Below are positions 1 to 64,000 of a stretch of DNA of 64,000 nucleotides, piece by piece. A model generated the notes under the pieces. That model worked only from the letters and a program-made list of their open reading frames with translations, had not been told where the DNA came from and ran no database searches. The stretch spans positions 1,860,001 to 1,924,000 of the forward strand of contig OY540814.1 of assembly GCA_961205875.1 (NCBI GenBank), read 5' to 3'. Numbering within the stretch: position 1 is the stretch's first letter; every line of letters begins with the position of its first letter. The translations under genes were made by a program, and so were the position numbers. The DNA is from Sialis fuliginosa. Taxonomy: Eukaryota; Arthropoda; Insecta; Megaloptera; Sialidae.

Positions 1-260
1 ATTATATAGTTAACTTTTAATATTTTATAAATAAATCCTTACATTCCTTACATGTTAAGTACTCGTTTTCATTTAGATCGAAAAGAAAATATTTTTAAAA
101 AATTAATTAATAGAAGAATATATAAATTGATCTTATTGTAAATAATTATTTACTTGAAAACTATTGCATTTAGTAGATGATATTAATTTTCTTTAAATGT
201 TATTTCATACTTTTTTGTGCTTTATTTTTGAAGTCGGTACAACTTTAATTTAATTTTTTT
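1..260. other. AT-rich stretch, nothing recognised
   Basis: Low-complexity AT-rich sequence. I see no reading frame, repeat copy or RNA feature here that recurs elsewhere in the window. Confidence 0.5.
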
Positions 261-415
261 TGTATGTTATGGATCTTGTCTTCTGGGTGTAAGCCGAGTC
301 AGTTTGGTCGAGAAGATCTCTGAAGATGTCCACTGTAAAATGTGCCGAAAGATTGTCCGATAATACGACCAAACCGACGCGGCTTACACCAAGAAGCCAA
401 GATCCATAACATACA
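261..415. repeat. Near-perfect 155-bp hairpin (50-bp arms)
   Basis: Positions 261-310 are the reverse complement of 366-415 with about four mismatches over 50 bp and no gaps. The arms begin TGTATGTTATGGATCTTG and are separated by a 55-nt loop. The arms are clearly more GC-rich than the surrounding DNA. A transcript from either strand would fold into a long stem. This could be a small foldback MITE or a hairpin RNA precursor. No second copy was seen in the window and no clear target duplication flanks it. Confidence 0.75.
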
Positions 416-920
416 AGATGTCAATTTGAAAACTTTTAGCCGAGATATCTCAGAAAGTAAGAAAGATATTAAAATACGGTTTGGGAAGAATAAAGGTTAC
501 CAAAAGCTGACACGTTTTATTTATTTATTTTTTATTTAAAGAACTATTAAGTACATAAGTGACGCATCTTATTATACCTAGCCTACCGCCCAAATTCCAA
601 CCATCCTAATTAAAAAAATAATGAAAACGACAAAATGATCAATGGATTGTAAAAATAAAAATAATCCTAAAAATTTCAGGGAGCTGGTAATAAACTATAA
701 TAATCTCGTTATTTTGACATGTTTGAGGTGGTAGACTAGGTGATACCCCACTTTTTTTGTCCGATAATTTTTTTTTCAATTTTGTCACCATATTATCTTA
801 GTTACAATTCATTAGTCAGAAAATTCCGCGGCTGCACGTTCGAAAAGAACCCATTTTTAAGAATTTTTGCTAGTAAAAAAGTTAGACTTGGGAACCTCCC
901 CTTTTTTGAAATCGAATAAA
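416..920. other. AT-rich stretch, nothing recognised
   Basis: No supported gene or repeat. The short open frame at 342-539 runs out of the preceding hairpin and has no protein-like features. Confidence 0.45.
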
Positions 921-1562
921 AATCTGTGAATGTTGAAAAATGAAATTATAAAAAAGCACATTACAGAAAAATAAATATATTTTCAGTTATCCTTGTAAAC
1001 TTCCAGGGAAAGTCAGGGAGAAGTCAGGGAAAGTCAGGAAATTTCATGAAAATTCTGAAAAGTCAGGGAATTTATAAGATTTTTTTGAAAGTCAGGGAAT
1101 TTACTATAAATTCTGGGAAGTCAGTGAAGAAGAAAAAAGTTCATAAATTTAGGTTGACGAGCAAAAATAAAGAGTCTTCAAATTTTTTGCACATTCTGGA
1201 GGCCCCTCAATCACTTCTTGCCCCCGAGCTTCTAGTGGTCAGGGAAAAGTCAGGGTATTTTATTTTCAAAAAACAGTGGACCCTGATTGACCCGCCTGCC
1301 ACCAAAACCGTGTATATGCTTTATCAGAGAACGCCTTTTCTTCTCCATCAAGAGTTCTGAAGTCGGTTGATTTTTAACCGACTGTGAATATTGAAAAATG
1401 AAAATATAAAAAAGCACATTACAGAAAAATAAATATATTTTCAGTTATCTTTGTAAACTTTGACCCGCCTGTCACCAAAACCGTGTATATGCTTTATCAG
1501 AGAACGCCTTTTCTACTCCAAGTCGATTAAAAATCACTCTTTACTGTGAATATTGAAAAATG
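921..1562. repeat. Partial tandem repeat, split by an inserted element
   Basis: A unit beginning TGTGAATRTTGAAAAATGAAA and containing a block from GCACATTACAG to TTTTCAGTTAT occurs at about 925-1000 and again at 1382-1455. A further partial start lies near 1543. A second block (CCGCCTGYCACCAAAACCG, then CTTTATCAGAGAACGCC) occurs at about 1290-1350 and 1465-1525. A degenerate piece recurs at 5944-6010. The first unit is interrupted by the element at 1002-1284. Confidence 0.7.
1002..1284. mobile_element. 'AGTCAGGGA' dispersed element, copy 1
   Basis: A roughly 280-bp block built of degenerate AAGTCAGGGAATTT units, ending near AAAAAACAGTGGACCCTGA. The uninterrupted sister unit at 1440-1475 reads straight across this point (TTGTAAACTTTGACCCGCC), so the block is an insertion. 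A second copy at 60832-61135 shares the same order of landmarks, including the GCACATTCTG and CTCTAGTGGTCAGG segments. The open frame at 1046-1360 is a by-product of the short repeat units. Confidence 0.65.
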
Positions 1563-1848
1563 AAATTTGAATGCCCCATTTTTAAGAATTTTCACTAGTT
1601 TAGACTCGTCAAAAAGAAGCCACTCATGAAGTATGGTAATAAATTTACAAAAGGGTCGAGGTACTTTATAATCATCTCCTTATTTGTAACAAGCAAGTAC
1701 ATAACTTGTAGAGTTTAATGATACAATATCAATTTACATCGTCATTGTAGCCAATATTGACTAATAAAATTAACACTTAATAAGCTTGTAGTAATTAAAA
1801 TCCTTCGGAGATGTATATTATACTCTCAAACACCGTACACACACCCAC
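1563..1848. other. No recognised feature
   Basis: AT-rich sequence without a matched repeat or credible reading frame. Confidence 0.4.
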
Positions 1849-1915
1849 TAAAGGTGGCTATACACGTAACTGCAAACTTGACAAGTATAAGTACTCCAAC
1901 AAACTATCGTTTCAC

Positions 1916-1990
1916 TCCCCCTCCCCCCCCTAGCGACGGCCTTTTTATAACATTTGCTACAAACCCCGCGCTTGCTTAATCCGGCACTGC
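1916..1990 (-). mobile_element. hAT terminal fragment
   Basis: Read on the minus strand from 1990, the sequence begins CAGTGCCGGATTAAGCAAG and continues GTAGCAAATGTTATAAAAAG. This closely matches the left end of the hAT element at 59680 (CAGTGCCAGATTAAGCCAG). Only this end is present, inside the TA-flanked element at 1851-4045. The short open frame at 1848-2072 covers it and is not a gene. Confidence 0.6.
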
Positions 1991-2277
1991 AAGCGGGGCT
2001 TGCTAAGCTTGCATGATTTAAATTTAATCCATCTTCAGTCGGCTTGTACAATAGGCATGATGCCAATAACAAAGTATTATTATTTTAAATAATGAAATAA
2101 GTTAAAAAGATTCTATAAAATGTATTTATTTTTATATTAAAAGCGAGATTAATATGATTTTTTTTAAATAAAAACGCAAAATACAGCAATCCACCATGTT
2201 TCATAAAACACCAGACAGAGTAGATGATGTCACGGCTAAGTAAACGTAATTTTTGTTTCACTAATATCTGTACTGTT

Positions 2278-3674
2278 TAGGGGTGTACCGGAACTGAAAT
2301 TTTGAGTTCCGGCCGGAACCGGAATTACCGGAATTCACGAAAAAAATCCGGAACCGGAATTTTTTCAAAAAAATTCTGTTTGAAATATTAACAAATAAAG
2401 AATATAAATAAAAATGTTTTATACATAGATTACGTTTTATATCAATACAATTAATTATTTTAAATAGTATAGGAATGAGGTACGTTACATTCTACAAAAT
2501 TGTTGTTTCTAATAAAATGTTTATCATACGATCTTTTCGATTATAAATTATAAAAGGATAAAATCGAAGGTGGTAAATCAGATATTTAGAAATAATTAAA
2601 TGTATCTAAAATGTTACCCATAAATGTGGAACAACTATAAATATTTATTTAAAAAATATTTATTTATAAAAAAGATCAATAATTAAATATCATTTTTATT
2701 ACATATCTTGTATTACTAAAAATTTATTTTATGATGGTTAATTAATGTAATAAATGTTTTTGTGTTATGAAGTTTTTATTTCCATTAAAAATAAAATATA
2801 AAATTATATAAATGTTTTTTTTTTTTTACAAAAATACTATTATTTGAGATTCTCATATACCCGGTCTCACTGCTCAAACTTATTTCTGTTCCATATCTAA
2901 GTGTTCCTTAGTCTTAAGTTGAACTTAAATTTTACGTCGATCTCACAGGTCTACCTTATCATATAGTTAGCCAAGTGTCATTTAAATAACAAAATTCTGG
3001 AGAATTTTGATTTTTAGTGTACAAGTTTATAATTTGTTTGAATCCAAGGTAATTAAACCTCAGTTTATATCAATATAATTAATTTTGGATATAAATTGTG
3101 CATTTGATCATCCAAAAAATATTCAGTAATACACAGAAATGTCACAAGCGATAAAAGAGAGGAGCAAGTTATACGCAAAAAGAGCAATTATTAATACCTA
3201 TATTAAATATATGAAATTTCAAAGTATTATAATTTTTTTTTATATTAGTTTTAAAAAATACTACTAACATATATAAATATTCGAGTATTTTTCAAACGAG
3301 TTATCAAAGCATACACTGGAGGTTTTGTTAAACGAAACAGTTTTAAAAAGGTTAATTTTGATTTGAAAATGGTTATATCTATAATAAACTTGGCTTGAAA
3401 TGCCATAAACTATTATACCTATGATATCTGCATCATTGCCATCAACAATTTTATCAAAAATGTTTACAATATTCATTTTTGTGTACAGTTTTCAGGTTAA
3501 GTGGAACTAAAGTATCACTTTAACTAGGACTTAAATTTAGATAATACTTAAGGACTTAAGGAACACAATAGTAGAATGTAGAAATAAAATTAAAAATTCC
3601 GGCGGGGTCCGGCCGGAATTTTCCAGTTCCGGAATAAAATCGTTAATTCCGGCCGGAATTCTGGTACATCCCTA
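2278..3674. mobile_element. hAT element, non-autonomous, perfect 8-bp target duplication
   Basis: The ends are TAGGGGTGTACC and the complement of TAGGGATGTACC, followed inwards on both sides by several TTCCGGCCGGAA-type motifs. The 8-bp direct repeat GTACTGTT flanks the element exactly (2270-2277 and 3675-3682), which is diagnostic of hAT transposition. A second, looser inverted match (TTCCTTAGTCTTAAGTTGAAC and its complement) lies further in. The AT-rich 1.4-kb interior has no recognisable hAT transposase; the 70-residue frame at 3264-3476 shows no known motif. Confidence 0.85.
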
Positions 3675-4046
3675 GTACTGTTTATAAATTATTTTGTGGT
3701 TTTAAATTATCAATTTGCTCAATTTTGTGTTACCAAAAGTAAAATCAAGAAACATTAACGATGGAACAAGGATTTATTATAGTTGACAAGGAGTGTTTAC
3801 ATAGGCGTGACGTAAAAAATGCGCCATGACACCTGCGAGCGTTTTGGCGTCAAACCTTTATTTTCTGCAGAAATAAGCATTTTTTTTTGGAAATAAGAGA
3901 CACGTAAGATCATCATAAAATAGTTTTTAAAAATTAGGCATCATGCATATTAAAATTATTGCGCAAAATTATCCTACATACTGCTTGTACAAAAATATGG
4001 ATCATGCATGCTTGTCAAGTTTTCAGTTACGTGTGTGGCCACCTTT

Positions 4047-4066
4047 ACACACACACACACACACAC
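4047..4066. repeat. (AC)n microsatellite
   Basis: Uninterrupted dinucleotide run immediately after the right TA of the 1851-4045 element. Confidence 0.9.
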
Positions 4067-4518
4067 TTAAGTGAGTACAAAACGATTGCTGTATAACTGG
4101 TACAGCGACACTATGTTCGTAAAATTTATTACCAACTTAATGAAAATTAATTCGCGAAATAATTTCACGGTGGTTCGCAATTAAATTACGCCATCATATA
4201 AGTGTGAAGTGAGATGCGCGTGAGCAGTAATAACATTAGAGCTTGTTTACGGTGGAACTGTTAAGTGTTGGTTGTTAATTATAAAGGCGGTGGCATCGAA
4301 ACACGTGCATTAATTATATGGTCGCGTTTATCAACAACCAGCCTACTGTGTTGTTGTGATTTAGTTATTATTATTATTGCCGTGATGCTTCTTTTAAGTA
4401 GTTTCACAAAGTTATATGTGGTTTGTTTGTTATTCTTAGAGATTAGGTCGATTGCATATTTACTGTCGGATGTATATTTTTGTTGTGTGTGGTCTGAAAC
4501 TCTGGATATAATATATTA
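4067..4518. other. Single-copy-looking sequence, no gene supported
   Basis: Mixed-composition sequence with no repeat match in the window. The 139-residue frame starting at 4265 is hydrophobic and Leu/Phe/Ile-rich, as expected from T-rich DNA. It runs into the family A element at 4521 and matches no family I know, so I do not call it a gene. Confidence 0.4.
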
Positions 4519-4520
4519 TA

Positions 4521-5397
4521 AGGTACTGGCACCAGAAGTTATTTTAAGAAAATTTTACAACTACACATTTTCCTTTTTTTTTTACTTTGTACTTATAATT
4601 TTTCAACTGGATGATTTTTTTGTAGTTTATTTATGTTTCAATTGTAATGACCTTTTTTTACTTTCTAACTGTATTTATCTATAATATCTTCTTTGTTGTA
4701 TATATGTATATTCTAATTGCAATGACCTTTTTTTGTTTTCTGCTTGTACTTTTTCAACCAGATGTATCTTTTTTGTGGTAGGTATATTTTTGTTTTATTG
4801 ATTGTAATGACATTTTTTTTGCTCCACATTTATCATTTTCAAGTACACAAATTGACTTTTGAAACTGTAGAAACAAGCTACACTAAAATAACCCTTGACT
4901 GGCACCAGTTATGGCCGTTATAAGAGCAAGGTTTACTGTTTTTGTGATTGACAGAATTATTTTTTGTAATTCTCATGAACTCATGTTACTAATAAAACAA
5001 CTAACTCTTTATTTAATCAAATTATAGTCTTTTATTTTGTTTATGTTTTTTTTCCAGTAATGGATAAAGTATAACCAGTAATGTGCACGCAGTGATGGAC
5101 ACTTGCTAATGATTACAAAATGATAAGTACTACGACACAAAAGATATAAAAGAAAAAATCGTCAATTTTGAAACAAAATAAAGCAGTTGCTATGATAATA
5201 TAATAATAAATAAATAAATTATACTAATAATTAGTTTAAATATCCACCATTTTGACACCTATGTGAGACAGTTAAATGTATATAGATTAATATTCAGAAA
5301 TGGTAGTAATGAAATATCAACAAATATTTCTAATTCAGTACATTTCATTTAAAAATAGCCATTATTGGGGTCATATCCAAGACTGGTGCCAGTACCT
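4521..5397 (+). mobile_element. Family A transposon, most complete copy
   Basis: TIRs AAGGTACTGGCACCAG (left) and the complement of AAGGTACTGGCACCAG (right, reading CTGGTGCCAGTACCTT), flanked by TA (4519-4520 and 5398-5399), so Tc1/mariner-like. A second internal GGCACCAGTTATGGCCG sits at 4891, which suggests a duplicated left end. The body holds landmarks shared by all copies: TCCAGTAATGGATAAAGT, CAGTGATGGACACTTGCTAA and ATCCACCATTTTGACACC. There is no transposase. Other copies or fragments lie near 21.7, 27.1, 33.7, 37.8, 40.3, 41.5, 44.4 and 50.4 kb. Confidence 0.8.
4636..4820. repeat. Degenerate tandem motif TTGTAATGACCTTTTTTT
   Basis: Near-identical 16-18-bp T-rich blocks recur at about 4640, 4718 and 4802, roughly 80 bp apart. 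The complementary motif (AAAAGGTCATTGCA) occurs twice near 35593-35655. It is an old repeat inside the left part of family A copy 1. Confidence 0.5.
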
Positions 5398-5433
5398 TAT
5401 TAAACTGTTATATTGGTGTTAAAACGAATTTAA

Positions 5434-5594
5434 CAAAATAAGTACAAATTCGACATAGCAAAATCATAAAGAGCTGTCAGAATCATATAACATATTGCCA
5501 AATTAAGAATAATAAAAATGATACTTCTCGAATAGACCAAATTGTCTGTGACAGCATTATTATGATTTTGCAATGTCGAATTTGTACTTATTTG
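5434..5594. mobile_element. Short palindromic MITE
   Basis: The arm CAAATAAGTACAAATTCGAC with its continuation (about 45 bp) at the left is repeated as its reverse complement at 5549-5594, with about 70 bp of loop. No coding capacity. Target duplication not clear. Confidence 0.65.
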
Positions 5595-5705
5595 ATTGTG
5601 TGTCTTGTTAAAATATCAAAAAATACGAAAATAAGAATAAATAAAGGAATTTTTTGTAATTAATATTCTATTAAAAATTTATGACATTTGAATAGATCCC
5701 TCAGG

Positions 5706-5795
5706 TGACGTCAATTCCCGCGCCAACACTGATTGGTCGAGGAATTGTTGAAACTACCTTGTCTTTATATACCTTGGGTTTTTACATCGCAGTCT
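5706..5795 (+). promoter_or_regulatory. Pol II promoter-like cluster (CRE, E2F-like, inverted CCAAT, TATA)
   Basis: Within 70 bp lie a perfect CRE palindrome TGACGTCA (5706-5713), an E2F-like TTCCCGCGCC (5715-5724), an inverted CCAAT box in GATTGGTCG (from 5731) and a TATA-like TTTATATACC (5764-5773). A GCAGTC initiator-like hexamer follows at about 5790, a normal distance after the TATA. The segment is GC-richer than its surroundings. Downstream I see only a five-codon ATG frame at 5818, so the target gene, if any, is unknown. The arrangement could be chance or belong to a lost element. Confidence 0.4.
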
Positions 5796-6332
5796 TGTAA
5801 CATTCCAAATTGAAAAATGACTATTATTTTGTAAATTCTTTGTAAATTTTAAGTTATAGACGGAAAACATGTGTGATGCAAATGTGCAGTGTAGGGTTAA
5901 TAAATTAAAATTAAAGTTAAAAAGTAAAATTTAAGTTTTACCTACCTTGTAAACTTTGACCCGTCTGCCAGCAATGCTTTATCAGAGAACGGTCTTTCTA
6001 CCCCATCAAGAATTACCCTTATTAGACTTAATGCAAGTGCAGCAAGTACAAAGCTGTGCTAATGTGTAATGTAGAACACAGCACTTGGATGCGGTGAATC
6101 GCTCAGATTGCCGACGACCTCAAACACACACAGAGAAACTGTTTTCACCGGTATATCTGTTGTTCTGATGGATATTGAACACTATTCTACACTCTCTACT
6201 ATATATCAGATTACATAAATGGCATTAAATGTGGTTCAACAGTGCACATGTATACTAACTAGATTTGCATACCTCGAATCTGTACTATACATTATAATTG
6301 CGAATATTTAATAATCCGATGCGAGGTAAAAG
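5796..6332. other. No gene; one fragment of the 0.9-1.5 kb tandem repeat
   Basis: Positions about 5944-6010 match the block seen at 1455-1525 (CTTGTAAACTTTGACCCG ... TTTATCAGAGAACG). The rest, including a GC-richer patch around 6080-6160, matches nothing else here. Confidence 0.5.
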
Positions 6333-6366
6333 CAGGGGCGTGGCTAGCGATATAGTAGGTGTATTA

Positions 6367-7486
6367 GGGTGCTTTTTTTTTGCGACTATTTTTTTTTTTT
6401 CACTCCCACCTCAAAATTTTCTTGGAAATACCTCAAAAAAAATTCCCTGAAAATTTGAGCCCTTAATATTAATATTAAGTACTCGCTTTCAGCGTTTAAA
6501 GATTTCCCATTGAAAATACACGTAAACTTGAACTTTTTTTTTTTACTTTTTATAGCTCAGAGGCATTTTATCCTATTTGAACGTTTAAAAAACCAAATTA
6601 CGCAGAATTAAATGTTCTATAAAAGTATTTATTGCAACGAAACTGTAACTTACAAGGGTGAGACAGTACAGGTGATTAAAGTCAAATTTTTCATGAATTT
6701 CTTGTTTTTTCATTGTTATTTCATAAATGGCTGAAAATACAGAAAAAGTTTAAATAAAAAAGTTGTAGCAAATTCAATTTTCTTCAAAAAAGATCCTGAG
6801 CATCAAATCTCTATTATTGATATTTTTCAAGATAATAAGCTTTTTGTTTTTTATGATTTACGATTTTCATGAACATAAAGAACATCTATTTGAGGTTATT
6901 TACCTCTTCTTTTCTTCTTGACTTTGAAAATGTAGATAATAACTTTAAAAAAAAATTGTTTTTAATAATTAGAGTCGCGAATTCATGAAAATCGTAAATC
7001 ATAAAAAACAAAAAGCTTATTATCTTGAAAAATATCAATAATAGAGATTTGATACTCAGGATCTTTTTTGAAGAAAATTTAATTTGCTACAACTTTTTTT
7101 TTTTAATTTTTTCTGTATTTTCAGCCATTTATGAAATAACAATGAAAAAACAAGAAATTCATGAAAAATTTGACTTTAATCACCTGTACTGTCTCACCCT
7201 TGTAAGTTACAGTTTCGTTGCAATAAATACTTTTATAGAACATTTAATTCTGCGTAATTTGGTTTTTTAAACGTTCAAATAGGATAAAATGCCTCTGAGC
7301 TATAAAAAGTAAAAAAAAAAAAGTTCAAGTTTACGTGTATTTTCAATGGGAAATCTTTAAACGCTGAAAGCGAGTACTTAATATTAATATTAAGGGCTCA
7401 AATTTTCAGGGAATTTTTTTTGAGGTATTTCCAAGAAAATTTTGAGGTGGGAGTGAAAAAAAAAAATAGTCGCAAAAAAAACACCT
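6367..7486. mobile_element. 1.1-kb palindromic foldback element
   Basis: Arms 6367-6873 and 6982-7486 are reverse complements over about 500 bp with few differences, around a 108-bp centre. TA dinucleotides sit just outside both ends (6365-6366 and 7487-7488), so it resembles a Tc1/mariner-type foldback MITE with a T/A-rich outer tip (GGTGCTTTTTTTTTGCGAC). The 81-residue frame at 7025-7270 is simply one arm read through. Confidence 0.8.
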
Positions 7487-7529
7487 TAAGGTGTATGCAT
7501 AAACAAAATATCGTAAAAAAAATAAGGTA

Positions 7530-8474
7530 GGGTCAACTGGGGTAAAAGTGAAACGAAATACAAATCTTTCACGTTTTTCTACAGTTAACGATACAAATTC
7601 ATACTTTAATTTTTTATACTAGATGCACTTATGAATAACCATTTTAAATACTTCGTTATTTGAATTGTACGATACAACGCGGACTTTAAAAATGAAAAAG
7701 TGTGTTTCATTTTTAACCTCTAATTTGGGAAAAAGTGAAACAGGCCTCTAACTTCCATAGAATGCGTTACATTGATATTTACTGGGTAAAAATTAAACAA
7801 GCTGTTAAAACTGCATAGGAAAAATGTGTCGCACCTTGCTAGGTTATGTACTCAGCATGCTAAGAAATATATTAAAAGTTTATGGGAATCACAAAAAAAC
7901 TCAGAATGTATGGTCGAGCGGGATAAATATGAAACATCAAAAAATGGGGTAAAAGTGAAACAAACTTGCAACTAAAAAACTAATTTGTTTATAATAGAAT
8001 TATAAAAACTTACATCATCATTAAAGGTTTGTTAAAGCGACCTGAAAATATGAATCGCTTAATAAGTGATGTGTCACTCCTCCCTTTGTCAATGTCTGTA
8101 AGTCGATGTCAAAACGTGTCAATTAAATTTTAATTCTTTGCACATAACTTTCTGTATAGCTCAGATATTTATTAAAGTTACAATTTCACATTGATATGCC
8201 ACAAAAAAGATAAATAAAAGTTGCCAAAATAGATTTTCTTTTAATTTTTCCATTAGGGGCCTGTTTCACTTTTTCCCAAATTAGAGGTTAAAAATGAAAC
8301 ACACTTTTTTGATTTTTAAAGTCCGTTTTGTATAGTACAGTTCAAATGACGTAAGTATTTAAAATCGTTATTCATAAGCGCATCTAGTAGAAAAATAAAG
8401 TATGAATTTGTATCGTTAACTATCAAAAAAGATGAAAGATTTGTATTTTGTTTCACTTTTATCCCAGTTGATCC
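7530..8474. mobile_element. Mariner-like MITE, family M
   Basis: TIR of about 200 bp starting GGGTCAACTGGGGTAAAAG (left) and ending in its complement (CTTTTATCCCAGTTGATCC), with TA duplications at 7528-7529 and 8475-8476. GGGGTAAAAGTGAAAC recurs internally near 7945. A diverged inverse copy of the interior lies at 35142-35565. Confidence 0.8.
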
Positions 8475-9224
8475 TACATAATAAATAATATATTGTGTTT
8501 GTTATTTTCAAATATAATTTTTATGCGAATTTGTTTGTTTATTTTCCGAAAAAGGGCTAGCTACGCCACTGGTTAATAGTAATATGTATGTAGGTGAAAT
8601 ATGTATGTTCAGTAGCGTAAACAACGGAAGCGTGGCTGAGGGTACAAGCTGTAGGATTAGTCAACGTTGTAAAGGGTTTATCAAAAAGGTCAGTATTAAT
8701 TATGAAAAAATTCAAAGAAAAATATGCATAATTTAAATCTGTTATAATTTAAAAGGGTCAAGTTACAATACTCGTTCAATGTATGATATCTAAATTTAGT
8801 GAGCCAATGAAAATTATTATATACAGGGTGTCCCATGGGAAGGTGTTGAAACTCACAAGCTGTCATTTTCAAATGGATGCAGTTATTGAAAAAATGCGTT
8901 GAAAAGAGGAGTCTGCAATTTTATTCGGGCTAGTACGTGCGCGTCAAAATGAATAATCTGAATTTTACTCTCGAAAGGTGCTTCTTTTCGAGAGGAAAAG
9001 TGTATGGCAGTACTTGTAGGGAGTATCATATTAAATACGGAAAACATAAAGTTAAGAATGAAACCACACTAAAAAGGTTCTTATTATTTATTTAAACTAA
9101 TTATGCGTTACGTTACTTCATTTTTAAGTAATAAATCATAATTATCGATAATTTTAGCATATTTTTCATAAATAAAGTAAATTAATGCACCATTAAAAAC
9201 TGCAAACTTTTTTCTTTTCAACGC

Positions 9225-9680
9225 TATTTTTGCTTCCTCGCAATATCGAAGATACGAGAAGCATTGTGATCGTTTCAGATTGAGACAAAAAAAAAATGTT
9301 CTCCGATTTCAAAATTTTAAATTGATCTATCCGTTTCACGTCAAGACAAACATTTTGCGTTCCGTGTCTATCTGTCTGTCCATATGTCCGTGTGTCCGTC
9401 CGTCCGTCTGTTCCATGAATCCTTGTCACACGCATAACTCATGAACCACTGAACCGATATTATTGAACTTTGGTCGGATGGTTGGGTCTGGTTTGAGGAC
9501 GGTCCCATTTCAAAATCATCAAAATCGTGTTTAAGGGGGAGGAGTGACATTCCAAAATATTTATTTTTTCAAGATATCTCAAGAACGACACATTTTACGT
9601 GAAATATTTATAGAATCTTTTTTGTAGAGCATTAAATTTTCTATAATATAAATCTACAACGTTTGTTGAAAAATATTTCC
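9225..9680 (-). repeat. Dispersed repeat F, copy 1
   Basis: Bounded on the left by the hairpin-forming GCTTCCTCGCAATATCGAAG...CGAGAAGC. It contains a GTCTGTCCGTC-type simple tract, then GAATCCTTGTCACACGCATA, ATGAACCACTGAACCGATAT and TTTCAAGATATCTCAAGAAC. Other copies: 26045-26415, 34838-35130, 55670-56030 and 63593-64000. The open frames at 9193-9435 and 9368-9550 (Thr/Asp/Gly/Arg-rich) are translations of the simple tract. Confidence 0.75.
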
Positions 9681-9684
9681 TTAC

Positions 9685-9945
9685 AAAGATTTATCTAAAT
9701 TTATTCTAAATTGATATTTGCTTGGGTATATTAAAATATGTCATTTTAACGTTTTAAATGTCATTTTGACATTTGCATAAATGTAGATTTGAAATTGTAA
9801 AATTGTATAAAAATTAAATGGTTAACCAATTCCAGGCAATTTATATAAACACTATCGGTTTTTATTTAAATTGTTGAATAATTAACTACTTTTGGTGAAT
9901 TTAGCACGAGGAAGCACTGTGTATTTACTTGGCAGATGTTTTTTT
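9685..9945 (+). repeat. Dispersed repeat G, copy 1
   Basis: Matches 20680-21055 from TTCTAAATTGATATTTGCTTG through AAATTAAATGGTTAACCAAT to TTTAGCACGAGGAAGCACTG. The terminal GTGCTTCCTCGTGC-type end recurs alone at 51866-51905. Confidence 0.7.
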
Positions 9946-10011
9946 TCAATAACAGCATTGGTTTGAAAATGACAGCTTATTAGTTTCAACACCTTCCCAT
10001 AGGACACCCTG

Positions 10012-10667
10012 TACTTCTCTTATCCTTTTAATATGGCGAAGAAACAAAATAATTTTTGAATGTATTAAAAATAAAAAGGTTCGGTTCGGGTTAGTTAACC
10101 TTAAATATTTTTTTTCAATTTTGTTTATAATTAATATAAATTATACAAATTAAAATTATTTAAAATTTTCCAGGTAATTTTAAAGAGGAGGTATACATAA
10201 TTTATTGAGCTAATCAACATCCAGGATTACTGTTAAAATTCAAGCTGTAACTGTAAACAAAATGTTTGATTGGAGATTATGCGACAATCTGTAAATGTAT
10301 AACGTTTGTATTGTTCATTTACATAGCTCCATTGTCGACAAGCGTTTTCAGTTCTCAGAGTAGATGTTTACAATTGTAACCTGTTTGCATGAATGGTTTG
10401 ACAGTGCACATATGTGTGCTTTATGTTCTATATATGGGGCATAAGATGGCGAGAGTAATTGATATTGATTAGACAATAATTATTGTTGATAATTAGCTAA
10501 TTATTTTCACTTGTTTGGTTCCATTTAAATTAATTAAACTGGGTGTTTATTTTTTTTTATTTCTTCGGTCCCATTGGCTTATGTTTTAGCTTTGGATCAA
10601 AAGTTAATTGTCCCAAAATTTCAGACTTGTAGAACAAAACTTTTTCCCATTTGATTAACATGGGAAA
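10012..10667. other. Single-copy-looking sequence
   Basis: No supported gene. Includes a moderately complex segment at 10170-10480 with no match elsewhere in the window. The 10557-10799 minus frame overlaps the inverted repeat at 10668-10795. Confidence 0.4.
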
Positions 10668-10795
10668 AATTACTTTTTTACTTATGCGTGAACAGCTCGT
10701 TGAAAAATTTAATTTCTTATAACAGTATATTGTAGAGAAATAAGAAAAAGATCCGAAGTGCTCAATTCGTAGATCCAATATTTTTAAAGAACTAT
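10668..10795. repeat. Inverted repeat arm (partner 11808-11935)
   Basis: About 125 bp beginning TTTTTTACTTATGCGTGAAC reappears as a diverged reverse complement at 11808-11935 (TTCACGCGTAAGTAAAAAAG). The pair brackets the start and array of the Helitron-like element, so the left arm may be an older related copy. Confidence 0.55.
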
Positions 10796-10843
10796 TCATT
10801 TAAAAATTATCAAAAAAGTAAAATCAAATTTTTATGATAATAA

Positions 10844-12026
10844 TCTATATACATATAATAACATGTCCTGACTGATTCATCATCGCCCAGCCGAAACCCC
10901 TGGTCCTAGAAATGTGAAATTTTAAGGGTATCTTCCTTTTATGACGTAACCATCCACTAAGAAAGGATTTTTCGATAATCAATCCCTAAGGGGGTAAAGA
11001 GGGTGTAAAAGTTTTTATGGGAAAAATATTTTTTGGTCGGATTTACTTGAAACTTAAAATAAATACTCTTCAATACAAACAATGAAACACGTATTTTAAG
11101 CTTTTCTAAAATTAACTCCTTAAGGGGGTGCAAGGGGGTGGATAAGTTTGTATAGGAAAAATATTTTTTGGTCAGATTTACTTGAAACTTAAAATATATA
11201 CTCTTCAATACAAACAATGAAACACATGTTTCAGCTTTTTCCAAAATTAAACCCTTAAATGGGGTAAGAGGGTGTAAAATTTTGTATGGGAAAAATATTT
11301 TTTGGTCGGATTAACTTGAAACTTAAAATAAATACTCCTCAATACAAATAATGAAACATGTATTTCAGCATTTTCCAAAATTAAACCCTTAAATGGGGTA
11401 AGAGGGTGTAAAAGTTTGTATGGATAAAATATTGTTTGGTCGAATTTAATTGAAATTTAAAATAAATACTCTTCAATACAAACAATCAAACACGTATTTC
11501 AAGCTTTTCCAAAATTAAATCCTTAAGGGGGTGCAAGAGGATGGATAAGTTTGTATAGGAAAAATATTTTTTGGTCAGATTTACTTGAAACTTAAAATAA
11601 ATATCTTCAATACACACAATGAAACACGTATTTCAGCATTTTCCAAAATTAAACCCTTAAATGGGGTAAGAGGGTGTAAAAGTTTGTATGGAAAAAATAT
11701 TTTTTGGTCAGATTTACTTGAAACATAAAATAAATAATATTCAATACAAACAATAAAACACGTATTTTAACATTTTCCAAAAATGGGGTAGCAGCTAGTT
11801 TCTAAATAAAAATATCTTAAAAATTACTAGATTTATGAATTGGGCTCTTAAATCTCTACACAATATTGCTCTGAGAAATTTTCAACGAGATATTCACGCG
11901 TAAGTAAAAAAGTAATTTAATTAAGTGTTGTTTGGTTTTTATTAGAAAAATAACTAATCGTGTTTGTACTTAATTAAACTAAAAACCCTAAAAAATAATT
12001 CCGTTGTCCACGCGGGGCCCAGCTAG
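10844..12026 (+). mobile_element. Helitron-like element with internal minisatellite
   Basis: Starts TCTATATACATATAATAACA after an A. The next block contains the widespread CATCATCGCCCAGCCGAAAC motif. It ends CCACGCGGGGCCCAGCTAG followed by T, matching the Helitron pattern of a TC start, a GC-rich subterminal stem and a CTRR end between A and T. No terminal inverted repeats or target duplication, as expected. The subterminal block with AAGTGTTGTTTGG recurs on the minus strand at 48835-48975 and 59293-59450. No Rep/helicase is present, so non-autonomous. Confidence 0.65.
10965..11790. repeat. 133-bp tandem array, about six copies
   Basis: Successive units start near 10981, 11113, 11248, 11383, 11515 and 11650. 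Each holds a GGGGTAAGAGGGTGTAAAAG-type segment, AAAAATATTTTTTGGTC, GATTTACTTGAAACTTAAAA and CAATACAAACAATGAAACAC. Two unit variants alternate (AAATGGGGTAAGAGG versus AAGGGGGTGCAAGRGG), suggesting higher-order duplication. The minus frame at 10957-11244 is a by-product. Confidence 0.85.
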
Positions 12027-12368
12027 TCAATGCATAAAATTAACTTGGGAGAAATTATTCATTAGCTGCTCTATTATAAATACTGTAAAATTACTTATGT
12101 GTGCAGTAATAATATTAGAATAGCGTAAGAATTAATTGAGTCTACATGGAGATTTATTAAAGTTCTTAAATTGGATTTTCACTTTTCCATTATATTCTCA
12201 GTGAAGTATTTTCTTAAATTCCATTACTAGAACTACAAAAACGTGTTCAAATAGATTTGGATTCAAACTACAATAGAAATTCTCAAACTTTAAAATGCAT
12301 TGTACAATGTACATATATTTTCATGAGATATTGATAGAGTAATTGCATTGTAAAAGTAATCTTTAAAA
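12027..12368. other. Single-copy-looking sequence, no gene
   Basis: AT-rich spacer between the Helitron-like element and repeat L. Nothing recognised. Confidence 0.4.
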
Positions 12369-12398
12369 TATTTAAGGTTTCCATAGAAAACTAGGAAC

Positions 12399-15300
12399 TA
12401 GAGCTGGGCGTGGGTCGTGAATTTTTCGGGTCATGTGAGCGATTTTCAAATCTTGAATCGTGAGCGGGCGTGATCGTGAGCCAAATTAAAACAACCGTGC
12501 GTGAGTACATTTTTATCATGCGTGATTCCGTGAGTATATTTTGAAGATAATTTTTTTTTATAAACTTATTTGATCTTTTTTTAATATCTGAACTAATAAT
12601 GCATAAATATAATAATGTTTTAAAACGAATTTTGACATTAAAAAATATAGTACCTATAAAAAATAATTGCTATTTTTAGAAGCACTTTCACGTGGTCAGT
12701 ATTGCCAACTATATCAGAACACCAAAAAAAGATTTAAAAATACATTGTAGCTTTATTTTCTTATTGTTTCGTTTGCTATTACTGTACTAGAATGTAACTT
12801 AGAAGTAAATAATATGAATATAAAATATACTACACATAGTTCAGGAAACTTGTGCAAAAGTTCCAAATAATTCGAATAGTTCAGGGATTTTTCATGGATT
12901 TAGAGATAGTTGTGAGGAGTATTTTCTGAAAAGTCCCCATTCCTAGGTGTTGAGCAAACCCTACAATCAGGGTTGAAAGAAACAATTTTGAGTGTTTATA
13001 AAAATCGGAATATCTCCGAAATGATAAATACTACACATTTGCAATTAGGCCCAAATGACGCAGAACTAAGTTCTTTATAGATACAGAGAACATTTTTTTA
13101 AATGTGGTCCCGTTAACTATGCTAAATTTGCAGTTAAACATTAAAAATATATATAATTCCATCTTGTATCACAAATATAACCTACTTTGCGGGCCCAAAT
13201 TAAAAAAATATGTTATTTTTGTCTGTGCTCAATTTAATTTCGCGTCATTTGAGCCTAATTGCAAATTTGTACTATGTACCATACAGGAGATATGTTTTTT
13301 TTAATTCCAAAACTTAGAAAAATTGTTGGTTAAAACAGTAGTAGTCAGAGTAACGAACAATTTCATAAATAGTCCAGTAATTTTAGATATAAATGCACTC
13401 AATCTGGGAAAAAAATAGCAGTTAGCTGAATTTTTGTATACACCTTCGTTACAGTGTTATAAATAACGTGTAAAAAGTCCCCAACGATATCGTGTCGGCG
13501 TTGCGAGATATTGAAGGTCTAACGTGACGAAAAACAGTTATTAACGAATATCTCGCTTCCTATTACTCGGAGGTCAATAAGGGTTATTATATAAATGGTG
13601 TGTTATAAAATTCTTAAGAAAAAAGGTTTTTTCCATTTTTAAAAAGAAACAACCGTTCTCGTGGTAGAGCGCGGAGAAAGTATGGCTATATATTTGCATA
13701 CGGTATGTCGCACTCTATGGCAATTGACTATTTTCATATGACTATTTGTACCGTAAAAAAATCACTAAAAACCAAAACTAATAATATCGATATAATTTTT
13801 TGCTCTACACTTACAATTAGATACATATAGGGATATTTGTGAAAATATTCATCTATGTATTAAAATAAAATAATGTAATAACATGTATAAGTATCATTTC
13901 ATTTGAATGTTTATATGGAGCTGTGTTAATTAATAAATTAAACTGTGTTTTTCTTCCCTGGGCTATAGTAACATTTTCAGGCTAAAATATGAATACTAAG
14001 GCCTTATCGGTTTTACAGGATTAAAATTGGGGTTCTCACATTAAGGTAATAAGAACATTAAATATTATAGAATATTAAATAATTATGGTTCCATACTATT
14101 AATGAATTAGTTGCTCCTTTATTTGTATGCCTTTTGTTTATAAAATAGATGGATCTATTGTACCTGTCTTGTTACGATCCTATAAAAATTGATCCAAGTA
14201 TGTATATTGTTTAGCTACTGAAATTAACTATTTAATATAGTTATATAGACACGCAAATATTTGTAGTGAATCGGTTAATTTTTCACAAATACCCGGACCG
14301 AAATTCCTCCCTAAACCGTTTCTAAAAATACACCATATAGTCTGTAATGTTGTTGAAGTAATACTTATAATAATACTCTATAATATATTTAATGGAATAT
14401 GTCCATAATTTGAATTTTTTACATCAATACTATAATAGGAACGTGTTTGTTCTGGTATACAGCAATGTAGTAGTTAAAAAAATAACCTTTTTGCCGTTAC
14501 CACTGCATTAATCTTGATGTTTTTGGTTTTTATTAGACGCGAAAATTTATGATGTTTGAATAAGATTCTACAAAAAAATCTCGAAATAGCATCAGGGTCA
14601 ACTAAAATCGAAAAAAATGCAAAAAAATATTTTTTACTTAACTATATTTTTTTAAAGTCACAATGCTCCTTACGCTAGTACATAACTGATCTTAATAACC
14701 TTGATCTTATTTTATAGTAAATTATATTCTCTACAAAAAAAGTTATTACCATCGTGTTCGTAGAGTGAATATTTTCAAAGAAAAAAGCGAAAAACCGTGG
14801 AAAATTGTGCCCCGTCCGCCATTTATTTACGATGGCAACGATATCACCGCTTAGGTTAGTCACAATTAAAAATATATATGTATATTATCTATGCAAAATT
14901 TAATTCTGCGTCATTTAAGGGTAATTGCAAATTGGTTCTATGTACCGTTCAGGTGCTATTTCAGTTTTTATAATCTCTTAAGCTGTTTCTTCCAACCATG
15001 ATTGCAGGGTTGGCTCAACACTTAAGAATGGGGACTTTTACGAAAATACTCCTCACAACTAATTCTAAAACCCTGGAAAGTTTCATAACTTTTTGAATTA
15101 TTTAGTACTTTTGCACAGTATTTCTAAATTAATAGTATCGAGACTGAAATAAAATTGAAAATATTGTAAAAAAATTACATTTGGTTCACTATTTTTTCAA
15201 AAACCCAGCTCTCCTAACATTAATATTTAACCGATCTCAATGTTCTTGATCTTATTTTAAAGAAAATTATATGCTCTACAAGAAAAGATATTTGCTATGT

Positions 15301-16286
15301 TTTCGTAGAACGTACGGTTTCAGATAAAAACGCGAAAAACTGTAGAAAAATGTGATCCATTCGCCATTTTTTTAAGATGGCGACGGTAGCACAACTCGGA
15401 TCAACTTGAACATTTTGGAGAATAACCAGAGTCATTAGTAGAACATTTTTACCAAAAATCATTTTGGTCCAAATTAGTTTCCGATAGTTGTTTAAATTTA
15501 TGTTTATTTGACTTGACTAATAATGTGTATAGCAAATTTAAATATCTTCTCCCAGGCAGGTAAATAAATTTTTCGGGGTAATTTTAAAACTTGGTTTTTG
15601 GACAGAAAGGTTCATTTAAATGACTAAACAAAAAAGAATATTTTCTTTTCAAATGTACCTATGTAAGAACTTAAAGAGAGTACCTCCATTTTGATTTTTT
15701 TTTTAAATATTCGACATAATATGCATTTTTAAGTGTTTGTACTATAAAAGACATAACATAATAAATTATATTCATTTAAATCATTCGATTTTAAACAATT
15801 TAGGTCTATGGAAAAAGTTTGTCAGTTCTTTAGTTCAAAAGATACAACCATATTAAGAAAGCACTTCATTAAAAAAAAAATACCAAAAACCAAAATTAAA
15901 ATAAGTGTATCTTTTTTTGATCAACACCTACATATGGGAATATTTCTGAAAAGATGCATCTAAGTACTGGGAACAATATGTATAAGTATCATTTCTATTG
16001 GAATTATTTAGAAGTTTATATGGAGCTGTGTTTTTGTTTCCTGAACTAACAATATATTGCACGTAAAAACATTAATTTTCATCATTTCAAAATTTAATTT
16101 ACAACAATTAGATTAAATCGGGTCACGAGCGTGACCCGCCGTGCGTGATCGGGCGTGAGTAAAAAAAATAGAATTCGTGAGCGTGAATATTTTTTTTGTA
16201 ACCATGAGTGCACGGGCGTGACTAAAAATTTTTCTCTCGTGAGCGTGCGTGATCGTGAGCAAAAATTACTCACGTGCCCAGCTCTA
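12399..16286. mobile_element. 3.9-kb hAT element, perfect 8-bp target duplication
   Basis: Ends TAGAGCTGGGCGTGGGTCGTG and the complement of TAGAGCTGGGCACGTGAG, followed by clusters of CGTGAGC/GCTCACG motifs in both subterminal regions. CTAGGAAC flanks it exactly (12391-12398 and 16287-16294). Repeat L at 58228-58235 holds the single-copy empty site. The interior carries diverged internal inverted and direct repeats but no recognisable transposase. Confidence 0.88.
12838..15120. repeat. Internal inverted and direct repeats of the 3.9-kb hAT
   Basis: 12838-13090 is a diverged reverse complement of about 14880-15120 (landmarks TGTGAGGAGTATTTTC, AAAGTCCCCATTC, CAGGGTTG, CTGCGTCATTT). Separately, 14660-14870 is a direct repeat of 15215-15400 (TTGATCTTATTTTA ... 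CGCCATTT ... GATGGCRACG), and 13752-13970 is a direct repeat of 15868-16055 (ATGTATAAGTATCATTTC, TTTATATGGAGCTGTGTT). The element was assembled from internal duplications or nested foldbacks. Confidence 0.65.
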
Positions 16287-16802
16287 CTAGGAACCCTTGT
16301 AGTTTCGGTCTGTTCGTTTCTCTCATTTATATACCTACTAAGATGAAATTTGGTACAGTAGAACTCCTATAAGTTCTAAGCTACGAGACCAAATATTCTC
16401 GGAATAAGAACTTACAGGGTACCCCTTTCATCACAATATCAATCTAATGAAATGACACGGGAGTAGCTTTCTCTCTCTCTCGCACACTTTACTCAGAGCG
16501 ATCTAACATAACTCCCTGGTGGTAAAATTTAAAAGTTATCTGACAGTTCATCATTTGTAATATATGACGTCATAAAAAGAAGATAGTGACTATATTTGAG
16601 TTTTATTTGAATACTATGTATTTTATTACATACTGTTTTTCTTTTCGTCTGTTTAATAACGTTGTACGTATATTTCCATTTATATAATTGTGAAACCAGT
16701 TTAGTTTCGGTTCCCGGAAAAGGTCTTTTTAAAAACAATTACACTGGTTTTGACAATTATATTAACTATACATCATAAGCTTCACTACATGTGCAAGCCA
16801 AT

Positions 16803-18837
16803 TAGGGCATACAAAAACCCGAAAAAATTACAAAACCCGGTTTTCGGTTTTTCATAAAGTGAAAAACCGGTTAACCGGTTTTTAGTCGGGTTTGTCAATT
16901 AAGTTTAAAAAATGTTTTTAACTATTTAAATAAAATAGTAAATTAATATTAAAAAAATAAAACTTATTTAATTATACCTTTTCAAGTTCAAATTGAGACT
17001 ATTCAATTTTAAATTGGGAATAATCAATTTCAAAATTAAGACTATTCAATTTCAAACTGTAAATAATCAATTTCAAATTGAGACTTATCAATTTCAAATT
17101 AGGAACTATTAATTAGTAAAGTTAGTTTAAAAGTGATCTATAGGTAAAGACAGTAAATATGACTCAAACTGAGTTTCGATTACAGTAGCTAAAAAATATT
17201 GTACGAGAAAATATCACGAAAATTATTGTTAATTATATCCGATATGTCACTCATGATATATAATATATATGATACATTAATTATGATTTGTTAATTTGGA
17301 CAATAGTAAATAATTGAGGGCCTGATTTTAAATAAAATACAGAAATTAAAAATCTTTAATATATGTTAACTTAATTAATTAATATTCGTAACAATAATAA
17401 GTTAAATAATAATTGCAACAGTGGCCCCTATATGAATTCGTTGGGGGGGGGGGGGGGGAGGCAAGGCTCTAGCCTAAAAATAAAAGTCAGTGAATGGTAT
17501 ATTCACGTATTTAAATTATTAATTGAATGACCGATAAAAAGCCTGGGCAAGAAAACAATTTCTTATGGGGTCCGCCAACAATTCCAATCTGGGGGTTCGT
17601 GATAGTATGTGGAGGCCATAATTGCAGCTATAGCAAATATATTTTGTATTATAATACATTATATTATATTGAAATAAATTATTTATTTATTTTCATCTCA
17701 AATGTGGAATTTACAATTCCCAATCTGAAATTGATTAGTCTAAATTTGAACTTGAAATGGTATAATCTCCTTTATTAACATATTATTATACCGGGTGCGC
17801 CAAAAGTATGGAAACCCCTGAAAATTTCGCAGAATAAGCGGGAAAAAAAAAATGAAAATACCATATCCGACGTATTTTTTGACGGGGAATCCAATGGTGA
17901 CTTTGAATTTGACCTTGAACATAACCTCTAAGCTACAGCGAACCAAAAATCGATTTTTTAAATAGTACCCCCTTTTTTTATTGCAGATTCGAAAAGAGCG
18001 GAAAATTTTACGTTAGAATATGTATTTTTTTTTTTTTTCAAATCTTTTCGAATCTGCAATAAAAAAGGGGGTCCCATTTAAAAAAATCGATTTTTGGTTC
18101 GCTATAGCTTAGAGGTTGTGTTCAAGGTCAAATTCAAGGTTACCATTGGATTCCCCGTCAAAAAATACGTCGGATATGGTATTTTCATTTTTTTTTCCCC
18201 GCTTATTCTGCGAAATTTTCACTTACTTGAGCTTAATTTTAGGTAAATTCTTGTTTTATTTGAGTCTGTAGTGCCCTTAAAATGACCTTTAAAAAAAAAA
18301 AAAAATACATATTCTAACGTAAAATTTTTCGCTCTTTTCGAATCTGCAATAAAAAAAGGGGGTACTATTTAAAAAATCGATTTTTGGTTCGCTGTAGCTT
18401 AGAGGTTATGTTCAAGGTCAAATTCAAAGTCACCATTGGATTCCCCGTCAAAAAATACGTCGGATATGGTATTTTCATTTTTTTTTTCCCGCTTATTCTG
18501 CGAAATTTTCAGGGGTTTCCATACTTTTGGCGCACCCTGTATATGTACTTCACGAATAACTCTCAAATTCCATTTACTCCGCTATAATATTTTTATTTTC
18601 TCATTGCACGTTAGTTTATAGATGTCACCCTTTTTTAATTTAAATAAATTCACAACATAAATACTTCATGAATAACAGTAAAAAAAATTAAATTATTTGT
18701 CATTTAGAGAAACAAAACAATATATACATATATAATTGACTTTCGGTTTTTCGGGAAAAACCCGGTTTTACGGTTTTGGTAAATTTTAACAAAAAACCGG
18801 TTAACCGGCTTCGGTTAAAACCGGTTTGTATGCCCTA
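16803..18837. mobile_element. 2.0-kb hAT element, perfect 8-bp target duplication
   Basis: Ends TAGGGCATACAAA and its complement, followed by many AACCGGTTAACCGG motifs in both tips. AAGCCAAT flanks both sides exactly (16795-16802 and 18838-18845). Contains the foldback element at 17791-18539 and, at 16995-17110, a short degenerate array of TCAATTTCAAATTGAGAC units. A 16-G run lies near 17443. No transposase. Confidence 0.88.
17791..18539. mobile_element. Three-armed mariner-like foldback element
   Basis: TIR CGGGTGCGCCAAAAGTATGG, complemented at the right end, with TA at 17789-17790 and 18540-18541. The left arm (17791-18030) is the reverse complement of the right arm (18300-18539), and a third arm at about 18038-18220 repeats the right-arm sequence in the same orientation without the outer tip. 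The identical N-terminal frames at 17740-17946 (minus) and 18384-18587 (plus) are the two arms, not genes. Confidence 0.85.
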
Positions 18838-19440
18838 AAGCCAATATAAGAGTGTTTGTTAAAATGAATACATTCTGTTTTATACCTCTAAGATAATACA
18901 TTATGTTGTATAATATAATCTTAAGTCTAGTGATTATTGTATAGCTGAAACAACAGTGTCAGCATCTTGTGTCCGGTTGTGTGGTCTTAACTAACCACTT
19001 TAATAATTATTTTCTCACGGTTTGCGCATGCTCAATGAAAAGACGGTAAGGAGTGAGGGAAACAACTTCTCCTCCGATGTAGGGGAATTCGAACTTATAG
19101 GGATCGGACTTATAGGAGTTCAACTGACGTAGATTGGTGACCCAAAAACAGAAATGATGAAATTTCTGGAAAAAATATTTTTAGACCCCTCCTCCAGAGA
19201 ATGAAAAGTGTACTCAAAAAATTTTTTTTCGCTTATTCCATCGAGTGAGGTGTCTTTAGGTCTCCTAAAATGCAACGAAAATATATTAGGACCTTTTGAT
19301 TTCAACCCTTCAGTCACGATGTATTTGCTTTTCAAAGTCGTTATCAGAGGAAGCTCGCCTCACCTCTAATTTCTAAACAATCGATTCAAGAAATTTGAAA
19401 AAATCCAGAATGTAGCTTTTAATTAGTACTTTCAATGAAA

Positions 19441-20280
19441 ATTATAACGACCACTGAAGCAAAAATAGTTTATGAATTTTTTTTAAATAACTCTTCGCGC
19501 ACTTAGCCGTTTTATTTTTTAATTTGGTATTGTTCGACAATTTAAAAGTATTTACGTATACTCGATTTAGCATATAAAAATATTTTTATATTATAAATAA
19601 ATAAAAACAATTTTTTTTTACATTTTATAGAAATGCGTATAGGTTTACACACACCTAATCTAAATTTAATATATTCCTTCTATTTACAGCAATGTATTTG
19701 TTTACTACAAGGGTAAGAGTGAGGAACCTTTTTGCAAAAACCTTAAGGCTATTTTTGGCTAATGAAAAGCTTTTACAAACTTTGAGTAAACTCTTCTGAA
19801 ACACTGGGTATTAGAACAAAGAGCAAATTCGTATTCTGGCAATTTTCAAAAATCCTTTATCTGATGGACAAGGTGTAGGAATAATGGAACGATATTTTTT
19901 AACTATATTTTAAAGTTGAATTCTGAAAATTTTTTCTAATTTTAATGAAATACAAGAAAATTTTTATTATTTGGAAGAGGGGGTAGTGTTTAATCTTAAA
20001 ATTTTATGTAAATTTTTTAAATGAAAAAACTAAGTTAATCATAGACATAGTGCATGGACAGCGCATTTTATATTAACACAATGGTGTAACATTTGTTCAA
20101 AAAGTAAGAGATAGATGCAGTGTAGTTTGGAATATATCTATCTCTTTTTCTAAGAATCTGATTGGTAGCTTACTACAGTTCAGGGTAGTATTTCTGTCAG
20201 ATGTATTTTTGTATATCTATCTTGTGATTCTTGTGCAATAAGTTTTTTTATTAGAAAAGTAAATAATATAAACAATAAAC
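19441..20280. other. No supported gene; candidate flank of the THAP relic
   Basis: AT-rich sequence without repeat matches. A 23-nt segment at 19690-19712 has an acceptor-like pyrimidine tract and a donor-like GTAAGA, but it is too short to support as an exon. Confidence 0.35.
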
Positions 20281-20288
20281 ATACTATA

Positions 20289-20573
20289 ATGGTTCATATT
20301 TGTTTTGTGTGTAAGTGGCGGTTGGATAAAGATCCTAAAAGATATTTTCGCCGTTAAGTAAATAATATTTTCTATAATATTAAATAATACTTATCGGTAA
20401 TTAATTAATTATAAATCTGTTGTCACAAATTCCCACTTAAAGAAGATGAAAAACAAAAATGGTTTAACATTATTGGTGAAAAAGATGCAATTGTAAGAAA
20501 ATAGACAATGCTGTGTTGTTTACATTTTGATGAAAGTTGTTTCTATTATGGTCTACAAAATTTATATTATTTA
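20289..20573 (+). pseudogene. Broken THAP-type zinc-finger coding remnant
   Basis: Not intact. From the ATG at 20289 the frame reads Met-Val-His-Ile-Cys-Phe-Val-Cys and continues DKDPKRYF to a stop at 20355-20357. In the same frame, about 66 bp on, it resumes at 20424 with HKFPLKEDEKQKWFNII, meets a stop at 20502-20504, and continues MLCCLHFDESCF. Together this gives the THAP order: CxxC near the start, an aromatic-His-x-Phe-Pro segment, a Lys/Arg-Trp pair, then CxxH followed by Phe. THAP domains are DNA-binding C2CH fingers found in P-element transposases and in host regulators. The gap could be an insertion or a poor intron (no AG at the junction). No downstream P-element-like catalytic region was recognised, so origin from a transposon or a host gene is open. 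Confidence 0.6.
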
Positions 20574-20679
20574 AAAATCAACAATCGTTTTTTTTAATAA
20601 AATTTTTTTATAACGTTAATTATTTTTTGAATTTTAACCTCTTTATATGTATGTATCTATGAATATTTTTAATGTAAGA

Positions 20680-21055
20680 TTTATCTCAATTTATTTTAAA
20701 AATTCGTGTTTTGTGTTTCTAAATTGATATTTGCTTGGACTTATTAATTTTGACGTTTTGAATGTCATTTTGGCGTTTTAAATGTCATTTTGGCGTTTTA
20801 AATGTCATTTTGACGTTTTAAATGTCATTTTGACGTTTGAATAAATTTAGATTTAGATTGAAATTGTCAAAAAATTAAAAATATTCAGGTACGATTTCGA
20901 ACAAATATTTTTTAGTAAAATTTTATAAAAATTAAATGGTTAACCAATTCTAAGCAATTTATCTGAGCATCGGTTTTAATTTAAATTGTTCTATAATTAA
21001 CTACCTTTGGTGAATTTAGCACGAGGAAGCACTGTGCATTTACTTGGCAGATGTA
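20680..21055 (+). repeat. Dispersed repeat G, copy 2, with expanded minisatellite
   Basis: Collinear with 9685-9945. Between 20749 and 20840 a unit of about 20 bp (TTTTAAATGTCATTTTGACG and GG-variants) is repeated four to five times, versus about two in copy 1. Ends at GCACGAGGAAGCACTGTG, as copy 1 does. The frame 21044-21250 starts at its edge and is not supported. Confidence 0.75.
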
Positions 21056-21802
21056 TTTTTTGCCATTATCATGTGTAATTTTCTAATATCCTGTTTGAGT
21101 ATGTATTTAATATTGACAGGATATTTGAATGCAGTTTCTTTTATGTTTTATTTCATTTTTTCACTATATCGTCTCTTCCCTTACTCTAAGATACGCGAGA
21201 CGTTTTTTTATCTTTTCATATTTATTACATTTTTCTCAATTACGATCTGAAGACTGTTAAAAGGAAATTGAATATGGTATGCAAATAAAATATTCACGAC
21301 AGAATAAAATGTCTACAAATTATATTTTAAATAAAGAAATGAAATGTAAGTACCTATCTATTTATTCTTTTTTCGTTTACTTTCCAAAATGTATACATAT
21401 AAAGGTACGAAGGAGTTACAGTAATTGTATTTTATTTTTAATGTAATGATAGTATATTTTTATGATTTAAATGATTTGTATTAAAAGCCCATACATATTT
21501 GAGAAATTATTGTGGAAATATTCTATAAATTAATATAATATTTTATAGTCCAGGCAACGTAGAATTTTTTACTGGTGTCAAATTTGGAAAAATGTATGAG
21601 GTGCCAAATTTAAACAGTGATTAGAACTTGTCCAGATGTATATTTCCTGAAAACTAAAAAAATAAATTAAAAAATAGCCATTAATGGGGGTCATATCCAA
21701 GACTGGTGCCACTACCTTATTTAAGTTTTATATACCTCGCACTTGTCAAATATGAGTTAATTGATGAAAAATTATCCATCTGCCTTCAAATTTGTGGTTT
21801 TA
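21056..21802. other. Mostly single-copy; contains a family A right-end fragment
   Basis: 21661-21720 matches the right end of family A (AATAGCCATTAATGGGGGTC, TCCAAGACTGGTGCC), in the same orientation as the other copies. The rest is AT-rich with no recognised feature. Confidence 0.5.
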
Positions 21803-22731
21803 TTTAAGAAAATATCTGCCTTGGGAACCACGGGACTTTCTTATACATAATCCTAACAGTATACGTGAATCTTATTTTATTAAAACATTTCTGACAAACA
21901 ATAAGATAGAATAAAATGAAAAATATAGATAATATTATTCTCTGCATTATATAACAAATGATTTTTTTTGAACGTAATAACTGAAAATGGATGTTTACTC
22001 TTGTCAATTTTTGAATTTTCGAATTATTTTTGAAATAAGAAAAAAATGTCGAATATGTTATTATCTATATTTTTTTCCCCATACATTTTTTTCCAGCATT
22101 TATGATTTAGCTAGAAAAAAAAATGTTATGTAATTATTTAGATTTACCTACACTGTTCACTCTCAGTATTACGTATAAGAAAGTCCCATGGTACCTATGG
22201 CAAACACACACACTGTTCAATCTCTGTAATACGTATAAAAAAGTCCCATGACACTCATGGCAGATATTTCTCCTCTGTTATGAATCATTTGAATTATAAT
22301 AAATTTTTTTTTCAAAAATTCGTTTTTACGAAAAAATGAATAGAACATAAATTATAGATATAGATATTACCTACAATTTTTAACTTAAACATTTTTCTCT
22401 ATTTCGCACTGTTTCAGAGCAATTCGAAAAATTAAAAAATCGACGTAGGTAAACATCCGTATCCGGTTGAAAGATCGTTTTAAGAAGTATAGCGTTTTCT
22501 TCCCAGACAAAAATTAATCTTACTTATAAAATTTTATCCTTCTACGATTTGTCGTATTTGACTTACAGCGCTTACAGACAGACATACACACAAACATAAT
22601 AGCGAAAATAGTCATAATGGATTCAGGGAAGGTCAAAATGGATAATTCCATCAAAATCCGGATTTCGAAAAAATCGGCTTCACTATACTTTCTTATACCC
22701 ATGTATATTTCATATAAGAAAGTAAAAATAT
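21803..22731 (-). repeat. Dispersed repeat B, minus-strand copy
   Basis: About 930 bp, reverse complement of 29784-30748. Shared landmarks: ATATCTGCCTTGGGAACCAC, two copies of AAGTCCCATG within a 60-bp internal repeat, GTAAACATCCGTATCCGG, a CAGACAGACATAC tract, and TTCAGGGAAGGTCAAAATGG. The outer end has an inverted ACTTTCTTATA/TATAAGAAAGT pair. No coding capacity; class unknown. CCTAA occurs once here (21852-21856) where the other copy has four TTAGG units. Confidence 0.75.
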
Positions 22732-22799
22732 CTAATTACTACACGATTGATTTTTAATTTTCATTAGACCATTACTTATATAATTTTCTTCTTTTTCAG

Positions 22800-22872
22800 G
22801 TACATGCCGCTTCATACGAATGAAATTGACGGTATTTATGAAAATATTAAATTGCTATAAAATGGAGATACG
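22800..22872 (+). other. Candidate 73-nt exon (strong splice sites on both sides)
   Basis: Preceded by a long pyrimidine tract ending TTCTTCTTTTTCAG and followed by GTAAGAAAT. The third frame is open across the whole segment; the other two contain stops. It lies just outside repeat B and has no other copy here. It could be an untranslated or coding exon of a transcript crossing the window, or chance. Confidence 0.35.
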
Positions 22873-23230
22873 GTAAGAAATCAAACATGTTGAAATGAAA
22901 TAACGTAATTGAATTTCAAATACTATAGATGCTGCAGTAATGTTGATGTTGTCTTTTTATTTACATATTTGTTGTCTTTCTTTTTCTCAGAATCTGTATT
23001 TCTAATAAATATTTATTATTATTTAAATTATTTGAATGTTTAGATTTTGCCTTTTTGTAAGACTATTGGTTGTACATTTACATTCATTTAAAATTCTTTT
23101 AATTTATCCAAAACAAATGTTTTATATTATTTAAATAATGAAAAATGCATTTTATTTTGAAGAATCTTTGTCGAATGAATTTACTACTGCATCTTATACG
23201 TAGTTTGTATTATTATTTTTGAATTTATAA
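22873..23230. other. AT-rich stretch, nothing recognised
   Basis: No gene or repeat match seen. Confidence 0.4.
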
Positions 23231-23238
23231 TTAATATG

Positions 23239-23527
23239 TAGAGATTGGAAAAATAGTTGTTATTTTCAATGAAATAGTTACTAGTTGAATTTTTTTTCGG
23301 AAAATAGTTGGTAAATAGTTTTTTTACGATTTGATAATAATAAGTGCAAACGAAGCAGTAAAAAGTGTCGCAAGTAGTTGAAAAATAGTTAGAAAGGTAG
23401 TTGCAAATAGTTAATTTCAAATCGTGTTCAATCAAACCAATTTTCTGAGAACGGTGGAGATATGTAATAAAAATTACAATAAATGCATTTTTATGCAATA
23501 GTTGAAAAACTATTTTTCCAATCTCTA
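23239..23527. mobile_element. 289-bp hAT MITE, perfect 8-bp target duplication
   Basis: TIR TAGAGATTGGAAAAATAGTT complemented at the right end. TTAATATG flanks both sides (23231-23238 and 23528-23535). Several internal AAATAGTT motifs. A second copy lies at 63235-63502. The minus frame at 23184-23498 is the element read through. Confidence 0.88.
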
Positions 23528-23717
23528 TTAATATGTATTTGATCGATATACAAAATAAATGGTAGGAAGCGATGGATCTTTATAGAAAAAATGTATTATT
23601 TTTTATCTGTGTTCTTAAAGAATAACTCCCTTATTTATAAATTAAATATACTTATATCACGTACTAACTAAAGATACTTATTTTCTCGATATACATAATA
23701 AATTATCATTATCAATG

Positions 23718-24115
23718 AAATTTTCAAACCGCAGGTCTATATCTCAAACTGTTCTCGAGATATGAACTCTCAAAGTATTAGTATTTTCAGAATTTTGGAA
23801 AAAATAGCCGTAACTTTTTAACGCGTGGTCGGAATTGATTTTAGTTGACGGTTTTGAAATCAGCGTGTCAAAATCTGACATGTATGTATAATACTTAAAA
23901 ATAAATTTTTTTTGACCAAAATTTTTTTGTCCAATTTTAAAGTATACGTCATTATACAGATTTTGACAGGCTGATTTCAAATCCGTCAACTAAAATCAAT
24001 TCCGACCATGCGTTCAAAAATTACGACTATTTTTCTCCAAATTTTTGAAAAAACTGAAACTTTGAGTGGCCATATCTCGATAACGGTTCGAGATACAGAC
24101 CTGCGGTTTGAAAAT
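23718..24115. mobile_element. 400-bp palindromic element
   Basis: Arms of about 170 bp: GAAATTTTCAAACCGCAGGT at the left and its complement at 24099-24115, with internal pairs such as AGTTGACGG/CCGTCAACT and TGTCAAAATCTGAC/ACAGATTTTGACAG. Homology may continue slightly outside. Target duplication not resolved. The frame 23744-23989 is one arm. Confidence 0.7.
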
Positions 24116-24404
24116 TTCAATTTTTCACGTCATTTTCTATATCCTTAACATACTTTTAAAAATCTAAAACTCAAAACTTTTTAGTCAAATTTCATGATTT
24201 TAATACACTTTTTATAGAAATATCAACTCGAATATATTTTGGAAGTTAGTTTATAACATAATATATTAAATTTTTTATTTCTAAATTGTCAAATTAGCAT
24301 AGTAAGTTCTCGTGTTTAACCATCCGTGATATTTAAAAAATCAAGAAAACTAGAAAAATGTGTTTTTTTTTGTCTTCTTACTAATTATCTTATTTGATGT
24401 ATGC

Positions 24405-25020
24405 AGGGGAAAGTCGGTTAATTTGGACCATTTTTTTTAATTAAGATATTTAGTATACTAGTTTAAAGTTTTGACAAATTATTTTTTTATGAAATGAAAC
24501 AGCAGTTTATAGATTTTGTTTTTATTAAGTATTAATCAACATAATTATTATAAACTCGACAAAAATCAACAAAATGTGAGATCAGTGCTTTGTTTCAATT
24601 TAGCCAACCGGTACTGTAAATTGGACCACGAGGTTGCTAATTTGGACTTTAATAGAATATTAACTAAAATACACCTGTAAACAAAACATAATATATATTT
24701 ATGAATTACAGACTATCAAACAATTGTTTATCATAAATATTAAAATAAAAAACTATAAGAAATCAGTCTCGTTACATTATTTCATTTAATTTATTCAAGA
24801 AAGACAATCGTTACATTATGTCAGAATTATTGGTATAAGTTTCATGATTCCAGTAATGGCAACTAAGTGCGGTCCATTTTAACCAACAGTGTGAAATAAC
24901 CTATCAAAGTCACCAATCAATCCATGACAGTTAATTGTTGATAAATTGCTGCTGCATTTAAGAAATCAGAAATCTACTTCTCAAGATATAAGGGTCGTCC
25001 AATATACTATACTTTCCCCT
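24405..25020. mobile_element. MITE with AGGGGAAAGT ends
   Basis: AGGGGAAAGTCGG...TTGGAC at the left corresponds to the complement of AGGGGAAAGTATA...TTGGAC at the right. Internal TTTGGACC/GGTCC-type motifs recur near 24600-24650 and 24870. No clean target duplication. A similar AGGGGAAAGTGGGG tip occurs near 56692. Confidence 0.55.
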
Positions 25021-25539
25021 ATAAATTATTTTATTTACAAATATTTAGGTCCACACATTTTAAGTTAAAGAGTATAATTTTTAATTAAATTACCGCACAA
25101 AATTCCGACAGGATCTTTAATGAAATAATTGTTTTCTCGCAAAATAAATTTGGTGTGTAAACAAAAGTTGAGAAACATATTAAGGAATCAGTCTCACAAT
25201 CTTGAACGAATTCATTAATCCGAAGCCCGGAGTTTAATTTGCGTGTTATACAAGAGGAGCGATCTAACGGAGCCCGTTTTGTCCGTTATACGAACGTTTC
25301 CGTGATTCCAATCGCCCCGATCACAAATCACGAACTGTATCTCGTGAGGTGATCATTCTATGCAGGATCGGCATAGATTTTTTTTATATAAAACATATTT
25401 TAGAAGTTACCTCAAATAATTATAGAAAGAGCATGGCAGGGTAAGCATAGGCGATCTGCCCCCGGGGAAAGGGGGGTCGATATTTTTTTATAAAAAGGTA
25501 TAACTAAAAGGTACTTTTGGGCCCCTGCGCCCACTAATT
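25021..25539. other. GC-richer single-copy patch, no gene recognised
   Basis: 25195-25370 is noticeably less AT-rich than its neighbours (GAAGCCCGGAG, GGAGCCCGTTTTG, AATCGCCCCGATC) and has no copy in the window. No open frame or splice pattern stands out. 25440-25530 contains CCCCCGGGG-type sequence that could be a decayed hAT end. Confidence 0.35.
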
Positions 25540-26010
25540 TTTCGGGAAATATGAAAAATGTAATTTCGAAAAGAATTTTTTTTTGCTGTAACGACTTCAT
25601 AAATGTCGATCTCTGCGATATATGTTGTAGCTATACCTTAGTAGTATCATATCATTTTTTTTTAAAAATCTCCAATCAAAAATTCATAGAAATTTTCGAT
25701 TCCAAAATTTTCAAAGAAAAATTTTTTTGCTTAAATGGCCTGGTACACCTACGAATTTTTTTAGGTCTGGAGTACCTACTCACTGAGACAAATATTTTCC
25801 CCAAAAATAATTCAGATCGGTGCATTTTTACAGTAGTTATCGTGAACGAAAAAAAATTCTACATCCAGACACACGCACAGCCGCCATGCGGAAATTAACT
25901 TTTCTTTACGTTTTGAAGTTAGTACAATCAGAATTTGTCATTTTCTCGGACACGATTTTTCGATGGTATTACAATACTTCCATTTCTTTCAGAACATGGA
26001 AGTAAAAATT
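25540..26010 (-). repeat. Dispersed repeat H, minus-strand copy
   Basis: Reverse complement of 54950-55230. Shared landmarks: ACCTACTCACTGAGACAAA, CCCCAAAAATAATTCAGATC, CGCACAGCCGCCATGCGG and ATTACAATACTTCCATTTC. The 25551-25898 and 25820-26005 frames are reads through this repeat. Confidence 0.7.
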
Positions 26011-26044
26011 CCCACTTATGAAAGATAAAAAAATCTTATATTTT

Positions 26045-26415
26045 ACAACAAAAGTTGGAGACCCATATTGTAGGAAATTTAATGATCTACAAAAAATATT
26101 TAAAAAAATTTTCACGTAACATGAAATATCTTGAAAAAATAAATATTTTGGGGTGTCACCCCTCCCCCTTACACACGATTTTGAAATAGGACCGTCCTCA
26201 AGCCAGACCCAACCATCCGACCAAGTTTCAATAATATCGGTTCACTGGTTCATGAGTCATGCGTGTGACAAGGGTTCAGGGGACAGACGGACGGACACAC
26301 AGACACTGATAAATTAATTTAAAATTTTGAAATCGGAGAACATTTTTTTTGTCTCAATCTGAAACGATCACAAAACTACTCGTATCTTCGATATTGCGAG
26401 GAAGCAATTCAGTGC
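26045..26415 (+). repeat. Dispersed repeat F, copy 2
   Basis: Collinear with the reverse complement of 9225-9680. Ends at ATATTGCGAGGAAGC, the same hairpin boundary as the other copies, with a shortened GACAGACGGACGG tract. Confidence 0.75.
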
Positions 26416-27115
26416 AATATTAATTTTATAATTTTTTGCAGTTATCAAAATATTTACTAAATTATTATTACGAATAAATCAAATTTTCAGTGAGATATTT
26501 TTTGTAGCACATTATTGATAAACAAACCATTAAAATACAAACGCGGCTCTGTTTTTATTCGTTCTTCTATGCTATAGAATAAATATTATTTTGTGTGTAA
26601 CTCAATATAAATGTATTGCTCGTGTTTAAAAGCAATTAATAACATCATGGTCATATCAATAACCTTATCGTGAGGGAATATATTTTCCTTTGATAAATAT
26701 ATCTGGTGAAGGCATGACATGGGAGATTTCGGTGGCTATTTTTCGTTTTGTTCTGTTCCAAGATTGATAAAAATCGAATATAGCTAATGAAAAAGAGATA
26801 TGTGTGGAGTATAAATTATTATCTTTTCTGATGGTGATTTAATGAACTCGTGCCGTGATTTAGGAGTATGGGATTTGTTATAAATTGAATTAAGTAGAAT
26901 ACACTATTCATATGTTACGGGTTGATCGTGGATGTTAATCAAATTTCAAGTTTTGTGAGTGGCACGTCACGTACGTTTCTCTAATTGCAAATAATAATTA
27001 TAACTAACTATACTGCAAAAACTGAACTGAATCAGAATGCAAGTTCAACATAGCTACAATATATTTTTAGATTGATGTTATTAATAAAACATCGAATATT
27101 TGCTATATATACATA
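26416..27115. other. Single-copy-looking sequence, no gene
   Basis: No repeat match. Moderately complex around 26640-26960, without a convincing frame or splice pair. Confidence 0.4.
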
Positions 27116-27866
27116 AGATACTGGCACCAGTTATGGCCGCTATAAGAGCAAGGTTTACTATGTATTTTTATAATTGACGGGCTTGTTTTTTGTAATAGTA
27201 CGTCTGGTTCGTAAAAAAACCCTGCACTTTTTGATTGGGGTATGACACTTTCTGTGCTCATAGATAACGTCGAAAGAATAATTTTCAGATAGGAAGCCAC
27301 TTTAAAATCCGTGTAGAACACCATTATATCCGCTATTAAAGATGGCCCCCACCGTTTTTATTAAATTGGCTGTATCTCAGCTCCTAGTAATCTGATTTCA
27401 ATTTTCTTTTGTTTGTTTTAAAGTTCTTATTGAGTAGATTTTTTTTGTCATAATTCATTTTTCTCTAAATCTTAAGGGTTCCCCACAATTTTCGAAAATC
27501 TGAAAATGTTACTTTTTTACGAACTTAATTTTTATATAACTTTTTTATTGTGCCCAATATCATTTTTTTACATCATATAAAAAAGAAAGACATTTTTTTC
27601 TGCGTTCCATTGATAACAAGATAATACTGTTTTAATTAACAACTTCTTTGGAAAAAGTGTGTTAAACTAAGAAAAATTGACTATTTTTGGATCATTCCAT
27701 GTCAAGTTTACCTTTTATCATATGAAATTTTATGTTGGGATCAATTTTCTCATATGGTATAGCTAAAAAATTGAAAAATCTGTCATGGATGTCACTCAAC
27801 TTTCTTATACAATAAAAAAATGTACGTGTATCTACTAATATAAAACAAATAATTTTGGCTTACTGA

Positions 27867-28620
27867 TGACAGATATAAAAAAATTAATAGAACATAAACT
27901 ATAGATAATAACGTTCTATACATTTTTTGTTATAAACATTTCATTCTGTCATGACCTTGTTAAAAAAAATGGAAAAAAATAAAAAATTAAATAAAAAAAG
28001 ATTTTTTTTTAATTGGTAAGAGATACAAAAAAATTAATGGAACATAAACTATAGATAATAACGTTCTATACATTTTTTGTTATAAACATTTCATTCTGTC
28101 ATGACCTTGTTAAAAAAAATGGAAAAAAATAAAAAATTAAATAAAAAAAGATTTTTTTTTAATTGGTAAGAGATACAAAAAAATTAATGGAACATAAACT
28201 ATAGAAAATAACGTTCTCTACATTTTTTGTTATAAACATTTCATTCTGTCATGAACTTGTTCAAAAAAAATGGAAAAAAATAAAAAATTAAATAAAAAAG
28301 ATTTTTTTTAATTGGTAAGAGATACAAAAAAATTAATTGAACATAAACTATAGATAATAACGTTCTCTACATTTTTTGTTATAAACATTTCATTCTGCCA
28401 TGAACTTGTTAAAAAAAAATGGAAAAAAATAAAAAATTAAATAAAAAAGTTTTTTTTTTAATTGGTAAGAGATACAAAAAAATTAATGGAACATAAACTA
28501 TAGAAAATAACGTACTCTACAACTTTTATTTCAATAATTTATTTCTGCTTTAAACCATTTCGAATATAATTGAAAAAAAACGATTATAACCTCAAAAACT
28601 TTTTTTGAGAGGAATTGAAC
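27867..28620. repeat. 150-bp tandem array, about five copies
   Basis: AAATTAATRGAACATAAACT starts units at 27881, 28031, 28181, 28330 and 28480. Units are nearly identical, with small indels in A/T runs; the last is truncated. Each contains AATAACGTTCTMTACATTTT and TTTCATTCTGYCATGAMCTTG. Confidence 0.9.
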
Positions 28621-28624
28621 ATAA

Positions 28625-28965
28625 CATAAATTATAAATAATAATATTATAAGTAAATTATTATTTAAACATTTTCTTCCATCACGTACCGTTTCAGAAAT
28701 ATTTCGAATAATTACAAAAATTACAAGAGTAAATATCCGTTTCCGGTTTTAAAAACATCTGGTTTTCATTCTTAAAACAAATTAATCCTTAATATAAAAT
28801 TTTACCCCTCTATGTACTGCCATTTTTGAGTTCCAACGTTTACAGACAAACAGATACACACACAGACAGACAGACAGACATGATGATAAAAATAGTCAGA
28901 ATTGATTCAGGGAAGGTATAAATGGACATTTCTATCAAAATCTCGAATCCGAGAAACCAATACAG
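28625..28965 (+). repeat. Diverged segment of repeat B inside the long-TIR element
   Basis: GAGTAAATATCCGTTTCCGG, a (CAGA)n tract near 28850-28880, and GATTCAGGGAAGGT follow the order seen in repeat B. It is more diverged than the two larger copies. Confidence 0.5.
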
Positions 28966-29783
28966 GTAAACTTGACTTGGAATGATCCAAAAATAATCTA
29001 TTTTTCTTAGTTTAACACGCTATTTCCAAAGAAGTTGTTAATTAAAACAGTATTATCTAGTTATCAATGGAACGCAGAAAAAAATATCTTTCTTTTTTAT
29101 ATGAAGTAAAAAAACTTTATTGGGCACAATAAACAAGTTATATAACAATTAAGTTTGTAAGAAAAGTGAAATCTTCAGATTTCGGAAAATTGTGGGGAAC
29201 CCTTAAAATTTAGAGAAAAATTAATAATGATAAAAAAGATTTTTTTTAATAACAACTTTAAAATAAACAAAATAAAATTGAAATCGGATGATTAGGAGCT
29301 GAGATACAGCCAATTTAATAAAAACCGTGGGGGCCATCTTTAATAGCCGATATAACAGTGTTCTACACGGATTTTAAAGTGGCTCCCTATCTGAAAATCT
29401 TTCATTTGAACTTATATATGACCACAGAAAGTGGCATACCCCAATCAAAAAGTGCAGCGTTTTGGCTTTATTTGCCACGAACCAGACGTACTATAAGTCT
29501 CATCAACACATGTTACTAATAAAACAACTAATTCTTTATTAAATCAATTTAATTACCAAAGTCCGCAATTTTTTAAATTATAGCCTTTTATTTTGTTTAT
29601 GTTTTTTCTCCAGTAATGGATAAAGTAAAACCAGTAATAAGCACGCAGTGATGGACACTTGCTAATGATTACAAAAGATATAAAAGAAAGAGTCGTTAAA
29701 TTTGAAACAATGTAAAGCAGTTGCTATGATAATATAATAATTAATAAATAAATTATACTAATAATTAATTATTATATTATTAC

Positions 29784-30748
29784 TCCTTTTTACTTTCTTA
29801 TACCATGTACATATGTATATGAAATATACATTAGTATAAGTAAGTAGGTATAGTGAAGCCGATTTTTTTCGAACTCCGGATTTTGACGGAATTATCTATT
29901 TTGACCTTCCCTGAATCCATTCTGACTATTTTCGCCATGATGTCTGTGTGTCCGTCTGTCTGTCTGTCTGTAAGCGCTGTAACTCAAATACGACAAATCG
30001 TAGAAGGGTGATATTTTATATTTAAGATTAATTTTTGGCTGGGAAGAAAACGTCCTATTTTTGAAAACGATCTTTCAGTCGGATACGGATGTTTACCTAC
30101 GTCGATTTTTTAATTTTTCGAATTACTCTGAAACAGTGTGAAATAGAGATAAATGGTCAAGTTAAAAAATGTAGGTAATATCTATATCTATAATTTATGT
30201 TCTATTCATTTTTTTGTAAAAACGAATTTAAAAAAAAAATTATTATAATTCAAATGGTTCATAACAGAGGAGAAATATATGCCATGAGTGTCATGGGACT
30301 TTCTTATACGTATTACAGAGATTGAACAGTGTGTGTATTTGCCGTAGGTAACATGGGACTTTCTTATACGTAATACTGAGAGTGAACTGTGTAGGTGAAT
30401 CTAAATAATTACATAAAAAAATCTTTCTGGCCAAATCATAAATGTTGGATAAAATGTATGGGGAATAAATTATAGATAATAACATACTCGACATTTTTTA
30501 TCAAAAACATTTTTTTCTTATTTCAAAAATAATTCAAAAATCCAAAAATTTACAAGAGTAAACATCCGTTTTCAGTTATTACGTTAAAAAAAATCACTTG
30601 TTATATAAATTTAAATTATTCATTTTGTTCTTTCTTGTTAGTTTGTTAGAAATGTTTTATTAAACAAAGAATCACGTATACAATTCACTGTTAGGTTAGG
30701 TTAGGTTAGGTATAAGAAAGTCCCGTGGTTCTCAAGGCAGATATTTTT
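29784..30748 (+). repeat. Dispersed repeat B, plus-strand copy with telomere-like tract
   Basis: Collinear with the complement of 21803-22731. Begins near TTTACTTTCTTATACC and ends at CAAGGCAGATATTT. Carries three GGGACTTTCTTATACGTA-type units. Contains (TTAGG)4 at 30691-30710. Confidence 0.75.
30691..30710 (+). repeat. Interstitial (TTAGG)4
   Basis: Four perfect units of the arthropod telomere repeat within repeat B. The other B copy has a single unit at the same place. Confidence 0.9.
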
Positions 30749-31528
30749 ATAAAAATATTTTAATTTTATGATATATTGCATGAAAACCATTATTTTTGTA
30801 TGCGGGTACCTGGTTGGACTATACGTGTACTTTTTTTCAAATTTAATATTTTCTCAGTTAAAGAAAAAAAAACTGTCAAATCGTTAAGATCTTAGAGGAT
30901 TTTTGCAAATTTTCTTTAGAAAAAAAATTATTCAACAAAATGTACGTCGATAGGTACCCGAGTATCTGGTTAGTTACACGAGGGTTAAAACGATCACAAA
31001 GCTTCTCGTATATTCTATATGGCAATATTGGCATCGTAATTACATATTTTCAAAACGTTCTGATAATCAATAATAGCTTGTTAATTTTATTAAGTGCATT
31101 ATTGCCACAAACGTTAATCGCAATTATTCCACTAATACAAATATAGGTTTATATAAATATAAACAAAAATGAATAAAATCACTAATGAAGACAAATTGCA
31201 CTAACATAATTGGATTTTTTGCATGTAAACAAATAAAATGCCTTTGTTTTGTTTATTTTTACCAATTTTACGTAAATAAACGTAAACTAATTTAACTAGA
31301 TTGATATTTCTATACGTTCATGCTGAATGATTTTGGCATTTTGTTAATTAATAATTTGATTGATATTGTTCCAAGTTTGATGAATGACGTTTACACAATC
31401 CACGTTTACATAACAACAACGAGAAGTAACGTGGATGGAAACCAGTGGCTCTTCAACTAGCTGGCCAAACAATTTATCTTTGATAAGGGTTTACTTGTTC
31501 CTTAATTGTTATAAATACAAATTTACTT
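30749..31528. other. Mostly single-copy; short relic of repeat F
   Basis: 30985-31015 (CGATCACAAAGCTTCTCGTA) matches the hairpin end of repeat F only. The 68-residue frame at 30940-31146 overlaps it and lacks recognisable features. Otherwise nothing is seen. Confidence 0.4.
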
Positions 31529-32071
31529 TCTAAATTTTATTTTCGGTTAATATTTTTGAGATATTATCATGTATTTATTAAAGTATATAAGATTTTGAAT
31601 TATTATTATATTAAGGAGATTGGGAAGTTACGTCACACCAGTAGGAATTAGTTGAAATTTCATAGTTGTTTAAACACTCAGTCAGAATGAATGACATACT
31701 GAAATTTCAGATTTTTTGACCATCTCGTTTTTAAGAAAATGAATTTTAAAGTCCAGTTGTAAATACATGGCGTTAAATGGCAGTTGATAAAAATTGAATT
31801 TAGTTTCTTAATTTTATTTTCGGTTTACATTTTTGAGATATTATCATGTATTTATTAAAGTATATAAGATTTTGAATTATTATTATATTAAGGAGGTTGG
31901 GAAGTTACGTCAAATCAGTAGGAATTAGTTGAAATTTCACAGTTGTTTAAACACTCAGTCAGAATGAATGACATACTGAAATTTCAGATTTTTTGACCAT
32001 CTCGTTTTTAAGAAAATTAATTTTAAAGTACAGTTGTAAATACATGGCGTTAAATGGCAGTTGATAAAAAC
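31529..32071 (+). repeat. Recent 277-bp tandem duplication
   Basis: 31533-31795 is repeated at 31810-32071 with few differences (landmarks GAGATATTATCATGTATTTA, AACACTCAGTCAGAATGAAT, TGTAAATACATGGCGTTAAA). The duplicated unit includes the left tip of the element at 31613, so that tip is present twice. Confidence 0.88.
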
Positions 32072-33032
32072 TGATTGTTAAAAGATACAGGGGTCAAAAC
32101 TGGTCAGTAAAATCAGTAAAAGTCAGTTTTTTGTAACCCGGTCAGTTAAAGTCAGTGTTTTGGAAAAATGGTCAGTTTTTTGGGTTTGGCACTCAAAGTT
32201 TTCATATCGGAGCCCTATTTATCGTGAAAAAACTCACTATTTGTTTTCAAAACGACACAATCATCGTGAAAAATATATTCAAATTATAAATAATGTTCTA
32301 TTTTGTTTACTTATTTGTATTGTTTATTTATTACCAACTTTTAGAAGATATTTTATGATATAATTGTAACGTAATTGTATATTTTATACACATTGTAACA
32401 TATAAAATAAACAACATAATCTCACCTTAGCACTGGCTACGCCAAGTTCGGCGAGAAAAATTAACAAAAATTAACTGTAATGTTTGTTACTTTTGTTATG
32501 AACATAATAAAAAGGTGGTAAGGGTTGGCTATGGAGATGGTGGAGGCCAATAATTATAAAAGTATTTTTTTAATACATAACACCTATAATATGTTTTAAC
32601 TCGGTTCAGATAGTCAGTAAAAGTCAGTATTTTTAGATTTCTGTGTCAGTAAAATCAGTATTTTTGAACACTGAACTTGTTTCGACCCCTGAAGATAGAG
32701 AAATGATAAAAATAAATTTAAAAAACAGTAAGATTGTTCTGAAAATTAAGTATATTGTAAAGTATACATTTATATAACTATTTAAACAAGAATTACCCAT
32801 TTTGACTACACCATTATTAAGAAAACAATAAAAGAAATATGAAAAATGTATGAAATTATGTATAAATATTTGAATTTAATGCGTAACATATGGCAACGGC
32901 GCTGGTATAGTAAAATTACAAGTAATGACAAATACATGAGTGCAAGTGAGAAAGACAAGTCGTAGTTTTGGCAACCAAAAACTGCGTCTTACCCCACCGC
33001 CTTCCCCTCAAACGTAACTTATCAACCTCCTT
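31613..33032. mobile_element. TA/TTAA-flanked element with duplicated left end
   Basis: Left tip TTAAGGAGATTGGGAAGTTA (31611) and its duplicate at 31888; right tip ends AACTTATCAACCTCCTTAA (33034), an inverted repeat. TTAA lies at both borders; the extent is given from inside TA. This fits a Tc1/mariner-like insertion at TA, or a TTAA-targeting element. It hosts a hAT at 32088-32691. No transposase. Confidence 0.65.
32088..32691. mobile_element. 604-bp hAT MITE
   Basis: Ends CAGGGGTCAAAACTGGTCAG and the complement of CAGGGGTCGAAACAAGTTCAG, with repeated TCAGTAAAATCAGTA motifs inside both tips. AAGATA lies immediately outside both ends (32082-32087 and 32692-32697), six bases of what should be an 8-bp duplication. 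Confidence 0.75.
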
Positions 33033-33057
33033 AACTGTTTTTTAACTTCCCAACAGG

Positions 33058-33325
33058 AGCAAAAAAAGGTCGTTAATATTTAGTGGTATTTACGATTTTT
33101 TTTCTAATTTTTTATCGAACTTTCTGAAAATTAAAACTAATTTCTTAGGAAGCCCGCCAACAATTCCAGTCTGGGGGCCCATAATATGAGAGCCTGCCAA
33201 AAAAGTACTCTCTGTTAAAATACAAACTGGAAAACGGTAATTACTTCGTGAAAATTATTTTTAATAACTGAATTACCTATATAAAAAGAAAAAAGCGAAA
33301 GAAAAGAACAATTAAAAATATTGTT
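33058..33325 (+). repeat. Direct repeat (partner 34236-34500)
   Basis: About 265 bp, nearly identical to 34236-34500: AAGGTCGTTAATAT, GGTATTTACGATTTTTTTTC, GGAAGCCCGCCAACAATTCC, CTGGGGGCCCATAATATGAG, AAAGCGAAAGAAAAGAAC. The CGCCAACAATTCCARTCTGG core also appears at 17570. The two copies bracket repeat H-like and family A sequence. Confidence 0.8.
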
Positions 33326-33400
33326 ATTGTAATCGGTCCGAAAATCAAAATAAAAAATTTCAACATATTTCAAAGTCACTATAGTATATTTACACTATTT

Positions 33401-33680
33401 TCAGAAAAATATATGTGTGGCTGTCTGTATGTACGTGCGTGCGTGCGTAATCTCGCAAATAAAAAATGCAATTAACTTCATTGGGGTGCCAATCGAAGCG
33501 TCTTGACATGAATATGATCTGGAAGAAAGGATTTTTGGAAGTTCAACCCCTACGGAAGTAAAAAAGGGTGTACAAGTCCAAACAACCATTGAAGGGGTAA
33601 AAACCACCCTCAAAAATTGAATTTAAAATATTTATAAATAAGTCTACAATTCATTTGCCTTGGAAACAAATGCTAATGAC
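33401..33680 (+). repeat. H-related dispersed repeat
   Basis: Has a TGTCTGTATGTACGTGCGTG tract, then CAACCATTGAAGGGGTAAAA and AACCACCCTCAAAAATTGAA, matching the downstream part of repeat H at 55330-55440. The minus frame 33401-33613 is a read-through. Confidence 0.55.
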
Positions 33681-33689
33681 GAGCTTCTT

Positions 33690-34152
33690 TTTTATAGTTC
33701 TCATAAACTCATGTTACAAATAAAACAAGTAATTCTTTGTTTAATCAATCAAAATATAGTTTGTTTTTTAAAATTATACCCTTTTATTTTTCTTTATTTT
33801 TTTTCTCCAGTAACTGATAAAGGAAAATCAATAATTAGCATGCAGTAATGAACACTTGCTAATGATTACAAAATGTATGTACTACGACAAAAAAATATAT
33901 AAAAGAAAGAATCGTCAAAGAAACAATGTAAAGCAGTTTCTATAATAATTAATTAAGTGTCCACCATTTTGACACCTTTTGGCCTATTGTAATCAAATCA
34001 CGCTGTAAGACAGTTAAATGTACCTACATATATAGATTAATATTATATAATATAATGGTAGTAGTCAAATATCAATAAATATTTCTAATTCAGTACATTT
34101 AATTTAAAAATAGCCATTACTGGGGTCATATCCAAGACTGGTGCCAGTATCT
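33690..34152 (+). mobile_element. Family A copy 3, left end missing
   Basis: Starts internally (CATAAACTCATGTTACAAAT) and ends at the right TIR (CTGGTGCCAGTATCT, TA 34153-34154), in the same orientation as the other copies. Confidence 0.75.
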
Positions 34153-34235
34153 TATATTTTTTTTATACATTTTAACGTGCTATACACATGGCCTCCACAT
34201 AGGGGAGGGACTGACAGTCCTGTGACCCGATACGA

Positions 34236-34500
34236 CGAGCAAAAAAGGTCGTTAATATGTAGTGGTATTTACGATTTTTTTTCTAATTAAAAGATCTTTC
34301 CAAAAATTAAAACTAATTTCTTAGGAAGCCCGCCAACAATTCCAGTCTGGGGGCCCATAATATGAGAGCCTGCCAAAAAAGTACTGTCTGTTAAAATACA
34401 AAATGGAAAACAGTAATTACTTCGTGAAAATTATTTTTAATAATTGAATTATATAAAAAGAAAAAAGCGAAAGAAAAGAACAATTAAAAATATTGTTACT
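34236..34500 (+). repeat. Direct repeat (partner 33058-33325)
   Basis: Second copy of the 265-bp repeat, about 1.18 kb downstream of the first. Confidence 0.8.
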
Positions 34501-34837
34501 TTGTAGAGAGACATTTACCAATAATTACAAAAGGTATTGACAAACTCTGGTATAATGAACGTGTACAACATCGCATCGTTGCTTATTTGTATTCATTTAC
34601 AAATAAATTTCAGTTTCAAATCATGAATGATTGCTTTTTACAAAGAAATTTTTCACCAATATGAGTTTGTGCGCTAACGAATGCTTGCGAATTTTTCTCG
34701 TACGTCATCAATTACAGTTTACATCAAATATTTTTATATTATTTTTATTACTACACACGTCAGTGCTTTGGTATTTTTTTTGGCAATCGTGTTTTGTTTA
34801 AAATCCACTAGTAACAATTTATTTTTAATATAAATTG
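34501..34837. other. No recognised feature
   Basis: Single-copy-looking AT-rich sequence between the direct repeat and repeat F. Confidence 0.4.
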
Positions 34838-35130
34838 CTTCCTACGAGACGCTTTGTGATCGTTTTTGAATAAGACAAAAAAAATGTTCTCTGATTTCAA
34901 AATTTTAAATTGATTTTTCCGTTTCAGGTCAAGTCAAACACTTTTCGTTCCGTGTCTGTCTGTCTGTACGTCCGTTCTTCCGTATGTGTGTCTGTCCCGT
35001 GAATCCTTGTCACACGCATAATTCATGAACCACTGAACCGATATTAATAAACATTCAAAATCGTGTGTAAAGGGGAGGAGTGACATCCCAAATTTTTTTT
35101 TGAAGATATCTGAAGAACGACACATGTTAC
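34838..35130 (-). repeat. Dispersed repeat F, copy 3
   Basis: Starts at the hairpin boundary GCTTCCTACGAGACGC (hairpin partly deleted) and runs to ACGACACATGTTAC, missing the segment around the CGATATT...GGTTGGGTCTGG block. Joined almost directly to the family M copy. The frames 34934-35164 and 35044-35283 are read-through. Confidence 0.7.
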
Positions 35131-35141
35131 ACATTTTCCCC

Positions 35142-35565
35142 AGCTGTGTTTCATATTTTCCCATATTTCTGTTTCACTTTTTCCCAAATTTTTAAATCTT
35201 AAGTAAATGGAAAATATTTCTCGAAAAATTAAAAGAAAAGCTACAAAGAAAAACTTTGGTTTATCTTCTTTGTGGCATATCAATATGAAATAGTATGTTT
35301 AATTGATATCTGAGCTATACAGAATGTTATGTGCAAAGAATTAAAATTTAATTCACACGTTTTGACATCGACTAACAGGGAAATCTGTAGGGGTGACACA
35401 TCACTTATTAGGCGATTCATATTTTCAGGTCACTTTAACAAACCTTTAATGATGATGATGTCAGTTTTTATAATTCTCCTATAAACAAATTAGTTTTTTA
35501 ATTGCAAGCCTGTTTCACCATTTTTTTTTGGTGTTTCATATTTACCCCGCTCGACCCTAATAAAT
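35142..35565 (-). mobile_element. Family M copy, diverged interior
   Basis: Reverse complement of the interior of 7530-8474: TGTTTCACTTTTTCCCAAAT, GTGGCATATCAATATGAAAT, TTTTGACATCG, AGGTCACTTTAACAAACCTT and TTTACCCCGCTCGACC. Terminal TIRs are incomplete. Confidence 0.65.
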
Positions 35566-35699
35566 AAATAAAATAATAAAATGTGTGGAAAAAAGGTCAT
35601 TGCAGATATAAAAACAAAAAATGTATGAAATATAGACCAAAAAAGTCATTGCAGTTATAAAAGCAAAAATTGTAAGTATGGAGCAAAAAAATAAGGTTG

Positions 35700-35794
35700 T
35701 AAAATTTTCTTAAAATAAGCCCTGCAAGGAGAGGTCCCTGAAAAATAATTATTCAAAAGGGGGTCCCTAGACTACATAAGTTTAAGAACCGCTG
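35700..35794 (-). mobile_element. hAT terminus, partner not found
   Basis: Read on the minus strand from 35794, the sequence starts CAGCGGTTCTTAAACTTATG and continues AGGGACCCCCTTT, a common hAT tip type. I could not find the matching end or an 8-bp duplication of ATGTAGAG nearby. Confidence 0.45.
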
Positions 35795-36158
35795 ATGTAG
35801 AGTACTGTAGAGTTATTCCATTTAAATCGAAATAACTGATTAAAGTTCGGAATTGTAAAAATAAGAAAAAGTATGTAACTAAAACCAACTTTAACCCATC
35901 TTTATTTTTGAAGTAATACTTCTTTAAGCGCGTTCAAGGTGAATTTTAGTAATGCTACGAAATGCTCACGCACCATACAACAAAGATAACAGGATGAAGT
36001 TAGGTTAGGTTAGGTGTTTATATATCTTATTCATATATTCATTCCTATAGATATGTAGAATTTATGAAAATGACCAGTTTTAATGATTTTTATTTTGATT
36101 TCGAGGTTTTTAGGTCATAAATAAAATAAAATAGTGATATGAGATATAACATTATTTA
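35795..36158. other. No gene; (TTAGG)3 at 36000-36014
   Basis: Three perfect telomere-type units lie within otherwise single-copy sequence. No flanking homology to the 30.7-kb tract. Confidence 0.6.
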
Positions 36159-36207
36159 TTTTGATAAACGTTTCGTCCTGTTGAAGACTTCATTAGTATC
36201 TATAAAA
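36159..36207 (-). ncRNA. Hammerhead-ribozyme-like motif, probably a mutated copy
   Basis: On the minus strand, in type I order: a 5' strand UUUUAUAGAUA, core CUAAUGA (consensus CUGAUGA), stem II GUC...GAC with loop UUCAACAG, core GAAA, a two-base-pair-capable ACGU stem III, then UAUCAAAA. GAUA/UAUC and UUUU/AAAA can pair as stem I around an AUA bulge. The one core departure is G to A at the third core position, normally essential, so this copy is probably inactive. Short-stem-III type I hammerheads are known from Penelope-like retroelements and retrozymes. No reverse transcriptase is nearby. Confidence 0.5.
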
Positions 36208-36629
36208 CACATTCAAATATATAACATTAATTAAAAAACTAAATAAGCTAACAAACAATATTTTTGAAATTATAAATGTTAAAATAATTTTGTACATTGT
36301 TTTAAAATAACTATTATAAAATTACAATCATATAATAATAATTTTAGATATACATATTTCTGTTACGATAGTCGGTAAATTAACTTATTAGTATTACATT
36401 TGCTTGATAGATGTCACTACTATTCTCAGCAGTACATTAGTACATAGACACACCCATTTTTTTATAAAAATATAATTATAATTAAAATTTTGAATCACTA
36501 TGTTGTACTAGGTATATAAATGAACTTTGCAAACATTGTTTCTAGTTCTCTTATGATAATATCTCATACGGAGATATATGTTACATATGATAGTTGAAAT
36601 TATACATTTTCACTGCCCATGTAATTGTA
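36208..36629. other. AT-rich stretch, nothing recognised
   Basis: No gene or repeat match seen. Confidence 0.4.
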
Positions 36630-36631
36630 TA

Positions 36632-36804
36632 CAGGGTGTTCACGGTAACTGAGTGACCGTTGCTTATTTTAGTATTATTCTTATTATTAAACCTAGAAGA
36701 TCGTTTTTTCCGATATGAATATTGGTGGTGTCCAAAAAAAACAATTGAATATCAAGCTTCATGGATATATTGATATAGTTATAACTTTTTTATTGAATAT
36801 CCTG
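36632..36804. mobile_element. Short mariner-like MITE
   Basis: CAGGGTGTTCACGGTAACTG at the left, AATATCCTG at the right, with TA at 36630-36631 and 36805-36806. Only a few terminal bases are inverted. The interior AAAAAACAATTGAATATCAA...ATATATTGA resembles part of the foldback element at 60.6-62.0 kb. Confidence 0.5.
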
Positions 36805-36848
36805 TATATTATTGTATTATTGGATTTTATTCGGCATTGTACTTTATA

Positions 36849-37270
36849 AGGTACCTGCGGCAAATAAGGCCAAGGGTGTAATAAGGCCCATGTGAAATAA
36901 AACACATTTGCAATTGTTGGATCGGTCTGGATTTTTATATACACATAGAAGGTACTTATACAAAGCTAACTACACACCGACTAGTCTCTCGTCGCGCTAA
37001 CTTTTCGGTACCTCTGAGTTTGTTGCAAGAGATGGTGACGAATGCTCAATTTATTATGTGTTTCTTATTTGTTCAGGTAATAGTTCGATCCTTATAGTTT
37101 ATGGTAAAAAGTTGATTTCTATTATTCTTAAGTTTTTGCTTTATAAAATAAATTGAAATATACCGCAGTACCTTACGGATAATAAGGCCCACCAAATTTA
37201 AGATTGGACTCTTTATTATTTGTTACAATTTATCACGGCAAACATATCTTAAATTATTTTTATAAAATGT
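36849..37270 (+). mobile_element. AAGGTACCTG-family element, right part missing
   Basis: Left tip AGGTACCTGCGGCAAATAAG after TA. Collinear with 43470-43870, with a highly similar block from TGTTGGATCGGTCTGGATTT through CCGACTAGTCTCTCGTCGCG to GAGATGGTGACGAATGCTCA. The right TIR is absent. The frame 36759-36944 crosses its edge. Confidence 0.75.
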
Positions 37271-37801
37271 TTAATAATTTGTTTTTGGCGAACAGCCTGT
37301 ACATAGTTAAAGGATGGATAGTGGTAGGTACCTAGTTATTTTTTGTTGTTCGTCATATGAATATTTATGTAAATAATAGCTTATTGTTACAATTCTATTA
37401 AAAACAGTCGGTATATGCAAATAGATGATAGTAGAAAGGTTTGTTATGAATAAATTTTCAAATCGCAATACTGGGCCGTTGTTCGGATAGATTACCATAA
37501 AACACTAATGCTAATTCGCAGGATAGATGTTTAGTATTGAATGAATAGTGGGGAGAATTCCCTGGGATATTGGGTACTGCTAGTCGCTAGTCGCTAGTGC
37601 ATGCTTGTAACATAACTATAGCTAGATATGAATTACATATCTATGTATCTACTATGTTATATGGATATTATTTATTACAGTGCTGTTAAACATTTATAAT
37701 TACAGGAAGGTTGTAAAGCGCGGTCTTTTTGGTCATATATTTGGGCGTTTTACGTTTTCTTTTCTACAACTATATAGATAATATAAACGTTTATTTATAA
37801 A
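37271..37801. other. No recognised feature
   Basis: Single-copy-looking. GTCGCTAGTCGCTAGTGC at about 37583 is a short tandem triplication of TAGTCGC. No gene supported. Confidence 0.4.
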
Positions 37802-37803
37802 TA

Positions 37804-37935
37804 AGGTACTGGTACCAATTATGGCCGCTATAAGAGCATGGTTTACTGTTTTTGAATTCTTTTTTGTTATTTCATGTTACTAATTAAATAAGTAACTTTA
37901 TTTAAAAAATAATTAATTTATCAAATGTGAAATTA
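37804..37935 (+). mobile_element. Family A left-end fragment
   Basis: AGGTACTGGTACCAATTATG after TA at 37802-37803, then CCGCTATAAGAGCATGGTTT and CATGTTACTAAT. The remainder is missing. Confidence 0.7.
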
Positions 37936-38002
37936 ATATAAAAAAAAGTTTTTTATTCCTTATAATATTAAATATACATGTTAATTATATCACATTTCAA
38001 TA

Positions 38003-38289
38003 AGGTCGTCCTGGCGCAATAATGCAGCACAATATCTTTCGACATGGTTTGCATATCCAAGATGTTATGAAATCTCTTAAATTGCCACATTAGCAATATT
38101 TTTTTAAAGTGGAGTTTCTTTAAACCGTTAGTAAAACGACATATCCAGGGAAGAATGCATGTAGGTATATTGAATTATACATGTGCTAACAATCAAGCAC
38201 AAATCATTTTAAAATATTGAATGCGTATTTTGGAAGACATTGCTCCATGTCGAACGATATTATGCTGAATCATTGTACCAGGACGATCT
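38003..38289. mobile_element. 287-bp MITE (AGGTCGTCCTGG), TA duplication
   Basis: TIR AGGTCGTCCTGGCGCAATAA and its imperfect complement (right end reads CCAGGACGATCT), extending about 45 bp through ATATCKTTCGACATGG. TA at 38001-38002 and 38290-38291. Confidence 0.8.
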
Positions 38290-38405
38290 TATTAAATTTT
38301 GTGGGATTTGGTTAACCCCTGTGTAGGGTCCTAAGGTTAATATAATAGGAAATAAAAAACCTTTAAACATGTATTATTTTGTTAAAAAATTAATTTTCCT
38401 ATAAT

Positions 38406-38815
38406 ATGTGAATTCTGTTTTCATTTGTGTGAAATCAGTTTTCATTAATATGAAATTATGTTTCATAAGTGTGAATTTATACTGTAAAAGGTATAGTTTG
38501 AAACTTCCCTATCAGACAACCTGTGTAGTTGGAAGGGGGTTGCAAGGAGGTGCACTTGCACCCCCCCCCCCCCGGCAAAAAAAAAACACATGAAAAAATT
38601 AAGAAATACAATTTTTATTTTAAAATTCACTCTTTGAATAACAGTTTAAGTCATCGGTGTCCAACTTTTTGAACTTTCTAGGCCGCAGGTCAGAATATAA
38701 AACTGAGAACTTTTTCATTAATGTGAAATTATATTTCATTTGTGCGAAATCAGTTTTCGTTAATGTGAAATTATGTTTCATAAGTGTGAATTTATACCTA
38801 CTGTAAAAGGTATAG
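38406..38815 (+). repeat. Duplicated GTGAAATTATGTTTCAT minisatellite
   Basis: A block of about 90 bp made of GTGAAAT-YATNTTTCAT units occurs at 38406-38495 and 38713-38815 (both end TAAAAGGTATAG). Between them are a 14-C run (about 38560) and GTGTCCAACTTTTTGAACTTTCTAGGCCGCAGG, which is reminiscent of a decayed hAT tip. Confidence 0.65.
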
Positions 38816-38879
38816 ATAGAGGCAACAGTATATTTATTAGTTTATTTATTGTAAATGTTTACACATACACAGGTTAAGT

Positions 38880-39390
38880 AGATAAATCAAATCCTCTTTC
38901 TGATACACATCTTCCAGTCGCGGTTAAACTCCGAAACTAACTAAAGTCGTTCCACAAAGAGTTTGACAGTGGGTACAGTTTTCTCTTGAATAAACTTGCC
39001 GCGGCTCGATGACAGCTGTCAAGAACTTGAAAACAAACTGTGGAGAGCCGGAGAAAGAGCGAAAAGGTAATAAATTACCCTTCATATTTAGTTATTCAAC
39101 GTTTTAGCACTGTATGCATATTTTAAAGTTTTGGTGAATGTTATACGCATGAAACCGAACTTATGATATCTTTGTGTTGCGGAGACGCCCGCCCGGTCGG
39201 TGGTTTATTGTGAAGGAGTTGATGATCTCGCGGGCTGCTAATAACGAACATAACGGTTGGGCGGGAACTTTTATTAACAGCCGTTTGTTTAATTTCTGCT
39301 TTTTGATTAAGAGCGCTCCTCTATCAAATATGATTTGTTCTTGGAATTTAAGATTTATTTTAATACAGAAATACAAACTATGTACTCTCT
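38880..39390. other. GC-richer single-copy block of unknown nature
   Basis: Distinctly less AT-rich than the flanks (TTGCCGCGGCTCGATGACAG, CGGAGACGCCCGCCCGGTCG, GATCTCGCGGGCTGC). On the plus strand, 38918-39066 lies between a TTCCAG acceptor and a GTAATA donor but has stops in all frames. The minus strand has open frames at 39161-39376 and through about 38920-39060, with AATAAA further on. It may be an old gene or retroposed fragment, or a regulatory or untranslated exon. I cannot assign a family. Confidence 0.35.
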
Positions 39391-40317
39391 AAAACTTAAT
39401 CAAAGAAAAATTACTAATTGAATAAGTTAAAAGTATATCAATACGAATTAGTGACTATTCACTTATTGAATTAGTGAATATCTATGACAGAATCAAAGGT
39501 TTTTCTTTTATTAATTAATTTGCCTTATTTAAACTCACCGCGATATTTATTAATTTATTTATTTATTTATTTATTTATTTATATGTTTGTGGTAACAAAT
39601 ATATATACAAATACAATTTGAAAACACAGTGTCAGCGAGAGTTAAGTTACAACCGAAACATAGCTAATTTTTGAAATAAATACCTTAATTGTCATTACTG
39701 TCAATTAATAATATTTTTAATTCTTATACTTTAAACAACGAAAGAAATAGAACGAAATCTATTAAAATTAATAAATAATAATTATACATACGTGATGTGT
39801 TTTAGTGATAATTTACAGCAAAAAATATATTTGTAATGAACATTACTAGCTTGACATAAAAACGAAATTAAAAATGGTTATTTGTTGGTAAAGTTTTAAC
39901 CATTTTGAATTTTTTCTTTGTATCCTATGTATAACTAAAACTCAAAAAATATAAAAAAAATTTTTTTAAAAATAATTTGCTTTTTAGTCAGTTTTTAAAT
40001 GGCAAAGTATTTAAAAAAAAGTTTTTATATTTTTTATTTATTTTTGATGTCAAAAACGAGCAATTAAAAAAAAACTCATTCGTTATTTAATATCCATAGA
40101 TAAAAAAAAATATCCTCACCTAACTTAAAAGGCTAATTTATGAAAGAGTCAAAATTAATGAAAAACGTTGCAATAAACGGTTTTGATTAATTTAAAACAC
40201 ACTAAAAATTATGATTAATAACTCACTCAAAGCAGCTATGGTTAACCCTTTGAACTCTGAGCTCCTGAGCAACAGGCTGGTTAAATTTTTGAGATATTTT
40301 GAGAAAAACAATGTTAT
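39391..40317. other. AT-rich stretch with a (TTTA)n microsatellite
   Basis: 39551-39581 is an uninterrupted TTTA run. Nothing else recognised. Confidence 0.6.
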
Positions 40318-40470
40318 TTTATTTTATATAATACATATTTTTTCTCCAGTATTGGATAAAGTAAAACCAGTAATGAGCACACAGTGATGGACAATTGCTA
40401 ATGATTACAAAATGATAATTACTACGACACAAAAAATATAAAAGAAAAAATCGTCAAAATTTTGCTTTAT
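40318..40470 (+). mobile_element. Family A internal fragment
   Basis: TTTTTTCTCCAGTATTGGAT, AAAGTAAAACCAGTAATGAG and CACAGTGATGGACAATTGCT match the middle of family A, in the same orientation. Confidence 0.7.
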
Positions 40471-40578
40471 GCAATCCAAAATCAGGCAGTGTTGATTCTA
40501 TTTAATAATAATAGAAAAACAAAGGCTATTTTTTAATGTGCATGTAGTTTTAATCATAATATCAATAAGTTTTTCCGC

Positions 40579-40813
40579 AGGTAGAAAAGTAACTTGGGCC
40601 AAGAAAATCTTGTTTTATATATAACGAAAACAATATTTTCTTAATATAAGAATTTATTCTTAATCCAAGTATATTATTGTTTTCGTTCAACAATATTTCT
40701 TTAAATAGAAACAACAATTTTCTGGATTAAGAGTATATTCTTAAATTAAGAAAATATTTTTTTCGTTATAGTATAGAAAACAAGGATTTCTTGGCCCAAA
40801 TCAACCTTTCTAC
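40579..40813. mobile_element. 235-bp palindromic MITE
   Basis: GGTAGAAAAGTAACTTGGGC and the complement of GGTAGAAAGGTTGATTTGGG start arms that remain similar for about 90 bp (CCAAGAAAATCTTGTTTT, AACGAAAACAATATTTTC). Target duplication not resolved. The hAT at 40823 was inserted beside its right end. Confidence 0.7.
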
Positions 40814-40822
40814 CAGTGCAGG

Positions 40823-41204
40823 CAGTGGCGTATTTACCATGGGGCCACGGGGGCCATGGTCTAGGGCGGCAGGCTGAGAGGGGCGGTAGATTCTTTAGTT
40901 TCTTTTAGTTTAATATAGAATATTAAAAAAAAATAGGGAGAGAAAAAATTAGTAGTGCGACTAAAAAAAAAAAAAAATCTTTAAGTTCTTATTTACCTAT
41001 CTACCAAACTTTTTATTTAATAAAATTAGGAATTTATATTATATTTTGTTTTACATTATTTGTAAAAAAAAAAAAAAAATAGTTATCACTTTTCAGTTCA
41101 TATAGTAGTTCTGATTTCTATCAAAAATAAATTATATTTTCCCTTGGTAGAGGGGCGGCAATTTTTTTTTGCCCAGGGCGGCACTAAACGTAAATACGCC
41201 ACTG
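40823..41204. mobile_element. 382-bp hAT MITE, perfect 8-bp target duplication
   Basis: CAGTGGCGTATTTACCATGG and the complement of CAGTGGCGTATTTACG. AGTGCAGG flanks both ends (40815-40822 and 41205-41212). GGGCGGCA/AGGGGCGGCAA motifs in both tips. Confidence 0.9.
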
Positions 41205-41212
41205 AGTGCAGG

Positions 41213-41514
41213 AGAATGAAAGTTGTTTATTAGTAAACGTCCAAAATCAAAATTCGTAGATTATGTTCTTCCTATCTTGTTTTTGTGTTCGATTTTAATG
41301 TCAGCGTTTATAAATAGAATTCAGATTAACACATTTGCCGGCACTTATAAATTAGTTACGATGTGGGGGTCAAATAGATTTATAACATGTTGCAAGATTT
41401 ATTGTTTTGTAGATACCTACCAACACTTTCTGAAGTTAAAATAACTTTTCTTTAGACGTTCCAACTACATTTTGTACTGTGAATGAAATGTTGTTTATTT
41501 GTTATTTAATTTAT
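41213..41514. other. No recognised feature
   Basis: Single-copy-looking. The 41223-41444 frame shows no motif. Confidence 0.4.
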
Positions 41515-41965
41515 GTTACTGGCACCAGTATTGGACAATACCCCAGTGCTGGACACTTGTTTAATTAAATGTACACAAATTTGTTGATATTTGATTACTG
41601 CCCATTACTAATGTTACTTTGTCCATTACTGTAGGGAAAATATAAATGGCTATAATTTAAAAAACAAACTATATTTGCGGACTTTGGTAATTAAATTGAT
41701 ATAATAAAGACGTTTTACACAAAAGATATAAAAGAATGAATCGTCAAATTTGAAACAATCTATAAAGCAGTTGCTATGATAATATAATAATCAATAAATA
41801 AATTATACTAATAATTTAGTTCAATGTCCACCATTTTGACACCTATCGGCCGATTGTCATCAAATCACGCTCTAAGACAGTTAAATTAAGTTAGATTAAT
41901 ATTCAGAAATGGTAGTAATTAAATAGCAACAAATATTTCTAATTCAGTACATTTAATTAAACAAG
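41515..41965 (+). mobile_element. Family A copy, rearranged
   Basis: 41560-41700 carries family A sequence in the reverse orientation (ATATTTGCGGACTTTGGTAA), whereas 41705-41965 is in the usual orientation. The left tip reads TTACTGGCACCAGTATTGG. This is an internally inverted or foldback derivative. Confidence 0.7.
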
Positions 41966-42025
41966 GGCCCAAAATTGGGGTTTCGTTTTCTTGATATATG
42001 AACTGAAATTTAAGAAAACAATTAT

Positions 42026-42994
42026 CAGAACCGGCCTTAGCAAGTCTGGCGCCCTGGGCGAGATTTATTTTTCCGTCTTTTTCTCCTCCTAAAAAATGTT
42101 AAAAAATCACCGAAAATGTCAATTAAAATTGATAAATTACAAATAAGTTGAATAGTTAATATTTCAGCTTGGCGCGATCCTACAAACTCCAACTTTTTTT
42201 TAAAATATAGCTTACATCATTAACTTTAAGACCATCAAATGCCTTAAGACCGTCGAGACTTCTTTCTCCTATTATGAACAAATTAAAATTGATAAATTAA
42301 CAAATAAGTTGATTAGTTAATATCTCAGCTAATACCTTATTAAAGGTTTTCTGGGTTGCTGAATAAGAATTTGTTAGCACCTATCAAATAATCGATTTTT
42401 CTTGGATTTTTTTTACAAATTAACATTGTTTATATTTAGCTATATTTTTTGATTAATCGGGTTTAACAGATCGACAAAAAATTTAGAGATAAAAAAAAGT
42501 TTACTCAAAAATTACAGCCTGTACACTGATTTGAACCAAAACAGTCACTTATGCCCCATTGTGCGCCAATGGCGTAGCGAGGGGGGGGGGGGCAAGGAGG
42601 TCTACCATGCCCCGGGCGCTACTTACAGAAGGGCGCCAAATGGTCCTTAACTTTTTGAACCACATAGCATAAACCCAATTTACAAAAAGCTATAGGCCAG
42701 AATATGCAACTGAACACCTTTTTTTTTTTTTAGTCGTGTAAATGTAAAAAGTAGTTAAAAATAGTAGATTAGATAAATTAAAAACTGAATACCTTTTTTT
42801 TTTTTAGTCACACCAATTTCAATTCAGATTTATAAAATTATTATTATTTTTTATTTTATTATTTTTAGGGGCGCCAAAAAGGTATCGTGCCCTGGGTGCC
42901 AAGTATGCTTGCTACGCCACTGTTGTGCGCCGCCCCACCTGGCCTGGTGCTCCGGGCGGTTGCCCTGGTCCCCCCCCCCCTAAAGCCGGTACTG
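42026..42994. mobile_element. 969-bp hAT element, perfect 8-bp target duplication
   Basis: CAGAACCGGCCTTAGCAAG and the complement of CAGTACCGGCTTTAGGGG. ACAATTAT flanks both ends (42018-42025 and 42995-43002). Contains a nested hAT. An internal near-direct repeat TTAATATYTCAGCT/AAATTGATAAATTA occurs at about 42125-42165 and 42285-42325. No transposase. Confidence 0.9.
42567..42922. mobile_element. 356-bp hAT MITE nested in the previous element
   Basis: CAATGGCGTAGCGAGGGG and the complement of CAGTGGCGTAGCAAGC. TTGTGCGC flanks both ends (42559-42566 and 42923-42930). Internally AACACCTTTTTTTTTTTTAG occurs twice. Confidence 0.9.
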
Positions 42995-43002
42995 ACAATT
43001 AT

Positions 43003-43467
43003 AAGATTACAATCTTTATTATTAATAAAATATATATTATACACAAAATAATTAGTGTAAAATAATTAGAATATTAAATAAAAGATGTCGTACAATTTAC
43101 TTGGGTCAGTTACCAAAGTAAAGTGCTGTATAAAGTAATATATGTAGAAGCAGTAGAATCATGAAACGTCCTAGACCTGGCTCTGTTGGTTTAAACTAAT
43201 AATTGAATATCCCGCCACCGCTTCATTAACGTAACATCCGGCATTTAAATCAGATTTCTATTGTTTTCATTTAGCTATTGTTGCTGCAGAAACCGTAGCG
43301 TAGCCTTTAATATTTCTCACAGGAATACAAACCGCCTGATTTAATAATTGAGTTATTCTGTATTTAAGGTAATCGTCCATTAAAACTTCTACCAAAACTT
43401 TTATTTCGTCTTGTGAATTTTAATAAGATTTTTATTAGATATTGTCTCTCCAATTATATTTTATATT
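43003..43467. other. Single-copy-looking sequence, no gene
   Basis: Moderately complex at 43170-43330, but without a convincing frame or splice pair. Confidence 0.4.
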
Positions 43468-43469
43468 TA

Positions 43470-44297
43470 GGTACCTGAGGCAAATAAAGCCCAGGATGTA
43501 ATAAGGCCCATGTGAAAAAAAACACATTTGCAATAGTTGGATCGGTCTGGATTTTTATATACACATAGAAGGTATTTATACAAAGCTAATTACACGCCGA
43601 CTAGTCTCTCGCCGCGCTAAATTTTCGGTACCTCTGAGTTTGTTGCGAGAGATGGTGACGAATGCTCAATTTTATAAAAACAACCAACAAATCTTAATTT
43701 TTGTTAAAATTTTTTGTGTATTATTTGTTCAGGTAATAGTTCGATCCTTAAAGTTTATGGTAAAAAGTTGATTTCTATTGTTTTTAAATTTTTTATAAAA
43801 TAAAATATACCGTTGTACCTTAGGAATAATAAGGCCCACTAAATTTAAAATGGGCTTTTTATTATTTATTACAATTTATGATCACATATTTTGTTCTAGA
43901 TTGGTATATAATTTTTATTTAATAGTTCTATTAAAAAAAATCATCTACAATGAACAAATAACAAAATCTGAAAAGAATTTAGCAGCTGCTATGCAAACAT
44001 TACGCCAAATGTTGATTAAAACATAGTTCCCATACAAAATAATATTGTAATTATCTGCAAATGTTTAATTTAGTTAAGTGGCCTTATTATACCTCCATAG
44101 TTTAATAAGGCCCAAAGCTACTTTTTTTAAGATGTCTTAAAAATGAAAAAAACATTTAAGAAAAATTGATTTTCATACTTCTTTAGATTAATAATAAACT
44201 AAAGTTTACTATTAGCATAGCCTTTTTAATATAAATTACTTATTACCCGAAATATAGCATTTTTAATTAAGGTGGGCCTTATTTACCTCCATGACCT
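43470..44297 (+). mobile_element. AAGGTACCTG-family element, complete
   Basis: Left GGTACCTGAGGCAAATAAAG and right TTATTTACCTCCATGACCT are inverted repeats of about 28 bp, with TA at 43468-43469 and 44298-44299. AATAAGGCCCA motifs recur internally at about 43830 and 44105. The left 400 bp is collinear with 36849-37270. Confidence 0.82.
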
Positions 44298-44417
44298 TAT
44301 AATAGTTATTTTATAGAAACAGTTTTCAAGATTATTTTATTAATTTAGGTACTTATCATTATGAAAATGCATTTATTTAATCGTATAAAAATTTATCAGA
44401 ATAACTTACAATAAGTA

Positions 44418-45225
44418 AGATACTGGCACCAATATTGAAGAGCAAAGTTATAATGAACTCATGTTACTAATAAAACAAGTACCTCTTTATTAAACCAATT
44501 TAATTACCAAAGTCCGCAAATATAGTTTGTTTTTTACGTCATAGCCTTTTATTTTGTTTATGTTTTTTCTCCAGTAATGGGCTCCCAGTGATGGACACTT
44601 GCTAATAATTACAAAATGATAAGTACTACGACACAAAAGATATAAAATAAATAATCGTAAATTTTGAAACAAAGTAAAGCAGATTCTATGATAATAAATA
44701 TAATAATTAATAAATAGATAACACTACGAATTAGTTTAAATATCCACCATTTTGATACCCATTGGCTGACTCTCATTAAATTAAGCTGTTTTACAGTTAA
44801 GTGTCTATAAATAATGATTCAGTAATGGTAGTTGTCAAATATCAAATATTTCTAATTTAGTACATTTTTGTCCGGTATTATAAATGAGCTATCAAAATTT
44901 GCTAACTAGCAAGCACTTTCAAATGAGGTTTCTAACCTATCTGACAGTTCTCCTTTAGTTTCATGAAATGTTTGACAATTTTCGCGCACGCGTAGTTTGT
45001 AAATACCAATGGTATTAAAACAGTGGCGATATTATGAAAATTATTTTGTACGGTCAGAGTCGCCAACTGTGTTACAATACCTTGAAGAATCACCGCTTTA
45101 AATTTCATAGCTAATCCGTAGATACTATCACGGAATTAATACCCCATTTGAAAGTGCTTGCTAGCTAGCAAATTTGCTAGCTCCTTTATAATACCAGACA
45201 TTAATTAAACAAGTGTCCAACACTG
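44418..45225 (+). mobile_element. Family A copy 4, interrupted near the right end
   Basis: AGATACTGGCACCAATATTG after TA. Collinear with other copies to 44869, interrupted by the MITE at 44871-45199, then AATTAAACAAGTGTCC. The right TIR is not evident. Confidence 0.75.
44871..45199. mobile_element. 330-bp MITE (TCCGGTATTATAAATGAGCT)
   Basis: TIRs of more than 60 bp: TCCGGTATTATAAATGAGCT...CTAGCAAGCACTTTCAAATG and its complement at the right (reading CATTTGAAAGTGCTTGCTAG). No clean target duplication. Confidence 0.8.
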
Positions 45226-45981
45226 TTTAATTAAAATTATTTTACATCGCATGCCCATATCCATGTTCTCGACAATTTTTAACGATGTCTTGATTATTTT
45301 TAAAAACTTTTACTATCGGTTAAATTTTTATAAAGAGCTACATAACATAGTTTCTTCTCATTAATTTTCTTAATTGTTAACGTTCATAAATTATATAAAG
45401 TATATCTTTTGTCTATTTATTAGAAAAAACAATTCACAGTGTCACAGTAAAATTTTAATAACAATACCTACCACAAAGTTTATTTCCATGAATGTTTTTA
45501 CTTAATATAGTTTGGCGCCATTTAAGTTTATATAAATTTATGAACAAAGGATCAAATATAACACATACATAGTTTATTATTTCTCTAAAGTTGTTGGTAA
45601 CAGGAAGAGAGTATATACCTAGTTGTTGTCTAGAGTTTAGAATATAGTGTTGCTGAGTAGACAGACAACAATAAAGCTGTAACAATGAGATGATTTAAGC
45701 AACATTCGCATGCAGCAGGCATACAGACTACTGGATGTTAACGAGAAACGGGGATTTCATTCTTGAATAGACACATCAGTGTGCGAACAAACACACACAC
45801 AGACTGCGCATCGTTAAGATTAAATGACTTGTAAGCTGAGAACTGGCTTTCTCTGTTTGTAGAGAAAAAATATACTCTATAAATAGAATTTGGTGATGTG
45901 AGGAAAAGCTACAAATTAATGTTTCATTTTTTACCACCTAAACTATTGAAGATATAGTTTTATGATAAAAAATTTAATATA
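45226..45981. other. Single-copy-looking sequence, no gene
   Basis: No repeat match. The 45455-45685 minus frame has no recognisable feature. Moderately complex at 45690-45850. Confidence 0.4.
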
Positions 45982-46394
45982 CAGTGTATTCCAAGTTGAT
46001 TAATTTTAAGCCATAGGAAATTTAACATGGAGATAATTAGAAATGTTGTAGTAAGCTTTGGTCAAATTTAACGATGTGTGATTGGTGCATTTTGAAATGC
46101 TGCTACAAAATTTAATAAAATAGTCATTAGTATTTTGTTTTCAAATTTATATATGTCAAAAAATATTATTATAATTTTATCTAGAATGCTTACTTTAATT
46201 TCATTAATGTATTTTATTCTTTATAAAAGTTCAAAACAAAATACTGTTGATTAATTTAAAATTTATCAGTTAGTTTCGAGGCGGCATTTCAAATAGCACC
46301 AATGACAGGTAGTTAAATTTGACCAAAGGTTACTACAACATTTGTAATTGTCCCCATGTTAAATTTCCTGTCTTAATCAACTTGGAATACACTG
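45982..46394. mobile_element. 413-bp MITE (CAGTGTATTCCAAGTTGATT)
   Basis: TIR CAGTGTATTCCAAGTTGATT on both ends; similarity continues about 100 bp (GGAAATTTAACATGG, AATGTTGTAGTAA, GGTCAAATTTAAC). TA precedes the left end (45980-45981); the right flank is CA. A related tip occurs at 56543. Confidence 0.78.
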
Positions 46395-46419
46395 CATATA
46401 TCGACCCTAAAGAATTTCA

Positions 46420-47140
46420 GGAAAATATTATATAGTTTGAGAGGTACATGCCCGTTTCTCAGCAAAACCAAATGGAACGGTATAGCCAAAAGTAGATAAT
46501 TTTAAAGATCATAAAAAAGTAAGAAACTTTTGTAAAAAAACAATTTTTCATACATTCGAATTGTTTAGAAAATATGGTGACTTGTTTCCAAATTTTAGGG
46601 TTTTACTAAAAGTGCTCTAGTTTTGTTAAATGTTAATGAAATTTTATTAAAATATATTTGAATTAACAACTTTTGATAGGATAATTTTTAATTAAAAATT
46701 ATTATTTTTTTATTTTTTTGAAATAAAAAATATGGTCAAATTCTACTAATTGAGATGTACATTTTGACATGCCTTACGTCTTGGTATACAATTTTTTTGT
46801 TTTTTTGGTTTTTTAATTTTAAAGCCCCCTACAGGCACCATTTTTGATTTAGAAAAAAAAATAGAAAAAGGGTCAAATTCTGCTTGTTTGGTTATACATT
46901 TTAACGTGCCACATGCCTTGGTATAAAAAAAAATATTTTTTTACCTAGCTTTAGTTCCTTATTGCCCCCCCTGAAAAATTATTTATTCAATAAATTTGTA
47001 CATATTTTACTAGAGGGTGTCATTTTACATGTTCAGTAAAAATTTCAAGTTTCTAGCTTTTATAGTTTACGAGCTATTTAGCTTTGAGTGAAAAGGACGG
47101 ACGGACGATATTAATAGGGTTTCTTCGGAACCCTAAAAAG
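46420..47140 (+). repeat. Dispersed repeat I, copy 1
   Basis: 46810-47139 matches 62395-62690: CCCCTACAGGCACCATTTTT, TTTACTAGAGGGTGTCATTT, TTTGAGTGAAAAGGACGGAC, ending in the short hairpin AGGGTTTCTTCGGAACCCT. The tail type (GGACGGAC tract plus a GGGTTC...GGAACCC hairpin) is common in insect dispersed repeats. Repeat L ends in a related hairpin. Left boundary uncertain. Confidence 0.65.
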
Positions 47141-48785
47141 GTGTTATTTCTTATTGTTTCTTACCATTTCAATTTATCAATAAGTGAACTTTTTACGCAA
47201 AAAATAAATAAATAAAAATAGCAGTTAGTCTGGACTCGCCCTAATACTTTTTAACATGACTATACCTCCTCACGAATGCACGTTTATCATATACATAACA
47301 TAATTGTTTTGTATGTAGAGAGTTTATTTCTGTTAGTGCGTGATACATTTATGATTCTAATAGAGTAACCTAATAAACAGATCTTATTAATTTGCTTTCC
47401 TTCTATACATTTACATGTATATCATATACAATTAATCTTCTAATTAATCAAACTGTGTGCCTACGGAGTACAAATATCATGTTTACGTATTCTGTAAACG
47501 TTGGATCAAATTCTGTGACGTCGTAACAGCACCATCGTCTTTCTGTATTTACCATTCCAAATGGAATTCTCATTTCTCTAGTCCAACCATGCGGCCTGTG
47601 AGTATCTTTGGTGCGGCCCTTTTCTGAAGGGTTATAGTGGTCCCCAATATTTTTGACTTTAAATGGGGTTAAGGGGGTTAAAACAAAAATTCAAAAGTGA
47701 GGAAATGATAGCTTAGTGAAGGAATGATAACTTAGTGAGGGAATGACAAGCGAAAATGTAAATTTGGATAATAATACTTTAAAACAATTTCAACAATACA
47801 CTTCAACACTCACAGCCCTTTCGCCATATTTATTTTTTAATGTCAGTATTGCCACATTATAAAAACAATAACGCTGCGTTCAGATAGATTTAAAATTACG
47901 GTCTAATTTCACCGTTTCAGAAATTGTGATGGAATGATTCGTTTTTTTAGGACATACTTGTAAATTTATTTTCTGTTTTTTTCTGTTTTTGTTGTACATT
48001 TTTAAAAAGCGAATATTGTTATAAATGAATAAATAATAAGTTATTAAACACATTCTAGAAAACTTTTCGAAACAAATTAGAAATGTATTTAAATTTGGTG
48101 GTTGGGACACAGTGAGGGAATGATTTTTGAGGTATAAATTTTAATATATTTTCACAATTTATAATAACTGAAATAAAATTAATATACAATTTGGTACACC
48201 TAGTGATGTAGTTTCATAAGAGAATCTCCTTAACTTTAATTTTCGATCTCGTTTTATAGAAATCAGAAAGGATAACAATTTAGATTTTTTTTTAAATCTA
48301 TCGATTTACGACTTATTTTAAAAAATATATTCATACGATAATTCGATGAAAAATATTATATTTAATTCAATTTTGGAAACACGACCTCAAAGAGAAAACA
48401 TAGGCCGATGAAATAAAGCATTAAAATGCTCCATTTAATAACTAATACATTTTTTTAAATCAACGTAATGAAAAGTTTTACAAAATTGTTCCATAATACG
48501 GCACTCTATCTTATGCGAAACGCGAAGAAATTCTAGTCTATTAGATATTACGTATACTTTAAAACTAACGACGTACTAACTGATTGTATTATACATATGT
48601 ATATATGTAGTTTATAGTAACCTAAAAGCATGCTATTTTGTAAATGCATACACTTAGTAGTCATTTCATTGTTTATAAGAAAATGTCTTTACGAAAGATA
48701 ATTCATTTACTAATTAAATCAGTATGTGCATTATGTGCATACATTTTATAGTAAGTGTATACATTACTGTAGTAGTGTACCGAGT
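47141..48785. other. Long stretch without a supported gene
   Basis: Contains a three-unit minisatellite at 47698-47748 (AGTGAGGGAATGATAACTT-type, echoed at 48110) and otherwise AT-rich single-copy sequence. The 47880-48110 minus frame (Lys/Asn/Ile-rich) has no domain. Confidence 0.45.
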
Positions 48786-48789
48786 GGTG

Positions 48790-49640
48790 GGGAGGGGGTA
48801 AAGGGGGTAGCACTTTGCTAGTGACGGCAAATTAAAAAAAATTAATTATTGTTTAGGATTTAAAAAAAATATAGTTGAATTAAGTATTAGTTGTTGTAAT
48901 AAAAACCAAACAACACTTAAATTACCTACCTAACAAAAATGAATCAGAACAAAAAGTAAAAATAATTTTTGTTCTATTTAAATTTAAAAAATAATTATTG
49001 AAAACAAAATAACCAATTGACAATCAAAAGAATACCGGCCTGTGATCATTCCCTCTGCTCCACGGCTACACGGTATGCTCCCTTCTTACCGCACGCCGCG
49101 ACACGGGTTTTCATCGCGCGAATAATATGTTCCCGTATGTATATATCAAGATATTTTCTAAACTATACGACCAAATTGGATGCTGTAAAGGGCAAATTAT
49201 ATCTACATTTAGTACTTATGGAGATGAATTTATTCATTTCGATTAGGATTAATGTTTTGCAGGTCATAAGTCCACGTAAACAAAACTCAAATATTTTAAA
49301 TTTTCTTTGTAACATAAAAGCTTAAATATAAAAGTTAGACATATGGTGTCGCTGACTGTATTGTAGATCTTTTGATTCTACACAATTCTTTAATACATTA
49401 TTTTGTTCAATATTGAACGGTTTAGGCAGTGTATTGCAAAATAGCGCGCCGACGGCAAATTTTCTTCCGACTTGATTTACTATTATCGTCACTGCTTAGT
49501 TGTTATATTACTTAACGTAACAAAATATAGACTATTACCTGGTCAGAGAATGTACATATGAATTAAAAAATAAATAAGAGGTTCTCGGGCAGACAAACAG
49601 ACAGACAGACGTTGAGCTTTATATATATGTATTAAGGATG
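48790..49640 (-). mobile_element. Helitron-like element, minus strand
   Basis: 48835-48975 matches the complement of the Helitron subterminal block (AACAACACTTAAATTACCTA, ACAAAAAGTAAAAATAATTT). 49200-49640 matches the complement of 51906-52370, including ATATGGTGTCGCTGACTG, GCGCGCCGACGGCAAATTT and a GACAGACAGACGTTGAGCTT tip that reads as a 5' end starting near 49636. The 3' hairpin is degraded. The 49017-49325 frame lies inside and has no domain. Confidence 0.55.
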
Positions 49641-50351
49641 AACACAGTACTTATTGGGCATATTATTTTAAAAATATTTTATTTATATATTTATATTTTT
49701 GTGATAAAATGCTCATAATTTTTTAAAAATATAATTTACCAATACTTTTAATAGATTTTCAGATAATGTTTATATTGTAAAGATAAAACAATTATATTGA
49801 GATATTAATTATGTTCTTAAAAGCGATATCATATTTCCAGTATCTTTTATACTTAAAATGTCATATTAAATATTAAAGTTGATCCCGATGAATGTCGAGG
49901 TCTATATAGAATATAGAACATAGAACCACACGAATAACCTAGCGGTTTTTTGTTCGACACAACCGTTATGGCTTGATCTATAACCACAAGTGACCTAACA
50001 AAGAACCGAACAATGTCTCAGAATATAGTGCAGAAACGTGCTATCTACTTGTACAAGCACCCCACTTAATAAATCAATATAAGATTCGATGACTTTCAAA
50101 GTACATAATAAAAGGATAGATTTCAGTTAATTAAAACTTTAATTAACAACTTATGATAACTAATTATACATACTTTTATATTATGCAAACAATGTTAGCT
50201 GTTATAAATTAATATAGATTTTGTTTGATATTGATATTGCTTAATTAATTACTCTTATGGAATTTTGACTGTTTAGAAGGGTTTGGTGTAAATTTTTCGA
50301 AACACAATTTTTCGAATCACAATTCTTCGAAAAATTTAAGTTTTATTGTTC
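49641..50351. other. No gene; short TTCGAA-rich minisatellite
   Basis: 50296-50332 holds three 15-16-bp units of the type ATTTTTCGAAACACA. The rest is AT-rich with a moderately complex patch at 49890-50060. Confidence 0.4.
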
Positions 50352-50596
50352 AAATTTAATTTAATTATTTAATCAAAGTTCGCAAATATAGTTTGTTTTT
50401 TAAATTATAGCTTTTTATTTTGTTCGTGTTTTTTCTCCAGTAATAGATAAAGTAAAACCAGTAATGAGCACGCAGTGATGAACACTTGCTAATGATTACA
50501 AAATGATAAGTACTACGACACAAAAGATATAAAAGAAAGAATCGTCAAATTTGAAACAATGTAATAATTAATAAATAAATTATACTCTAAATAATT
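50352..50596 (+). mobile_element. Family A internal fragment
   Basis: AAAGTTCGCAAATATAGTTT, CAGTAATAGATAAAGTAAAA and AATCGTCAAATTTGAAACAA, in the same orientation as the other copies. Truncated at the hAT MITE. Confidence 0.75.
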
Positions 50597-50835
50597 CAGG
50601 GCTTCGAACCGGAACTGAACCGAAATAAAAATACCGATTTTTGCGGTTCAGTACATGTTAAAATACGCGCGTTAACATGATCTTATTTCCCACTTCAATT
50701 GTCGTTCGGACTATCATACAAGTACCATTAAATGTTCTAAATTATGGTAGAAAATTTTTTTTTAATAAAAATAATGTTTTTAATTAATCACTCGGAGCTG
50801 AACCGAAACGAAAACAATAACTGTTCAAAGCCCTG
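50597..50835. mobile_element. 239-bp hAT-type MITE
   Basis: CAGGGCTTCGAACCGGAAC and the complement of CAGGGCTTTGAACAG, with GAACCGAAA motifs near both ends. The flanking octamers (AAATAATT, ATAAATAT) are not a clear duplication. Confidence 0.7.
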
Positions 50836-51259
50836 ATAAATATACTCTCGTCTCGTTAGAATTCAAGTGGTATCATCTCGATTTCATTTCATCCGAATCA
50901 AAACCCATTTCCCCTCATATTACATAACGGTGTTACATTTATTTTACTTCTTTTAAACATTCTTAAATACACAGCGCCTCCACCAATTCATCTTCTAAAC
51001 TAATCTCAAGAAATTAACGTGGCTTTTGTATACTCCATATATTAAACCAGAGTACGTACATTTCTATATTATCATCTAGATGCATCTAATATAAGTGAAT
51101 AGACAATTAACTTGTGCAAACCTGGACAAATTTTAATTTAAATTTCTAATAACCTATGTTTACATTACCTCAATCTTCTTCTAGTCAAGGATTTATGAGT
51201 GCAAAGACAAAAAAAATCATGCACTTTTAATCTGCTATGAAACTTTTACTATTACAATG
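50836..51259. other. No recognised feature
   Basis: Single-copy-looking AT-rich sequence. Confidence 0.4.
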
Positions 51260-51261
51260 TA

Positions 51262-51644
51262 CAGTCACCTGCATTAATGGTCTTGCAGTTTGTATTCATT
51301 TTCGTTTATCACAAACTTAGTAGGCTCCTCCCATTTGATTATTATAATATTTAAATCATTTCTCCATGTATCAAACAAAGACAGATATTTTGGAATTCAT
51401 TTGCTAGATAAAGATCTACTCTTCGTTTATGGTACTCATATATATTTGTGCAATTAAATTATTATGTAATCTATTGAAAATTGTATACATAAATTTGTGG
51501 CAATGAATATTTGAATTCCGAATTTTACTATTTAAATATATTAAACTTGGTAGAAAAAGATAACCGATGATGTTTGTCTAAATTTGGAATCTGTTGTAAG
51601 CGATTCTAGCCTTTAGGGTGCCAGACGAGTTGTGCAGGCGACTG
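51262..51644 (+). mobile_element. Family J MITE, copy 1
   Basis: Left CAGTCACCTGCATTAATGGT and right TTGTGCAGGCGACTG tips are inverted, with TA at 51260-51261 and 51645-51646. Nearly identical in reverse to 53523-53913. Confidence 0.82.
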
Positions 51645-51865
51645 TACCTAGGAGCATATCACTGTAAATTTCTACGTGCATTATGTTATGCATTATTAAA
51701 AGATTTTTAAAGCGTTCGTTTAAATATGTTTTAAATTTTTATACTTTGTTCACAATGAATGGATATTTTTTAATTATAAATACTTACTAAAGAAGAAAAA
51801 AAACTATACATTACATTATACATACGATATAAATTTATTTAAATTAGAACAATAAAATATCTGTC

Positions 51866-51905
51866 AAGTGCTTCCTCGTGCTAAATTCACCAAAGGTAGT
51901 TAATC
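51866..51905 (-). repeat. Repeat G terminal fragment
   Basis: AGTGCTTCCTCGTGCTAAAT and CACCAAAGGTAGTTAA are the complement of the right end of repeat G at 9900-9930 and 21000-21040. Confidence 0.7.
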
Positions 51906-52400
51906 TTTAATATATGTAAAGCTTAACGTCTCTCTGGCTGTCTGTCCGTCAGTGCGCTTATCACTCGAGAACAACTTATCAGATTTACGTGGTTTCTTTT
52001 TTTAATTCATAGGTACATTCTCTGGCCAGGTTAAAGGTTATATTTTGTTACGTTAGGTAACATTAAGCAGTGACGATAATAGTAAATCAAGTCAGAAAAA
52101 AAATTGCCGTCGGCGCGCTATTTTGCAATACGCCGCCTAAACCGTTCAATATTGAACAAAATAATGTATTAAAGAATTGTGTAGAATTAAAAGATCTACA
52201 ATAAAGTCAGCGACACCATATGTCTAACTTTTATATTTAAGCCACAATGGTTGATTTTACGTTACAAAGAAAATTTAAAATATTTGGGTTTTGTTTACGT
52301 GGACTTATGACCTGCAAAACATTAATCCTTATCGAAATAAATTCTTTCATCGTCATAACTACTTATAGTAGAGGGAATACAGACATAAAAAGTGATGAAT
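51906..52400 (+). mobile_element. Helitron-like 5' part, plus strand
   Basis: Begins TCTTTAATATATGTAAAGCT and continues through an ACGTCTCTCTGGCTGTCTG tract, CACTCGAGAACAACTTATCA and GTTACGTTAGGTAACATTAA. Inverted counterpart of 49200-49640. No 3' end identified. Confidence 0.55.
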
Positions 52401-53148
52401 AGTGATGCATTCGGGAAGTTGGATTTTTTTTGATTTTCTCTTTATATGTTCGAAGATGAGTTGAAAATCAAAAATTTGAAAAAATCGGCCATGTGCGTTC
52501 CGAGAAAATTGTATAATTTTGCGTTTTTAATACATTTCGAGTGTATCGCTACACAGTTTTTGAAATATCACCGGTTCTATAGGTCGTAGGAAAATTAAAA
52601 AAATATTAAAATACTTATAAGTTAATAGACTATAGAACGGCATAGGTAGCGTTACTTTTCAAACGTATCAAAAAAAAATTTCGAAAAACTTTTTTTATCA
52701 CTAATAATTTAATAATTAACGTAAAAATGAAGAGATTATTACGAAAATAAGAGGAAATATGTATTTTTATGTTATAAATACATGATAAAATTTTCAAAAA
52801 TAAAATTGATTTTTACACCCACAATCGGCCATTTTTTTTTTAAATGGAAAAGCTCGTCATTTAATGAGAAAACGGCGTAGGATAAATTTTTTGTTTTTTT
52901 AATAGTAGACTTTTTTATGTACTTTCTTGTGAACATATGCCAAAATCTGTTAAATAAATTGAAATATCGTAAATGATGCATAAACCAATGCTCGTAATAT
53001 ATTTTGTATTATTTCTATTATTGCATATTTTTTGTTATTGCAAATTACTTTTTGTATTATGTGAGTGTAATTCTACATTTTTATTGTTTTATTACAAAAA
53101 ACGACAAATTTAATATTTTTATCAACCAATTTATAGCTCCTTTAGCGC
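52401..53148. other. AT-rich stretch, no gene supported
   Basis: The 69-residue minus frame at 52772-52981 is Phe/Lys/Asn-rich, as expected from composition. Nothing else recognised. Confidence 0.4.
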
Positions 53149-53150
53149 TA

Positions 53151-53332
53151 AATGCTCCTTTAATCTAAATTTTGTATATTACAAACGTGATTTAGATCAA
53201 TATTAAGGCTCTCAATGAAAAGTGTCCATAATATGCATTGTAAAAACATTGTGTGGAAAATTAAAAACCCACTTGATTAAATATATTATGCTTTGTTCTG
53301 TTAATAATATGACAGTTAGTTAAAGGAGCATT
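53151..53332. mobile_element. 182-bp MITE (AATGCTCCTTTAATCTAA)
   Basis: AATGCTCCTTTAATCTAA and the complement of AATGCTCCTTTAACTAA, with TA at 53149-53150 and 53333-53334. Confidence 0.72.
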
Positions 53333-53458
53333 TAGATAAACTTGATAATACTGGACGTTAGTCTATTATAAATATCACATCATTTATCAGTAAAGATCAT
53401 TCAATCTATAAATAGTTAGTCTATTGTATACAAATAGTAATAATGTTTTTTTTTGCAG

Positions 53459-53509
53459 GTATGTTAAAGTAATTTTTCATTATTTGCTACATTGTTCATA
53501 CCACAACAG
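53459..53509 (+). other. Candidate 51-nt exon with near-consensus splice sites
   Basis: Preceded by TTTTTTTTTGCAG and followed by GTAAGTGTA. The length is a multiple of three. Reading from the second base the segment is open (16 full codons starting Tyr-Val-Lys-Val); the other two frames have stops. It is not in any repeat recognised here. It could be a small in-frame cassette exon of a gene spanning the window, an untranslated exon, or chance. Confidence 0.4.
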
Positions 53510-53522
53510 GTAAGTGTATGTA

Positions 53523-53913
53523 CAGTCGCCTGCAGAACTCGTCTGGCACCCTAAAGGCTAGAATCGCTTACAACAGATTCCAAATTTTAAGACAAACATC
53601 ATCGGTTATCTTTTTCTATCAAGTTTAATATAATTAAATACTAAAATTCGGAATATCAAATATTTATTTCCACAAAATTTACGTATATAATTTTCAATAG
53701 ATTACATAATAATTTAATTGCACAAATATATATGAGTACCTATTATAAACGAAGAGTAGTTCTTTATCTAGCAAATGAATTTCAAAATATCTTTCTTTGT
53801 TTGATACATGGAGAAATGATTTAAATATTGTAATAATCAAATGGGAAGAGCCTACTAAGTTTGTGATAAACGAAAATGAATACAAACTGCAAGACCATTA
53901 ATGCAGGTGACTG
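53523..53913 (-). mobile_element. Family J MITE, copy 2
   Basis: CAGTCGCCTGCAGAACTCG left and ATTAATGCAGGTGACTG right, with TA at 53521-53522 and 53914-53915. It is the reverse complement of copy 1. The 53694-53885 minus frame is a read-through. Confidence 0.82.
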
Positions 53914-54489
53914 TACCTACTCATATTTTATATTGTAAAACAAATTGCTATCGAATAAAAGATTTGTGCGGGATGCTTTACCGTGCTTTAGCAATATATT
54001 ACGTGAAAACAAATTGTGCTTTTAGTAAATTATTTTTCTGTTAAATTGAATAAGAAAAAGATGGAAATTGCATCAAAAGGTTCAACTTCATAGAAAATAA
54101 ATTTACAATATTAAAGATTGATCAATATGATCAAGTCAGTCATATATAAAGGACAGTATTTCTATTACAGACATGTTACTTTTCAGGTATTTTTTTTTCA
54201 ACTTTCATGACCAAGAGTGCATTTATATTATTAAATTTTCTTAAAGAAAAATGCACTGAGTGTAATTTATAAAAGTTTTTGTACGTACGTTTCAAAGAAA
54301 CATACGTGTATATAATATTACCTTTAGAATTTTTTGTTATACTTATAAATTAAAACGTTTTTGTGAGCGCACTTACGGCGACTTTATAAAAATACGAACA
54401 GATTCGCCCCAGTTTCTCACGGGAGTAAATATTTCACCCCCTGTCACGTATTGAGGGTTGTAATTAGTTTCATTAAATCCAGCGATATT
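53914..54489. other. No recognised feature
   Basis: AT-rich sequence with a small perfect hairpin ACGTTTCAAAGAAACATACGT near 54288. No gene supported. Confidence 0.4.
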
Positions 54490-54715
54490 TACGATTTTTT
54501 CTTACCTGATTTATTTTTTATCGTCGCTGCTTATTCCTTATGTTACCTAACGTAAAAAAATATATACTGAAATCGGGGCAAAGAACATTTATATTAATTT
54601 TTAAAAATACACGTAAATCAGATAAGTGGTTCTCGAGTTATAAGCGCACAAACGGACAGCCAGACAGACAGATAGAGAGACGTTGAACTTTATAATATAA
54701 ATGCATTAAAGTTTC
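54490..54715 (-). mobile_element. Helitron-like 5' fragment
   Basis: Complement of the 51906 start region: CGTCGCTGCTTATTCCTTAT, GTTACCTAACGTAA, GGTTCTCGAGTTATAAGCGC and a GACAGCCAGACAGACAGAT tract, ending GACGTTGAACTTTATA. Other parts absent. Confidence 0.55.
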
Positions 54716-54949
54716 TAAATCTGATAGCATAAAAGTTCATAACGATATGTGTCATGTATACCTGTTGAAAAATGTGTTATTTTTTATTAAAAAAATATGT
54801 GAAGATGCAATATGTACCTACATATAGATGGTGTAGTTATAACGTCTATGTTCTGGCGCAGTAATTTTATTCAGGTTAATGAACCCTCATTCAAACCAAA
54901 AAATATATAACTATAACTACAGTAGCACCTCGTAATAACGGCGCTCTTA

Positions 54950-55440
54950 AATTTTCGTCTTTTTATTTTTACCTCCATGTTCTGAAAGAAATGGAAGTAT
55001 TGTAATACCATCGAAAAATCGTTTTCCGAGATAATGACAGTTTCTGATTGTATTAACTTCAAAACTTAAAGAAAAGTTAATTTCCGCATGGCGGCTGTGC
55101 GTGTGTCTGTCGTCTGTGCGGATGTAGAATTTTCTTTCGTTCACGATACTACTGTAAAAATGCACCGATCTGAATTATTTTTGGGGAAAATGTTTGTCTC
55201 AGTGAGTACTCCAGACCTATTGATTTTGGTGCTAATCGGTTAAGAGGTTTTGGAAATATTGGAAATTTTGTAACTTTTTTCGTCTAAAAAGTGAACATTG
55301 CGAGTATTATCTTACTAATTTTGATAAGATTAGGTACATTTGCAGTTCAATTGAAGGGGTGAAAAACACCCTCAAAATTTTTGAATTTTAAATACTAATC
55401 AATTAGTCATTAATTCATGTTGCTTTAGAAAGAAATGCAA
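54950..55440 (+). repeat. Dispersed repeat H, plus-strand copy
   Basis: Complement of 25730-26005 up to about 55230, then CAATTGAAGGGGTGAAAAAC and ACCCTCAAAATTTTTGAATT as in the 33.5-kb relative. The frames 54871-55062 and 54947-55165 are read-through. Confidence 0.7.
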
Positions 55441-55669
55441 CTAAATTCAAATTGTCAAATTAGTTGTTCTACGAATGTGTATTATGTTTTTGACATTAGG
55501 ACATTACAAAACTAATATTTATATACAAATGGCAATAACTGTTCTAACCGTCGCGTTGTAAGTATATACATATATGTATTAGTTTTTTAATTATTACGAA
55601 ATTTATATTCATAGTAGTAGGTTGTATAAATAAAATATTAAAAAAAAAATTATATTTAAAAATTACTTA
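55441..55669. other. No recognised feature
   Basis: AT-rich spacer between repeats H and F. Confidence 0.4.
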
Positions 55670-56030
55670 AAAAGATACATGTGTCGTTCTTGAGATATCT
55701 TGAAAAAAGAAATATTTTGGGGTGTCACCCCTCCCCCTTACACACAATTTTGAAATGGGACCGTTCTCAAACCAGACCCAACCATCCAACCAAATTTCAA
55801 TAATATCGGTTCAGTGGTTCATGAGTTATGCATGTGACAAGGATTCAGGGGACAGACGGACACACGAACGGACAGACAGACAGACACGGAACGAAAAGTG
55901 TTTGTCTTAACGTGAAATGGAAAGATCAATTTAAAATTTCGAAATCGGAGAACATTATTATTGTCTCAATCTGAAACGATCACAAAGCTTCTCGTATCTT
56001 CGATATTGCGAGGAGGCAAAATGAGAAACT
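55670..56030 (+). repeat. Dispersed repeat F, copy 4
   Basis: Collinear with copy 2: TGAGATATCTTGAAAAAAGA, GACCCAACCATCCAACCAAA, a GACAGACAGACAGACACGG tract, ending at the hairpin boundary ATATTGCGAGGAGGC. The 55722-55910 frame is a read-through. Confidence 0.78.
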
Positions 56031-56540
56031 AAAAAAAAAGAGCCCTGGCTAAAACATCGAGAACGACTCGTGTAAGCTATATTATAGGATTACAATATGA
56101 CTTAAGTATGTTACACATGGGACATACTATTAACCAAAATAATAATTACACTGAACGAACGTAGAATAGCTGAATCACACTACAACATGGCCCGCGGGCC
56201 GCACATAATGCAGCAATATCCCGCAAACTGATCATCTACTATCGGCAGCGTTAATCTCGAACAAGTGCCGTCGTGTAACACGTATACCACCAAACATGAT
56301 CTCCGTTGTAATAATATGGACAAGGACCGGTTCACGCTATACTTCGTGCCAATTCTCTCGTGTGTTTTATAGATAACACTCGGCCCGAATGTGTGTATGT
56401 GTGTGTGTGTGTGTGTGTGTGAATGCTGGTGTGTGATATTGAGGTAAAATTTATTTTGTTGTATTTTCTTTCTTTTACGGTCAAACTATTGTTACTGTTG
56501 GTAGTGGATTTCTTTATTAAAATATCAATATCTCTATACA
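56031..56540. other. GC-richer single-copy patch and (GT)n microsatellite
   Basis: 56150-56390 is unusually GC-rich for the window (ATGGCCCGCGGGCCGCAC, GTGCCGTCGTGTAAC, AAGGACCGGTTCACG) and not repeated here. 56391-56421 is a GT run with one interruption. No gene could be assigned. Confidence 0.5.
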
Positions 56541-57723
56541 GTGAATTCCAAATTGATTAAGCCATATAGTACAGGCAAATTTACATTTAACTAAAACTTA
56601 ATTATTAGATTAAATTTTATTTCGGAAATGTATCCAATAGTATTTCTCATTAAAGAATTCAATGAGTCCCGAGGTCAGAAGTTGTGGCGTTTAGGGGAAA
56701 GTGGGGTAAAAAGGATATGTTAGATCAAATGTATGAAAATAATGAATGTCCCTGTACTAAATAGTTTATAACGAACATTAAGTAATTAATGAGGTCAAAA
56801 TTAATGTTGGGAAGAGGACTGGGGGTTATAAAATGACAAAAAAAAAATAGTAAGGTAAAATTAATTATTTTGTAACGGTAAATATTTATTTACATAAAAT
56901 TGACACGTGTGCATTAAAATTAGGTTTTATTAAGGAAAAAATGGAAAGATTAGAAATACCTCCTAAAATGGCTTCAGAAATACTTTATCTTTAATAAACC
57001 GAAGAGTCCCTAGTCGGGACAGGGGAACTTTAGTCGGTATTTTGATTTAAAGTAGGGCGCGTCAAATAAGCGATGAAGCTAGTCTTGATTTTGGCTTATC
57101 GTGTTCTACAAACAAATTTTATGAAAATCGGATAATATATGTCTCATAGAATGTAGCCATTCTATTTTTTTTAATTATGAAAGAGGAGAACCCCTCCATA
57201 AACAGCTTTGAACGGCCGCGTATTGCCAATGCTCTAAAAAATTGTTAGCTCTTTCTAGTGGGTTATATTTATTTTTGTTCATATGGGGACATGTTTAGGT
57301 GATACTGTTGCACCCATAAAAAATTATTTTGGTTATAACAATCAGAGGTTATCTGAATTATTCATTACTAAAGAGAGTTTTTGAGCTTTATAAATTGTGT
57401 ATCTCAGTATATTTGTTAATATTATTCAAAAACTAAGGATTTTCAAACAAAAACTTTTCTATGAAAATTGTAGCAGATGGTATCTTTAAATAGTTTTTTA
57501 TATACAAAATGATATAACTCAAAAGACAAAACGACTAACTCCATGACAAAAAATCGTGAATATTTAAGTTTTTATAAATCAAGATTTAACGGATTATTTT
57601 ATAGGTTGCCTTTATAAGTATATTTTGTAAAATAATGTTGTCATTATGTAAAATTATTAGAATTATGGAGGGAAAAGTGGGGTAAAATGGACATGTTCGA
57701 TCAAATGTTCGAAAATAATGTAA

Positions 57724-57809
57724 GTACGCTTTTCAGTCTATGGGACCCCCTCCCATAGACTGAAAAGCGTACAAACAATTCATTGGACCCCCCGTCCAAT
57801 GAATTGTTT
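57724..57809. repeat. Two adjacent perfect hairpins, each with a C5 loop
   Basis: Hairpin 1: 22-bp perfect stem 57724-57745/57751-57772 around CCCCC. Hairpin 2: 16-bp perfect stem 57773-57788/57794-57809 around CCCCC. There is no base between them. The stems (GTACGCTTTTCAGTCTATGG; AAACAATTCATTGGAC) are unrelated to each other. Hairpin 1 resembles TTTTTCAGTCTATTGGAAGG in repeat L at about 58060. Confidence 0.92.
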
Positions 57810-57814
57810 GACAG

Positions 57815-58256
57815 TGTTCGTTATAATTTTCAGTGAAAGTACTAATTAAAAGCTACATTCTAGATTTTTTTTCAGATTTTTTGAATTAAGAGTTTAGAAA
57901 TTAGATGGGTGGAGGCGCTCTAACAATAACATTGAAAAGCAAATATATCGTGACCGAAGGGTTAAAATCAAAAGGTCATTTGACATTTTTTGTTGCATTT
58001 TAGAAGACCTATCTAAGGACACCCCACTTGATGGAGTAAGTGAAAAAAAAATTGAATTTATTTTTCAGTCTATTGGAAGGGGGTCAAATATTTTTTTTTT
58101 CAAAATTTCATCATTTTTGTTTTTGAGTTATCAATCTACGTTCGTATACCAAATTTTATCTAAATCGGTATAAAATTTATATAAACGTACGGACGGACGG
58201 ACGGGCGGACAGAGCGAAACTAGAAGGGTTCCTAGTTTTCTACGGAACCCTAAAAT
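57815..58256 (+). repeat. Repeat L, uninterrupted copy
   Basis: Collinear with the split copy at 12369-19440. Ends in a GGACGGACGGACGGGCGGAC tract and the hairpin GGGTTCCTAGTTTTCTACGG-AACCC. Holds the empty sites for the hAT (CTAGGAAC complement at 58228-58235) and the pogo-like insertion (about 58146-58160). Confidence 0.75.
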
Positions 58257-58572
58257 AGATATTAGGTGTATAATATTTAAAATTAAGACAGTCTTTAATG
58301 TGTTATTAAAGAAAATCATCAACAATATAAAAGCTATCCGCGCGCAACTTTTCCCCCTCCAATATTCACATACGCAACAGCCTTAAAACTCGGGACTCAT
58401 TGGATTCTTAAAGTATATATATAACAAAGTGATTTAAAACAAAAAAAATAGATCTAAGAATTATGTTCTTTTCAGGTCGATTTTTTGTCTAATTTGCCTG
58501 TACTAATAGGAAATTTAACAAGGAGAGAATTAAAAGTGTTGTGATGGAATTTAACAATCATTTTGAATAATA

Positions 58573-59282
58573 CAGTAAATGCTCTTTATTCGCGGGGTAT
58601 AGGTTCCATAAATATGCCGCGAATACAGAAACCGTGAATACGGAATGGTAATTTATATGGGATTGTAGGGGATACGTTCCTAGGTGACAAAATAAATAAA
58701 CAAATACAATATAAAAAAATCAATTTAATTGAAGTTTTTGACCATATTGATTAATTATTATCTTCAGGCTTAGGCAATGGTTTAAAGAATTTTGTAATTT
58801 TTTCTTGCTTGGCAGTTTTTAAAAGCTCCTTCAATTCAGACTGATATTCAGCAGTGGCATTAGCAATTTGCCTCTTAAAAATAAGACTTCGTTCCATAGA
58901 CGGATCAATTTTCATAAAGAAATCACAAAGCTCATTTGCCATTCTTAAACCTTCACTAAGATTTTTCAAATTAAATGTCACGTTTCCAGTGCTTGTTGAA
59001 GCCTCTTAGCATTTTGAAATTCATCCCATACATCCTTAACAACATACTTTAGGCAAAGTTGTAATAAGGTCTATTTTACTTTTTTATTAGTCCATTTGAC
59101 GGCGTTTACAAAGGATATTGGGTTGGATACCTAATGGAATCCTTTTTATTATTATGTATGTACTGATTAGATCCGCGAATAAAGAAATCTTTAGCCGCGA
59201 ATATAGGAATTGGGTCGCATTTTTTTAATCCGCGAATAGTGAAAACGCGAATGAAGGAAGCGCGAATAAGGAGCTTTTACTG
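58573..59282 (-). mobile_element. Pogo/Tigger-like transposon remnant
   Basis: TIR CAGTAAATGCTCTTTATTCG and its complement (reading CGAATAAGGAGCTTTTACTG), with further CGCGAATA motifs near both ends and TA at 58571-58572 and 59283-59284. This TIR type is typical of pogo/Tigger elements. It carries the tail of a transposase on the minus strand. At 710 bp it is a deletion derivative. Confidence 0.8.
58751..59034 (-). pseudogene. C-terminal remnant of a pogo/Tigger-like transposase
   Basis: The minus-strand frame closing at 58751 encodes about 80 residues, ending in a Lys/Gln-rich helix and KQEKITKFFKPL. QEKITKFF fits the PCNA-interacting (PIP-box) pattern QxxIxxFF, and a C-terminal PIP-like motif is known in pogo transposase. 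Upstream, 58978-59034 continues in another frame (DVWDEFQNAKRLQQALE), so there is at least one frameshift. The CENP-B-like helix-turn-helix and DDE catalytic domains are gone, so it cannot act as a transposase. Assignment rests on position inside matching TIRs plus the tail motif; no characteristic catalytic residue is present. Confidence 0.6.
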
Positions 59283-59292
59283 TATATTTAAA

Positions 59293-59640
59293 CGAGCTGA
59301 GCCCGCGCGGCTTCGCTCGCGTGGACTACGGAATTATTGTTTAAGATTTAAAAAATTGTAATAAAACAACACTTAAATTACCTACCTAACAAAAACGAAT
59401 CAGAACAAAAAGTAAAAATAATTTTTAATCTGAAAAAAATCACGAAAAATGAGAATTAAGTGTAGATTAAGCCAAAATTACTAAGATTGAAAAATTCTTG
59501 CGGTATCAATTGATATAAACAATTTAATTATTTATTTCCATATAATTGCTGACCAATGGTTTTAAAGAAAAAGTTGTTCAACAATAGACACTTTTCATGA
59601 TGTAAGGAACAACTTTTATCTATATACATTTTTCAAAATG
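59293..59640 (-). mobile_element. Helitron-like 3' fragment
   Basis: On the minus strand it ends CCACGCGAGCGAAGCCGCGC followed by GGGCTCAGC, a GC-rich stem near the 3' terminus. The upstream block (AAGTGTTGTTTTATTAC, TTGTTAGGTAGGTAATTT in reverse sense) matches 48835-48975 and, more loosely, 11920-12010. It abuts the Tigger remnant. The 5' part is not identified. Confidence 0.6.
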
Positions 59641-59679
59641 TTCAATAATTTATGCTGGGGGGGGGAGGGTAGCAAGGAG

Positions 59680-60132
59680 CAGTGCCAGATTAAGCCAGCA
59701 CGGGGCCTGTAGCAAATGTTATAAAGAGGCCCTTGGCAGTGGCGCATTAGGAGGGAAAGGGATGACACCCGGGGTGGAATTCGATAGTGTCACCCCCTCA
59801 AAAATTAGTAAGTGCAAACTTTTGAATGAGCTTCGGTTCATGCAAATCTAATAATTTTTCGCGGAGGTATAATTAAATTTGATTTTTGTAAATTATCCGT
59901 TAATATTTTTGAGGAATATATAATAAAACACCATTTTTACAAACTTTAATGTTGGTAAATTTAGAAGAAGAAAAAATGATTTTTCGATAAAATCGAATCA
60001 AGATCGGAAACCCTAAAAATTAAATTATTGATTAGGTACTGTAGATTTGGACGGTAAAATAAGAGATTTTTTTTGCTAAGCCATCGGGCCCGTAACATTT
60101 GCTAATCCTGTTACATGGCTAATCCGGGACTG
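59680..60132. mobile_element. 453-bp hAT element
   Basis: CAGTGCCAGATTAAGCCAGC and the complement of CAGTCCCGGATTAGCC, with GTAGCAAATGTTA and its complement (TAACATTTGCTA) inside both tips. The flanking octamers GCAAGGAG and GCAAGGGG differ at one base. A second hAT-type tip (CAGTGGCGCATTAGGAGG) begins at about 59746, probably a nested, truncated insertion. Confidence 0.82.
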
Positions 60133-60599
60133 GCAAGGGGCACTAATTGTGTAAATATTTGTTCCGTAATCTCCTCCCGATCTAGTGACCTCGATATTCC
60201 AGACATCCTGTATAAAATGAAAATTAAGTCAACATGTTTCTGTAAAAGCTATTTGAGACAGTCTGAAGCAAAACCATTAACTAGAAATGTGTTACTTGTT
60301 CAAATCGTTCCACACAAAGCCAGTTATTGAAATTCATAGCGCGATGTAAGTTGTATTTGTTCTACTGTTCTTGCACGCTTACTCCATATATTTGTTCTTT
60401 TGCACAAAGAGTGATAGCTACGAATCTCTCATATGTCATGCAATCATACATTTTTTACTGATAGAAAAAATCGTTTTGTTTCCTGTAACACGTTTTGTGA
60501 AATATACTTATTTATATTCAATATTCGCAGCTGGAAAATATCACAGGCTTAGTGAAAAATATTATATTTGATTTGTATATTTTTGTTCTAGGTAATATA
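60133..60599. other. Single-copy-looking sequence, no gene supported
   Basis: The 71-residue frame at 60115-60330 begins inside the hAT and ends in unique sequence. It is not strongly biased, but I recognise no family. An acceptor-like CTCCTCCCGATCTAG (60185) and a GTAAGT (60346) frame part of it. Confidence 0.35.
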
Positions 60600-60831
60600 G
60601 AATATATCGCCAGAATCATTGCAAACTTTGTTATTATTGGAGCTAGAATATCGGTTAAATGAGCACAAAGTATCAGGATGAATAATGGCTGTCTCAAAAA
60701 AAACAAACAATTGAATGTCAAATTTCAGAGATATATTGAAAAATAAGTTGTTTTTTTAATGGAATAATCTGTAGATTATTATTAGATTTTAAAGCTAAGA
60801 ATGTTTTCTTTATAAGAGTCTTACACGTGTA

Positions 60832-61135
60832 TAGTCAGGGAGTCTCCTTTCTGGAAAGTCAGGGAAGCCTAAAGTGGTCAGGGAAAGTCAGGGAATTTCT
60901 TTAAAATTTTGAAAAGTCAGGGAATTTATTATTATTTTTTTTGGAAAGTCAGGGAATTTATTATATCTGGGAAGTCAGTGAAGAAGAAAAAAGTGTATAA
61001 ATTTAAGTTGACGAGTAAAAAAAAGGTCTTCAAATGTTTTTGCACATTCTGAGAGCCTCCCGAACACTTCTTGCCCCTGAGCCTCTAGTGGTCAGGAAAA
61101 AGTCAGGGAATTTTATTTTCAAAAAACAGTGGGCA
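60832..61135. mobile_element. 'AGTCAGGGA' dispersed element, copy 2
   Basis: Same order as copy 1: AGTCAGGGAAAGT units, GAAGTCAGTGAAGAAGAAAA, TTTTTGCACATTCTGAG, CCTCTAGTGGTCAGG, ATTTTCAAAAAACAGTGG. The opposite arm of the foldback element lacks it, so it is an insertion. Confidence 0.7.
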
Positions 61136-61683
61136 CGATAGTGGTAAAACTGTTGTAAACGAAGATATAACAAGTAATAAATTAATATAAAAATATCAAA
61201 AAATAGTGTGCTATGCAAATTTAGATAAATAAAACAAATGGTTAAAAAAAATAATGTTTGCCATTTTTTCAAAGATTTTTAACGTTTTTAAATTTTATTG
61301 ATAAAATATAAATAATTAAGTATTATTATTATAACTAATTACAATGTTTGATCAATAATACTCAAAAACATTAAAAATCTGCGAAATAAGGCATAAATAC
61401 CTGAAATTATTGTTTTAAAAATTGTAATCAATTGTTTGTAATTAAATCTGCATACCACACTATTTTTCGATATTTTCTATTAATTTTATATTTGTTATAG
61501 CTTGTTTTCTATCCATTTTACCACCATGCATGAAAGAGAACATTCTCAGCTAAAAAATCCAATAATAATATACAGATTATTCCATTAAAAAAAATTATAT
61601 TTCAATATACTTATCTTTGAAATTCGACATTTAATTGTTTTTTTGAGACCGCCATTATTCATCCCAGAAAAAATAATGACTTC

Positions 61684-61904
61684 GGGTTGCATAAAACAAA
61701 ATTTACCACAGTTAGTTAATCAGTTGTTTTCAAACCATGATTAATGCTAATTCTAAATTTTAATCTCAATTTGTAAATGAAAATTTCACTAAATATGATA
61801 ATTGTTTACCTTATAAAATATATCATAACCGTGATTGTTTTTTTTAATAATGGTTTTAAAACAACTGATTAACTAATTGTGATTAATTTTGCTTTATGCA
61901 ACCT
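61684..61904. mobile_element. 220-bp MITE (GGGTTGCATAAAAC)
   Basis: GGGTTGCATAAAACAAAATT and the complement of AGGTTGCATAAAGCAAAATT start arms of about 60 bp sharing AGTTAATCAGTTGTTTT. It is absent from the left arm of the surrounding foldback element. Target duplication unclear; extra bases flank both sides. Confidence 0.7.
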
Positions 61905-61990
61905 AAGGTGATATTTTGCCCACTTAACCGACCTAGCTCCAATAATAACAAAGTTAGCAATGTTCACTCGATTCTGGCAGTATTGTTTAA

Positions 61991-62394
61991 GACTGGTGAA
62001 AGTATTTTACTAAAGGTCCTCCTATATTAAATTCAACATTATTTACGATAATGTAATAATTCGGTTAAGACATACACGGGTGTATGCCATAAGGTTTCCG
62101 TACGTGCTACGTGGACTGTTTGGTACCACTTAAAGGTGCATTTTTTAGTTAGGAAAAAATATAAAAAAGTGTCATGTTCAGTAGAAAAATTGAGATCTAC
62201 ATTTTGACACCCCACTTGCGTAGATATCAAAATAAAAAACTCTATAACGCCCCTCCCTATTTCTCAGAAATTTGAATTAATATTGTTGACTTGAGTATTT
62301 GTCGTTGGTAGTCCTACCAAAGCCTCGTTACCAAATTTTTTCAGATTTTTTGATCCAGTAGTTACCGATTTAGGAGTGGGAAGGGGGGGGGCAA
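61991..62394. other. Probable left part of repeat I; no gene
   Basis: AT-rich, with a 7-8-G run near 62385. The minus frames at 62039-62230 and 62264-62452 have no domain. Confidence 0.4.
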
Positions 62395-62690
62395 AATTAC
62401 TGCCCCCTACAGGCATCATTTTTGAATTAGAAAAAATAAGAAAGAGGGTCAAATTCCGCTGGTTTGGTTTTACATTTTAACGTGCCTTTTACCTAGCTTT
62501 AACTCATAGTGCCTCCTCTGAAAAATTATTTTTTTAACTTTGTACATATTTTACTAGAGGGTATTATTTTACATATTCAGTAAAAATTTCAACATTCTAG
62601 CTTATATAGTTTACGAGATATTTTGCTTTGAGTGAAAAGGACGGACGGACGACAAAGTGAGATTATTAGGGTTTCTTCGGAACCCTAATA
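62395..62690 (+). repeat. Dispersed repeat I, copy 2
   Basis: Collinear with 46810-47139; ends AAAAGGACGGACGGACGAC and the hairpin AGGGTTTCTTCGGAACCCT. Somewhat shortened in the middle. Confidence 0.75.
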
Positions 62691-63234
62691 ATTGACTTTT
62701 CATTAACAAAAATTTTTTTACGTATAGATATTATAGAAATATTTAAAAAAGGTATTTTTTATTACAAAACAAAATATCAATATGAAAATTTCGTTCTTAT
62801 AAATACAATGCACCTTCCACAAACTTTTAATATGAATATTTGAACAGAGATTATTCAGATTTTTTTTTTTATATAAAAGTTTTACGCACAAAAAATACAA
62901 TACCGACGATTACACAAAAGAACGAATTCTGCCTCATCATCGAGAAATCCAATACAGAGCACGCATTATTTAAGAGTAGCAGTGGGATTAGAACCCACAG
63001 AGAAACCCGTGTCGATTTATATATTGTTAGTAAGTTGTTTCAGATTTGTGACTTTTTGCGGCGTTCGCATTGATTTGCAGAGAAGATCAGCTGTGTTGTT
63101 TATAAGAACTTTTGTATGCGTTTTGAATTTTAGGTCAGTTGAAGTTTCCTAAAGGGTTTATGTTTTAGACCAAGTATTATTATTGCGTCATTTAACAAAA
63201 AACATTCTTATTGAATATATCTAAACATTATTAG
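62691..63234. other. No gene; weak tRNA-B-box-like patch
   Basis: On the minus strand 62974-62995 reads GTGGGTTCTAATCCCAC, which resembles a T-arm, but no D arm, anticodon arm or acceptor partner follows. AT-rich otherwise. Confidence 0.4.
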
Positions 63235-63502
63235 TAGAGATTGGAAAAATAGTTGTTATTTTCAATGAAATAGTTACTAGTTGAATTATTTTTAGGAAAA
63301 TAGTTTTTTTTACGATTTAATAATAATTAGTGCAAACGAAGAAGAAAAAAATGTCGCAAATAGTTTGAAAGTTATTTGCAAATAGTTGATTTCAAATTGT
63401 GTTCAATCAAATCAGTTTTCTGAAAACGGTGGAGATATGTAATAAAAATTACAATAAATACATTTTTACGCAATAGTTGAAAAACTATTTTTCCAATTTT
63501 TA
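63235..63502. mobile_element. hAT MITE, second copy of the 23.2-kb element
   Basis: TAGAGATTGGAAAAATAGTT at the left and the complement of TAAAAATTGGAAAAATAGTT at the right. Flanking octamers ATTATTAG and ATTATTTG match at seven of eight positions. About 20 bp shorter than 23239-23527. Confidence 0.85.
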
Positions 63503-63524
63503 ATTATTTGGTACTATGGGCTTT

Positions 63525-63592
63525 TAAAGTCATCTGCCACCCTAAAGCTTACATCAGATTCGTAAATATTAAGACAAACATCATCGGTTATC
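63525..63592 (-). mobile_element. Family J fragment truncated by repeat F
   Basis: GTCATCTGCCACCCTAAAG and TTAAGACAAACATCATCGGT match 53523-53610. The match stops where repeat F begins. Confidence 0.65.
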
Positions 63593-64000
63593 TTTTGCTT
63601 CTTCGCAATATCGAAGATACGAGAAGCTTTGTGATTGTTTTAGAATGAGACAAAAAAAATGTTCACCGATTTCAAAATTTTAAATTGATCTTTCCATTTC
63701 ACGTCAAGATAAACTCTTCGTTCCGTGTCTGTCTGTCCGTCTGTCCCGTGAATCCTTGTCACACGCATAACTCATGAACCACTCAACCGATATTGTTGAA
63801 ACTTGGTCGGATGGTTGGGTCTGGCTTGAGGACGGTCCCATTTCAAAATCGTGTGTAAGAGCGAGGGGTGCCATCCCAAAATATTTATTTTTTCAAGATA
63901 TCTCAAGAACGACACATGTTACGTGAAAATTTTATAAAATATTTTTTGTAGAGCATTAAATTTCCTATAATATGGGTCTACAACGTTTGTTGTAAAATAT
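63593..64000 (-). repeat. Dispersed repeat F, copy 5 (continues past the window)
   Basis: Starts at the hairpin boundary GCTTCTTCGCAATATCGAAG and continues collinear with 9225-9680 to the window end (TCTACAACGTTTGTTG). Confidence 0.75.

Follow-up and report, generated by a model that had tools for sequence, protein, structure and literature searches.

How do two perfect palindromes come to stand back to back in a region of decayed repeats? In the window (the whole 64-kb stretch of DNA analyzed here), two perfect DNA hairpins, 87 bp in all, lie between two repeats that we call P and L. Most likely, this twin hairpin represents a known kind of mutation and not a new device. The explanation that we favor is a mutation scar left by snap-back (foldback) DNA synthesis, most likely during the joining of a broken end between P and L, to which we assign a probability slightly above one half.

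The twin hairpins

The elements of the structure are as follows.

57724-57772: hairpin 1, 22/22 pairs, GTACGCTTTTCAGTCTATGGGA-CCCCC-TCCCATAGACTGAAAAGCGTAC
57724..57745, plus strand: left arm of hairpin 1, 22 nt, perfect complement of 57751-57772; probable daughter copy
57746..57750, plus strand: loop of hairpin 1, CCCCC; on the minus strand, GGGGG is part of the L-family match
57751..57772, minus strand: right arm of hairpin 1 and probable parent; extended across the loop and 2 nt beyond it (57772 down to 57744), it forms the L-family piece
57772-57810: hairpin 2, 17/17 pairs counting C57772
57772..57788, plus strand: left arm of hairpin 2, 17 nt, perfect complement of 57794-57810; C57772 is common to hairpin 1
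57789..57793, plus strand: loop of hairpin 2, CCCCC, preceded by one further C of the same run (six C in all)
57794..57810, plus strand: right arm of hairpin 2, 17 nt; adjoins the start of the L match

An earlier note on this DNA had described two perfect hairpins with CCCCC loops at these positions, and both are there; its length of 16 bp for the second stem omits C57772, with which the stem reaches 17 bp. This base can pair in either hairpin, and of the six C's in the run of hairpin 2, one sits paired in the stem.

Stems of this length are not expected from the composition of the window. In 20 order-3 Markov simulations of it, the maximum stem length of a run ranged from 11 to 15 bp (loops of 0-30 nt), and the same scan of the real window finds only one other place with a perfect stem of at least 17 bp, a low-complexity A/T sequence at 29729-29780. 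A scan of the window that tolerates mismatches (loops of 3-12 nt, score of at least 11) reports 15 places, and the 13 besides the twin hairpins all lack a C5 or G5 loop. Because C5 and G5 together make up only 0.14% of all 5-mers in the window, twin C5 loops are unlikely to be a compositional coincidence.

Folded as single-stranded DNA, the plus strand of 57720-57812 forms exactly two hairpins (21 + 17 pairs, with C57772 assigned to hairpin 2) at -41.4 kcal/mol and a z-score of -17.7. Both strands of this 93-nt stretch fold into exactly these two hairpins, and for each strand 0/200 shuffles are as stable.

The surrounding sequence

The hairpins sit in what looks like insect non-coding DNA, in a window of about 29% G+C whose repeats are insect-like in style and probably lepidopteran. 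There are five stop-to-stop frames of at least 110 aa, and a Pfam search with four of them (all except 10957-11310) yielded nothing above the curated cut-off and one sub-threshold match (E-value 0.096). The window also holds three tandem arrays, at 10991-11782 (unit of 134 bp, 5.9 copies), 27871-28521 (150 bp, 4.3 copies) and 31520-32074 (277 bp, 2 copies). Just past a GGACGGACGGAC stretch there is a 12-bp hairpin, ATTATTAGGGTT/AACCCTAATAAT, at 62662-62692, and a similar GGGTTCC...GGAACCC pair, also after GGACGGACGGAC, is found at 58226-58250.

We observe no meaningful relative in public viral, bacterial, phage and plasmid collections; the verdict rests on one 64-kb window. Searching viral contigs with a 16-mer gave 25 loci, and a local blastn comparison of 57300-58400 with those loci, with the low-complexity filter off, gave matches of 15-45 nt only. 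The best of them (locus L021, 45 nt, 80% identity, E-value 1e-4; then locus L009, 42 nt, 83%, E-value 0.001) are taken as chance. Longer L or tail motifs had no occurrence in either viral or genome contigs, and the plasmid and phage collections returned no match.

The hairpins at a possible junction of two repeats

The flanking repeats are placed as follows.

57669..57720, plus strand: left-hand repeat, P; other copy at 56693-56744 (88% identity over 52 nt)
57812..58141, plus strand: right-hand repeat, L; other copy on the minus strand at 19456-19127 (80% identity over 341 columns)

The hairpin pair occupies the 91-base gap that separates P from L. By BLAST, P stops 4 positions before hairpin 1 and L begins 2 positions after hairpin 2. 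The P boundary is uncertain, since a profile model of P extends slightly beyond the BLAST end, to 57727, and under global alignment P has a different end.

Elsewhere in the window P and L occur apart. In profile searches of the window, the second P copy is not followed by L and the second L copy is not preceded by P, and a hairpin of this kind is absent from the corresponding border of both the second P copy (56693-56744) and the second L copy (19456-19127). This arrangement, based on one clear other copy each of P and L within the window, suggests that the hairpins mark a junction.

Two further repeats of the window can be recorded here. A profile search reports a possible third, decayed L-family remnant at 62299-62386 on the plus strand (E-value 0.0017). 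A 63-nt pair, 59364-59426 and 48908-48970, is 98.4% identical with flanks that look different by eye, and it is a younger duplication than P or L.

How old are the hairpins? The earlier note had read perfect stems as the mark of very recent or constrained formation. A very recent date finds no support here: 0 mismatches in 39 stem bp only bounds the divergence between arms below 7.4% (95%), which is below the 20% of the L copies. The probability of 0 mismatches in 39 bp is 0.0002 at the 20% divergence of L and 0.008 at the 11.5% of P. Because such clean stems are improbable at either divergence, the hairpins postdate the repeats, or conversion has kept their arms alike; they are not necessarily very recent.

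The L-family origin of hairpin 1

The likeness of hairpin 1 to repeat L, which the earlier note had also pointed out, is real. On the minus strand, the arm, the loop and the next two bases read GTACGCTTTTCAGTCTATGGGAGGGGGTC (29 nt, ending in GGGGGTC) and match the interior of L at these places.

58062..58085, plus strand: interior L piece that resembles the arm and loop of hairpin 1, TTTTCAGTCTATTGGAAGGGGGTC; aligned locally over 24 columns, with 1 mismatch and 1 gap
19186..19221, minus strand: counterpart of this piece in the other L copy, GTACACTTTTCATTCTCTGGAGGAGGGG

Against the GTACGCTTTTCAGTCTATGGGAGGGGGTC of hairpin 1, the second L copy reads GTACACTTTTCATTCTCTGGAGGAGGGGTC. The 29-nt match scores 19 and 17 with the two L copies, and 0/2000 shuffles reach either score. 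Real 330-nt pieces of the window do no better (0/1915 reach the score for copy 1, 0/1940 for copy 2), nor do pieces around other G5/C5 run positions (0/88, which overlap in long runs and so are non-independent). A two-copy L model built for nhmmer recovers the site of the hairpin 1 right arm with an E-value of 0.0021.

The L match traverses the loop in the minus orientation only. Since GGGGGTC lies inside the match, the parent is likely the minus-strand copy, with the left arm on the plus strand as its likely daughter. In this one orientation, the arm and loop of hairpin 1 are of L-family origin. The last two matched bases, TC, pair with GA across G5, giving a 2-nt GA/TC at the fold point. Where the L match stops suggests that a strand ending in ...GGGAGGGGGTC paired its TC with GA and then copied itself, a short priming microhomology beside a small loop.

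Which copy of L was the donor? At one end the hairpin 1 arm reads GTACGC against ATTTAT in the neighboring L, and because of this difference the neighboring L as it stands is probably not the donor, which would be another L copy or an older insertion.

Hairpin 2 and the contiguity of the arms

Hairpin 2 has the same geometry as hairpin 1, with GAC/GTC around C5 and 17 perfect pairs. The GTC/GAC would fit as a priming microhomology; the arm itself shows no relative that would mark a parent side. The bare arm scores 8 against L, equaled by 680-793 of 2000 shuffles, and with the loop added it scores 10-11, a level that 12-14 of the 88 pieces from other G5/C5 run positions attain. The same 12-14/88 applies to a second L-derived arm, in which the minus-strand ATTGGACGGGGGGTC would correspond to the ATTGGAAGGGGGTC of L, and we rejected it. 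That hairpin 2 comes from the same event as hairpin 1 is something we infer from their adjacency, identical loops and equal perfection.

If the two arms had been contiguous in an ancestral L copy, as AATTGTTTGTACGCTTTTC, the pair would be a dumbbell. Extending the L match from the hairpin 1 arm gives, for copy 2, a score of 5 into the center (reached by 901/5000 shuffles) and 7 into the P flank (479/5000), and for copy 1, 1 into the center (127/5000) and 2 into the P flank (1283/5000). As candidates for the native neighbor of the arm, the P flank and the center carry the L match on about equally well. We disfavor an arm1-C5-arm2 ancestor that was broken at one C5 run and folded at both ends: what follows the arm in the L match is GGGGGTC, not CCCCC.

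A proposed snap-back model

The earlier note had proposed a foldback or template-switch route at two G5/C5 runs. This is the best-supported reading, for hairpin 1 through an L match that includes G5 and a TC able to prime on GA; for hairpin 2, the arm is at chance level against L. Both hairpins do carry an inverted copy next to the fold in perfect identity (22/22 and 17/17 pairs).

In the scheme that we propose, the minus strand with a 3′ end in ...TTGGACGGGGGGTC would fold on GAC/GTC and copy itself into hairpin 2. The strand would continue through an L-family piece ending in ...TATGGGAGGGGGTC, and a second fold, on GA/TC around the next G5, would copy back to give hairpin 1. The new end after hairpin 1 would then be joined to P. 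The order of these steps is our reconstruction, and GTAC is a candidate joining microhomology that may be derived from P. No function of the product is needed or claimed.

Polymerase theta acting in alternative end joining would be the best fit from the papers. According to PMC11292364, Pol theta can use two terminal base pairs to start stem-loop synthesis, pairings of 1-3 bp around a loop of 6 nt favor inverted templated insertions in Drosophila, and inverted templated insertions of 3-30 bp are frequent in mammalian cells. In the stem-loops that Pol theta prefers, the same source states, the loop is preceded by 5-6 nt of primer strand; the 2-nt primer here may not conform to this. In fly end joining, according to PMC2895639, templated insertions are common in both orientations, and where mus308 is wild-type the inserts average 5.5 nt. 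Yeast foldback duplications at breaks are described in PMC11724301 as mostly ~5-34 bp, the majority <14 bp, that case using 10-nt inverted microhomologies and a 41-nt spacer, and PMC10622511 has foldback priming at breaks yielding hairpin-capped ends. A counterpoint to the snap-back reading is that two long perfect foldbacks are longer than typical insertions.

Alternative explanations

We favor snap-back synthesis in end joining over a replication-fork switch, part of a transposon, an artefact or an RNA. A fork-based origin, in which the nascent strand switches to its own or the sister template with no double-strand break, in one or two events, and in its extreme form leaves a captured hairpin-capped 'dogbone', is a tentative second explanation. 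Template-switch mutations are reported to make perfect stems in one event (PMC8794818), and hairpin-capped intermediates, along with inverted products, are described for leading-to-lagging switches at short inverted repeats (PMC10766183). The hairpins read arm1-loop-inverted(arm2 arm1)-loop-arm2, the order of a dumbbell opened at one point. Against it, the P and L matches both stop at the hairpins, which fits a junction better than a local switch within one repeat, and the arm-contiguity test gave the extension scores of 5/7 and 1/2 (center/P flank) noted above. RNA hairpins with instantaneous compensatory changes favor 4-nt loops in the data of PMC8794818, where 5-nt loops are under-represented (11.7% vs. 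16.8%). It seems to us doubtful that the 87 bp represent one turn of a tiny dumbbell DNA, capped by a hairpin at each end. Such a molecule would have been made from an L-family fragment whose ends both snapped back at G5/C5 runs, and would later have been opened at a single point and captured with two other repeats on its sides. If true, the locus would preserve a dogbone intermediate as a natural fossil at base level, and G5 runs near GGA...TC in the L family would be foldback hotspots. It is because the hairpins sit in a junction setting that we prefer break repair, with moderate confidence.

The double hairpin could also be a structural part of a multi-copy repeat family, such as a transposon end or a foldback element. 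It is located between repeats, and another repeat of the window, that of GGACGGACGGAC followed by the hairpin at 62662-62692, has a hairpin of its own. We hold this to be unlikely: the second copies of L and P (one other copy each, within the window) have no such hairpin at the border and lie apart, and the stems are perfect amid repeats diverged by 12-20%. There is no further copy of the double hairpin within the 64-kb window, and no target-site duplication was noticed by eye at its ends. Could the structure be made by the assembly, the library or the sequencing? Library preparation can generate short palindromic chimeras, but two unrelated short hairpins of 87 bp in total fit inside a single read, and an error in a minority of reads should not normally enter the consensus, which makes an artefact improbable. 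Least probable of all is a functional RNA (for example, a miRNA pair) or a cruciform site under selection. As to the RNA structure that the earlier note had entertained, its very stable fold stands (0/200 shuffles), and there are weak matches of miRNA models to the hairpins (best, mir-5681, 28.1 bits, E-value 0.0014). However, the 12 Rfam matches listed up to an E-value of 5 are all far below their gathering scores (the best at 28.1 vs. 88), so that none of them identifies a known RNA family. Of the 12, 10 fall on the hairpins, a pattern that any strong hairpin might produce. The usual animal miRNA precursors are unlike 22 perfect pairs with a 5-nt loop. A parvovirus-like T-shaped terminal repeat, which consists of an outer stem enclosing two back-to-back hairpins, was rejected: the minimum-energy fold of 57660-57860 is without the outer stem, and the centroid has only 3 enclosing pairs.

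Comparison with known systems

Among the titles and abstract openings listed by our literature searches, none describes twin hairpins with C5 loops. Under the snap-back reading, the closest likeness is to the inverted templated insertions of Pol theta (SD-MMEJ/TMEJ), with which the locus would share 1-3 bp priming, a loop of ~6 nt, inverted copies to ~30 bp and a position at a repair junction. They differ in that here two long perfect foldbacks stand back to back, both loops are G5/C5, the allele is natural and Pol theta is a candidate enzyme. Yeast foldback inversions (Pol delta and NHEJ) are likewise short inverted duplications at breaks, most of ~5-34 bp, but use 10-nt imperfect microhomologies and a 41-nt spacer, in contrast to 2-3 bp and 5 nt here. 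Short-range template-switch mutations that create RNA or DNA hairpins resemble our case in that one event gives perfect stems; they are deduced there from reconstructed ancestors, whereas we have one present-day sequence. ODIRA dogbone intermediates share two hairpin-capped ends around an inverted center, although ODIRA concerns segmental inverted triplications of an entire gene locus that includes an origin, compared with 87 bp and no triplication here. Mitochondrial double-hairpin elements have two adjacent hairpins and are mobile, repeated and organellar; here, no second copy of the twin hairpin is seen in the window.

Significance

This locus shows cleanly, in a natural setting, how repeats may give rise to perfect palindromes. 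The parent family of one arm can be named, as can a probable 2-nt primer, and the loop is a G/C run. If GGA-G5-TC in the L family is a recurrent foldback site, then the host genome would offer many datable snap-back events from an insect germ line.
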